NCBI GenBank assembly: GCA_022578605.1
Contig: MU394116.1
Location: 173,104-237,103, forward strand
DNA: 64,000 bases
DNA from: Camillea tinctor
Taxonomy: Eukaryota; Ascomycota; Sordariomycetes; Xylariales; Xylariaceae
Reading direction: 5' to 3'
Part shown: positions 1 to 64,000 of the stretch, piece after piece
How positions within the stretch are numbered: position 1 is the first letter of the stretch
Layout of the letters: each line of letters begins with the position of its first letter
Notes under the pieces: generated by a model
What the model saw: the letters and a program-made list of their open reading frames with translations, nothing else
What the model was told of the DNA's origin: nothing
Databases searched by the model: none
Program-made: the position numbers and the translations under genes

Positions 1-3000
1 TCCCTGTGTTCGTGGTTTTGATTGTGGGCCGAGGAGACGCTGCGGTAGGTGCGGAGACGGGCTTAACGTTCGCACCACTGACAGACCGAGCCTGCGAAGC
101 AGGTCCTGTCGGCACTTTGACCTTCCCTCCCGCTCCAACTGTAGCCCATCCCGACGTACTGGGAGCAGCATTGGCAGTACTGGACCCTGTTGTTTGGTTG
201 GATAAGGGCAGCGCATTTGGCTTGCTAGCTAGATCAGCATAGCGCTTGCCAGCGCTGGCTGGTGTTCCAGTCTGTACAGCTAGTTCCTTGGCTTTCTGTT
301 TGCGCACCTCTTCCTCGCGTTGGATTTCGGCAAGTGTCTTTTTCTTATCAGCAGATTGCGTTGCTACTGCTAAGCCAGCCGGTGTTCCCTTGCTAGCCGC
401 AGGCTTAGCCCAGGGGCTGCTGCTTGGCCCTGGGCCAACTGGAGATGCAGTTCCCCATGTACTAGTCGTCGGCAGACCAGGAGCTGCAGCTGCAGCCTTC
501 TCGCGCTCTCGAGCTGCTTCTTGCTCAAGCATGGCACGTCGAGCTATAGCAGCAGCTTCCTCGGCCTTAGCCGCCTTCATGGCTTCAGCTTGTTGGATTT
601 CTTTCAAGCTAGGTCCTTTGTGCGACTCTACGCCGGTATCCTTGGCCCATGGTGCTAGAGGAGGCGGCTGGGTGGACGTGGCTGAGGTGATATCAGGCGT
701 CTCGGAACGGGAACTCGTTGCGTACTGATCCGGCAAGTTGGACTTGACACGTTGAGGGGCAGGCGCAGGCAAAGGGGTGCCAGTTTGGGGTGGTGGGAAA
801 GGAAGGGGAAGTCCGCTAAGCTTGGCTTGTGCTTGCTGGTACTCCTTGAAACTTTTATTGGCTACTGCCGAATCTTCCTTCTCAGGGTGGCGGTGGTTAC
901 TCTCCTGCTCATCAGATTTGTCGGGTGTGGCCTGCGCGGCAGCTTGAGGAGCTGGGCTGAGGCTGGCTAGTACTTCCTTTTCCGGCTGTTGATGATAAGT
1001 GCCCGATTCCTGCTGCTCGGCCAGTTCAGCATCGTGCTGTGCTCTTAGCTGTTCAAATTCCTGGAGACGACCTCGAAAGCCTTCGGCATCATCAGCTAGT
1101 TCGCCAGTTCCTGGCAATTGGCTACGAACTCCCGAATCGGTGGGTGGCACACCGATGGGTTGTGGAGGGATGTTCCCGCCCATCGCTCCTGCGTTGTGCA
1201 TGCCAGCCAACACCTGGCGTTCTGGTCCGGTCAAACGTGCGATCTCATCCTCTCGGTGGAACACTTCGAGGCCCGGGCCGGAACTGCCATGTGCGGCGGG
1301 TTGATGGTTGGCTGGCGGATCAAAAAAAGAACCCCCGGTGCCGATTGCACCAATAGGAGGTTGTGGAGGCATGGTCATAGGTGATGTCATGCTTCCAAAG
1401 CTCGGTTGGCTATGGAGGCTATGTGCGCTCGAGTGATGATTCAGGCCTGGCATCCCCGTCATGTGAGCGCGGGCCATATTTTGGTTAGAGAGGAACTCCC
1501 TCTGGCGGGCCATAAGATACTGTTCCTCCTGCTTGCGCCTCTCGAGGTTATTCTGTTCTTCAGCAGTCAATGTGCGTCCAAAGCTGGGGAACGCACCGAC
1601 CAACGGTGGCTGAATAACCCCATTGGCATTAGGAGAGAACGGTCCGCTCTGTGAAGGAGGTCCATGAGGAATGCCAATCTGGGGAACCAGAAAGGGTTCA
1701 CGGGAGTTTCCTATCCTCCTAATCAACTGGCCCAATGGTTCAAAGTCGGGATCCTCTAACTTCTTGACGCTCAAGTCCGCGGTGAAAAAATTAGCCTTAT
1801 ACCAATCATTCATTTCAAGCCCGGTGAATGGGCCTTGCTGATGTCCCTGCGGATCAAGATAAACCCAACGCATCCGGTCTGGCATGACCATAGTGCGGGA
1901 CTGGGCTGATGGGATCTCCGGGGCCTGGCCGCTCGAATAAGAAGGGGTATTACTACCAGGTGTAAAGGCCTGGGCCTGGGAGACGGCTGGAATGCCACCG
2001 TGTAGAGGCTCCGAGGTCGCGGGACCTCGGCCCGATTCAGCCTGGGCGAACATGTCGGCGAAAACACCTCGGCCACCTCTCATGGGACTTTCAGTCTCCC
2101 GAACAGGGTCTCCCAGGGCGTTTCGTCCGATGGCACCCAATGGATTAGCCTGACGGAGATCAGGAAGAGAGTCGCTGAGGCTGTCATGTTCGTGGGATTG
2201 CATCTGTGCTTGCATGGCAGGGGGAAACAGCGAACCAAGCTTGCTTGCTCGACCGAATGACCCGGTACCTCCAAAGGCAGCCGTCGTCGCAGGTCCAAAA
2301 ACGCCGCCGAGGTTGCCTAGACTGGGGGACTGGAGATCACCCACCGGGCCGAACAACGAACCACCAAAACCAGAGAAGGCAGCACGCTCTCGGTCGGGCG
2401 TGTTCGACGATGGCCATCCAGTTAAATTGCCTAGAGGGGGGTAAGCCTTCGCACCAACACTAGAGGTCTGGCTGCGGTCGCTGCCGTCAAAAGCTGCGTG
2501 GGCAAAGGAACGCGGCAGACCGGCCCCAAAAGCAGAAGTCGGTTCGCCGATACCACCTAGGCCATGTGGCTTATCTCCACCTTCATCGTGCTCACCGCGG
2601 TCCCCGGTAGGGCTGCGGTATGGGTTCGTCTCGGACGGGCTCAGCGGGGTATTGTCAGGATCCGCGTGGCTACCTAAATGCAGGCCAGCCATCCCGAAGT
2701 CACCGGCGGACCCCTTTACCGGGGTATCAAATGTGCGATCATGCAAATGGGCATGTGCCATGGGCGGAGGGCTAGTGTCCTGAGCACCTCCCAAGACAGC
2801 ACTACCCGACAAACTGTCGTCACCACCAAAAGGGTCAGTATCAGTACGGGGACGAGGGCGCCAGGTACGACTCGCATCCGCAGCAGATGATGCATCATTA
2901 GATTTATCAGATGCATCTTTAGGAAGAAACTGGGCAAGCCGGCTTTCGCCGCGCGCATTGCCAGGGCGTTTCTCCCCGATGGCAGAACCGGGGAGGGCAA

Positions 3001-4269
3001 AATTGCCAAAGCTACCCATTCCCGACATGGCGCCTACGGATGGATTTTGCCAGGGGTTATTGGCTACACCAAATCCTGTGCTCGGCGTAGTATTGTTTCG
3101 TGTCAAACCGAAGGCTAACGGCTTGGAGGCGGGTTCGCGCGTTCCGGGGTCTTCTTCGGGCTCTTCAAAAGTCGAATCCTTGGGATCATTATTCTTTCGT
3201 CCAAACCAATAAGTGGGATCGTCTCGGGTGGGGCGACTCGAGGCGGTTGGGGAGGTTAGGCCGCCACCGCCAGAATACGGGTTCGTGTCGGTAGTTTCAC
3301 GTCGCCGGGTACCAGGACGCGAAGCGGCAGAAGGCGAAGTCAATCCAAAGTGGTTAGAAGTTCCATGAGACACCGAGGTTTTACGACCGTTTAAGCCGCC
3401 GGTGGTATGGTTTCCATCCTTGTTCTGCGGTGGTGGCTTCATGGTAGAGTTAACATCAGAAGTAAACAACTGGACAATGGTCAGTTTTGGGGGGTTATGT
3501 CCAGAGATGCTCGACAACACGAAACAGAGGGGTATGAGAGTTCAACCCACCTCTTTCTCCTCGGGGGTCATTTCTTGTAAACCAACAGCTTTGGTAGTTC
3601 CAGAGTTGTCCCAACAGATATCCGGGTCTTGGGGCACGACATGCGAGTCTCCAGGTTTACCCCATCCTCGAGCGGCAGCACCATTAGCCTGTCCGGGACT
3701 CCAACCGGCTACGAACAAATTAGAGACGTCGTCCTGGTGAGGATTGGACTCCTGAGAGATGTTAAAGATAGACAGTATCTCATCTCTAGAATATCTCTGA
3801 GGAGCTAAGCTGTCAACAACAGTGGAGCCAACAGGCATGGCAGAAAGAACAGCCGGGTCAGCAGAGGCCGACTGTGCAGGTTCGGGGTTTTGCATCTGGT
3901 TAAGGGATTGGCTGGAAGGGGTGGTAGATGTCCGACGGAAAGTAAGAGTACCGTTAGTCGATCGTCCAGGACGAGGCCTATAGGGAGCATCACCAGATGG
4001 TTAGTTATGTGGGGTACGGGAGGAGCTTGTGTTGACATTGGGTAGGTAATTGACAAAAGTAGAAATAGTTGGAGCCCGAAGGGTAGCAGGCAATACAATA
4101 TGCAGAATGGGGGTTTGGGAGAGGGGGGGGGGGGGGGGGGGGGGTGGGGTGGGGGTGGGGGGGGGTTGGGGGGGGGGGTTTTATAAAAAAATTTTTTATT
4201 AAAATTTAAGGGAAAAAAAAGGGGGTGTAGTAAAAAAAGGNNNNNNNNNNCCGCCCCCCCCCCCCCCCC

Positions 4270-4317
<48 letters not shown>

Positions 4318-4903
4318 CCCCCCGGCCCCCCCGGCCGCCCCCGGTTTTCTCTCTCGATATTTTCTTCTCTTTTCAGTGCAACAGAAGGGGTAGAGAGAAA
4401 AACAGGAGGGGGTGAAGAAGGAGAAAAGGAAGATCTTAAGTGATAAGAACAAGAAAAAAAAAAAAGAGAAAACAAAGAAGAGAGTAACTCTAGTGGAATA
4501 AGAAATAATATATGTGTGTACACTAATCGTCAAGAGGAGGGGGGGTACAATATAGATGATGCTGATTGGGAGTTTTCCATATGGAAAGGTGAGGAATAAA
4601 ATAAAATAGGGGGGAAAAAAGGAGAGAGAAGAAGGAAAACAATCATGGAAAAAAGAGTAGATAGAAAAGGTGAAGGTGAAGAAGACAAGGAGGTGGAGGA
4701 CGACAGCAATGATGATGATGATGATGATAATAATAATAATAATAACATCAACAATAACAATGATGACGATGATAATTCACGTAAACCTACCACTCTCCAC
4801 CGGCATTCCCACGTCCATCATTCCTTGCTCCAGATCTCGTATCGCGATTTGCGTTTTGTCCAGCAGCTGCTGAAGCAAAACTCGATGGTAGATTGGAGGG
4901 CAT
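1..4903 (-). CDS. GYF-domain protein (Smy2/GIGYF type), 3' end outside window
   Basis: Exons on the minus strand are 4791-4903, 3551-3977 and 3469 down to the window edge, giving at least 1336 codons. The start (MPSNLPSSFASAAAGQ) opens exon 1. Intron 1 has a GTAGGT donor and a TAACTAAC branch site before TATAG; intron 2 is 81 nt. Phases fit throughout. The GYF domain lies near residues 713-765 (about 1.74-1.89 kb): it begins WVYLDPQG, continues QGPF and EMNDWYKANFF, and ends in a KKLEDPDFEP-like stretch. GYF domains bind proline-rich ligands; yeast Smy2/Syh1 act in translation-linked mRNA control and vesicle traffic. After the domain comes an Ala/Gln/Pro-rich region with a charged TLAEIQREEE helix near 0.3 kb, usual for the family. 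Intron 1 is 813 nt, far longer than others here, and contains a 10-N gap. The C-terminus cannot be seen. Confidence 0.9.
4121..4340. repeat. G-homopolymer / 10-N gap / C-homopolymer tract in intron 1 of the GYF gene
   Basis: A run of mostly G (about 4122-4178) is followed by low-complexity A/T, ten N at 4241-4250, and then mostly C to about 4340. G followed by C on one strand could pair into a hairpin, which would explain the failed assembly. The tract lies wholly inside the intron between exons 4791-4903 and 3551-3977, so the protein is unaffected. Base calls here are unreliable. Confidence 0.85.
4710..4773. repeat. GAT/AAT trinucleotide microsatellite in intron 1
   Basis: About six GAT units run into seven AAT units and then a degenerate AAC/GAT tail. 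It sits just downstream of the exon 1 donor of the GYF gene, inside the intron. Confidence 0.9.
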
Positions 4904-7172
4904 CTTGTTGGTAGAAAAAAAGAGACTGAGTCTGTCTTCGGTTCGTAATTGTGTGGTTTTTATATTTTTATTTTAGCCCTTGAAATCGGAGGTACGTCAA
5001 CGTCCAAAGTTTCACCAGGAATTAAGACTTTGTCTTTTTCTCTCTCTTTTGCTCTCTATCGTTCTCTTTCTAACTTGCTTGCTCTCTCTCTCTCTCTTTT
5101 TTTCCCTTCCTCTTTTTCAGATGGTTGGTATAGCACAGGCGGGGGGTTGAAGGAGGGGCGGGAGGGAGTGAGTATCGAAGTCGGTCTCGATGATGCTGTC
5201 GATGTCGATGTCGGTGTCGATGTCAATGTCGATGCCGAAATATAACAAAATGGTGTCGAGCGGTCGCGCAGCGTAAAGATGGGCAGAACAGGACTCGAGA
5301 TACAGGGGTGGGATAGTAATTCCTCTGTTTAGAAAAGTAGAGTCAATATGAGTGAGTGAGCAGGTGTAGGTGGCTAAGGCTAAGGTGGGTAGTAAAGTGT
5401 AAAGTTGAGGTCAAGTAAAATAAAATAAAAAGTGTGGTGAATAAGATGGGGAAAAGAAAAAAAAAAAGTTAGATTAGTTGATTCACCCACACATAAGACC
5501 CCCCCAAGACAGTGTGTGATTCGACAGCAGGTTGTAACAGCTGTAGGTTTCTGTCTGCTGGTGCTTAGTGATTGGGGCTTGGTAGTACTTGGTGATTGGT
5601 GCTTATTTTCTAGTGGTGCAAGTACTGTACTGTATGTATGTATGTACATACAATACACGATACATAGGCTAATACATACCTTGAATTGCACGAGTCAACT
5701 AAACAATAGTGTATAGTAAAGCTCTGCTAGAAAAAAAAAAAGAGGCTATAGCTTGACTACAAAATGTACGATGCAAACTGTTTCTGTCGATGCTGTTGCT
5801 TGATGCAAGACTGTGTATATCGTATCGTGTTTTGTTGTGTGTATGTATTTGTGTGCGTGTGCAGGGGGAAGAAAAAAAACGAGATCAAAAGTTAAAAAGT
5901 ATTTTTTTTTTCTCTCTCTGGTTCTCGCGAAGGTACGAAAAGTTATGGACGGTGTAGCGTCAAATTTTCAGAATTGTAGTTTCGTTTGAGGCGAAATGAG
6001 CACGAGCCACAGCTAAATCAACCAATGGCAATTGACTTTGCTCAGTGAAGTGGCTACTATTATATTATGTAAAAAAAAAAGCGACGTACCTAGGTAGGTA
6101 CCTAGGTAGCCTTCTCATATGGAGATGAAACCTACACACCATGTAAGGTTGGTCGAAGCATGTTGAGTTCAGGTTGTCTCAGAGCTGACTTCACCTAGCC
6201 ACATCGGATCTTCGATACATCCGTACCTATAGAATAGAAATAACTTATGCTACACCAGTAGACCTGCTGACCTTTACTTCTGGTACATGTACATACAGTA
6301 CAGTGGGGTACTTAGGTACCTTGGCAACTGCCTAAAGCTGCCCTAATCAGGTATTCCAGCAACACCTGAATCAGTACCTTGTCAGGCATGACCTCAGTTG
6401 TCTACAATATTCAATCTCTTGGTATTAGGTTATCGATCCAATATAGGTACCAGGGGTTAATACAATCAATAATCAAAAGCCGCCCCATGAGCGCATTGTC
6501 ACTATAACAGCTACCTATAAAATAATTGAACTACGAAATAAACAAATGAGTAAATAGATTATGTTCCTTATATGATTGATTTATGTATTTCTTATTTTAC
6601 TTTTGTTTTCTTTCTTTCTTCTTTTTTTCTGCCCCTAAAAGTGCACCTGGTGATGAGAAATATAGAGAACAAAAAAGGAGAGAGTTTCGCTTATAAGTTA
6701 AAAGTGCCTCAATCTCGTACGAATCTGAACTGAGACCAACATGTTAGATCTGTTCACTACAGTATTTCTAACTGTATGCAAAGTAGCTGTCGCTCCTTCG
6801 TATAACCTTAGGCACACGGTAACCGAGGTAAGCCAGAGGGGGGGTATACAACTCCTCGGACGTATCTAGTTCGGTTAACAATATATCATATCCAAAATCA
6901 TAGGAGGGTACGCTGTTGCCTACTCTAAACCTTGACCCTGGGTCTCACTTCTGGTACTATGATTTCAGATAGCTTGATATATTAACAATGTGAACATAAA
7001 TCAAGGTATAGGTACCCAGGTAGTTAAAGACTTTTTGCTCTAGGATTAAAATATGACTTGACTTGATATAATCCCGAGATTTTAGTATACCCTTTTTATA
7101 TTTTGCCTTGAGCAACTAAATACCTAGATGAATAGTATCGTATAATAACAAACAACTACCTATATATATATC

Positions 7173-7222
<50 letters not shown>

Positions 7223-7543
7223 GATATAAGACATGGTCTTATAAGTGCCTCGAGCAGAGAGTTATTATATAAAGCAAGAGAGCTTTCCATATAATATTAA
7301 TAATTCGATCCTCTAAAACAAATAGAATCAATTTCTCTATATAAAGGAAAGTAAGCTAAGCAATTCAAAAAAGAAAAGAAAAAAGAAAAAAAAAAGAAAG
7401 TCCAAGTCATTCTATAGACGCCGTCATCGCCAAAACAAATAACCCTTTAGTCTTTCTATCTTATTCTTGCCTTCCCCTTCGTGTTTCTCAATCTCCCAAA
7501 ACAATAAACCAGATATTTCACAATACCCTCGAGGAACTCCTTC
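4904..7543. other. Intergenic region between GYF gene and NRPS-like gene
   Basis: No gene is supported in these 2.6 kb. It holds the GYF promoter and 5' UTR (a CT-rich tract at about 5036-5105 and imperfect GTCGAT hexamer repeats at about 5185-5235), a perfect ACCTAGGT-type repeat near 6086-6109, a compound microsatellite at 7161-7219, and A/T-rich sequence that includes the 3' flank of the NRPS-like gene. Confidence 0.7.
7161..7219. repeat. Compound microsatellite (TA)n-(TG)n-(AG)n
   Basis: Five TA units, about nine TG units and about fourteen AG units follow one another with a single TC interruption. It lies in the 3' flank of the NRPS-like gene. Confidence 0.95.
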
Positions 7544-10500
7544 TTAAAAACCCCACTGCTTGCACCAGAGCTTCAGAAGCTCCGGCGTCACTGCCTTCGC
7601 CTCTCTCATCGTCGGGCTCTTCTCCTTCGTCCTCGTCATATCGAACATGACCGTCTCGCTCACCATCGTGAAGCTGCGGTACGAGTCGAGCAGCTTGATA
7701 CCTGGGTTCTTGTCTAGGCCCTCGGTGCTATCCGCCTTCTGGCTCGCCGCCAGCCTCTCGACCCACTCGTTGAAGCTGACGAGCTCCCGGATGCGCTCCT
7801 TGCCGTAGAACTCCTGCACTGCCGGCGCGAGCTCCTCCCACGTCGTCGACGACGGGTTGACCCCGTGGAAGTACCCGCTCAGCTGGCCCGCCGGCACCCG
7901 TTGAGCGATCCCGCCCACCTCCAGCACCAGCTTCGCGATCTTCTCGCACGGCGTCCAGTCCACCCGCGACATGGCGCCCAGGTCCGCCGGCAGCGCCCCC
8001 AGGTACAGGCTGCTCGCCACAATCGACGGGAACCACTCGTGCCGGTTCCAGCACCCCACCTCCGACTCGGGACCCGCGATCTGGCCCACGCGGATGATAG
8101 CCGCTTCGAAACCGCCTACCTTGGACGCGTCCTCGAGGATGAGACTGCCGATCATCTTGGACCGGCCGTAGCCCATGCTCGGCAGCGTGAAGTCCTCCAT
8201 GCGCTGCTCCGGGAACGGGCCCTTCTTGGTGTCCCACTTGTCGCCCGTGCCGATCGACGATATGAAGACGACGGCCACGCGCTTGGCCGCGAACGTGGCG
8301 AAGTCGCTGATGTTGCGCACGCCCCGGAAGTGTGGCTCGAATGACTCGGTGGGAATGTTGAAATTGACGGGCCAGGCGTTGTGGATGAAACTAAGTTAGA
8401 ATAAGAATGTTAGTCGTGAACAAATAAAAGGGGGAGCCAGAGAGAGAGAGAGAGAAATAGAAGCATCTCGTATAGGTACATACCGATCCGCACTGGATAG
8501 CAGTCTTTCATACGTCTCCTTAGGGAGACCGAAATCAGACCGCGACATATCCGCGTGCCAAAACTCAGCCTTGGTTTCATAGTCGAGAGGAAGACCACGC
8601 TCCTTCATAGCCTTAGCCTGCTGCTTCATGCCGCCATCCTCACCTCTGTTGAGACAGACAACTTTCTTAACTGCCGGGTTCGATACTAAGAACGCGAGGA
8701 TGTAAGATCCCAACATGCCGGTGGAGCCGGTCAGCAGGACTGTCTGACCTTCGTCAGCCGGATCGGGACGTCCTGCCTTAGGGCTCGGCAGATCGAGCGT
8801 GTATTTCTGCCAAAGCGCCTTCATCGCCTGGATATCGTGGTCCTCGCCGTCCCCATTCGCCGTATTAGCCCCACCATGCACAATGGACAGTATGTACTGA
8901 GCTAGTTTACGGGGGGTCGGATTGCTGTAGATCACACGAGTAGCCAGGGAAGTAGAATCCACGTGGAAGCCGGAGGCTGCAAGGCCGGCTTTGAGTAGCC
9001 GAGATGCGTTGATGACCTGCATCGAGTCGATGCCGGCGGTAAAGAAGTCCGTGTCTGGCTCAAGGCTGGCTTTGGCTCCGAGGTTGTGCTGGAACATATT
9101 CTCGATTGAGTCGATAAGTGCCTGCTCGGAGGTCACATCAATGGTGGGCGTATCTGTACCAACATCTCCAGCTTGCTCGTATATCTCATCTATCTCGTCA
9201 TGGTACAGCTTAACTGTGCCAGCCTTTTGAATCGTCCCCTGTGAAGTAATATTTGTGAGTGCTTATTCAACCAAATTAGGACACGTTTGGACATACCTTG
9301 CCGGCTCGCAAGAATGGCTTCTCGGGGTTCGAGAGAACCACAAACTGGCGTCCGATCTGCCCATGGGCGACAGTCTCCTTGTTGGCCTGCTTCACGAATT
9401 CGAAGACACTGTCGAGATACTCCTTTTTTTCCTCTTCGGTCTTGGGGAAACTAGTCGGCTCAACAATCAATGCAGGCTGAAACCGGTTCGAGCCAACCAC
9501 TATCGCACCCTTAACCTTGGGGTGGCCTTCAACAATTTGCTCGATAGTGACCGGGTTGAGTTTCTCTCCGTTAGAAAAAACGATGATGTTGTCGGACCTT
9601 CCATAGTAGGCCCAGTGATCGGGCAGGGTAGGGTGCGGCTTGTAATAGTCTTTGGTATCATACTCGTTGATATCTGGGAAGGTATAGAAGAACCCTTGTA
9701 AACCGGGGTGCTTATCCTTGCGGACGATGACAAGACGGTAAGCGTCCTCCTCGTTCTCGTCCTTGCGCCACTCCGCGCCAAAAAGCTCGCTGTTGAATAT
9801 GAAATATTGCCACAGCTCACTGTTAGGCTGATAATAAAGGGGGTAAGGACAGAACCTGATAAGTCAACAATTAGCAGATAGACCGTGGAAATATGGCGGA
9901 ATCCGACTTACTCCGTAGCCGAAATGGCATTTAGCATATGGATTCCAGCCTTTACTAGTCGGTTACCAGCTTCTCGTGACAGGTTGCCTATGCTGTGTTA
10001 GTCTTTCCAGCGGATGGAGACATAAGAACGCGACTACTGACCTCCTCCAAAAGCCACTGAACTCAATTTCTTCAGAGCTTGGACCGACTTCTCCTCTACG
10101 CTGATATCTTCCAGAATAGCAGGAGGGAGTATCCTGTTTCAATTTTGATTAGCATGTGATGCTGTCGCCGCGATTTGCGAAGACCGGATTCCATCATGAC
10201 ACTAAGCGCTTGAACGCAGCTACGGACAAGATGCGACGTTGCCGTTGGAAAACAGGCTTAGAAATGAGAAATGCTTACGCTCCCTGGACATCGAGGTTCT
10301 CTATACATTCAACGGTTAACTCCGCAGTCAGTGGTCGATTGGGAATACCCAGAGCAACAGGAACACCCCAGTAGATGGATGTTTGAAGGTAGAAGTACAT
10401 CCCAGCGGCGTGGAAAAGGGGCACTGAACCCAGTTTAGCTTTTGCGTGGTTGTTGGAATAATGGTGAATTGTACATACTTGGGATAAATGACCTACTGCA

Positions 10501-11371
10501 CCTCAAGGACCACTCCTTCATGAAGAACTTATAGCCTTTCCAATCGGGTAGATGGCGGTGGGCATCTGCAATGGCAAGCATACCATTCAAAGCTACAATC
10601 GGCTTAGGTATACCAGTGCTGCCAGAAGTATGCAGTACGCAGAAGGGTTCCCATTCGGCTTGTTCGAAAGTCTTGTTGTATGGAACTGGTTCCACCTCAT
10701 GCTTGGGAAGCCATGCTTCGAAGGGGCTAACCTCCATTACCCGCATTGCCCGTTCCTGTAGCAATGGTTCAATTACATCTCGGTATTCCTTTGAGTACCA
10801 AACGTTACGACAATCAGTCTTGTCGAAAAGACTTAGCTGTCCTTCTCGTGAGTTGCGTGGAGAGATGAAGAGTGCCTAGGACCTGTGTTAGTGAGGGGTT
10901 TATTCATGTATGAAGCAACATTCTCTCATACCTTATATCCTGCCTTAACTGCGGCAGCTACCATGATATAGTAACGACCATCATTAGGACCGATATAAGC
11001 AATAGTAGGGAACGTGTTGGCTGGCGCAGGTCCACATGTCTCAAGAATTTTACGAGCAATGTAGTTGATAGAGTTGGCGTATTCTCTATCGTTGACGTGA
11101 ATTAGTATTTGGGTTTTAATGAGCTTGGGAGAGGGAGGGATATGTTAAGAGACGACTGTCTCCCATAAACTAGTTAGACAAGTCGAGTTCAGACTACGTA
11201 CTTGAAGGTGACCGGTACCCAACCATCGCTAGGGTTGGAAGATCGTGGATAGCTAAAGACTTCCTTCTGGGGCTCGTTCTTAGCTCTCTCGTCGATGACA
11301 CTGACCAGAAGGCGCTTTTCACAGCCCTCATTCGTCCTCGCGTATCCGTTGATTCCGTTAGTTACTGCCAT
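7544..11371 (-). CDS. NRPS-like adenylate-forming reductase (A-T-R)
   Basis: Nine exons: 11202-11371, 10932-11085, 10479-10875, 10279-10423, 10042-10133, 9912-9987, 9297-9855, 8484-9238, 7544-8390; 1064 residues, all phases consistent. The adenylation domain has core motif HTSGSTG at residues 190-196, then MPLFHAAG, and YYGRSDNIIVFSNGEKLNP further on. The thiolation domain carries the phosphopantetheine serine in GIDSMQ (Ser603). The C-terminal NAD(P)-dependent thioester reductase has TGSTGMLG (701-708) and the Tyr857/Lys861 pair of YGRSK. There is no condensation domain. The family activates a carboxylic acid with ATP, loads it on the carrier and releases it reductively as aldehyde or alcohol; the substrate cannot be read from sequence. 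It begins the run of metabolic genes that ends with the regulator at 27.5 kb. Confidence 0.93.
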
Positions 11372-14300
11372 GCTGTTGTGATGATTTCAAAATTATGTGT
11401 TTTCGAGGTGCTTGGATCGTTCAAATCGTTTCAGGTTGACGTTTAATGTGTAATGTAGTGTGTTAACCAAGTATGTGTTCGAAGCATTTAGATAAACTAC
11501 AAGCGGCTTCATGATGTTCTTATATATTTTGGTGGTGACCATGACTGCCCCTCTCCCCCCGTATTCTGTCCCCACGGCGATCACGAGAGGAGCGGTGGTG
11601 AAGTGCGCACGCACCAGCACAAAGTGCCCTATCCATAGCTGTTCGACACCGAATCTCTTTGTTGTCGTCAGAAAAACCAGGGGCACTAGGCCGGCATGAC
11701 TACAGGTTTACGAGGAATCGATATCATCGAAGCACGCGAGCGGACGCCGAGCCCCGATGTCAAGCTCGCGAGCGGAATAGTTTGGTCACATATTCACTAG
11801 ACACATTGGGCGATCAACAGTACGTCCTCCGCAGTGCCAACGTCTATATTATTGCCGGGGCGAGCGGGATAAGGATGGTATTAATGCCGGTAGTTGCGCA
11901 TAGGTGCGGCTCGTTTGTCCAACTAAGCTTTGTGGCGACGGTTTGAGGGGGGGATTGTTCGCCTGGTCTTAAGTCCTGACTTATCCCGGTCGTCGGAGAT
12001 GAGCCAGACTGTCTGGGAACCGGCTTTGGTATCACTCCCACACTATTGCACGACGGCGTATCCGTTCAACACTACTCCATGGGTTCCAATGCCATTTAAG
12101 GAGGTATTAACCACCTCCTCATCACCACCATCTCGGCTCGCGAGCAAACGCGAATGCATCATAGTATCTTTAGACCACCAACGGTGCGCTTCTTAGGCTG
12201 TTATAGCGGTCTAAGTTTGGCGAATGCAAAAGAAAAACTTGACATGTCATCCCGTTTCATCTTTTTTTTCTTTTTCTTTTTTTCTTCCATTCTTTTTTGG
12301 TTTAATTCCTATCGCCATGCTTTGTGTTGTGTGGATAATGCGGAATAAGTTGGGTGATCAACACAATATAGAACATGGTAGAGTTTCTGTGAACCTTTCT
12401 ATAGAATGTCCTTGGCTTGCCTATTTGGTCATTGCTTAACCCCGGATATTGTTAGAGTATACATGTTTTGTTTTTTTTCTACCCCTTTCTGCCAGCAAAC
12501 GATAATGCTACCCTTTACTAGGTATAGCCAACTGACCCCACTGGTCATCACTGCCGAATCTAGAGAGTCATGGGCTTGCAAAGCTTAAACTCGACAAGCC
12601 TTCTGGGCATCTTTGTACATGCATGAATAAATATAGTGAAAACTTATAAGATGGAATACACTTGTTTTATTATCAATGTAAGTTCTGGAATTGTTGAGTA
12701 CAGTGGGCGATTACTTGTATTCCGATGACTCGTATTAGAGTCCCCTGCCTATGACACGTCTTTTCTGTGGCGCCGGGGGAGCATCATTTCCTAAGCGTTG
12801 CGTTCGTGATATAACCTGAATGTATATCAATAGCTAATTATATAAACAAATTTGCGGAGTTGTTGCCAACCACTTCATCGATCTGGTTCGATATTATGTA
12901 GGCGCGGGATAAGTACACTACCTATTACCGACAGTCTTCTATGTGGAGAAAAAAGCTCTTCAGGTTTTTCGTCAATATATGGAGCCGTTCCTGTCTAGTG
13001 TAAAAGAACTGTACATTTCAGATCGATCTTTCTCTAGGGTACGAAGATTAGGGCACTGTCGCCACAAAAAACCTCACCAAGTTCAGTACATGATGTTTTA
13101 TACTCTGACTCAGCGTGTTTCTGTATACTTCTCACGCTTCATGGAAGACCCCGTCACATATTTTAAGAACTTTTTTGTTCCTTTCTCTTACTTGCAATTG
13201 CGGATATTCAATTTATTACCGTGATTATATCCTTAACATATTATGGGCCAATGTAGTATGGAAATTGAGCGGATTATCAATTGAGTTATTATACCTATAT
13301 ACAGATATCTGAACTCTGGAAGGTTGCGTGATCTGTGCCATTCTCATGAAACATGTGTGCTTTAGCTGGTATGCTGCTGCATGCGTCTACCCTTGAGAAA
13401 ATACGATAGGAATTAAAGAAGCCGAGTGTAGTTGTACACAAATATTGGGACTTTCATAATAGTCACGTATCATGACTCGCCACCAGTTCGTACAACTCAA
13501 TGGAGACTAGTCAATATATAACTACTATTTAGTGTCTTAACAAGTGTCAAATCATTTATCAAACTTGCATTGCTTATCTCCAAGTCAGTGACGTTGTAGT
13601 CTGGTTAGACTGGATAAAGGGTTGATTAATGAAGTTACTACATCTACTAATAAAAACCAATCAACTTTTCATCATTTACCTACATAGTAGACAAAGAGGT
13701 GGGGGGCACGTCTTGAAGTTATAACCAAGAAAGTGGTTAGACTAAGCTACAACTCTCCCAGAATATGTATTGGAATATCCATGGCAACTAGGACAGATAC
13801 TGTAGATTTTTTTGGACCATTTTATTATGCTGAGTCGAACGGGAAAGTCAGTCCAACATTAATATAATTACTAGCAGAAACTGCATAAGTAGAAAGACTC
13901 ATCACGAAATAAAAGACCTTAGCCGCATATAAATAGTTAATGTCTAAACCTATTCTATCAACCAATCTAAAATAGACCCCTGAAATATATTCCATAATAC
14001 TCCGTGAATGATCTAGTTATCTCCGAGCTATATATTTCTGTTGTTACTTAGCCCTGTGCGGCCGAGAGCAAAAACAACCATACACAGAATGAGATCGGGA
14101 TAGTAACTCATGAGCCACCCGGCATAGGGAATAACATATAGAAAGGCTCGGAAATCTATTCCATAGCATTGCATATGTCGATGCCTAAAGGGCCATTCAA
14201 AAGCCTGACGTGGACAAAAGTACTTACTCACTTATGAACGGCCTCTCGAAGGTGAAATCCACGTCCGCGTTCCAGAACCATCTCGAAGGAGGACTTTTTA

Positions 14301-15311
14301 CTTTTTCTTTTTTCCCAAAAGCAACATTCCCTTGAGTTGTCGATGCCCGAGAACCGGCCTTGGCACAGTAACATTATAGTCTCTCGCCTCTTCGCGTTGA
14401 TAAAACACGAAGACGCGGGCACGACTTTACGTGTCGCCGAGCATGCAGTATGGACATGAAGGTAGTAACGTGGCTATTTGCAATATGACTCCCGGTCCCC
14501 TTTTACATTGCGAATAAGTTCTAGTCTCCGGATGGATAATGTATTTTTATTTCATCTGTTAATTTTGTGTATCCTGCAAGCTCTGATCCTCATGACGGAG
14601 AACCTGATACAGGACAAGCATGGTAACCCTGTGAAGGGCCACGCTGTCTGATGGAAAACTCACATGCACTAATATAGTTGTGCATAAAACCCTATACGGG
14701 GCCTGTATATCACGGGGCTGTCCATTATAACTCAACGCTGTGAGTGGTATGGAGTCTCCATAACTCTCCAAACGGAATACTCGGAGGTCCTCCACAAAGA
14801 TGGAGGTCAGCTTCCTAATGGATCTACGTAATGAATGGGAGACAACGGTCAATATATCGTGTAATGGTGATTAGAATCATGATATTAGTGCTTATAAGAT
14901 AACATAATAAGCTGACGGTTTGCCCTGGGCATTTCTCTTCATGATTGTGAGGTCAAATATTAACCGGAAACATGATCGAGACCCTCATTCACAAGGACAA
15001 TAGAATAGAATGTAGGTTGGGTATTGATTGAAGTGTGATTGATACTGATACTTACCTTGGAGTGTTAGGGGGCTTAATTGTTTCGATATGGTGTGCACTA
15101 AGCTGTGAGATCACAAGTATGACTGTCTCAAGGAATCAAGCAAGGACCTGGGTTGTCGTCATCTTCTTGTGCATAAAGCCAAAGCTACAGCTCCCTACAA
15201 TACTGTCGCCTATACCTATAAACCATCTCCTTGTTCCTTACGAGACCCGTACTAATATGTAAATTATGACCTATTATTGCCGGTGATGATGACTTTTGTT
15301 ACCATAAACCA
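11372..15311. other. Intergenic region without recognisable gene
   Basis: The first few hundred bases upstream of 11371 are the promoter of the NRPS-like gene. The remainder, 3.9 kb in all, has only short unrelated open frames on both strands, no splice-compatible conserved exons and no RNA gene that I recognise. Confidence 0.6.
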
Positions 15312-16425
15312 TCAGATCGAAGCAAATTGCAATTTCCAGACATCACCCCACCTAGAATTATCTTCAGCCAAACCGCCATTAACAATGATAGAACAGTCGC
15401 CCGATTTACTATACATCACATCCGCATCAAACCAACCTCTCGCTGCTGGCGTCTCTCCGGTGGGCTCTATTTTAGCCCATTTCCGCTTCTCGATATCGAA
15501 CATCCAGACGTCTGCTAGCATCTTGCCTGCGCCAGCGTGGCCCAGAGAACTCGGGTCTCTCTCTCCAAACATAGTAACAAGATAGTCCGACCCTTTTATA
15601 CTCACGGCCAAGAGACTGCTAACGCTGCGTGGCTCAGGGCCATCCCGGCCGTCGGGGTTGAAGGAGATAGTGGACCATGACTGGGTCTGGAGGTCGTAGA
15701 CGTCGATTGTTCCACCCTGTTCTGTCTTGCCGTCGAAACCGTTCATGCGGTATAGTGCACTCCCACTCGCGGAGATGGCTATAGAGGTTCCTCCGCGACC
15801 CGGTGCCGGTGCGGCGGGCAGCTCGGTCCAAGACCTTGACCCGACGTTAAACGACCATAAGTCGGATAGGCGGCCCTCGTTGGGACATCCTGCATGAACA
15901 TAAAGCGTATCATGACCGTCCGAAGTCATAGAATGATAACTGCGGCCGGCGGGGTAAGGCGCAGAGGGGTTTGCAGGCGCAATCAGGTTCCAAGCTAATT
16001 GGCTCGGTGTGTAAGACCAGACTGCACCATTCTCCTCGATAGGATGCATAGAAATGCCACCACGCCCAGAGAACATGTATAGCGAGTCTTTGACGGCGGC
16101 CATGGCCGCGCCTACGCGGGGTGTGGGGGCATTTGTGGGTGCTGGCAGTGTCGCAGTGACGACTTCGGATGCTTTTTCAAATGCAAGTTGTTGATCAGTT
16201 AGTTAGTCAGTCGTTTTTGACTCGCTCGCGGACATGCCAAACTAGCGACTGACCTGGTGAGGGTTCTAGGTTGATGACATCGAGTTGGTTATCGACAGGC
16301 TGCCTAGGAACCAATTCGCCGCCGAAGATCCACGCTCGCGAATCTAGCAGGGACAGGCATTGCGAGGAGCGCTGGAGGCGGGCTCTAGATACAAGCCGCG
16401 TCCAGGTGGCTGATACTTGGGCCAT
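15312..16425 (-). CDS. Kelch-repeat beta-propeller protein
   Basis: Two exons, 16254-16425 and 15312-16171, give 343 residues. The intron has GTCAGT, a CTAACTAAC branch region and an AAAAAG acceptor, the only slightly unusual splice site. Repeated kelch-like blades are visible: WIFGGE near the N-terminus, MFSGRGG, YRMNGFDG, TMFGERDP and IVNGGLAEDN, each followed by a W near the blade end such as DLWSFNVGSRSW and DVWMFDIEKRKW. About five to six blades are expected for this length. Fungal proteins of this size resemble plant nitrile-specifier-like kelch proteins, but kelch propellers mostly bind partners and no enzymatic role can be inferred. No signal peptide is evident. It lies between the NRPS-like gene and the NmrA-like pair on the same strand. 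Confidence 0.85.
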
Positions 16426-17297
16426 TATACCTGTAAGTGTGAGATGATACTATACAACAAATTGATTTAGAAGGAGGTATACAAAATTTCATCATTACCT
16501 ATAGAGACAGAGGGTGGGGGAAAAGATGATGAGATGAGATATGACCGGCACTATGAGCAAGTTAGATGGAGCCGAATCGGGAATAGGGATATTCGCCAAG
16601 AACCCGGCTGTGAGGTTTCCGTATGGCGCCACTACTTTCATGATAGCCCGTGGATATCAGACTAGAGCATTTGTATGTACTTGTATTCATATATGAATCG
16701 GTTTGATTGGTAGATTTCTTATGTAAAGATAAAGACGACTATAGACCTGATTTTTTAATGATTTGATGTACCCCTTAATTATACCATCCATGTAGGAGAG
16801 GTTGATTTGACAGGATGTTCGAAGGGTAAAAGTTATATCCACTACTTATTGGCATTGACATAACAATGATAACTAGGTAGGTATGTATAGGGAATTGGTG
16901 AACTAGGAATATCCGACTCAGATAAGGAGAGTGAAATAGACATAATAGAGAGGATACGGCTGCCAAATCGGCTTCCTATCTTACAAGTGTGGCTGATAAT
17001 GTCTTCATATATGCTAGGTACTAGAAACTAACTGTTTTAATAACTGATTCGTCGTACTTGGTATTTGGGTTGATGTATCTCTGATAGCCATTACAATGCC
17101 TTAGGTAGGTAGCTAGGTAAGTATGGATTGTAATATCATACATTATAATATCTATGTCTATATTAAGTTAATCCCCCGCCCCCATGGGCCTCGGGCGTGG
17201 TGGTTATAAGCTCCCCTTACACCACCACCTAGGTATAATGAAATTTATTGCTGTGTATCTTGTCCGGAAAGTGTGGGGGTCAGAACACGGTAGGTGC
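16426..17297. other. Intergenic region, kelch promoter and NmrA-like 3' flank
   Basis: No coding potential was found. A TAGGTAGGTAGCTAGGTA repeat near 17102-17120 belongs to the dispersed TAGGTA family seen elsewhere in the window. Confidence 0.6.
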
Positions 17298-18285
17298 TCA
17301 TGACTTCATGGAAATCGACCCCTCCAGCCAAGTACGGAAGTCCTGAAGACCCGGGTGCATCTTCCGCAACTCCTCTATATCAGCCCCGTACCCTTCCTTC
17401 TCGAAGAAATTAAACATGGTTCCCATCTCCTTCGACAACCACATCACCAGCCTTGCCACAATACCCCACGTCAACGGGGGTTCCGACCCCGTTTTCTGCC
17501 TGACGAGGGTGGCCATCTGCTCGTAAGTCAAAGCATCACCAGCAAGCGAAATGGACTTTCCATTGAACTCGTGTGGAGCCATGAACGACTTAACAGCGAA
17601 TGCGCCAATGTCCGCCGTGGCGATGAGCTGCAGTGGGCGGGACTTGACGACGACCTTCCACGATGTCGCGAAGACCTTGCCTATGAACCCGCCGTCGAGG
17701 TTCTCCATAAAGGCTACGGGCCGCAGGATCGTCCACCCCATTTCTGTGCCGCGGGCTTTCTTGATGAGGTGATGCTCGATATGGTGTTTGCTCACGAAAT
17801 GGGGGATGTTCGTCGGGTTGTCAAGCGAGCGTTCACCGTGCCGGTCGACCGACGCGTACACGAAGTGTTTCACGCTGTGCTTCAGCGCGACATCGACGAG
17901 GGCCTTGCCTTGCCTTTCTTCGATCATGGGGCCAGTCTTGTTCATTGCTGGTAACTATATGTTTGAGTTAGTACACTAGATAGCTCAGTGTTGATTCCAC
18001 TTAGAATAATCATGACGGTTCTGGACATACTTGAACGCTGAAGACACCCCAGATGGGGAAGGATGTGGCCTTCTTGGCATTTGTGAAGATGGCATCTGGG
18101 TCGTCTAGGTTGCCTTCTACAAGTACGATATTAGATGACTTGGCAGCTAGTCTCGTTGCCGATGCAGACGAAGTGTCTCTCGTGACTGCAAGAATCTGAA
18201 AGTCGGCCTTCGCATCTAGCAACGCAGTTATGACGGCACTACCTTGCTTGCCGGTGGCACCTGTGATAAGGAGAGCGCGAGACAT
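17298..18285 (-). CDS. NmrA-like NAD(P)-binding protein (1)
   Basis: Exons 18031-18285 and 17298-17954 encode 303 residues; the intron runs GTATGT, ACTAAC, ATATAG. The N-terminus has the Rossmann motif TGATGKQG typical of NmrA/HSCARG-type atypical SDRs. Further on come VEGNLDDPDAIF, VKHFVYASVDRHGE and a region matching the IGAFAVKSFMAPHEFNGK segment of the NmrA family. These proteins bind NAD(P) as redox sensors or act as reductases; the YxxxK pair of classical SDRs is not evident. It is one of two neighbouring NmrA-like genes transcribed in the same direction, 1.3 kb apart. Enzyme versus sensor cannot be decided from sequence. Confidence 0.88.
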
Positions 18286-19628
18286 GGTGGTTTTCTTTTT
18301 CGTTGATTTGGAATCGAATGAGATGCTGTTATAAGATAAAAATGCTATTAATACCGACTCTTTAGGAACCGATTATTGACTTGGTTGCAAGTAACTTGAA
18401 TATGATTTGGCATTCTGATATTCAAAAACAAGAGCCAGAGCAGTTTATTTTATACTCCCTTCTACTTTCAACTGGAACCTTAAATTTTGTAATAAATGCA
18501 TCATCGTGACCTTTGTAAGGCATCGAGAACTTACACCTCATCTCCCGGCACTAAAAATAAAATAAAAAGGGGGGGGGGGGTGTTGTTGATGATGACCAAG
18601 CAAAACGGGACTGAAGACAAATCCTCGCCCTATTTGAAAGTGCGCTCGGCGTTAACCTTTCATTGCTAAAGTAATCATCATTTATCTCTTTATTTTTTCT
18701 GCTCTCCCCTGACTAAGGGGGTTGCATGCTACTCTGTCTAGAATAGTCCAGGCTAAGCGTCTGGGCATTCACATAGCATTGGCACGTCCCACTATGTTTA
18801 TAGTCGAGTCTACCTCTTAGTATAAAGTGGATCAGTAACTACATATGTAGTATCATGGGCTGCTAACCTTAGGGCTCAAATACATGCACATACAGAATAA
18901 ACTGGAGTAGTATTAGTTAGCCATTGTCGTTTTTTACCACTTATCAGAAATTTTGCCAAGTTTCTTTCTATCGTAAAACTATTGCTAGGTAGGCAGGTAC
19001 TTATGATTCAAGAATACATGCACTTTCTGAGCATTAAGATAACTAAATCTCGGCAAATGAAAGTGGCTACTGAGATAGTCCAACTTTCAGTTTAATTCAA
19101 GTGTTGTGTTAGTTACGTTAATTTACTGGATCAATTCCCACATATAGAGTCAATTTAGTCAATTGGAATAGGATGACCGTCTTCACAGGTTGTAATGACA
19201 TATAGGTAATTAGAGAACTCCGCCGGTCTTGGTGCCATCATTATATCGTTTTGGGGGATAAAAAACTATCGTGAAATATTTATGGTGTAGTACTGTGTGG
19301 TATTCCACCTTCTTATATGTATATAACAACAGTATGATGTGTCTGTTACGACTGGATATGCAAATAGGATTTTAATGGCCTGGGTAGAAACGTGTAGTTA
19401 TAACTTAGGTTATGTATATTGATAGTCAACTTGGAAGTCAGCCCAATGCAATCTACACTACCTATATCCAGAAAGAATCCCTAGACTTGATAGGCAATAG
19501 AGACTGATAGGTAGTTCTAATCTTGACCCGGATCATTATCCGCTTCATGAGATGCATATATGTTCAATTGCTTGCTAGCTACCTATTCACATGCCTAATA
19601 TCAGACATACATACTTGCACGTGCTCAA
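18286..19628. other. Intergenic region between the NmrA-like genes
   Basis: AT-rich sequence with a G10 homopolymer near 18569 and a TAGGTAGGCAGGTA repeat near 18985. No gene was found. Confidence 0.6.
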
Positions 19629-20680
19629 TTACTGGAAAGCAGCCTTGTTCTTAGCCAGGAAGTCCTTCCAGGTAGTGGGCTTCAAATCAACCTCAGCAAG
19701 CAAATCTAGAGATTCCTGCAGGCTCCTGCCCGCGTAGTAGCCTGGCTCCTCGATGAACAGATGGTTCTCCAGCATCTCTTCGGCCATGGGACCGGGAAGG
19801 AAGCTCTTGTAGGTCTCCGCGTCGATAGACACGAAGCGCCCCTTCAGCCCGGTCGCCTCTTCAAACTCGGAAATGATGCGCGTTGGCGGGTAGTAGTCTG
19901 CAGCAGCCAGGATCTGCTTGCCGAGGACCTTGGACCGGCTTCTCATGGCTGCAACTACGTATTTGCCTTTTGAAAGAATTTGTTAGATATCGAGCAACCT
20001 TGATGAACTAAGTAGGGTTTCCTTACCGATATCAGATTCAATGTCAATGAGTGGGAATTTCGCCTTCTCGCCCACAGGGTACGCTAGGCTGTAAACACCG
20101 TCTTCGCCCTTCCGCATCATTTGTAAGGCAGTGAAGTTGGTCATGAAGTATCCCGGCAGGACGAAGGTGCTTGGGATATCCTTGGAGCGGATGTAGCTCT
20201 CTACATCGGCTTTCATGTCGAAGTGCTCGACGTGCTTGAGCCGCCCGTTGGTCTCCTTGGTTACGTGGAGGAGCGAGGAGAAGATGAGGTGCTGGACCCC
20301 GGCTTCTTTGGCAACATCCGCCACATTTTTGCCGTGCTCTAGCTCCTTGCTAGGCCCACCGGACATGAAATCCGGAGTAGTGACTAAGAAAACGGTGTGA
20401 GACCCCTTGATGGCATCGGAGAGGGAGGGCTTGGAGTTCATGTCGGCCTGGATGGGTTAGGAACACCTGCTAGCTGAGATCATTGCTGGGTTATCATAGC
20501 ACTTACAGCTTTTACATCGATGCCCTTGGCTGCCAGAGCGCGAGCGGCTGGCTTCGACACATCGCGAGTAATGCCGCGGATTTTGAACTCCTTGGATAGA
20601 ACGGCATCGGCCAACACAGATCGAATGACAGAGCCACCCTGGTTGCCAGTAGCACCGAAAACAGTCAGGATCTTGGACAT
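19629..20680 (-). CDS. NmrA-like NAD(P)-binding protein (2)
   Basis: Three exons, 20507-20680, 20027-20447 and 19629-19966, encode 310 residues in consistent phase. The N-terminus MSKILTVFGATGNQGGSVI is the NmrA-type dinucleotide motif; the next segment IRGITRDVSKPAARAL and VFLVTTPDFMS, HLIFSSLLHVTK and YFMTNF are typical of fungal NmrA proteins. It shares domain order with the neighbour at 17.3-18.3 kb but differs in sequence and has an extra intron, so the pair is not a recent duplication. A TATA-like box lies about 120 bp upstream of the ATG. It is divergent from the SDR that starts at 21785. Confidence 0.9.
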
Positions 20681-21784
20681 GATGAAAGTTGTTGCAGATA
20701 ATATAAAGAAGATGTGTGAATATTGTGTTGAGTATAGTGTAGTAACTCTGAATGTCTATCTAGTGCTACCCCTATTGAAGATTGCTATCTCATGGCATTT
20801 ATATACCTGGTTTTCGACGGTCTGTCGCTGTTACGGAACCTTCTCAGCGATGCTTATTCATGGTATCACTCTCGGAGGGGGTGAACTTGAGGTCTGGGAT
20901 GTATCCTTGGCTCCAACTCAACACGAAATGCTATTTGCGTTACGAATATGTCAGGGGATTGGTTAGTGGAAGTTTCCATCAACACACGCCTCGAACTAGA
21001 AGTTTAGATCCATTAGCAGGCAAGTTTAGTAGATGCTTAGCTTAGTCAATCGCCACTACTAATAGATGGCTGGGCACGGCCACCGTTGTTGTAGCTCGGG
21101 CTTTATAAGGACGCGAGCTGAGACCTTTAAAGGGTCGCCACCTGGATCTGAGCTCTAGCGTTCGGGTCTCGGTCTGCTTGCTTACCAATTTTATAGCTTA
21201 GATTGCCGAAGCTCGCGGCATGTAACGGGCGGTTCCAGGGGGGGTTGTCTGGGGGAATCCATGTAATCGGCACGGAACATGCACGGTTATGTACCTAGAT
21301 AGGTACTTAATTGATAATGAATTGTCTCTAAGGTTTGAGTGGAAAAGTAGGTTAACCTACCTGCCTGCCTACCTAGGTTATCTACTAAGTATGTACCTAC
21401 GTATGTACCTATGCTGTTTTGTGTAATTGATCTTGTTGTTATAGTATCGTTACACACAGTTGTACATATAAGGTCATCCACTGTTAGGCCCCACTAGCAT
21501 TTCCCTCCATTCCCAATACATCCCAGTTACAACACCACAATGACGATACTATGATATCTTCTTTCTTAGCTTCTTTGTCTTGTTCCTGTCTTAACTTCGA
21601 CATTCCGAGACTGCAGCTACACACCTAATAAGACACCTTAACCTACTCCTAACCTGGAACCTTTTTGTTAAACCAACTATTGCTGCAACTCATCTCAACC
21701 TTGATACCCAAGACTTTATGAAAAGAAAAAGGAGAGAGAGGAGAGAAATAAATAAAGAAAAGAAATAGAGTGTTTATTGTAAAC
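20681..21784. other. Divergent promoter region, NmrA-like 2 / SDR
   Basis: No gene. It contains a dense set of TACCTA/TAGGTA words (about 21286-21412). A purine-rich stretch at 21720-21770 lies just before the SDR start. Confidence 0.6.
20797..20805 (-). promoter_or_regulatory. TATA-like box upstream of NmrA-like gene 2
   Basis: On the minus strand this reads TATATAAAT, 117-125 bp upstream of the start codon at 20680. Its position is plausible, but the motif alone is weak evidence in an AT-rich genome. Confidence 0.35.
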
Positions 21785-22742
21785 ATGAGCAAACAGGCCT
21801 TCCATGCTATCGTCGCCGGAGTTGGGGGTGGAACTGGTCAGTACTAGATCGGAGAAGTTAGAACCATCGCGAAGAACAGCGCTGCTCACCACATTCCGTG
21901 TTAGGCCGATCCGTAGCTTGCCGGTTCGCCCGGAACTACCCTGTAGTATTGCTGGCCCGCCGTCCCGAAAGCTTCAATGACGTAGTAGCCGAAATACAGA
22001 AATCTGGAGGCAAGGCCTTAGGTGTCGTCGCCGACATTACCGATCCCGCTTCTGTCACCTCCGCTTTCGAGACAATCAAGAAGGAAATGCCTGGCAGTAG
22101 ACTCGCTGCGGCGATCTATAACGTAAACAGTGGTTTTGCGAGAAAACCCTTCTTGGAGTTGAAGCGCGAAGACCTTGACACGAGCTTGGATGGTACAGTG
22201 TAAGCTTCAATATTCTCTTCCATGCCATTGATCTACACCTACTTTGTATGCATTGTGCTCAGCTAGATATTTTGCAGGCGAGGTGGTTTCTCATTCGCAC
22301 AAGCAGCTTTGCCACTCCTTCTCGAATCAGTACCGGACTCGCCCTACCCGCCGTCCTTGATCTTCACGGGAGCTACAGCATCAATCAAGGCATCAGCTAA
22401 TTTTGCAACATTCGCTGCTGGCAAATTCGCCCTGCGTGCATTGACGCAGTCACTGGCACGGGAATTCGGCCCTAAGGGTGTTCACATAGCACACGCCATC
22501 ATAGACGGCTTCATCGATACACCACGGGTACGGGAGCTCATGAAGGATGTGGATGCCTTGGATGAGAAGATGATAAAACCAGACGCGGTAGGTTCAAGTT
22601 CCCCTTTAGTTAGCTACATTTATTGTATAGCGGGTGCTGATAGATTGAAAAGATCGCAGAAAGCTATTGGGCTTTACATACGCAGCACCGATCAGCCCTG
22701 ACGCAAGAGTTGGACTTGAGACCATTTACGGAGACTTTCTAG
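21785..22742 (+). CDS. Atypical short-chain dehydrogenase/reductase lacking the catalytic tyrosine
   Basis: Four exons, 21785-21836, 21905-22199, 22278-22587 and 22653-22742, encode 248 residues in frame. The cofactor loop is GVGGGTGRS at residues 12-20, followed by LLARRPES and VVADITDPASV, as in NAD(P)-binding SDRs. Where classical SDRs carry YxxxK this protein reads FAAGK, with phenylalanine at the tyrosine position and the lysine kept; the following FALRALTQSLAREFGPKGVH helix is otherwise normal. A group of fungal SDR-like proteins shares this replacement, so catalysis by the usual mechanism is doubtful. The C-terminus ends in the usual WALHTQ and TQELDLRPF motifs. It is convergent with the dehydrogenase at 22965-24292, 222 bp away. 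Confidence 0.9.
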
Positions 22743-22964
22743 ATGTTAAACCTGATCATAGTCAAGGCAGTAACGATTGCTGGTCGAAAGATCCGGTGTT
22801 TTTTAACGCTACATTGGCAGGTAGTGATTGAGAGGGTTTACGTCGTATCTGTATCCGCACTTCGGTCTCATGTTATAGGACAGTCTCTGGACACAGTCAG
22901 ATATTCAGCTTGATCTACATATCAATATTATGTGTTATTAGGAGACACCAATAAATAGGCTGTC

Positions 22965-24292
22965 TCAGGCTTTAAGAAATTCGCCCACACCCTCATTAGG
23001 CCCGGCGATTAGGATCTTTATCACATCCCCTCCCTTGGCTGCCTTAAACGCCTCTTCTGCTTGTTCAAAAGGCACCACCCGAGTGATTAGCTGCTTGATG
23101 TTTACCTTACCGTTAGCCACTAGTTCAACAGCAAGTTTAAAATCACCAGCGCCGTATCGGAAGCTGCCTTTGGCTGTGACCTCTTTCTGGCACAGACCCA
23201 TGATAGGAAATGTGATGTCCGCCTTGCCCATGCCCCCTTGGACATATACGCCTCCCATTCGCACTACGTGCAAGGAAGCCTGAATAGAAGATTCCGCACC
23301 GCTCGCATCAATAACCACGTCTGCGCCTTTTCCGAGACCGCACTTCGCGATTATAGCTTGTGCGTTGTCTTCAGCGGGGATGCGTTGGTAGAGATAGGTA
23401 TGTGTGGCTGCAAATCCGCGAGCGAAATCGAGTTTGGACTGCACGATATCAATGCTTACGACCTTAGACGCCCCAAATGCTTTGGAGACTGCCGCACACT
23501 TCAATAGAACCAGGATGAGCAACTGTTTCTTATGATATGTAGTTCTTTGCGAAACTTACGAGAAGTCCCACTGGGCCAGCACCCATAACTACAACACTTG
23601 CTCCAGGGGTAATCTGACCTTGGCGGGCGATGTGGACTGCAACAGCAAGCGGTTCTATTAGGGCACCCTCACGACGAGAAACGTGATCTGGCAACTTGTA
23701 GCAAAAGTCGTGCGGGGCCGACCAAAACCCCGTTAAGGTCCCATCGTGAGGGGGTGTGGCTGCGAATACCATCTTATGGCATAGGTTATAGTGACCAGCT
23801 AAGCAGTCTTCGCAGCGCCTACACGGGTAGCCGGGCTCGAGAGCAACTCTGTCGCCAGGCTTGAGGGTTTCCACCTCGCTGCCAACTTCCACAACTGTGC
23901 CGGCTGATTCATGGCCTAGGACCATGGGGTCTCTGACGACGAAGTGCCCGATGGCCCCGTGGTCCCAGTAATGGACATCGGAGCCACATATCCCGGTGTA
24001 GTCGATGCCTACGAGTACATTGTAGGGAGAGGAGAGCTTGGGAATCGGGCGTTCGGCAAACTCGACGTCGTGGGACCTGTTCAGGATAAAGGATAGGTTC
24101 TATAAACTTAGATATGAGTAGCTGCAACAGAATTCTGGCAGTGACACTCACGCTGGTACGTTTTTGTGGTAACTCTTTTTTACTATCACTTTTTATGTTT
24201 TCTTCTCTGTTATGCGGAGTTGAGGGATAACTATCCCCTCCGTCAACAACGGAAAATGTAGGTATAATAGAACCGACATTCATGACTGTCAT
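22965..24292 (-). CDS. Zinc-dependent medium-chain dehydrogenase, sorbitol/xylitol dehydrogenase type
   Basis: Exons 24152-24292, 23560-24099 and 22965-23498 give 404 residues. Catalytic zinc ligands are Cys85 (GICGSD) and His110-Glu111 (GHE); the structural zinc site is the four-cysteine cluster at 140, 143, 146 and 154. The NAD fold has GAGPVGLL, and the following [13 protein letters not shown] places an Asp where NAD-specific enzymes bind the adenosine ribose. GSDVHYW is characteristic of the polyol dehydrogenase branch, which oxidises xylitol or sorbitol to the ketose. About 47 residues precede the conserved NLSF start of the domain, an unusual N-terminal extension; it is encoded by exon 1, whose ATG abuts a G13 homopolymer on the plus strand. 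An in-frame alternative ATG lies at 24283. It is divergently transcribed from the Zn2Cys6 regulator. Confidence 0.9.
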
Positions 24293-24833
24293 GGGGGGGG
24301 GGGGGTTAAAATGTTTTAAAACAACAGTCAAATTTTAATAATAAGAAAAATGTGAAAGGTGTATCAATACTAGAAAGTATTGGTAAAATAAGTAAATGTT
24401 CGACTGCGGACGGCTTTATGAGAGTTACGGCTAAGGTTCAATCAAGTAATTGCCCCATGTAAATAAAAATTGGAAATTAAAACATCAAATACATATCTAA
24501 CGATAATCAAAATGCATAGTCCAAAATCAATATATGTAGATATATCAGGAGGATATTCCGTGTAATATGCAACTACTACGCAATCAGGCGGGGGACACTA
24601 ACATGAGGTTATTCCCAAATATGGAAGTTTCCACTTTTGGCCCCCTTTCAAAAGCGGGTCAGCGAATAGGAGGGGCGGGGTACTTAGTGACGGAGCCTGT
24701 GCCGCCGGAACCGTGCCGTGTAAAAGTCCTCAAGACCACGCCGCCCATCTTCATCTGACTCCCGGAAACCCATACTACTCTCCCAATCAAATGTCACAGC
24801 CGGCTTTCTCAACTAGTGGTTGGATTCGTTCTG
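24293..24833. promoter_or_regulatory. Shared divergent promoter of dehydrogenase and Zn2Cys6 regulator
   Basis: These 541 bp separate the two start codons. The arrangement fits a regulator controlling its neighbour, but I saw no clear pair of CGG half-sites at canonical spacing, so this is inference from layout only. Confidence 0.4.
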
Positions 24834-27530
24834 ATGTCTTCGCCTATCCCTCGCCGGCTACCCACCAGGGTGACTAAGGCTTGCCGTAGATGCCGTCGGA
24901 ATAAGAGCAGGGTATCCCTTCTTACCGTCCCCCCTTCCCTTTTCCCGGTAGACCATTGATAATTTACTGACTGACGCACATAGTGTGATTCCTTCCGTCC
25001 ATGTTCCCTGTGTTTACGAGCGGATGTGGATTGTGAAGCGGCGGAGGCCGATACCCCCCTGAATTCGATCCCACCAGTCGGTAACCAAAGTCAGGGGTTA
25101 AATATAAGAAAGTAGGCGCTCTATCTTCATCAATAGACTTGGCGACTGAGCTTATATTCTTTTGGGAATAAAGGAGGCCTCGGTCCAGAAGCGGATGTGA
25201 TGAACACTACTCACCACCTGTATCCCGAACAAGGCGAGTTTCGATCCATCCAGACACTAACAGGAGAGATGATATTGAGTCGCAGCCCCCGGCTACTGCA
25301 TGCACGGAGGCCTCCAATTCGTGGGCAACCGTAGACTATACCGAATCCGACTCAGCTATGGGCATTGCCCGGAAGGTATTAGTCCTTGTCCTTAAGATAT
25401 TTTGAACGTCACTTACCATGGGCGGATTCAATATAGATCTATAGGTTAGGAAGTCAGAGCATTGGTGATCATATGATTTCAGCTATTCCAGACGGAGGCA
25501 ATGGTATTTGGATGCCTGAAAGAAGACATAACGATAAGCGAGAGCCGATATCAGTGATACTTCGCAGCCGTTTTCCTGATCCGCAGCTGGTCAATTCGTT
25601 ATTGGAAGAGTACTTTGATGCTGTTCACTGCTTCTCCTTAGTGATATTCGAACCGAAATTTCGACAGCGTCTCGCGCCTATGCAAGATGGTCTTGCATAT
25701 CCTTCCGACGAATCTTTCTTAACTTTACTGTCGATGGTTCTATGCATGGCTGCTTGGTATCGCTCGAAGAGGACAAATCAAGATGACGCTAAGGAATGGT
25801 CTAGCACCCTGCTCAATGTTGTCGAGTCACGTTTAGTGAAGGTTATGGACAGGAGGTCGATTGCTGCTGTGCAGACCTGCATCTTATTGGGCTCGCATCA
25901 TCTGTATCACGGTAGACCAAACTTGTCGTTTGCACTTTTGGGTGCTACGATCAAAATCTCTCAGGCAATGGGACTTCATCGGAAGTCAGACAGTGGTGAC
26001 CCCCTCGAAGTTGAAGAGCGTAAACGAATCTGGTGGACAATATACACGTGGGATAGGTAAAACCCCCTCTTTTGGTGTTGTGGGAAATCCGCTAACCCTT
26101 GACCCTTCAGGTTCGCATCTATTTCATATGGGCGTCCCCTGAGTATAAATGATGAGGACTTTACCGTTGAAATGCCAAGTGATTTTCCCGAGTCACCATA
26201 TTTTGTCGAGCCCCCTGCTGAACAAAATGAAACGGGAATTCTCTACGCACCCTACCAGAGAGAGCTTAACCGGATGTATCTCATTGCATCCCCTGCTCTG
26301 AAGTACATTTTCGGCTCCCTTGCCATGCCAAACTCCAAAGAGCGGTTTAGACCCGACTTTTCTTCTCTAGTCAACGAGGCGACACAAAAGCTCGCAGCTT
26401 GGCGCCATCAACTTCCCCCACAATTGATGCTGGATCTTAACCAAGATTATGTACCTGAGACTAGTAGCTGGAGTAGTAGAGCACATGTTATACAGTCTCT
26501 TTCTCTTCAGTTAACGTTTGACAACATTATGATCGTGCTATATCGGCCATTTCTGTCCCGGAAAGTTGAACACTTATCCATGAACGGCTCGGTAACTCAC
26601 ACGCGAGCTAATAGTATTATCGAGTCATCAAACGGAAGTCAGGCAGAAACCATGTCATCTCAAGATAACAACATTTCTGTGCATGACCAGTTATCTCCAA
26701 TGAGCGAAGGGACAGCAAGCTTGGAGCACTGGTGGAATGCTGCGTTGAGAACAGCGCAGGTAACCGAGTTGCCCCAGCTCGCTCAGCTTGCTACGGACAG
26801 CCACTTAGTAGCGTTTATGGCTATAAACTTGTTCAATGCAGCTATAGTCCTGATATCCCTCGCGCTTTCTGATCCGCTCTCCGACAGAGCTCAGGGGGCG
26901 AAGCGACTGGTAACGAAGATTTTCCGATTACAGGAGATTTTAGGTCAACGATCGGCTCTGTCTCGCCAGAGTAGCGTCGTTCTCAAGAACCTGATATACT
27001 TGCTTCTCCGGCAGGAGGTGGAAGCCATGCTTGCTCCTGTGCCAACTCCAACTTCAAATACTCAGACCGGAGCACGTATCGCACCACGCCCCTTGGATTT
27101 GACTAATACCAGCCTTATGTCAGTAGGAGATACACTCCGGTTGCCCCTGGAGGCAACACTCAGCACATCAGATCACATCACTTCGGGTCAGAATTGGTCA
27201 AGTTTGAGCAAAGGTCAGCGTCTAAATCAGAGCCTGGCATCAGTTCAGAGAGGTAACAATGATTTCTTTTTCTTCTTCTTCTAGGCTTTATGTATCACTA
27301 ATTTTTCCAATACAGTATTCCCATCATTTCAAGATCAACTACTACAGCAGTCCAACGCTATGCCATCCCCTAGCAGTGGGCCTATGGAACAAGACTGTGC
27401 ATCTAGACTACCACCACAAGATCAACAACCATGGCAATCTCATATAGCACGACAAGATGTCAATGGTGAAGAGGAAGGAAATGATCTGTTCTGGCTCTGG
27501 GATGTCACCTGGGATACGGGCTATGCGTAA
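24834..27530 (+). CDS. Zn2Cys6 fungal transcription factor
   Basis: Six exons, 24834-24911, 24984-25111, 25174-25375, 25437-26056, 26111-27252 and 27316-27530, encode 794 residues. The zinc cluster spans the first intron: two cysteines of ACRRC in exon 1, then four in exon 2, giving the spacing CX2CX6CX5CX2CX6C. Downstream, ESDSAMGIARK, the middle region with LLEEYFDAVHCFS and the WWTIYTWDRFASISYGRPLSI segment identify the fungal_trans (fungal-specific transcription factor) domain. The splice sites bounding exon 3 on its 5' side (a GTAGGC donor with AAAG acceptor) are the least certain; the other junctions are standard and in phase. The C-terminus is acidic and aromatic (NDLFWLWDVTWD), typical of an activation region. 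Binds DNA in the nucleus; target genes are not known, the divergent dehydrogenase being the obvious candidate. Confidence 0.9.
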
Positions 27531-28431
27531 TGGACTCATAAACTAATTATGATAAACATAGCATGGAAGATAAATAGCAAGGTGGAGATATTGAGTCTTA
27601 TTAATTATCAAAAGATCTGTGTTCATAAGGCCATCGTGGTTGAGATCTTTAAAAGGGGGACATCACGTAAAACGCAACCCTGTGTTGGAATTTTTATTTG
27701 CGAACAGTTTAAGGCAGTTTCAATCACAAAAGAACATTTTGATTACCGAAAGACTAAAAATGCCATCAGAGTTGTCACTGTCGATAATCCGTGAACGGAT
27801 GTAGAATTCATGCTACTTTACTCCCAGCCCCAATCTCTCAGCTCCGGTCCACTTCACGCTGCAGCGCGCGGTATTCCGACGGATCGGTTCTAGTTGACAG
27901 CAGACTTCATTGCGCTCTTTTTCACGAGGTACGCGTATGCAGTAGACATATAATGCTTGACCTAGACCTCCAACTGATCTCTAGAGACGTGATGACTATT
28001 TTATTATAAGGAATATCCTAATCAGGATGAAGAGTTAAGATTCCAGTTCAATCCGGAGCTTCATTTTTTCCTCTTTTTCCTTTGAAGGCGCCCCAAGCGT
28101 TTCAAGGGAGTCCGTGCTTCCTTCTCTCTCCACTAATTAGGTATCGTGTCCTCACTGCCGTGCTAAGCTTGGGTAGTCCTTCGTAGGGTTTCGATTCCGG
28201 GCTTGTGGAGAAGATGGGTTGTTTCGACGAATCACATAATACGCACAAAATGAGTAAAATACGAACAAGAGACAGGCAAAACCGTTAAAAGCTATTTTTC
28301 TCTACAGCATAAGGGGAAAGACTGGAAGAAGTGCATTGCCGGTTATACGAGAAGACCAAAAAAAAAACTGTAAAAAAAAAGGGGGAAAAACTTGGTTGCA
28401 ATCCTAGTTTTCTAGGAAGCATCAGGAATTG
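27531..28431. other. Intergenic region downstream of the regulator
   Basis: No gene seen. The right end holds the tRNA 3' flank with its T-run terminators. Confidence 0.6.
28372..28390 (-). terminator. Pol III terminator T-runs
   Basis: Reading the minus strand past the tRNA 3' end, T5 (28386-28390) is followed by C5 and T9 (28372-28380). These are the first T-runs of four or more after the tRNA, about 42 nt beyond its end. Confidence 0.6.
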
Positions 28432-28570
28432 AGCCCGATGCGGGGGTCGAACCTGTGAACTCGTGTGTTAGCATGGGACAACAAACTTGCTGGAGGAGGA
28501 TTGGGATTAGCTACTAACCCGCAACCTTGAGATTAAGAGTCTCACGCTCTACCGATTGAGCTAACCGGGC
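28432..28570 (-). tRNA. tRNA-Lys(CUU) with a 66-nt insert in the T arm
   Basis: All cloverleaf parts are present on the minus strand. The acceptor stem pairs GCCCGGT with ATCGGGC, with one G-T pair. The D arm is GCTC/GAGC. The anticodon arm is TGAGA-CTCTTAA-TCTCA, giving anticodon CTT, with no intron at the usual 37/38 site. The T stem, however, is cut after GCGG by 66 nt (28453-28518). Removing them restores a perfect GCGGG-TTCGACC-CCCGC T arm and a 73-nt tRNA with a T discriminator. The A box lies at 28552-28563. The B box GGTTCGACCCC remains intact at 28443-28453, so Pol III transcription should still be possible. Confidence 0.85.
28453..28518 (-). other. Insert in tRNA-Lys with spliceosomal intron signals
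   Basis: The 66-nt segment begins GTTAGT and ends TTCACAG, and TGCTAACAC lies about 15 nt before the AG. These are the donor, branch and acceptor signals of the protein-gene introns in this window. Its length is also in the usual range. A repeated GGTT at both ends leaves four equivalent placements, only one of which gives GT-AG, so an insertion with a 4-bp duplication cannot be excluded. Confidence 0.6.
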
Positions 28571-29091
28571 CATGGAATGGCTGGTACCCTTAGTGGGTGG
28601 CAAAACCGTGGTCTATCAGTCTACTTACACCAGCAAGCTTTTCCAATTTTATGAAATTTTCTGATCAAAACCGTTTAGAGTGTGGTCATAATTTCAAGAG
28701 TTAAGATGGGAATTACCAGGAAGTTATTGTCCAAAGCGAAGTTATAAGTTTCCTAGATAGATTACTGGTGTTTGTCATGAATATTTCACAAGGCAAGTTT
28801 TTTTATATGCCGGCTGGGTTCCCATCATACACCATAGTATGTTGTGCGATGGCTAGGCTAGAGAGACTGGAAGAGCAAGGTATAACACACAAGGAGACGT
28901 CTTATATCACGGCGGGATCGATTGAGGAAGATACAAATACAGCCTCATATATATAAAGCTATATATAAGTGGTAACTCTATTAACAAATGTAGGGCTAGC
29001 ACTCAGGCCATACCATGTCCTTTTCATACATTCTAAGCTCATCATGACTGTCTTACACGCAGTGGGTATCTATTCGTCTTCGTAAATCCGT
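28571..29091. other. Intergenic region between tRNA-Lys and phosphate symporter 3' end
   Basis: No gene supported; a 62-codon open frame at 28768-28956 has no recognisable features. Confidence 0.6.
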
Positions 29092-31107
29092 TTAGCTAGT
29101 AAAATGAGGCGCATTGAGGAAGAGACCCATGAGGACTCCGCCAATCGTGCCGGCGATGGGAATGGTCATGATCCAAGAGAGTAGGAGGAGACCGACTCGC
29201 TGGAAATTAACAGCTTTGATGGTTCCGTTGCAGAGACCAACACCAACAGTGGCACCGGTGATGCACATGGAAGTCGATACGGGTAATGAGAACTGAGAGA
29301 ATACGAGAACTGTAATAGCAGCTCCCATCTCCATGGATGAACCTCTGCTAGGAGAGTGGTATGTAATCTTGTTACCCATGACTATTTTATACGAGTTAGA
29401 AAAATCAGGACATTACTAGTACATCATTGGTCAAGACTTACCCTTCATGATGTTGTATCCGTACGTGATAAGACCAAGGGAAATGGTTGCAGAAAGAACG
29501 GCAAGCTGCCAAATAGGAACGGGAGCCTTAGATGCAGCCGCATCGCCCGTGGACCAGGCCGTGTAGATGACAGCCCAAGGACCGACTGAGTTTCCAATAT
29601 CGTTGGCACCATGAGCAAACGATGCAGTGCAAGCAGTGATAATCTGGACAAAAGAGTACGTGTGTTCGACTTCGTTAGGGTACTTCTCTGCATGGGCATA
29701 TACACACTGCATACGCTCGCCTTCGGGGGTACCGGCGATACCAGACTGGGCGGCGTGAATGTCGTAGTGGAGACCATAAAGCAGCCCGCAGACAATCATA
29801 GCTGGGACGCGTTTTGCCATGATCACGAGGTTGTGCGTTTCATAGATTGCACCGGGACCCATTGGGTTGTCGCGGAGTGTACGCATAGCCCAGCCTAGAG
29901 GCCCGCGCTTCTTCAGAAGTTTTGCATGAAGTCTGTCCTCTCCCTCGGAAACTATGTCCTTATATGTAGCTTGTCTAGTCTCGTTCGTAACAAGCTTCTT
30001 CTCGTTTTCCTGGACGGTATTGGCGACGTTCTGCGTTGAATCGGATTCCACCAAGGATTCTGGCGAGCGGGTGGACGACACCTCCTCATGATCCTGGACC
30101 ACAGCATAGTCGGGGACGTCAGCCTTATCGCAGTCGGCCGGAGGAGGGCGCTTGAAAAGAAGAGGGCCTTGAATAAACATCCACCATTTGACGGTGTGAC
30201 TAGAAACGAAACTGTCAATATATTATCCGGACGGTATGATGAACAGGGTGAAAATTAAATGAGAAATGAAGAGAATTACGTACTCCTTCCTGATGACCTT
30301 CGAGTGCACATAGGGAACGAAGAACAAAGCCGACAGAAGGCAAAGACCGCCACCTGTGCCCATGGTCACAGCGGCAATATACCAGCCCGGCCTCTCCTTG
30401 AGGTTGAGGTTGGGCGATCCCTTATAGACGATTGATAGCGTACAAATAGTTCCGGCGATGAGGAAGAAGAACGGGGATGTCCAGACAGCCCACGGTACGG
30501 GATTCTTGCGCACATGCACAGTAAGCTTGATGAGCATAAATATGATGGCGCCGAATCCACCAGAGATCACAGGTGCCATGCCCAAGCCAGCGAAGATGGC
30601 ACCAAGACCCTTGCCGTTGTTCCAGCCCCATTGCACCTGAGAGGCACCGGCAGTCGCAACACCAACACCAGCAACCGCCGAGATGAGAGAGTATGTGGAG
30701 GAAACGTGAGCTGAGTGTCGCGTGCACCACATCACCCACGTAGACGCGGCAGCAAGCGCACAGGTAAACGCGAGCATCTGGACACCAGCATTATCGCGGA
30801 ATGCCTCGTTGGGGATAATGCCATTCTTGATGGTCTCGGCTGTTCGCGCACCAACCGTGATAGCTCCGAGCATCTCAAATATAGTACCGAATATCATCGC
30901 CTGTCTGTAGGTAATAGATCTTGAAGAAACACTGGTTGCCCAGGCGTTGGCCACATCATCTAATTCGTAATTGTAAGTAATCGAGCTTATATATAATAAA
31001 GAAACTCCATGATGAGTATATTACTTACTTGCACCATTGTTGTATGCGTCTAGCATGGCAAACAATGTGCCGATCACAAAGACATAGGTATATTCGTCGA
31101 GAGCCAT
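29092..31107 (-). CDS. pho89: Phosphate permease, PHO4/Pho89 family (Na+-phosphate symporter)
   Basis: Four exons, 31029-31107, 30284-30959, 29442-30199 and 29092-29381, encode 600 residues. Two copies of the family signature are present: GAND at residues 25-28 leading into VANAWATSVSSRSIT, and GANDIGNSVGPW at 449-460. Hydrophobic helices flank each copy, and a hydrophilic loop (about residues 270-365, rich in Glu, Asp, Ser and Thr) separates the two halves, the usual topology. The protein imports inorganic phosphate across the plasma membrane, coupled to sodium in characterised fungal members (Neurospora PHO-4, yeast Pho89). The first intron splits the first signature codon for codon in phase. 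Two CACGTG boxes upstream suggest phosphate-starvation control. Length agrees with the family. Confidence 0.95.
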
Positions 31108-31255
31108 TTTTGAAGGACTAAAAGGCTAAACGAGCTTCAGCTTATGGGTAAGCAGATGGACTCCTCCTGCGCTCGTGCTTAGTCTGGGAGAATTGAAAGA
31201 GTGGAAGTGCGACATAAATGCCTTTTATGTGCCTTCTACTAATCCTAGATAACTC

Positions 31256-31261
31256 CACGTG
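31256..31261. promoter_or_regulatory. CACGTG box, candidate NUC-1/Pho4 site (proximal)
   Basis: A CACGTG palindrome lies 149 bp upstream of the phosphate permease start codon. NUC-1 of Neurospora and Pho4 of yeast bind this hexamer at phosphate-starvation genes. Function here is inferred. Confidence 0.55.
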
Positions 31262-31727
31262 CCCACGGATGTTGCTCGAGGATGCTCATACGCCTCGAGA
31301 GTCCCTTACACCACACGATGGCCAGAGACCCTCCCGAGGTACTTTAGCACCGGGAGACGACAAAACGGCTGAAGAGACGACCTGCCCCATCGATATCTAG
31401 CCATGTCCTGCATATGCCACGTTCTCGACTGAACGGGTATGATTCGTGCATATAGACCTTTGAACGCCACATTTCTTACCAGCATTGAATGGTGTTAGTC
31501 GGGCGAGCGATTCGAAGTTCCAACTTGGCTTTGCCTGGCCGTCGTTGGGAAAGCCACCGAAAGAGAAGAGGCGACCGAGATATCGAACTTGGCAGCAGCT
31601 TGGCAAGCGCCTTTATATATACAAACGGACGTGAGGCTATGTGGGGATTTTCTTGTCGTTCGAGGATGAGGCTCTTGGCGGGTCTGGGCTGCATGGGAAG
31701 TACCGGCCTATGAGAACCTCAAACTCC

Positions 31728-31737
31728 CCCACGTGGG
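31728..31737. promoter_or_regulatory. CCCACGTGGG palindrome, candidate NUC-1/Pho4 site (distal)
   Basis: A ten-base perfect palindrome with the CACGTG core lies about 620 bp upstream of the phosphate permease start codon. Confidence 0.5.
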
Positions 31738-34700
31738 TGATGAGGTTGGTTCTTAATGGTGAAGCCCGAGCGACGCCTCGTCCGTTCCAACGCCCTGGTT
31801 TCGAGCCGGTGATGTGAGGATCGAGGGAAGGCGAGCTGGAAATTCCAGGTTTTCATCGATTCATTGTGTGATTGTGATCCCACTTCCCTGTGATCCATAT
31901 TCTAGAAAAAATTTATCGAGCGTGGAATACAGAAAAGAGCTATAAACCTGGAATATGGAGATTTCTGCCTTTCCCGCTACGAGAATAGCGCCGGCGATCC
32001 CAAGAGCGAAAGGAAGCTAGCACGGCGAGCAACACCAAGGCGCGGCGCGTGTATGATAGGCACTCAAGACAACATTTTCGTGGTTCTATACTACCAAAGT
32101 GAAACATATGAAATAGGCCAAGTTCTAAGCCTGAAACAAAGTCGAGTGAAGGTATATTTTGGCATTACATAATTATCATATATATTGCAGCGTGGGTTGA
32201 GGGAATCAAGTCTTAGTTCAGGGCGATCTCATATTAGCGCTTTGTTTCCAAGACTTACTTTTTGCTCACCTTCCTACAAGCTTCCATGGCATTCATGCTT
32301 TGCTGTAGCTTAGCAGTCCAAGCGGCGATGGTACCTGCATGCCCTTTTTTCCAATTTGACGATAAAACCAGAACCAAGAAAAATGAGCAACAAATTACAT
32401 TTAGATATGTATGTACGTCCTTGGTATAATACATGTAACCTAACCCAATATATTCCGAACGTGTTATACATGTATGCCTTTTTTTAACGTGCTTCACTCG
32501 ACTCTTGGTATATCTACTGGATAGCTTTTTCATAAGAAATAGACATTAAGGGCCTCTCTATTGTATCCAATGGAAACCCAGATTCATCGTTTTGCGTGTT
32601 TCCCTTTGTATTCATTATAGTGACGTTGAAGTGATCGTTATAATTTTCTTACGTTTCAAAAGTTCCAAGCTCAATCTTGGTCAACCTAAAACCTTTCAAT
32701 TCATTTATAGCCCTTACGGTCCTCGTACCCTTCAATGGCCCTAATAGGAGGAAATGTTCTAAACCGGTTGGGTGGTTGAGCCTGCGATCATTTCATCATA
32801 CGCGACTTTAAAATATCTATATTTAGATGTTTCAATCACTGGTATAAAGTGCCAAGTATCTTGTACAAGTTTCATAGGCTCTCACTCCTCCGTCGGATCA
32901 GCTACAGCATCACCACTATACAGCATCAACCTATTAGTCCGTGGTCATTGAGCACATATGACCAATCTTATAGTTTCACATTCAAGTCACCTTTTATAAA
33001 TAATCAATTGTTTCATACAAGCGGAACTGCCCAACTTCTTTGTGTGTACTGAATTTGTATAATATACCCTTAAATCGGAAGCTGTCATTATTTCATATAG
33101 CTTTAACATAAGAAGAGTTATGTTACAGCTTCATATAATGTATTGATTTATATCCTGTCCCTAGTTTCACCTTGATGGAACCCATAACATATTAATGCAT
33201 TGATATACACATATCCGGTGGGCAGACAGATTCATGACTGAGGTTTTGACGCGGTATACACCATGGGGTACCTGGCAAAACCATAAGTAATCACTATCTT
33301 CTCAAGATGTAAAACGAAACAGGAACTACTTGAATCACCTCATTTATAACATGCCACCTCGTAGTCTACCACACTACCAACATTAATATCAGTCTTCTTA
33401 GCTAACCCTACAACCTTCGGTAAATAGTAGATACCTGGGTAGTGAGCCAGTGAGGTTGACGTGATGGGTTTCAAGACGAAGCGATCATAAATAAATGTGA
33501 AATCCTTTACAATATATAACAGGATATAGTGTGTTGCCGAGCCTTGGTACAAGTAAAGCAGTCGCAAATACGTCTTAGAAGACAGATGTTGTTTCCAAAA
33601 AATGTCACATCAAGGAATCTAAGTCGCTACCAGAAGTTATCCGATTACAATATTTCCTACGACGAAGATAATCTTGTCACAGTGAGAATAGCTTTCTATC
33701 TAGTGTGAGCCACATCCATAATTTATAATGGCAGGTTTGCTTTAGCTTCTGTTGCATTTTTCGTAACTAGTATCATCTTCTTCATCTGCATATTTTGCTT
33801 GGAGCTCCTTTTCAAAGACAAGCTAAGCAAGATATTTCCAATCTAACGATACTTGATCAGCAAAAGTAACTCTCATAATTGTTTCCTATACAGAACCAAC
33901 CCCAATCACCAACCTAAAAGTTCCTCTTAGAATCCTACTCTAAGAAGATTCGCTATCATCGAGTCAATGAAAAACATTACTTGAAATTTAAAATGAGCGC
34001 TGAGGCTTTTGATCTTAATGATTGCAGCTGTGTCTATCCGTTTACTAATGGTATCATCTAGACATTCATTACATACACATCTCATCGCAGGCATATATAT
34101 TATCAAAGGTTTACGCTATTTTATGGAGTAGCGATCACTTTGTTATCTTAGTAAAATGAATATATTCAGTCCTATCGCTCAATGGATCAAATTCTAGTAA
34201 CTATTGATGTACTGTCAGGGCCACTCCTAGACCCCAAGGTCAAACATGATCCATAAGGACAAGTAGGCGTCTCTGAGGGCGGCGGCTCATAAAAGTATGA
34301 TGGACAACTAGATTTCCAACAGCTAGAAAGGTACCGGGCCTGGTGATAGCGGTGGTTTTCGCAAAGATTTCCTTCGCAGGTATGGTGCCGAGTCTGGCGA
34401 AGATCCGTTCCGTAGAGCCCTAGATGATGTTATAATTTAGAAACTCTCAAATGTCTGTTATGTGGAATATACTTGGGTTGTAGGAGTAATTTATTCCGAC
34501 AAACATAAATACACAAAATGACAACTATATAATTACTTGATAGTCTTCATTATTGTGATAAAACCACGTAGAACTAACTACATCTCCAGCACGACAACCT
34601 ATTTCCAGAAACAGAGACACATCATGGAGGTTGTTTTCTCTTTACTAGGTTCTTCGTGACATTAGACTTCGATTTATCAGGGCAAGTTTATTATGTATTA

Positions 34701-37700
34701 CTTGTGTGGCCTTTACATTATTACTCCTTCCAGAAGAGCGTTCGTGCGATGTGATGGCGTACGCTGAGTCTGGAAAACCCCTATATTTCACTATCTACCC
34801 CTTTTTGTAAGTCGGATAATTATATGAGTGGAGTAAGCATATAGGATATAGGTTGGTATTGAATCAAAGGGGACACATAGGTAGCTATGAGAGTGAGCAA
34901 GATCTCCGTCTAGACGATCCAATAAGACTAAAGCCACATGGGGCATTAAAGCGGTCAGTACAATGTAACGCTGCCCAACACCACGGTAGGCTATGCAGTA
35001 AGTAATTAAGTCGTGGCATGTTGCTACCTCACAGCCTAGGACAATGATGTAACACAACATGTTCTATGATTCGAGGCTAGAAGCGCTTCTTGAGAAATTT
35101 GAATATATTTTACTTATTGGGAGAATATTTTGATATAAAGCTAAGGAACCGCAATATGGAAGCCTGCTCGATGCTAGGACAAACTTTCATGCGCATTCAA
35201 TGTTCGAGATCTGCTTGCATATGCAGGAGTGCCTTTTTCTCTCACCAATATAACCTGCAGGTAATATTTCGAAATGTCATCTACCAATAATGGCAATGCT
35301 GGGTAGGGGGGCTGAGAGGCAAGGCAGAATTATATTTATACACATACAAGTTGGATCTAAACCTTTGAATAAACATTTCTAGTGACAACAGGAGGTGGTA
35401 CTTGAAATAAAGCTCATAAGAAGAATAGGTGAAGTGTTCATAGTAAGGCGAGTCTGGCATTCTTGCAGTGAAAGCATGAATACCAATCCATCAAGCCCAT
35501 ATTATCTAGTCCTGAATGAGCTACTACGAATAGCTCTATACTGTAAAGAGATTTTAAAAATAATATTCTTATCAAAAGTACGCATTTTGAATTATGAAAT
35601 TGCAATTATATCTGTTTTATCTGCATTACGCTACTCAGGCATAACTGGAAGGTTTCCTTTATGTATATGATATTCAAGTTACTGTTTTGTGCTATCAGTC
35701 TTTCAAGGAAAACCGATGGATGGTTAGAAATATGACGTCTCAGATATGAGACCTGGGATCCCAACGATCTTTCAGGGATCAGACAGTACATAGATTTCCG
35801 GTAAACAAAGGGCTCATTTGTATACGCATGGATTACATCAAAGTGCACTCATATTTCTTCATATCCCGCAACAACAACAGCCCTACCATGGAGCGTAAAG
35901 AGCGTCAGGCGTCATGTAGCTCTGAGTTCTAGATAGCAGTACATATACCAACTCTGAGATGGATAAGAATAGATATCTAGTATATGTAAATACACGCACA
36001 ATATGAAAAGAGGCAGTGTACATATATGATCGGTACAAACAGAATGAGGGATATGCGGCGCATGAACAATGTGAAAGGAATTTCAACGTATCATATATTT
36101 ATTTGCCGGAAGATATAGTCGTCTCATGTTACTACATGGTGAACCTTGAATAAGTCCGCTTTGTTCACGAGCTTTACAACGTTCTTCCCTCAAATGTATA
36201 CCTGGGTTAGATGCGCATCCTTTTTACACCTTTATCCGATCCTCCTTAGTTGTAGAGATAATAATAAAAACATCTCATAATATAGTCTCACTCTTCGACC
36301 CATAATCATTTCCGGCAAGGTAATCAATATCAGTAGTAACTTTTTGTCGTGATGCCTCTTTTGCGCCTGACTATTCTAGGCTGATATTTCATTAGCCACC
36401 GTAGAAAATATACATCTTCATTCCCGTTCTCACTTTTCACCGCAAACTCCTTCTCTATACAATAGTAAAAGGCATGTCCTCTCTATCTCGAAGCTAACCC
36501 TGAAATGTACGTGGGTTATACGAGGCCAAAGTATTGCTCCAGCGCGGGGCAAATTCGGACGCGCAGGTATCGAACCGATCGAAACTTGATTATTCTGTTA
36601 TACAGGCATAACTCACACCAGCCAATATATTATAGAGAGGTACGGAAGTAGACGGTCATAGCTGACGGCTTTTAGAATTGTGCATGCTTGTGAACATTGA
36701 ATCTGCCTTGCAATCACATCACAGCCCCTGAACTAGCGGCAGCTAGCTTCATCACACCATAAGGGCAACGATGATTATGTGCTTCCAGTAATTGTGTAGA
36801 GCTTTAAGGATATGCAGGTTCCGATATAGACTATAACATGCTCGTTTCGTTATCGGGATCGGAAAATGTCACTACCCTCTCCCGGTCGACTTGGCTATTG
36901 ACTGCGCCTCCTTTTCGAACTAGGTATTAACTAAAACCGGAAGTCCGAATCGATAAAACATCTAATGGAAGTTATCTTTCCAGATAAAACCTTACGGACC
37001 TTCGGAAGTCCCAGAAAGAGTACTGAACCAGAGAAAACAACGTCGGAAGTCACAAATATACTACATAAACCGGCTCAACTTAGCCTGATTATAGCAAGCA
37101 TCATATCAAGCCGAGTTGAAAACGCCTTGCCATTAGTGAGACATAAATTCAATGAAACCAAATCCCTCTTTCTCATATACTTAATACCTGAGTAGGTGTT
37201 GTCCTTGGACTCTTGTGCCTGAGTAACGAGGTTTCAAGGGGGGCAAAGATTAATATCATACTACGACTATCAGAATTGATAATATATCTGCAAGAACACC
37301 ATTCCAAATAAACGTTCAAGTCGGACCCCCAATCTTTGAAACCAGATATCTCTAAGATTAGCCTAGGTATTCAACAAAAAATGGAAAAACTGTTAAAATT
37401 ATATGTAGTTTAGAAAATGGAGGTTTCCTGCTCACAACCGCCACCACCGCCCAAGAAAGTCACAAACATATCAAGATATGTGTGTATGTATTATCTTAAA
37501 TCCACATCTTACCAACATGTAAACTTCAAACTAATTCACTTCATACTTATTCTCAAGCCTTACCTTTTGGGACGTTCAATAAGCTCACTTCACATTTGAA
37601 TCCAATCCCCCCTATTATTAATACCATTAAAGGGGTTGCACCGAAGCTGTACAGCCCCCCAAATGATCATCATGAATTTCAAGAACATGTCAGAGCCCCG

Positions 37701-40473
37701 TTGAAAAGGTCTAGATTTACGGTCTACGGCCGCATATAGAAGTGTAGTCTTGACGGCAGATCGACGCAATAAAAGCAAGAGTTGATGCTCGTTGCCGATC
37801 CACAAATCATAGACTATAGGAAGCGGGAAACTACGCATATACTGCGACTAGCTTGATGATTGTTCGTCCCCCAATGACCGCGTTGTAGTCAAACCTACGC
37901 TTACCATTCCACTGATTCCGCGTACTTATTTTACGGCAGTATCAAATGTCACTATATACAGGCGTAATCCGTGGCATTGTCCCTACGAACCAAATTCCGC
38001 CCGGTTCCCGCTGAGAAATATCTGAGTACGTCATCATTGATGCATACTATGGTATATTTGGCTAGACGTTAACCGTCCAGTCCGACGTCAGTCTTAGTCT
38101 ATGGAGTATACTTAGACTGCAAGCCCCCATAGGTATCAAACATGTGATGGCGAGGCGCAAACTTCAAAGCCGTCCTAACACCACAACTAGTAACTCTATG
38201 GTTAAGATTCCAATTTTCCCTCAACTACGAATTCCTTCTTATGCAACGCGGGACACAGCTTCTCTGCCTTGGCTGGCGTAGTATAGTATAAGTAAAGTGA
38301 GCTGTTAACACTGCCCAGAACGTTTAAAACTGTATATGGACCGTGCTTGATACGAATAGATGTTCACCGCTGCGAATAGATCCACTCAACGCAAGTATTA
38401 TAATCCCCGTGAACGATCAGAATAATAAATCAGTGATTTGGCGTCAGCGGTAGTTCTAACCTAGCTAGGTTGCTAAGTTGTTAGGTGTTTCAATATCTCA
38501 TCGATTTTTAGTTCTTATTCTCGGTTTTCGTTTTCGTTTGTTGTTTTTTCCCTTGTCATAATGATTTTCGGTTTCCTGTAGTAAGGCTTTTTCCCCTTCT
38601 TCTTTTACCGAAGATCCCGGTTTCAACGAGGCCGGTATTCTTTCGCTTGTCGGGGGGAATAAGTATCCAAAGTCCGGTGATACTTGCTGTATGCTTTCGC
38701 TAGCGGACCACACAGAAGTACAACATTGCGGCGGAGACGATCCTACAGGAATGTAAATGAAGTATCGACTTGCTTATATTACCAACTTCAGTAGTTCTGA
38801 AGTTAGGTTAGTAGATTCCATTTCGAGGTAGTCCAAGGCCCCAAAGCGCCGCACGTAGATGGGAATCCACCGACTGACTTTTTACCAAGCCACGCGATTA
38901 CTCGACTAGCCAACGCGTCGGTCTTGGAGTCATTCTTGAAGCTAGAACACCATTTGATAAAAATCACCACTAAGGTTTAAAAAGCCACCCTTTCTAGGTG
39001 GTTGCGAGTGAATGGGCCAACGCTACCAAGCTTGGTATATACACGCCTGAACGGACATTGAAAGAAATTCACGTTATGCCCTCTTATAATTGTCTACAAA
39101 AACGGCCCCTAGATCTGTGGTAAGGTCGAATAAACAAGTAGATGCCACGAACGGTCTGGGTTTCTAGTGCAAGTATATGTTTTATATCCTACACCTTTGT
39201 ACCTAGTGTCCCGCTGCATATCATATAGTTCTGACAGCATGCAGTTGGGTCGCGATGCTGTTTTCCCAGCATCGAGTATAAACAACGCCTCGATTGGCTG
39301 AGACTAAACCTCTAATCCCCGTATAAATACATGCGGGCTACAGGGTTGCATTAGATCTGGATTCAACTTGCAGGGTAGCAAGTTACGTGCGCGTCGCTGG
39401 CGAATCAAAACCGGCTCTTGTTTTTGCACTTCTACACAGCCTCAGTCGGATGCCTCTTGGCGCAGCAAAAGAGACAAGGAATTTTATCGCCATCATCCAA
39501 CCCCCTCTTTCTCGTCTAAATCAAGTCAGGCAGGAGGAGGGCTTTGTTGCAATAATCACATGTGCAAATTCAAGATATGAAGCGGAGAGAGTCTAGGCCT
39601 AGAATTTAGGAAGTTGTGCAGTATCATGGCGTTTGAATCGAAGATAATAGTGATGAATCGTTGGCCATACATTCCAAATTACGTTGGCAAAGCGGCCTCC
39701 AAGATAGTCGCCTCACCCTAGTGAAAGTACAAAGCTGCACTGCCCCCCTTCAACTTGTGTTTGGCTCACTTTAGGCATTTGTCAGGTCAGTCAACGGACA
39801 CTGCCCATCCAAGGTGACGAGTTCAATCTGACAGCGTTTTTTCTGTAAGGATGGTTTGACACACCATGTCTCGTGGTTCTTTCTCAACAGAAATTTGAAT
39901 GCTTGTGTGTTTCGCCATATGCTGTCTCGACGATCATTCTTCAAGTGAATTCGGATCATAGACTTAACCTAGCGTAAAAAGACCTCAACAAGCTCCACAC
40001 GGACGAGACAACTAAGGAGGAAACCCGACCTCCGTTGTTAAACACAGCCGCAGACCAAGCAAATAGTGAGCTGGGCAACGGACAAACTTTGCTTGTCAAG
40101 GAATTTCGAGAGGCCACCATCTATTATACTCTGCCAAACATCCGTCTCCTCCGCCAGACATCAGCGCGGCAGTAGAAACAAATGAAGTGGAAATTTAATT
40201 CCTCAAACACCAAGCGGCTAACGTCATTTTGCCATCTTCAAGGCAGAGACCTCTCGCATAGCCTGGGCATTACATTACGCCTCAAGGCTTATCATATAAC
40301 CTCTCGTGCGGCCTCACACCGAGAACGAGACATTGTACAAGGACATAACTATCGACGACTATAAGCATCAAATCCTTATATCTGGCTTGATATTTTCTCA
40401 AAAATATACGTACATCAAGTCATTATCTACCATTACTTAGTAACCACCACGACGGCATATATTTATCATAGCC

Positions 40474-43400
40474 ATGGCTGCTCGTAACAGTCTGGCGCCA
40501 ACGACACTACAGGTAGACACTCGTGTCCGCCCGAGAAGTGATACAGCCGAAACAAGAGCCGTGACACCCTCCGGATCATTTGTGTCGAATGCCTCCAACC
40601 CATTCTTAACACCTGCTATCTCAAATCCGTTCCGGACGCCGGCCTCGTCGGACTGTGGATCAAGCGTCCTGGGTGTAGATGCAGAAAGCGCACTCCGTCC
40701 GGATCCCGGCACGGAAGCCGACTTTCAAGTCCAGGACAACCCATTTGCTTTTAGCCCCGGTCAGCTGAACAAACTTTTGAATCCAAAATCTCTAGATGCA
40801 TTCCGGGCATTAGGCGGGCTCACCGGAATTGCACGAGGCCTACAAACAGACATCGACGCTGGTCTAAGCATCGACGAGACGTCCGTCCGATCAAACGTAA
40901 CATTTGAACAAGCTGTGAGACGGACGTCCGACAAATTCCCAGAAACCTCAGAACGGACAGCGTCTGTATCTGAATCGTTCGGTGACCGCACCAGAGTTTA
41001 TGGCAGAAACATATTACCCTCAAAGAAAGCCACGCCACTGTGGAAGCTCGCGTGGAACGCGTACAATGATAAAGTAATTATTCTCCTGACCGTGGCGGCG
41101 GTAATCTCACTGGCTCTTGGTCTATATGAAACCTTTGGACAAACGCCTGCTCCCGGCGACCCCCCTTCCTTGGACTGGGTAGAGGGTGTTGCCATCGTTG
41201 TTGCGATTCTCATCGTCACGATAGTAGGCTCACTCAACGACTGGCAAAAAGAACGGGCTTTTGTCCGCTTGAACGCCAAAAAGGAAGACAGGGAAATCAA
41301 AGTTGTCCGTTCGGGTAAATCTTTTATGATAAATGTTCACGAAATCCTGGCCGGCGATGTTTTGCACCTCGAGCCCGGCGATCTCATCCCAGTTGATGGG
41401 ATATTCATTAACGGTCACGATCTAAAGTGCGACGAGTCTTCAGCAACCGGCGAGTCAGACGCTATAAAGAAAATGCCTGGCGAGCAGGTCATGTCACTAC
41501 TCGAGTCCGGTGCGAGCCCTAAGGGGCTTGATCCTTTCATCATTTCTGGCGCCAAGGTCCTCGAGGGAGTGGGCACATTCCTCTGCACCTCAGTCGGGGT
41601 TAACTCCAGCTTCGGCAAGATCATGATGTCTGTCCGCACTGAAATCGAGGCGACCCCCCTTCAGAAGAAACTCGAGAGACTCGCAGTAGCTATTGCCAAA
41701 CTAGGGGCCAGTGCAGCCATCCTGCTGTTCCTCGTGCTCCTCATTCGGTTCCTCGCTGGCCTACCGACGGATACGCGCTCGGGCCCCCAAAAGGCCTCCG
41801 TCTTCCTAGACATCCTCATCGTAGCCGTGACGATTGTTGTCGTGGCTGTGCCTGAGGGGTTGCCCCTGGCTGTAACCTTAGCACTGGCTTTTGCCACCAC
41901 AAGGCTCCTGAAAGAGAACAATCTAGTACGCGTTCTCCGCGCCTGTGAGACCATGGGCAACGCCACCACAATTTGCTCTGATAAGACGGGCACCTTGACC
42001 ACCAACCGGATGACCGTAGTAGCTGGGACCTTTGGCCGCTCGAATTTCGCCAAATCAGATGGCGAGAAAAGCAGCAGCGGGCACTCAGTGGCCCAGTGGG
42101 CGTCGGAGCTGAACCAACCAGCCAAGGATACTATTGTGCAATCGGTGGCCATCAACTCCACAGCCTTTGAAGGCGAAGAAAACGGGCAGGCTACGTTCAT
42201 TGGATCTAAGACAGAAACTGCCTTGCTCCAGCTGGCGCGGGATCATCTAGGCATGCAGTCGCTAGCCCAGGCTCGCGCCAATGAACAGACGATACAGATG
42301 ATGCCGTTCGACTCAGGCAAGAAGTGCATGGGCGCTGTGATCAAAGTAGGCTCCCAATACCGCCTGCTAGTTAAGGGGGCGTCGGAGATCCTCCTGGGCT
42401 ATTGCAGCGAAAAGGCTGACATTGAGACGCTGGCTGCAAGCACGCTTACTGGGGATGATCGTGTCGAGTTGACCTCCACCATCGACACGTATGCTAAGGG
42501 TTCTCTCCGTACCATAGGGCTCGTGTATCGGGATTTCCCCCAGTGGCCTCCCGTGCATGCAGAAATCGAAGACGGCAATGTGCAGTTTTCTTCGATCCTC
42601 AAGGACCTCGTGTGGCTTGGTGTTGTTGGCATCCAAGATCCAGTGAGGCCAGGCGTGCCGGACGCTGTCCGGATGGCTCAGCACGCGGGCGTCACGGTCC
42701 GCATGGTCACTGGAGATAATGCTGTCACTGCCCAGGCTATCGCAACTGAATGTGGCATATATACTGACGGTGTTATCATGGAGGGACCTGTCTTCCGAAC
42801 TTTGAGCGATGAGAAGATGGATGAGCTATTGCCCAAATTACAGGTACTCGCGCGATCTTCTCCAGAGGACAAGCGTATCTTGGTTGCGAAGCTCAAGTCT
42901 CTCGGTGAAACTGTCGCTGTTACTGGAGACGGCACGAATGATGCGCCGGCCCTTAAGACGGCGGATGTCGGATTTTCCATGGGTATTTGCGGAACCGAAG
43001 TTGCTAAGGAGGCCTCGGAGATCGTGTTGATGGACGACAACTTCACGTCCATCCTCACTGCCCTGAAATGGGGCCGAGCGGTCAACGACTCAGTCCAAAA
43101 GTTTCTTCAGGTAAGATATTTCATTTCATTATTTTTCTTTGAAAACCCTTAACTAATCTCGGATGTCTAGTTCCAAATCACCGTCAACATCACTGCAGTC
43201 CTGCTTGCCTTCATCTCAGCTGTTGTTGACCCGAATATGCATTCTGTGCTGACGGCCGTGCAACTCCTGTGGGTCAACCTCATCATGGACACCTTCGCCG
43301 CTCTGGCATTGGCTACGGATCCGCCGACGGATAAGATCCTCAACAGGCCACCGCAGCCTAAGAGCGCGCCCCTTATTACGGTCAACATGTGGAAGATGAT

Positions 43401-44070
43401 CATTGGACAAGCTATCTACCAGCTCGCCGTGACAATGGTGCTGCACTTCGCGGGATCAGCGATCCTGGGATACGCAGCTGACGATGACGCGCGGCAAACG
43501 CAGCTTGACACCATGGTGTTCAACACTTTTGTGTGGATGCAGATCTTCAACGAGTTCAACAACCGCCGGCTCGACAACAAATTCAACATCTTTGAGGGTG
43601 TTCACCGCAATAAATTCTTTATATTTATCAACATTATCATGGTCGGGGCTCAGGTCGTCATTATCTACTTCGGCGGCGCCGCCTTCGAAATCACTGCCAT
43701 TGATGGCACACAGTGGGCCATTTGCGTCGTCTCTGCCGTACTGTGCCTGCCCTGGGCCGTGCTCGTCCGGCTTTTCCCAGATGCCTGGTTTGAGAAGATC
43801 GCCGGAATAGTCGGGGCTCCGGTGGTGATCGCCTACCGGTTCCTTGGGAAGATGTTTGGAAAGATTGGCGCTCTGTTCAAGAAGAACAAGGAGTCAGCGC
43901 CGGCCGCAGACGAGGAGGTAGGAGAAAAGAGGGAAACCATACACATCAACTCAGGTATTAACGAGCTGGCACCTGAGATTATAATCTCCGAGGGGAGTGA
44001 CGCCGGGATTCATCCTACGATAGAAATAGAAGATATGGAACAGGGGCGGCGCAACGGATCGGCTGTATGA
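40474..44070 (+). CDS. pmc1: P-type calcium-transporting ATPase (PMCA/Pmc1 type)
   Basis: Exons 40474-43110 and 43171-44070 encode 1178 residues. The actuator motif TGES is at 325-328, VPEGLPLAV precedes the phosphorylation loop, the phosphorylated aspartate is Asp503 in SDKTGTLTTN, and the hinge GDGTNDAPAL begins near 818. QFQITVNITAV, LLWVNLIMDT and DPP mark the transmembrane segments of the PMCA branch. A nonconserved Ser/Thr-rich N-terminus of about 150 residues and a charged C-terminal tail flank the core. The enzyme uses ATP to pump Ca2+ out of the cytosol, into the vacuole in fungal Pmc1 homologues. The ATG sits in a good context (GCCATGG). The single intron is between FLQ and FQI, inside the membrane segment. 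Location and regulation are inferred from the family. Confidence 0.95.
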
Positions 44071-46122
44071 TCGGGTTTGTTTTGTTTACTGTACTGTTAT
44101 GTAGGTTATGTGTTTGTCTACTTTTCTTTTGTTACCATTTTAGATCACGACGTGTCACGATATGATGCCAGCGTTTATACCAGCTATGTATATACCTACA
44201 TACAATATATCTCTAGCATATATATTTACTATACAACTTCTAGAAACAGTTAGCTACTTACTTCTTTTAACATGTTAACAAGTGATTATTCTAATCCCTA
44301 TTCCACTTTAATTAATATCGACTTTTGTATTTCAATTCAACGTCATAATCTATTCCCTTTACACTCTATGTCCCACTCGTACGGTCACTTGATACCGTGT
44401 TAAGGGATATTAAGACTGTAAATACAGGATAGGATCGTGCACTAACAATCAACGCTGGAATTTACTCCCTTAGCGACCGAAAGTGCTTTGCGGTTTGCTT
44501 TGTGACGTAGTAAGGCATCCCCCCCTTGCTTCAAGATATAAGCCGGCTTTTGAGATATATTTTCCATATTTTCCATAGTTCCATAACTGGATTAACACCA
44601 GGTTGGGGTTAAATACGTGTTAATACCTGTTTAGTTATCGCCTTTTGTCCTTTTTTCTTTCTTCTTTTTCTTTCCCTATTCCTTTTGTTTTCTTTTCGCT
44701 TTCCTCTTGGTATTGCTACAGACTTCAGTGACCTTCTTTCCCCCTGGTCGTCATGGAAACGTACGTGTATAGGTTAGAAGTGTTGCCTTATGTGACATTG
44801 GAAACAAAAGAAAAGGTAACTTGATCACACAACGGTGAAACACGACAAGCCATACACCTATCTTAAGAAAGGCTGAATTTGCCTTACTATGTCCGTGCGT
44901 ATGTACTATTACTCTAGTTCCCAGTGCCCACTAGGTGGTAAATAAAAGATATCGATATGAATACGTAAATACTTACCCACCTACTTATTATCCATGTCTT
45001 TCAACTTTATAAGCACCAGCCCTCCATGTTTAGGTGACGTATGAGTCGGCGTTTCGCGCTGAAATCTGCCTCCTTTATAACGCTCGTGTACTTCCTGTTG
45101 TATGGCGTACCCCTACGGCCGTGTGGGGGTATAAGCAAGTTCTGCGCCGTACACATCAACCATACAACTAGGTACATAGTAATATGCGGTGATTGTATGT
45201 ATGCCTCAGGTATGGACGCAGACGGTGGGACGTTGCCCCGTGCGAGGGCAAACATGTCGTGGTTCGGGTACGGGTTCTCCAAATCCGTTCGGATCTGGCA
45301 CCTACAGTAGATAATATTCCAGCTTTGTGAGATACTTCGCCGTCCGCATAAGAAAGCTTCGGCCGATCATCGACCGGAGATACGGTATTTGCGGGCATAC
45401 TTAGAAAACGCCTGCCTAGACGGCTCTAGGCGTCGTATCAGAGCTGTAGAACGAGAATGTTAGGTTGGTAATATATTTAACTTCGGCCTTCGGACCTCCA
45501 ATCAGGATCCATTCTCAATAGAACCGCTGTCGCATTGCCGGTGGATATGTAGGATTGCGGAGAGGGGTGGAAGCCGGCTCTGTAAGCGCCCGGCATGTTG
45601 TATCCTTGAGTTCTACACTATCGGATCGATCTCCAGTACATCAATGATCATGTTCCCGAGATGTTTGACGAATCAGCTTGTCGGGATAGTTGAAGGAGGG
45701 GCGCAATGGATGGGAGCACCATAAGGCCATAGTGTAGGCTTAGATATGCGTTGTCGGTAGCGATGACGGCTAGGGATGGTTCACCCGCTTGGAATACTTC
45801 ATTAACGCCGACTTAACAGCGTCACCATCTCATTTGCACGGCCTGTGGATCGAATAGGCAGACTCTAGCTACATCGGTGCCGTAATACGTGTTATAAGAG
45901 GGATAAGTTCATCGTAGCCGGAGATAAATGATAATAAAAGCTTCAAGCGAGTAGCCGACCGCGCAAGGCCCGACGTCTATACATATATAGGAAGACATAT
46001 CAAGACAGCAAGCCGTCATTCGGCCTTTTCATCAATGGTATCGACGCGGACCGAGACTTGGTAATAAATAGGAGATAATTGGACATTCTCATTTTATTTC
46101 ATTCCCCATCACGGATACGGCC
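44071..46122. other. Intergenic region, Ca2+-ATPase 3' flank and P450 promoter
   Basis: No gene was found. Overlapping open frames near 45.0-45.4 kb on both strands have no recognisable content. Confidence 0.6.
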
Positions 46123-48039
46123 ATGGATGTATTTCAACAGCTCGCCGAGAGCAAGCTATACGCCGGAGGAGCTATAGTATTCCTAGCACTTTTCGTGGTA
46201 AGAGGACCTCTAAGTCTCCAAAAATGATTGCATGTTAAATATGGCATAAAATGTGTATACAACTACTAACCGCTACTGCTTCTACTTTCATTAGGTGGCA
46301 GTTACTGGTCTCAACGACCCCTTGGCCCATATACCTGGCCCTTGGTATGCGAGATGGACCGGCCTCGTCGCAGCACTGAACGCCTTAAGAGGCCGGAAAC
46401 CGGGCTATATCGAGACTCTTCATCGCAAGTATGGTGAGTTATACTAGTCTCTCGACCTAGATGCTTATATTATCCAATAGCTCTTCCCTTCTCACCCCCC
46501 CTTTTCTCCCTCAACCAATACATGTGCACTCTTAGCTAAGTAACAACACCCAGGTCCTGTCGTCCGTGTTGCACCCGGCGAGGTCGACTTCTCTAGCCCG
46601 GAGGCCGCACAAGAAATCCACCGGATCAAGAACGGGTTTCGGAAGGCGAACTGGTATCGCAACCTCACGCCGATGCTGACGAACATAGTCAACCTGGTAG
46701 ACATAGAGGCGCACCGGAGACTCCGGCGGCTCCTCTCAGCGCCGCTGTCCGAGACAGGGCTGAAGAGCTTCATGTCCCAGATCGACCGCAAAGTGGACAT
46801 GGCTATGTCGGGCATGGCCGCGGAGGCGCGGGAGAACCCCAATAACACGGTTGACGTGTACAAGTGGTTCATCTTCATGGCCGCGGACGTTATCGGCGAG
46901 CTCAGCTTCGGCGAGTCGTTCCGCATGTTGGAGCACGGAAAGGTAAAAACATCCTACGCTTTTAACAAAACGGAATAGTAGTCAAAGGTATTCATTAACG
47001 AAATTACAGATGAACCAATACGTCGCGGACATGCAATCCGTCGCCGCCGCCGGCGCCGTGCGGGTTACCTTCCCGACGCTCACTCGCCTCTCAATGCGCC
47101 TCCCCTTCCCGCTCCCGCTCTTCCAAAAGCCCAAGCAAACCGCCCTCGCAATGCGCAGCTACGCAACCCAATCCCTCGCGCGCCACCGCTCCCTCGCCGC
47201 CGCCAACGCCGACGCCGCGCCGCCCACCCTCCTCTCGAAGCTCTACCTCGCCGGCGGCGCCGACGAGCTGACTCCCGACGAAGTGCGCGACAACGCGCAG
47301 GCCTACATCGTAGCGGGCAGCGACACGACGTCCAACACGCTCACGTACCTGGTCTGGAGCATATGCCGGGACGCCGAGCGCGGCGGCAACATCCGGGAGC
47401 GTCTGCTCGCGTCGCTCGCGCACCTGCCCCCCGACTTCGGCGACGAGGACCTGCGCGGCGTGGCGTACCTCGAGCACGTGGTCGACGAGACGCTGCGCTT
47501 GTACCCGGCGGTGCCGGCGCCGCTGCCGCGCGTGGTGCCCCCCGGTGGTGCGGAGCTGGCCGGGTACCTCGTGCCCGAGGGGTACGTGGTGTCGGCGCAG
47601 GCGCGCAGCTTGCACTTGAACCCCGAGGCGTTCCCAGAGCCGGAGCGGTTCGCGCCCGAGAGGTGGGAGCACGCGACGAAGGCGATGAGGGACTCTTTTA
47701 TGCCGTTTGGTGGGGGTTCGCGGAGTAAGTCCTGTCTTGTTCTTTCTTGCAACCCCCCTTTCTTTACTCTCCCTTATTCTCTTCTGGTTTTTTCCCCCGT
47801 CATCTTTTGTTCCTGGTGATAATTAAATGACTAATCTAATATGTACGATATGAAAAAAAGTCTGCATCGGTTTGCACCTCGCGCGTATTGAACTTCGACT
47901 GGCTACGGCGCGGTTCTTCCGGGCCTTCCCCAACGCCACGGTATCTACGGCCAGCGGCATGTCTGACGCGGATATGGTCCCGGAAGAGTACTTCCTGATC
48001 GTACCTAAGGGCCACCGCTGCCTTATCAAGCTTTTCTAA
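46123..48039 (+). CDS. Cytochrome P450 monooxygenase
   Basis: Five exons, 46123-46197, 46295-46433, 46554-46942, 47010-47724 and 47861-48039, encode 498 residues in frame. A hydrophobic N-terminal segment (about residues 12-28) anchors the protein in the ER membrane, followed by the IPGPWYARW proline hinge. The I-helix oxygen-binding motif AGSDTT is at 303-308, the K-helix ExxR is ETLR at 361-364, PERF follows, and the heme loop FGGGSRICIG places the axial ligand at Cys441, with the codon for its Ile split by the last intron. Coding GC is much higher than in the surrounding intergenic DNA, especially exon 4. Substrate is unknown. No biosynthetic neighbour adjoins it, so it stands alone here. 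Confidence 0.95.
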
Positions 48040-48874
48040 GGAGAGGTATATATATGGTTAGCCGATCAAAAAGTAATGAATGGATTTCGGGTCGTGATTT
48101 ATTACGAGTCCCGGAATCAGTCGAAAAGGGTCTAGTATTCCGGTATAAGAAAACTACGGTATTCACAATGTTAATCTCTTCTCTACTGATATAATTCTTC
48201 AAAGGTATACTTACGTTTTAAACAACAAGGTTATACGGGCATAGGTGATAGGGAAAAGCAGAAGGGGAAGATGGATAAAAATATAAGAACATGTCAACTC
48301 GGGAATCTATCTACCTACTGGACTTGATGTACGTAGGTAATCATATGTAAACAAAGCTTACCATGAGTCCTCATTACAAACAAAGCGATGGCCAAGCAGA
48401 TATTATGAAGATATCAGAACCCAACCTATGCAACTCAAGTTCACATAGGTATGCATTTATACTATCGGAATGGTACACACTCATGAGACCAGTTAGGAGC
48501 TGTAATATCACCTACCTCTTCTTAAATGAGAATACGACACAAGAAAAACGAGACAATTCACTGGTTGATAAGCGTTAAATGTACTATAATTGCATAAAAA
48601 TGCATAGATATATTTGTGCAATGAATTGAATCCCATCAATATATCCATCCAGCCCGTTCATGACAAGGATGGATGATGAATGAATGGAGGAATGGGGGCA
48701 TGGGTATCGTAGCACACCGCACCGACGACACCTTATGGGGGGCGTCATTTGGTTTCGTGTGCCATGCTCATTTCGCTTATAAAAAGAAAAGGGGGTAATA
48801 ATGATCCTATGTATATATATCAACCATGTGCTTCCCTTATTTCTCACTTCGCCCTTCTCTATCCCATCTAGCTA
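48040..48874. other. Intergenic region between convergent P450 and sirtuin
   Basis: No coding evidence. The genes converge, so this is shared 3' flank. Confidence 0.6.
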
Positions 48875-51800
48875 CTACCGCCTTTCTCTCATTCTCGATA
48901 GCTCATATGCAATCTCCCATTCCCGGCGCAGCTGGTCCGAGGGACTCGGTGTCTTATCCTCCATGTGCTTCGCTGTCGGCTCCCTAAGTGGCCTCTGATA
49001 GTTCATCTGATACTGCAATCCAACGAGGGGGTCGCTGTAAAGCATCGGGTGCATGGCGTAAGAGTTGTACTTCCACACGTGTGGGCGTATCTCGACTAGA
49101 GGGCTTTGCGGTGAGACTACAGGATTGGGCTCCATAGGCTCGATAATGGCTGGGGGTGAGTGTTCCCAATTCGAGTGTAAAGGGGGTAGCATGGGACCTC
49201 GAGGTGAGAGCGTGGCGTTGGCGATAACGGGGAACTCGCTAGTGTGATGGCGGCAATCATTACGAATGCTGTTGGGACTAGGCGTGGGCAAAGGGAGGCT
49301 GGGCCGAGGTCTGGTTATCGCGGGTAGAACAGGAAGCCCAACCTCGACGCCATCAATTACTTTGCGCTTTCTCCGGCGTGGGTTGGTTTTAACAGCAGCC
49401 ACGATGGAGGCCTCTTCTTCCTTCACAACCATAGGCTCAGGTACAGAAGAAGGCGTAGGGACTGATGGCGACGGTACTGGGGACCGGCAGAGACTGGCTA
49501 GTCGAGCTGGAGTCGGGGGTTTTCCTGCTCGAGCTAATCCCTTGGCTGCCTTAGCATACTGGTCTTTTCCATGATGCTTAAGTGATGATTTAGCTTTAGC
49601 CCTAGGCTTTGATTTTAACTTCGGAGATGAGGCAGTGGAAGTACTTGAGGCTGCTACAGACGCCACGGCTTCTGTTTTCTCGGCTGCCTGTGCTTTCGTC
49701 GTTGCCATTGCTGCGTTTTCCATCGCTACTATGGCAAGAGCCGCAGGTGCCGATTTTCTGGGCCTTTTTATTTTGGCTTTAGGTCGCGGTTCTGGTCCAA
49801 ATACCACGCTTGATTGAGGCTCCGGACAACTTGAGGACGTAGGGGCAGGAGTGGGGGGAGCGGGAGGAGTAGGAGGAGTGTGCCCAAGGTTGTCGAACGG
49901 CCGATCGCCAATCTTGGCGAGAGTCTGGAATATCTCCCACACAACATAGGCACCACATTGATAGTCGTTCCTCATGGCGGAAGGGTTTTTGGGTGGGGGC
50001 CGAAGCTTACTGAGCTCGATGGTGTGCCGTCGCTTCAACTCCAAGCTCTCCCGTTTCTTCTCGATCATGCTTTCTCGCCTTTTCTCGATTTCCTTCTTCT
50101 TCTCTGCTATAGCTTCACGCTTCTCCTCGCGTCTCTGTTTCTCAAGCTCTACGAGCTCTTCGGGAGATAGCCACAGCTGTGGTCTACGATCCTTCAAGTC
50201 TTCGACCCAGGCATCGCAGTCCCACTCGATCCAGTAATCTATTATATCCCCCCACACACTCTCAGACGGCTTCGTGAAATTGATGAAGATGACTTTGCCG
50301 CCCTTGTTATGCACTGCCTTGGCGAATTCTTTAACCATGACTTTCAACCCATGAACTCTTAGGCTCGTACCGAGCACGAGTAGCAAGTCTGGGCCAGCCG
50401 AGAGGTCATGCTGGACGATTGGGGATATGAGATCGGACTGCGGATGCTCCTCTCCGTAGAGAACGATGTCAGGACGTAGCTTGCCCACACCCAAGGCTCT
50501 CTTGCCCTTTTCTTGACGCGCGGCGGTTGCTCCGGCACAGTGAGGGCACTCAGGCTGTTCGCCCGACAATGTGCACGACTCGCGCCCGTCCTCGTCCCAG
50601 TCGCACAATTTGCCACAGACGAAGCATCGGAGGGCATGCAACGAACCGTGGAGAAAGACGCATTCTACACCCTTGTCCTGTACCAAGCTCGTCCGTGGTT
50701 TATTCCGTGTGATACTTTCGTCAGGGTCCTGGGAGGCCGAAACCGGTGCCGACGCCGACGCCGAACTTCCAGGGTCATCTTCGCTCTTCAGGGGTTCGGT
50801 GTTTTCCTTGCCCTCCCTTTCCGACTCGATAGGCGACTGTTTATTCGGTCTTCTTCTTTTTGTGCCCGCTCCATTTTTCAAATCAGTTGAAAGGCCGATC
50901 TTCTTTTCTATCTCGTCGATGTTTTGAGTGTAAACCCGAGCAAGCTTCCCCACATCTCGCATCTGAGCAATGAATCGGTGTGTGACGGTTGGCTCGACCT
51001 CCCTCACTCGTTGTCTCAACGACGTGGCGAAGCGATAGAAGACGGAGGTTTTTAAAGGATCAGCCCATATGTTACAGTCGAACAAATCACGCCCCTTCAT
51101 GTTACGCAGGCCGGAGCTCTGGGAGGAGAAGAGATCGACAGACTGCTGGGTACACTCGGTATCGGAGGTCCCGGACGTCTCGGAGCAGTCTGAATTCCCC
51201 TGTGAGCTACTATCCGTCGTATGAATGTTCTCATATGGATCGAAAAGAACGGGCGGCGGGGAGGAAAGTGGTGACGAACCGAAAGTCTCGGCCAGTAGTA
51301 GTTTGTTTGGCGTGTTCGACCTGGTCTGGGGGCCTCGCGACGGGGGCGCCGAACATACTATGGAATCGTCGGATTGGGACGATTCGGCGGATAATTGCTG
51401 GGGAGAGAAGACCGAATCTTGGCTGGTTGAGGATTGGGAAGAATCCCCCGTCAGGTGTCTTGGGAGTGGCGGGCGGAGTGTGGTCATACGCGATCGTGTG
51501 ATCCGACGCGACGAGGATACCCCCTGGGGCGCCCCTGGCTGCGATGTAGGCGCGTTGCCCTCTTCCCTTTCCGGAGCTACTGCTGACTCGGCATTCACTG
51601 TCGGTTCGTCCTTTGGCGGCATATCCTCGTCCGGGTGAGAGATCCTTCTGCGTTTCGCGGGGCGTTCAGCGATACTAAAGTTCACCGCAACATGGTCGGG
51701 TTCGTTCCTTGAGTTAGCCTCGGCGCGCTCGAATTGCTCTTGAATTAATGAGTAGAGCCCATTTTCAGATCGGAAGTCCTAGCGAACTGTTGTTAGTAAG

Positions 51801-51977
51801 GGTGAACCAATGCAGCGTTCATGCCGGGACTGGAAAGGTGAAAATCCCTACTGGTATACCCGAGTTGGTACTGATACCAGCACCGGTGATAATCACCATC
51901 TTCCTCGCCTTCCCGAGGACGTCGGCGACATTCTGGAGGAGGATGGAGTCTGTGGAGGAAACTTGAATGGTAGGCAT
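48875..51977 (-). CDS. Sirtuin, Hst3/Hst4-like NAD-dependent protein deacetylase
   Basis: Exons 51852-51977 and 48875-51778 encode 1009 residues. GAGISTNSGIP closes exon 1 and DFRSENGLY opens exon 2, so the intron cuts the NAD-binding motif. YTQNID is near 325-330, the catalytic histidine is in FLHGS at about 419, zinc cysteines are near 427, 430, 453 and 456, and VLGTSLRVHG is near 510. About 280 residues separate GIPDFRS and QNID, holding a basic KRRR stretch and long Ser/Gln-rich sequence absent from compact sirtuins. After the domain, near 560-630, comes a strongly charged Glu/Lys/Arg coiled coil, then proline- and alanine-rich disorder. Hst3/Hst4 enzymes remove acetyl from histone H3 lysine 56; that assignment rests on overall resemblance. 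Confidence 0.9.
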
Positions 51978-53931
51978 TTCGAAGGTATCGGGGTTAGAGG
52001 GTTGGTTAGTTGAGAGGAAGGTTTGGTGGGAGAGAGAGAGAGAGCGCGAGAGAGGTGTAGGATGGGGAGGTCGGACGTGGAACGCTGTTTAAAGACTAAT
52101 GTTGTTCATGATGTCGGAGGTTTTTGGTTTTGTGGTTTTGATTTTTCTTCTTCTTCTTCTCTGGTTTGGACAAGCAGAAGACGTGGGGTCATGGAATATC
52201 GTGTAATGTAATATAATGTTGTCGTAGGCTGGTCGTGTAGTTTGTATATGTGTGCGTAGGTGAATGTCCTCCAGGATCGAACGCGTTCGGGAGAGGAATC
52301 TCTTGGTCGGCCTATACCTATGTCCTTTCCGTATATATATAGGTATATATAATATATATACCCAATCGAAAGAGAAAGCTTCAATATTTAAACGAGCGCG
52401 CGTCTTTCTCTCTTCCCAAGGCTAATACAACACACTTGCCCACCCCGTCACCGTTGTCTTCACGTTCGCCTTCGTCTATGCCTTCGTCTACACCTTAGCC
52501 GTGATCGGTGTAGTTTGCGCCGGTGCTAGTTATGCCGACTTCAAGTGGGCGGCATTGAATGACGCGTCGGGGCCCCAAAGACCACGCGGTACATGTGCCG
52601 AAGTTCGGGGTCGATTCACGAGAAGAGAAAAAGAGTCTTGTGGTCCGTTCTTGGTCGCAAGAGGTTTTCGGTGTCTTGTAAATATAAAATGGGTTGATTT
52701 TAGGTAATTATGGAATTATTGGCTTCACATGTAGAAAAAGACAAGAAACGAGGCGCGAAAAACTTGGAACTTGGGCAATGCAATTGGTTATGGAATAGGT
52801 TTTTTTTTTCTTTGATTTGTTGGTATGTTGGTGTAAATGGTTGGTTCTTTTTGGTAGAATAAAACGGGAGTTGAATGAATGAACGTTTGGCGATTGTTGT
52901 AGGGGTCTAAGTTTAGTAGTGTTAGTGTTATAAGATGGTGTATATGTAAGATGGAAGTTAGATATAGGTTATGTGTGTAGGTTAATGGTTGTGGTGGAGA
53001 TGGAGATGTGTGGTGTGATATGATCTTGGTTAAGATTGGTTCTTCTTTTCCTTTTTCTTTTTTTTTCTTTTCTAAAAAAAAAAAAGAAAAAGGAAAAAAA
53101 GGAATATCCCGTTCCTCTTTCTCTCTTTCCCTTCTTTTCCTTTTTTTTTCTTTTAAAGAGAGAAAAAAAAGAGAGGGGGAAGGAGGGTCTTGGCTAACTG
53201 AAAGCTAAAAAAGCTGGTGTGGAGAGATGTAAGGTTTAAAGATGCGTTGGATGTACATGTAGCGTAAACAGCCGACCATCCTTGTCTCCACTTACCACCG
53301 CGCGAAACCGCGTGTAGCTTACACTTGGTAATTATATAAGCGCCAAGAACTGCCCTATCGGGACAGCGGGACAACTCACTTAGAGGTATCTGAAGTATCC
53401 CAAGTAATCCCAGCATGCACGCACTTTGTTTTACCTACACGTACAGCTAGCCTAGCCCAGTGTAGGTTAGTCCAGCTACACACTATATATATGTACAACC
53501 ACCTAGGTACCTAACATACCTAGCCTAATAAGTAAATATAATGGCGAGTGGGCTAAAGATATAAGTCATGTCTTTACGTATACCACATACATGCAGTACT
53601 GACATAGGGTATACTAGGTCAGATCAAAGAAAAAAAAGATATATACCTAGGTATATAAGTTTCACAACGACAAAATAACGTACAATTGATGAATTTACGC
53701 TATCCCATTGAAAAAGAAGGGGAAAAAAGAATCAATATTTCCCAACTCCTATTACTCCTATTTGGTACATGTTCGAGAGTATAAAAGCAGTTCTACCTCA
53801 GCCCCCCTTATTCCTCGCCCCCCCCCCCCCACCCCTATTTCCTCCTTTCTCTCTCCTTTCTTCCATTCCAACCACCACACACACACATGAAAAGGGGGCG
53901 ACCATACTAGGTTAGAAATTACACCTAGAAC
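51978..53931. other. Intergenic region, sirtuin promoter and 3' flank of HExxH gene
   Basis: No gene. It includes purine/pyrimidine hairpins at 53041-53190, an ACCTAGGTACCTA repeat near 53500, and a C12 run near 53819. Confidence 0.6.
53041..53190. repeat. Polypyrimidine/polypurine inverted repeats
   Basis: Two adjacent tracts, each a pyrimidine run followed by its near-complementary purine run (CCTTTTTCTTTTTTTT with AAAAAAAGAAAAAGG; then a CTCTTTCTCTC-type run with AGAGAGAAAAAAAAGAGAG), could form hairpins. Confidence 0.7.
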
Positions 53932-56772
53932 TCACTGAATCTGATGATACTTCGTCGCGAAGGGCTCATGGAAAGGCTTGCCCGGTATTCTCCTCACATA
54001 AACCCCACCATCGTAGTCCGGTACCCTGAAGGAGAAAGACCGGGCCCATTCTTCGTCGAGGGTCTCCGGGGTACGTTGCTGTCGCAGGTCCGCGATGGCC
54101 CGGGTGAGGGATACTATCCACGCCTGTGGCAGGTCCGCGCCGGCTTGCTCCACCCTGTCCAAGAGGTTGTCGGCCACGTCGAGGTAGCTGTTGTGGTCTC
54201 GAATTTGGAGCAGCCCACCCTGGATAGGGTCCGTCAGCTCGCTCCTGGCAAGCATTTCGTCTCCATAGTCCCAGCCTCCCGCGAAGACGTTGTAGGTCCG
54301 ACCCGCGTTGCGGGCCGCCTCCGTCGGCTCCCCCCTAATGAACTCCAGCTCCTTGTTGAAGCAGTAGATCGTCCGCCGGATCGGCATCGCCGCCATCATA
54401 ACCAGCCCCAGGACGTAGAATACCCAGTTGTTGGCCCGGCCGCCCATCGCCGGCAACGCGTTGGGATTGCCCACCCGGAAGCCCCTCATCATCGTGCGGG
54501 CGAGGTTCCGGCAGCTCACCTCGTCGTGGTTTCCGAAGGCCCGCGTAAACTGGCCTATGTTGCGGCGCTTCTTGAAGTCCCCCCACGGGCCCCTCCTCCA
54601 TTCCTCGAACCACAGATCCGGGACCCGGCTGAGCGCCTCGCTCCACCTATCTCTTCTTTCCACCCACTTGTCCGCTATGTTTTTGTGCGCCTGATAGTAA
54701 CGTGATTCTTTCCTGACGCGTAAGGTAGGTTCCCAGTTGCTGTCATAAGCAAAGTTATGTGTTGCTAGGAAGATTTTGGGTATGCTGAAGTCTTTCTGCC
54801 CCTCTCCGGCCCAGAAATCCTCAGACAACAGCGTGTACATGTAGCTGAAGGGCACGTGCGAAACTATACTTCGCGAGCCATACCTTGCAACGAAAGCCTC
54901 GCGTGTGATTGAACACTGCTCGGTCCCTACGACGTTGGAGCTGGAGGCTGCGCTCGGCCACTCCCTGAGGGTAGTAGTCAGGGGTATTAGGTGCTGGTCT
55001 AGCCGTGACCGTTGCGGTACTCTTTCGCCTACAGGCCCCGGCGCGCTGTTCATTACGCCTCCTAAGACGGCATTTTCCCACGACTCCCCGATCTCCGAGA
55101 TAACCTCGAAGTTGAAAAACTAAAGGGCATTGGTTATCCGTGGCCTTGATTCCCATACCATACACTCGAGGCTTTTTCGTATTTACTTACCGGCTCTGAA
55201 AATATTCGTCCCATCTCGTCCGGTTCTATCCTGGCGTTCTGAGTTACACGTCTATTCTGGCTTGTTCTATTCCACACGACGGCATGCTTTTGATATGGTT
55301 AGTAAGGGGAGAGCCAGCTCACACTACTATCTGGTGCTTACCATAAGTTCGTGGCATATCTAAGAATATCAATTAGCTACGGACCCTCCAATATCAGACA
55401 GTCGACGTACCGTAAGTGCCGTATTGACCGTGATGTTGGCCCTCTCAGCGACTGTTACTTCTTTGGCCAGAAGCGATTCTAATTGACTCGCAACGACCCA
55501 GATGGTGGGGCAGTTGTCCGATATGATGTAAAATCCCCATGCTGGTTGTTTAGTAGCCTCATAAAAACAGAAATTCAGAGGTGCAAGGATTTTTTCCATC
55601 TCGGTATATTGCACGGCCGGAGTCAGGCCATCCCTTGATGGAGTCATCATATCCATATCATGGCGCTCGCAAAATTCCCTCTCGACCTCCCACGGTAGGA
55701 CGACTCGTGCTCCCCGTACTGGCTCGCTTTCGGGTCGTACTTCTGCCCATCTGGCTATGGTCCCCCATAGGACTGTATCCATCCTACGTCCAACAGCCAG
55801 GTCAGTGCATGTTTCTTCTCATAGATGACCATTCCAAGTGAATACTTACCACCAGTGTCCCTGAGCAATAAGGGTCTTGAGTATTCTGTTAGCTATTTCA
55901 ATAATCACTCTCAGTTCTGCCCATATCTCGTCGCGTTCTACGCTGAACACCTCCCCGTTAATTTTGGTTTGAAACCAACGTTCCTTTCGAAAGAAATCGA
56001 ACCATGTCTCCTCTTTCACAACTACTTTATCTTTGTTGAATCTATCCTCGAGCTCTTTCCGGGCGTCCGGGTCCCGGAACCTATCCGTATTACCTCCTTC
56101 CATTGGGTCTCCATTGGGTGCTAACGTTAGGAATGACTGTAATGCCGGTACCTGCCATGACTTAGCGCCTTCCAAAAATCTTGATTGCAAGGCATTGTTA
56201 TGGAGGAGGTGATCAAAGGCTACCCAGCCTGGGGGGTCATTGAAGACCTGAGGTATATCTCCAAAATATTTTGGATCTACGCTAGGATATTGTGGAGAGA
56301 AGCCAGAGCTCGAAGGGTCATGGAAATAAAAGGTTGAATCCATCCGTCCAAATCGTTCAGCCCACGGAGTCCTTGGCCGGTCGTCTGGAACCAGGTTACC
56401 TGGGCCCGGGGGCACGGGAGGTCCCCAGGTTATTGCTGTAGGGTGGCTGCCCGCGCTAGGGTCGCTGCCTCCACTAGAGCCACCACCGCTAGCAGGGCTT
56501 GAACCATTGCCCCCGTTAGGGTCCGGTTGGTTTGGGTCAAAAGGTGGTGGTTGACCACCGGGTACGGGAACTGGACCTTGCGGTGCTGGTGCTGCTTCTA
56601 CAGGCGGCGGCGCCTGACCACCTGGAATGGCTGGCCATCCACCTTGCGCTACATTTGCTGCTGGTTCTTGTTGACCCTCTGGAATTGGTACCGCTGGCAT
56701 GTCTCCAAACTGTATCTGTTGGCCACCGGGCCAGAAACCCCCTTCCCCCGGCGGTTGATTGTTGTTCGACAT
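53932..56772 (-). CDS. Uncharacterised protein with HExxH zinc-peptidase-like motif
   Basis: Five exons, 55850-56772, 55411-55783, 55342-55359, 55191-55286 and 53932-55119, encode 865 residues with every phase closing. The first 150 or so residues are Pro/Gly/Gln-rich and probably disordered. Exon 3 is only 18 nt, supplying ICHELM; joined to the next exon's His it gives HELMH at 435-439, the HExxH zinc-binding consensus. Forty to 46 residues on, EIGESWE (479-485) offers candidate third ligands, the spacing of gluzincin-type peptidases; fungal hypothetical proteins with a similar arrangement exist. Downstream is a weakly hydrophobic stretch (NWVFYVLGLVMMAA). No signal peptide is seen, so secretion is not supported. 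Peptidase activity is a hypothesis from the motif. Confidence 0.75.
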
Positions 56773-57524
56773 TATTACGAATTGTGGGTTGGAAATATCG
56801 GGAATGGCATGACGGGACAACAGAGAGCCAAAGTAATAACAATAATGTAAAAGATACTGGGTAAAATATATTATGATGTCTCGAAGTCGGACGGATCCGG
56901 AAATTTTCTCTTTTCTCCTGCTTATACCACAAAGCAATACCACAGTTAGTATGGTTTATTGTTATTATATGTAAAGCCATGCTTACTTTGAACAAAGAGA
57001 GTGGTAATGAGAAGAACAATAAGTAAGACACTGGAGACTGCCAAGTGCAATAGAGGCCAGTAGCTTATTGATGTTAGGATACAGGAAAACAAACAACCCG
57101 ACGGGGCCATTTGGCCATATGCACTAATTGGCCATTGCTACTACTCTTTGGTTATAACCGGAAGACCACAGTATTACGGGGGAATGTGCGGGAATGTAAA
57201 TTACTTCTCTCCAAGTCCGAATAGCTCGGCCCGTTCTTGTAAAAAGACACATTCCTTTGTGCCTAGTAGGTGTGCGTTTACCGTATGACGTTTTCGGACA
57301 AAACAGCATCTGCAGTCTAGACTATTCTCTGGCGTCAGTAATTTCTGATATAACTCTACCAAATAATATGCCATTCCTAAGTTGCTTGACTATATATAAT
57401 TGCACAGGTGAGAAACGCCATACGATCAATAGCTACGGTACTAGTGGAGTTGTGCGGTTATAATTATGACTATTATATTATATAGCCGTCGTAGCTGGCA
57501 ACGAAAGGAAACTCCCCGAATAAA
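56773..57524. other. Intergenic region between HExxH gene and SDR
   Basis: No gene seen; it is the promoter of the HExxH gene and the 3' flank of the SDR. Confidence 0.6.
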
Positions 57525-58737
57525 TCAGTCGAGGACAAATTTCTCTCCTATCAAATACTCGCTCAAGCTCCAAAGGCGCTCTGCTGTCTTCGCATCCATG
57601 GCATGGTCGGCACATGGAAAAAATTGACAATCGGCCATATATAAACCGCGGGGTTCTTGGAATGAGGAGCAAAAGTTAGATGAATTGAATCAATAAAAGT
57701 AGTAGATTACTCGTTGCTCACCATTTAAAGCCGGATCCAATGCAGCAACAAGGCTTGTCGACGAGCCCTCGTCGCTATTCTTCCAGTACCCAGATGTTTT
57801 CGAAATCGCTTCTGTCACATCCTTATCCTGATCCCGACCGAGATGACTAGTAACGCCTGTTGCGCATAGAGATGATTAGCCACCGAGTTTTGTTTAATTT
57901 AACCCCCTTCATGGGAAATATATGCCCCTTACCCCCTGGATGGACTGCGTAGGACATGATCCCTGTTGTACCAGCGCGTTGTTGAAGAGATAGGGTGAAT
58001 AGAATATTGGCGGTTTTACTTTGTGAATATGCGATAGTCGACAAGTAGCCGTCTTCTGAGGCCTTGGCGAATGCTGGTGGCATAGGTGAAAAGGGCTGTT
58101 CCTCTAGGGGGATCTCCTTTCCTTCCATATTGTAATCGTGGAAGCGGATAGTTGATAGCCTGTGGCCATGACTCGAAAGGTTTATGATGCGCGTTGAACC
58201 GATAGGAGACTCGGCTGCTGCTGCTTTCAGCAGGGGAAAGAGCAGTTTAGTGAATAGGAACGGTCCGATGTGATTTGCACCAAACTGCATCTCGATCTTC
58301 TCAGCAGTCCATTGGCGAAGTCGGTACGTTGCCCCGGCATTATTAACTAGTATATCGACTTTTGGTATTATCTTGGCCACTTCTGCCGCAGCCTTGCGAA
58401 TCGAATCTTGAGATGCTAAGTCCATGACCACGATGTGGACATTGACGCCGGGGTATGACTGTCGAATGGTGGTGGCTATAGTCTCGAGTTTTGCTTTAGT
58501 TCTTGACACGAGGACCAGTGCCCCTGGCTTCTGCGAAGCGAATGCTATTGCAGTACCCTCGCCCACGCCCACGGGCGAAACTCCTGTGACAACAACTAGA
58601 TACGCTTGTTAGTTTGAAGGCTTAACCTTGTTTGAACCTATCTACTACTTACCATTTCTTCCTCTCAGATACTGAGCGTAGGTTTTTGCGACCTCTAGTC
58701 CGGAGGTCTCCTGTCCCCAATCCGGATATGAAGTCAT
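57525..58737 (-). CDS. Short-chain dehydrogenase/reductase (retinol/WW-oxidoreductase-like)
   Basis: Four exons, 58653-58737, 57933-58595, 57722-57856 and 57525-57655, encode 337 residues. The cofactor motif reads TGVSPVGVG, one residue longer than the usual TGxxxGxG, as in several fungal members. It is followed by LVSRTKAKLE, VMDLASQDSI, VDILVNNAGATYR, NLSSHGHRLS and the catalytic pair YSQSK. The family reduces or oxidises small carbonyl or hydroxyl substrates using NAD(P). The last 40 or so residues hold GLYMADCQFFPCADHAMDA and a final Leu/Trp-rich helix, usual for fungal members. Splice acceptor of the last exon is CCAAG. Substrate unknown. Confidence 0.9.
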
Positions 58738-59944
58738 CGTAAGTATTATGACGAATGAAATACAGTCAACTCTGTGAGAGATTTTCGCTTAAGAAGACTA
58801 TTTAGAACTTCACAGTTAACTTGGATATGGTAGCTAGTAGATACGACAACGAAGAATGCTAGTCTGCTGACCTACACCACGTTGGTCCTAGGCTATGTAG
58901 ACAACGAGACGAACTGGATGGGTTTTGGCTATGTTATTCGAAAAGTCATGTATATATCTTCGTCGTGCTTCGTTCACTAGAGCATCTCAATCGAAATATT
59001 CCATCTACACGGGCCAGGACAGGGGTATATAAAAGCAAAAAGTACATACATACCTAGGTAAATTCGAAGGAATGCGAAGCTGTAATACTATTCTAGAATA
59101 AATAACAGCGCAATGATTACCAGGCAATATAGCTTCTGCTAACCTGGGTTGATACACACTACTGACAAAAGCACCCCGCATCGGCATACAACTTTATGAT
59201 AGAATGGTCTCACGCAGCCGACATGACTGAGTGTTGGTTGCAATTGGTTGGTTAGATTAAGTGCCCACCATAATAGAAACCAACTCTCTTGTATCTACCT
59301 CGACATGCCAAAGGGAGGGCTCATAAGCTCCTCCTGGTCGTCTAATCTACATTTATTTTTGACCTGGTTTGGTATTTTGTCGAGGGCCAGTCCCGAGCTT
59401 TTGGAGAGTGGAGGGATTGGCTGAGAAAGGATCTAACCTAGCCAAAACTGAAGATTGTTGTGTCATTATGCAGGCCCTCCTTGATTCTATACATTGTGCA
59501 GAGTGCAGATTCACCTGCTTTCATATTATTAATTTTATTTTCCAGAGTCAGTTTTTGTTGGATGTGGAATTCCGGCCTATTAACGCAAGGGAGCGAAGGA
59601 GGCGTTCGACGTATAGATAAAGATATCAAGGCACCTGCAGTTCTAATCTCCCGCAGCACAAGATCTCGATGCCTACCAAGTGAAGTAATATCTTTGGTCT
59701 CATCACGAGATTCATTGTTTCTAGGAAATATGCTTTTGCTTACCTCGCCATATTTCGTGATAGTCAGGCTAGTTCCCCTTCATACATATAGCCATTTATA
59801 AGTGCCGTCACACGTGCCTGAATACCCCTCGCTCGCGGGGCGGGGTTGATGGGAGTAGACTGAATGTGGACCGGGTTAAGGGGTTTACGGAGGCCTGTAA
59901 GTGCAACTCTGCCAATTGAGCAAAACTATTCCTGAAATAGGAAA
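58738..59944. other. Intergenic region between SDR and AT-rich block
   Basis: No gene supported. A GC-richer segment near 59.81-59.9 kb, with a tRNA D-arm-like stretch on the minus strand near 59904-59924, ends abruptly at the AT-rich block. Confidence 0.55.
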
Positions 59945-60054
59945 AGCATAAAAATCTTTTATAAGCTATATACATGTTAGCAACAAGTTAACAATAAAAA
60001 GTTAGCAACTATTAATATTAATAAATATATACGTATATAAAAATTAAAAAAAAA

Positions 60055-60225
60055 TAATAATAATAATAATAATAATAATTAAAAGCTTTATAGCTTTAAT
60101 TATTTTATATAAATAAATTATAAAAAAGTTAATAACGTTTTAAAACTGTTAATTAAATAGTTTTTTAAAAAATATTTAAATATATTAATTTTTATTTTTT
60201 TTATTTATTATTATGTTTTTTATAT
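60055..60225. repeat. Inverted repeat, left arm
   Basis: Contains AATTAAAAGCTTTATAGC, which recurs reverse-complemented in the right arm at 60392-60545; the surrounding sequence is also complementary with small gaps. Confidence 0.65.
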
Positions 60226-60391
60226 ATATTTATATATTTATAAAACATATTAATAAAAAGCTTTAAAATTTTAATTATTTTATAAAAATTTAATAAAAAA
60301 TTATAATTTTTATTTATTATTTTTACTTTTAAAAAACTTAAATATATTAATAAATTATTAATATATATACGTATATATAAAATAAAAAAAT

Positions 60392-60545
60392 AATATAATA
60401 ATAAATAAAAAAGTTAAAAATTAATATATTTAAGTATTTTTTTATAAAAAACTATTTAATTAAAAATAAAAAAAAATTAATAATTTTTTTATAATTTTTT
60501 AAAATAATTAAAGCTATAAAGCTTTTAATTATTATTTATAATATA
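60392..60545. repeat. Inverted repeat, right arm
   Basis: Contains GCTATAAAGCTTTTAATT near 60513-60530, the reverse complement of the left-arm core; the arms enclose about 165 bp. A related piece, with an insertion, occurs near 61240-61300. Confidence 0.65.
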
Positions 60546-60735
60546 ATTAATAACTTTTATATATAATAAATATAAATTATATTAAAAGTTAATTTTTTAA
60601 TTAAATAATTATTATTATAATAATAATAAATATATTAATTAACATAATTAATAATAATAATAAATTAATAAAAATAAAAAATAAAATAAAAACTAATAAA
60701 AAAATAAAATAAATTGTTTTTAATATATTATTTAA

Positions 60736-60880
60736 TAGTTATATAATAAAAACAAAAAGTTATTATGTACTTTATATATAAATAAGTTGCACTTTTTTAC
60801 GCAATTTTAACTAAATAATTTTTTTTTAAACATAAATATATAACTGTTTTTTACATTTATTATTATTTTTATTTTTTTTA
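60736..60880. repeat. Direct repeat copy A
   Basis: Aligns with 61048-61188. It keeps GTTGCAC and ACGCAATT where copy B reads GTTACGC and ATATAATT, so differences are mainly C to T and G to A. Confidence 0.65.
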
Positions 60881-61047
60881 ATATATATATTTACTAACAT
60901 TATTTATATATTTTTAAATTATATTTATAAATATATTTTATAAATATATATATATACATAAAAAAACATAATAATAAAAATAATAAAAAAGCAAATATTA
61001 ATATATTTAAATATTTTTAAAAAAAATTATTAAATTAAATATTAAAA

Positions 61048-61188
61048 ATAATTATATAATAAAAATAAAAAGTATTATATATTTTATATATAAATAAGTT
61101 ACGCTTTTTTATATAATTTTAAATAAATAATTTTTTTAAATATAAATAAATTAACGTTTTTTACTTATTATTATTACTTTATTTTTTT
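61048..61188. repeat. Direct repeat copy B
   Basis: Second copy of the unit at 60736-60880, more AT-rich, with most differences being transitions toward A/T. Confidence 0.65.
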
Positions 61189-64000
61189 AAATTATTAACG
61201 TATATATATTTATTAATAATTAAAAACGTTAATAATTTTTTAAAATAATTAAAGCTATGTAAAACAATTAAAACTTTAAAGCTTTTAATTATTATTTATA
61301 ATATAATAAATTAAAAATAAAAAATATATTAATTTAAGCTATATAATAACGTTAATATGTTATAAAATATAAAAAAAAACTATTATAAACTTATAATACA
61401 TTATAAATTAATATATATATAATGCAAAATGTGGCAGTATAAGGTAGTATTATAAATATGTAAAAAAATAAAAAAGTGCAATATTAAATGTACAACTGCG
61501 CTGCACATTAAATGTTGCTATTTTCTTATTTTATTTACTAATGCTAATACTAGTCTTTATTTTATTTTTATTTATATAAAATGCTATTTACTTTTTAATA
61601 TATAATAATTGCATTAAATGCTAGTTACGATAAAAAACTTTAATGCTTTTATTAAACATTATTTTAAACCTTTTTAAGCTTTTTTTATAGTTTTTTTTGC
61701 AGTTATTTATTTTTAACTAATAAACTTTTATTTTAATTTTTTTTAAGAAATTAACTGTAACCTTTTTTTAACTTAAACACCTTTTTTTTTTATAGCAATG
61801 TAGGTTTTTTTTTAATTAATGCTTTTAATACTTTTTTATTAGTTTTTTAGCATTTTTTAGTTGTTATTTTAACTTTTATTAATTGTTTTTATAGCTATAG
61901 CTTTTTTATTTTATTAAATACTTAAAATTTCCTTAACTTACTTAATGCTTTATAATAGTTTTAATTTCGAAAAATTTTTTTGCTTTTTTAAAGTTTTTTT
62001 AATCGTTTTTAATTAGTTTAAAAAATGGTGCTGTTTAGTAAAAAAAATCCTTTTTATTAAGTTTTTTAAATAGTTAAGCAATTAAAACTATTAAGTAAAT
62101 TTTTATAGTTTTAAGCAATTTTAATTTATATGCTAATTATTTTACTTTTTTTTTAATTTTTTATAAACTTACGCGTTGCTAAAAAAATTTTTAAGTTAGC
62201 TTTTTAAGTAAATAGTATTTTTAATATAACTTTAAATAAATTTAATTTTTTTTATTAAATTTAATTAAATAGTATTTTTAATTATAAATTTGCTTAGCTT
62301 TAATAGTAGCAAAGTTTATTGCTAATTTTGCATTTTTATATAAATGTTTTTTTAAGTATTATATTTTTTTAAATAATTAAAATTTTATGTTATTTTTAAT
62401 TAAAACATTATTAAGTTTTAACAAATAATAATTAAAAAGTTATTTATAAAAAAATAATTAAATTGCTTTTAAATACGTTACATTTAAATTTTATTATAGT
62501 TTAAATAGTAATTTTACTTAATTGCTTTTTAAATTTTTAAAGTAATAATACTTAATAACTATTTTAACCGTTTAATTTTTTTTTTAAACAATTTATTTAT
62601 TTAAAAGTAATAAGCTATTATTATTAAAAATTGTGCTTTAAGCGCTTTTTATATTTTTTTTTAAAATTTTAAAGTAAATTTGCAATTTTAATTTAAAATA
62701 ATTTTGCTAAGCACTTTTTAATTAAATAATAATAATTGTTGTATTAATGTTTTTACTTAATTTTTTACCGTATAACGCATATTTTTAAATATAAATAAAA
62801 ATTGCTTTAATATAGTATAAGTACTTATTATTAAAGCGTTAAAGTATAACTTATACTTTTTTAATTTTAACAATTATTATAAAATATTTATAAAAAAAAC
62901 TAAAAAAAATTTAATTATAAAATTAATTGCAATTATTTTTATTAATTTAAAATTACTTAGTTTAATTAATTAATAATTTTTAAATAGCTTATTTTAACTT
63001 GTATAATAAAGCTTATAAGTTAAACAATGTTTAATATATTATTTAATTAGCTTTATTTTTTTTTAAATAGCATACTTTTTTAATTTTTTTATTATTTTAT
63101 TTATATTAAAATAATATTTATTATTATAAGCTAATACTAAAACTTTTTTAATTATAAATTTAAATATATAAAAACAATTATTTTTTTATTAATTAATGTT
63201 ATATAAAAATTTTTTGCAAATATTAAAAAAGTAATTAAGCTTTAAAAAAAATTTAACGTTTTTATTAAAACTTTTTTTAATGCAATAATTATATTTTAAT
63301 ATTTTAAATTATTTATATATTTTTTAATAAACTTCGTAATTATATTTTTATTTATAATAGCTTTACTAACTTCGATTATATATATTTAATTAAAAATAAG
63401 CTTTTTATTAGTTTTTTTTAATGTATTTTTTACATTATATTTATTGTTAATTGTGTATAATTTGTTTAAAGCATTAAAAACATAATTAAAACATTTAAAA
63501 AAGTAATAAACTTAAAACCTATAACAAAAAAAGTAAATAAAAGCGTTTATTAACTTTATATTAAATTTATTCGTTAACGTAGTATTAAGTAATGTTTAAT
63601 TTAAAATATTTTTAGTTACAAAATAATTAATAAAAACTACTATTAATAAACAATTTGCTTTAATTATAATATATAATTTTTTAGCAGCTTAAGCAATATA
63701 AGCTACTTTTAATTTTAATAGTTTATATTTAATTTTAACTTATAAAAAATATTTACTTAAAAATATTATTAATTAAACTATTAGTTTTAAAATAAAAGTT
63801 TTAAATACTTACTTATAGTTATTTTTAACGTAAAAAAATATAACTTTAAATTTTTTATAAATTAAACCGTTTATTTATATAAATAAGGTTTTATTAAAAT
63901 TATAGTAATAAATTATTAAATTTTAATATATTATGTTTTAAAAACTTTTAAACAATTTAAGTTCTATTAAAGTAAGCTTATAATATATAAACTTAATATA

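Follow-up and report, generated by a model that had tools for sequence, protein, structure and literature searches.

Nuclear tRNA splicing is generally described as a protein-only process that stands apart from the spliceosome. Fungal U6 snRNA, by comparison, is a Pol III transcript that in S. pombe, and also in the genome studied here, carries a short GT..CTAAC..AG intron, thought, according to the portions of PMC10484740 used here, to have arisen by reverse splicing close to the catalytic nucleotides. U6 itself belongs to the spliceosomal RNAs, whereas a tRNA has no spliceosomal link, and an intron such as the one described below breaks the T stem of its compact fold. The fungal U3 snoRNA is another small structured RNA encoded by paralogous genes, the introns of which follow GTRWGT, RCTRAC and YAG with a mean branch distance of 15 nt (PMC5832005, section 3.2). 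It is not a tRNA, and the introns of its paralogues are “almost always” very similar (PMC5832005), in contrast to the near-random insert interiors reported here. In the passages of the same paper on which we draw, U3 and U6 were in 2017 the sole small structured RNAs in which introns were known to be frequent.

Among tRNA genes themselves, canonical nuclear introns lie at 37/38 and are excised by the tRNA splicing endonuclease (Sen). Four sister genes of the locus described here carry such an intron of 8 nt, from which the T-arm inserts differ in their site, in being about eight times longer and in bearing GT-AG and branch signals. Out-of-place introns in nucleomorphs, C. merolae and archaea likewise interrupt the D or T arm, with archaeal sites that include 53/54, but they depend on a bulge-helix-bulge (BHB) motif and the endonuclease or on an unknown route, and in Guillardia they measure 3-24 nt (PMC4090602, in the parts cited). 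The same parts of this 2014 review take their eukaryotic out-of-place introns from nucleomorphs and C. merolae and do not contain the string “spliceosom”. Searches of open-licence PMC papers brought up no account of tRNA genes with spliceosomal introns; subscription papers and preprints lay outside this scope, and priority for such introns is therefore not established.

The window, meaning the whole stretch of 64,000 nucleotides that was analysed, comes from Camillea tinctor, an ascomycete of the order Xylariales; when 450 residues of its Ca2+-ATPase were searched, a Camillea tinctor protein proved 100% identical, and the closest matches after it were those of Biscogniauxia (91-94%). With a probability of roughly 0.85, the window contains a nuclear tRNA-Lys(CUU) gene that works and that shares with two paralogues a predicted U2-type spliceosomal intron between mature positions 52 and 53 (Table 1).

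Table 1. The interrupted tRNA-Lys(CUU) gene and the protein-gene introns compared with it, in window coordinates.
Feature	Positions	Strand	Remarks
tRNA-Lys(CUU) gene, T arm interrupted	28432..28570	-	joined 73-nt form called tRNA-Lys(ctt) by ARAGORN
5' exon, 52 nt, mature positions 1-52	28519..28570	-	identical in 7/7 tRNA-Lys(CUU) genes found, 8-nt intron aside
66-nt insert at 52/53, predicted spliceosomal intron	28453..28518	-	GTTAGT...GCTAAC...CAG
Donor GTTAGT	28513..28518	-	GTGAGT and GTAAGT in the other two copies
Predicted branch site CTAAC	28467..28471	-	branch A is 28468; the insert ends 15 nt further on
Acceptor CAG	28453..28455	-	TAG in the other two copies
3' exon, 21 nt, mature positions 53-73	28432..28452	-	same in the C18 copy and the four 37/38-intron genes
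Putative Pol III A box TTAGCTCAATCGG	28552..28564	-	position located in the sequence
Putative Pol III B box GGTTCGACCCC	28443..28453	-	first G is the last base of the insert; position located in the sequence
Structured 3' trailer between tRNA and T run	28391..28431	-	hairpin at 28401-28418; common to 7/7 genes
T5 run, Pol III terminator-like	28386..28390	-	followed by T9 at 28372-28380
Ca2+-ATPase intron GTAAGA..TTAAC..TAG, 60 nt	43111..43170	+	exact splice yields annotated protein P0121
Phosphate permease intron GTAAGT..CTAAC..TAG, 60 nt	29382..29441	-	gap against homologue P0056; boundaries by eye
Phosphate permease intron GTACGT..TTGAC..TAG, 84 nt	30200..30283	-	gap against homologues; boundaries by eye

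The 5' exon holds the 5' strand of the acceptor stem, the D arm and the anticodon arm with CUU, and it reaches into the T stem; position 37/38 is empty, and the insert parts T-stem positions 52 and 53, its boundary allowing five equivalent placements, one of which gives GT..AG. Joining the exons restores a regular 73-nt tRNA. The initial annotation had described a cloverleaf with a CTT anticodon and nothing at 37/38, with 66 nt inside the T stem whose excision leaves a 73-nt tRNA, and had likened a GTTAGT start, a branch motif about 15 nt before the end and a CAG end to the signals of local protein-gene introns. All of this was borne out on the minus strand, with the branch motif in the form GCTAAC at 15 nt and with similar donors, branch sites and acceptors in the three protein-gene introns of the window. 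Surveys of tRNA genes may miss or misjudge genes of this kind: ARAGORN with its intron option on makes no call on the interrupted copy and reports 0 genes across the whole window, and the Rfam tRNA model matches it at 28516-28570 with 30.8 bits, barely above the cut-off of 29 (the other two interrupted copies, on contigs C60 and C18, score 49.6 and 51.8 bits).

Alongside the regular cloverleaf obtained by excision, the features of a functional tRNA gene can be read in the sequence as an A box, a B box and a T run, the boxes being stretches that we take to correspond to the Pol III consensus. The A box lies entirely within the 5' exon. Because the B box begins with the final G of the insert, an AG-ended intron at 52/53 keeps the promoter intact, and this completion of the B box may be a reason why 52/53 was a tolerable insertion site. 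A B box that is intact with or without splicing would also suit genes that are transcribed but retain the insert, fully or conditionally, and act as TFIIIC-binding sites, give rise to another small RNA or form a tRNA reserve under regulation; the conservation of the trailer hairpin in its own right points the same way. However, GTNAGT, YTRAC at 13-15 nt and YAG would be superfluous in a TFIIIC site or another RNA, as would the intactness of the acceptor and anticodon arms, and a retained insert is considered very improbable.

When the genome was searched at the DNA level for the 73-nt form, seven tRNA-Lys(CUU) places emerged. Three of them (C66, which is the window, C60 and C18) have an insert at exactly 52/53 and no intron at 37/38, and the other four (C48, C47, C22 and C1) have an 8-nt intron, the equivalent placements of which include 37/38. 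The search for an uninterrupted tRNA-Lys(CUU), proposed in the initial annotation, ended in four genes with an uninterrupted T arm, each with a 37/38 intron. A pattern for the anticodon arm, run on the same genome with up to two mismatches, gave 12 matches against 6 for the reversed-pattern control; these were the same seven genes, two tRNA-Lys(UUU)-like sequences, called Lys(ttt) and Gly(tcc) by ARAGORN, and three unrelated ones. The tRNA search of the genome scored 63 of 1531 candidates, with at least 59 matches. Between the three interrupted genes the exons differ at a single site, a C-to-T change in the acceptor stem of the C60 copy that retains a G-U pair, and T runs are found 3' of all seven genes. 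Judging from these sequences, mature tRNA-Lys(CUU) could derive from both kinds of gene. As four genes have an uninterrupted T arm, mature tRNA alone would not prove T-arm splicing, and the three interrupted genes could be dispensable, since the four others yield the same mature tRNA.

The three inserts measure 66 (window), 63 and 61 nt, comparable with the 60, 60 and 84 nt of the protein-gene introns in the window and the 60 nt of the U6 intron, a small sample. Each begins with GT and ends with AG as U2-type introns do. The donors GTTAGT, GTGAGT and GTAAGT all fit GTNAGT, with one mismatch to GTRWGT in one of the three; the acceptors are CAG, TAG and TAG; and CTAAC, CTGAC and TTAAC stand 15, 15 and 13 nt before the end, as part of GCTAAC, CCTGAC and GTTAAC, which are near RCTRAY and fall within 6-36 nt of the acceptor. 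Set against the U3 consensus, the donor GTTAGT and the branch sites CCTGAC and GTTAAC have one mismatch each. Excision from GT to AG leads to an ARAGORN call of tRNA-Lys(ctt) in all three joined sequences. The initial annotation took as a premise that U6 genes of some fungi carry mRNA-type introns, and this genome is such a case: its U6 gene (L036, G000:C10:489447-489606) has an intron of the form GTAAGT..CTAAC..CAG in which 11 nt separate the branch A from the end; this intron contains a B-box-like stretch, GTTCGAATC.

In their interiors the inserts are pairwise 51, 57 and 53% identical, against 49-50% for shuffles, and the observed pair scores were reached by 120, 1 and 8 of 500 shuffles, respectively. 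Since the similarity within two of the pairs is matched by few shuffles, the three inserts probably share an ancestor, yet appear to be near saturation, and their signals are then not three independent events, so that the shuffle frequencies of the three inserts should not be multiplied. With every equivalent placement allowed, GTNNGT..YAG ends together with YTRAC at 10-25 nt arose in 2, 5 and 10 of 300,000 shuffles of the three inserts, and in 186, 209 and 204 per 300,000 when GGT was granted as a target duplication. A chance origin of the splice signals was rejected on these frequencies and on the recurrence of this arrangement, at an identical site, in two further loci, which makes chance untenable. 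The force of the argument lies in splice signals that were retained while the remaining insert sequence drifted.

An origin from a mobile element or introner was also rejected: a search of the genome with each insert (E up to 10) found only that insert itself and no related copies, and the length of the end repeat is not uniform. The initial annotation had named, as grounds against splicing, an insert matching a mobile element with 4-bp GGTT target duplications. No such match emerged from the genome, and the duplication does not hold as a general feature, GGTT being present in the window copy only and the repeat in the other two copies being 3 bp long; the window copy may combine a 3-bp target duplication with one chance-matching base.

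The three genes might instead be dead copies, disrupted by inserted DNA, in a fungus that relies on the four 37/38-intron genes only. The same mature tRNA is indeed encoded by those four, and insertions in the D or T arm of eukaryotic tRNA genes were supposed to be marks of pseudogenes in the cited portions of the 2014 review (PMC4090602). The preservation of 73 of 73 bases (72 of 73 in C60) would nevertheless be surprising in dead genes, and three separate loci have undamaged exons, an A and a B box, a T run and the covarying trailer. Furthermore, the interiors of the inserts have diverged to near-random similarity with the splice signals retained, and the inserts lack matches elsewhere in the genome. 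Loss of function thus appears very improbable, if the least so of the alternatives considered.

Excision by Sen, of the kind known for out-of-place introns of red algae and nucleomorphs, has precedents, as introns outside 37/38, some of them in the T arm, occur in C. merolae and nucleomorphs (PMC4090602, in part), and many out-of-place introns of Guillardia are without a defined BHB motif (PMC3978253, in the sections cited). The features conserved here, GTNAGT, the branch and AG, are however spliceosomal signals, and removal by Sen is the least probable of the explanations weighed. No complete BHB motif was found among 13 placements in the three genes, a result that counts for little because the 37/38 control from the same genome also fails the strict test and because Guillardia introns without a clear BHB exist.

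If the genes are working ones with a spliceosomal intron, as preferred here, Pol III, directed by the A and B boxes, would transcribe the window gene past the trailer hairpin and on to the T run. U1 would then pair with GTNAGT, the adenosine of YTRAC would attack and YAG would serve as the 3' splice site; after excision the T stem-loop would close, and the usual trimming and modification of the tRNA would follow. As the T loop can assume its mature shape only after loss of the insert, general tRNA biology suggests that splicing probably precedes those maturation steps in which the T arm is recognised. The proposal of the initial annotation, that the spliceosome acts on a Pol III transcript here, finds support at the level of sequence, where three paralogous inserts keep their splice signals and little else, with intact exons, boxes and T runs, inserts unmatched elsewhere and an mRNA-type intron in U6 as further points in its favour. 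What can be read directly is the anatomy, the identity of the site, the signals kept as against near-saturated interiors, and the intact exons and promoter boxes; Pol III transcription, spliceosomal (U1/U2-dependent) excision and use of the product are predicted for these genes. The claim as a whole may be regarded as a strong prediction, short of demonstration.

On nearly as firm a footing stands the broader reading that two splicing systems of a single genome serve one nuclear tRNA isoacceptor, with the tRNA endonuclease acting at 37/38 on four genes and the spliceosome at 52/53 on the remaining three. If true, the T-arm inserts would represent a class of tRNA intron that is cut out of a Pol III transcript by the mRNA machinery and has been retained long enough for intron interiors to saturate. 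A spliceosome-dependent tRNA would further mean that the mRNA machinery is able to act on a folded Pol III transcript and that part of the tRNA supply is tied to spliceosome activity. Three different intron sequences at one site also provide an opening for the study of intron gain in a tRNA family.

Searches for further cases covered both contig collections and the genome itself. Exact patterns for the interrupted and the uninterrupted gene had 0 matches in viral_contigs and genome_contigs, collections of viruses and prokaryotes that are silent on fungal relatives. Within the genome, the pattern YAGGTTCGANYCC gave 67 matches against 17 for the reversed-pattern control, and 43 of the 67 were read by eye, namely 30 with 95 to 190 nt of upstream sequence (C18 included), 11 more, and the C60 and C66 copies. 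Besides the three Lys genes, no T-arm-interrupted tRNA was seen among these 43, and the other 24 all bear the 13-mer TAGGTTCGATTCC.

This 13-mer, present in 47 of the 67 pattern matches, marks a SINE-like repeat that is dispersed in the genome and has a core resembling a B box; the repeat accounts for 23 of the 30 matches in the first batch read by eye. In these 23 copies TAGGTTCGATTCC is preceded by flanks such as AAGTGTAG and followed by flanks such as TATGAGCGCTATTGG, with variants. Loci of the repeat include L037, L039-L048, L051, L053-L056, L059-L064, L066 and others.

The 3' trailer offers an observation common to both kinds of gene. The motif TCAAWTCCYGRTGC, the first T of which is position 73 of the tRNA, occurs in all seven tRNA-Lys(CUU) genes (the window copy and L009-L012, L014 and L015) and is followed, as read by eye in the seven, by a hairpin of 6-7 bp that ends 7-16 nt before the T run. 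In shuffle statistics that ignore kinship among the seven related rows, 5 of 7 pairs are changed on both sides (reached by 2 of 500 shuffles), 47 of 49 cells pair (0 of 500) and the covariation score exceeds all 500 shuffles, with further pair types being unexceptional (88 of 500). The motif was not found in the 3' flanks of 31 other tRNA predictions, two of which (L083 and L098) have a stable 3' hairpin of different sequence. The trailer 14-mer has ten exact matches in the genome; seven are the tRNA-Lys(CUU) genes, and in the remaining three no tRNA-Lys precedes the motif, the one on C23 folding into a 6-bp hairpin in a different register. The trailer with its hairpin may serve as a signal for processing or represent a small RNA of its own.

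Several other RNA-like loci came to light in the course of the genome searches. The tRNA-like predictions L083, L086 and L098 (His/Tyr) have similar 3' flanks, GCTTGTTTGTTAAAG, and are perhaps another tRNA-derived repeat. At L123 (G000:C13:270076-270699) an RNase MRP RNA match extends across 624 bases against a model of 266 positions; a simple scan of this locus for GTRWGT..CTRAC..YAG gave no match. On contig C14, L058:1131-1523 is a tRNA-shaped RNA candidate of 393 nt with an acceptor stem, a D arm that includes an A-box-like stretch, a T arm that includes a B box, and a T run; in place of the anticodon arm it has a 10+9-bp stem with a large multi-hairpin domain. The candidate has no Rfam match at E<=1, and RNase P, MRP and SRP RNA matches lie at other places in the genome. 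Its z-score is -5.36 against 100 shuffles.
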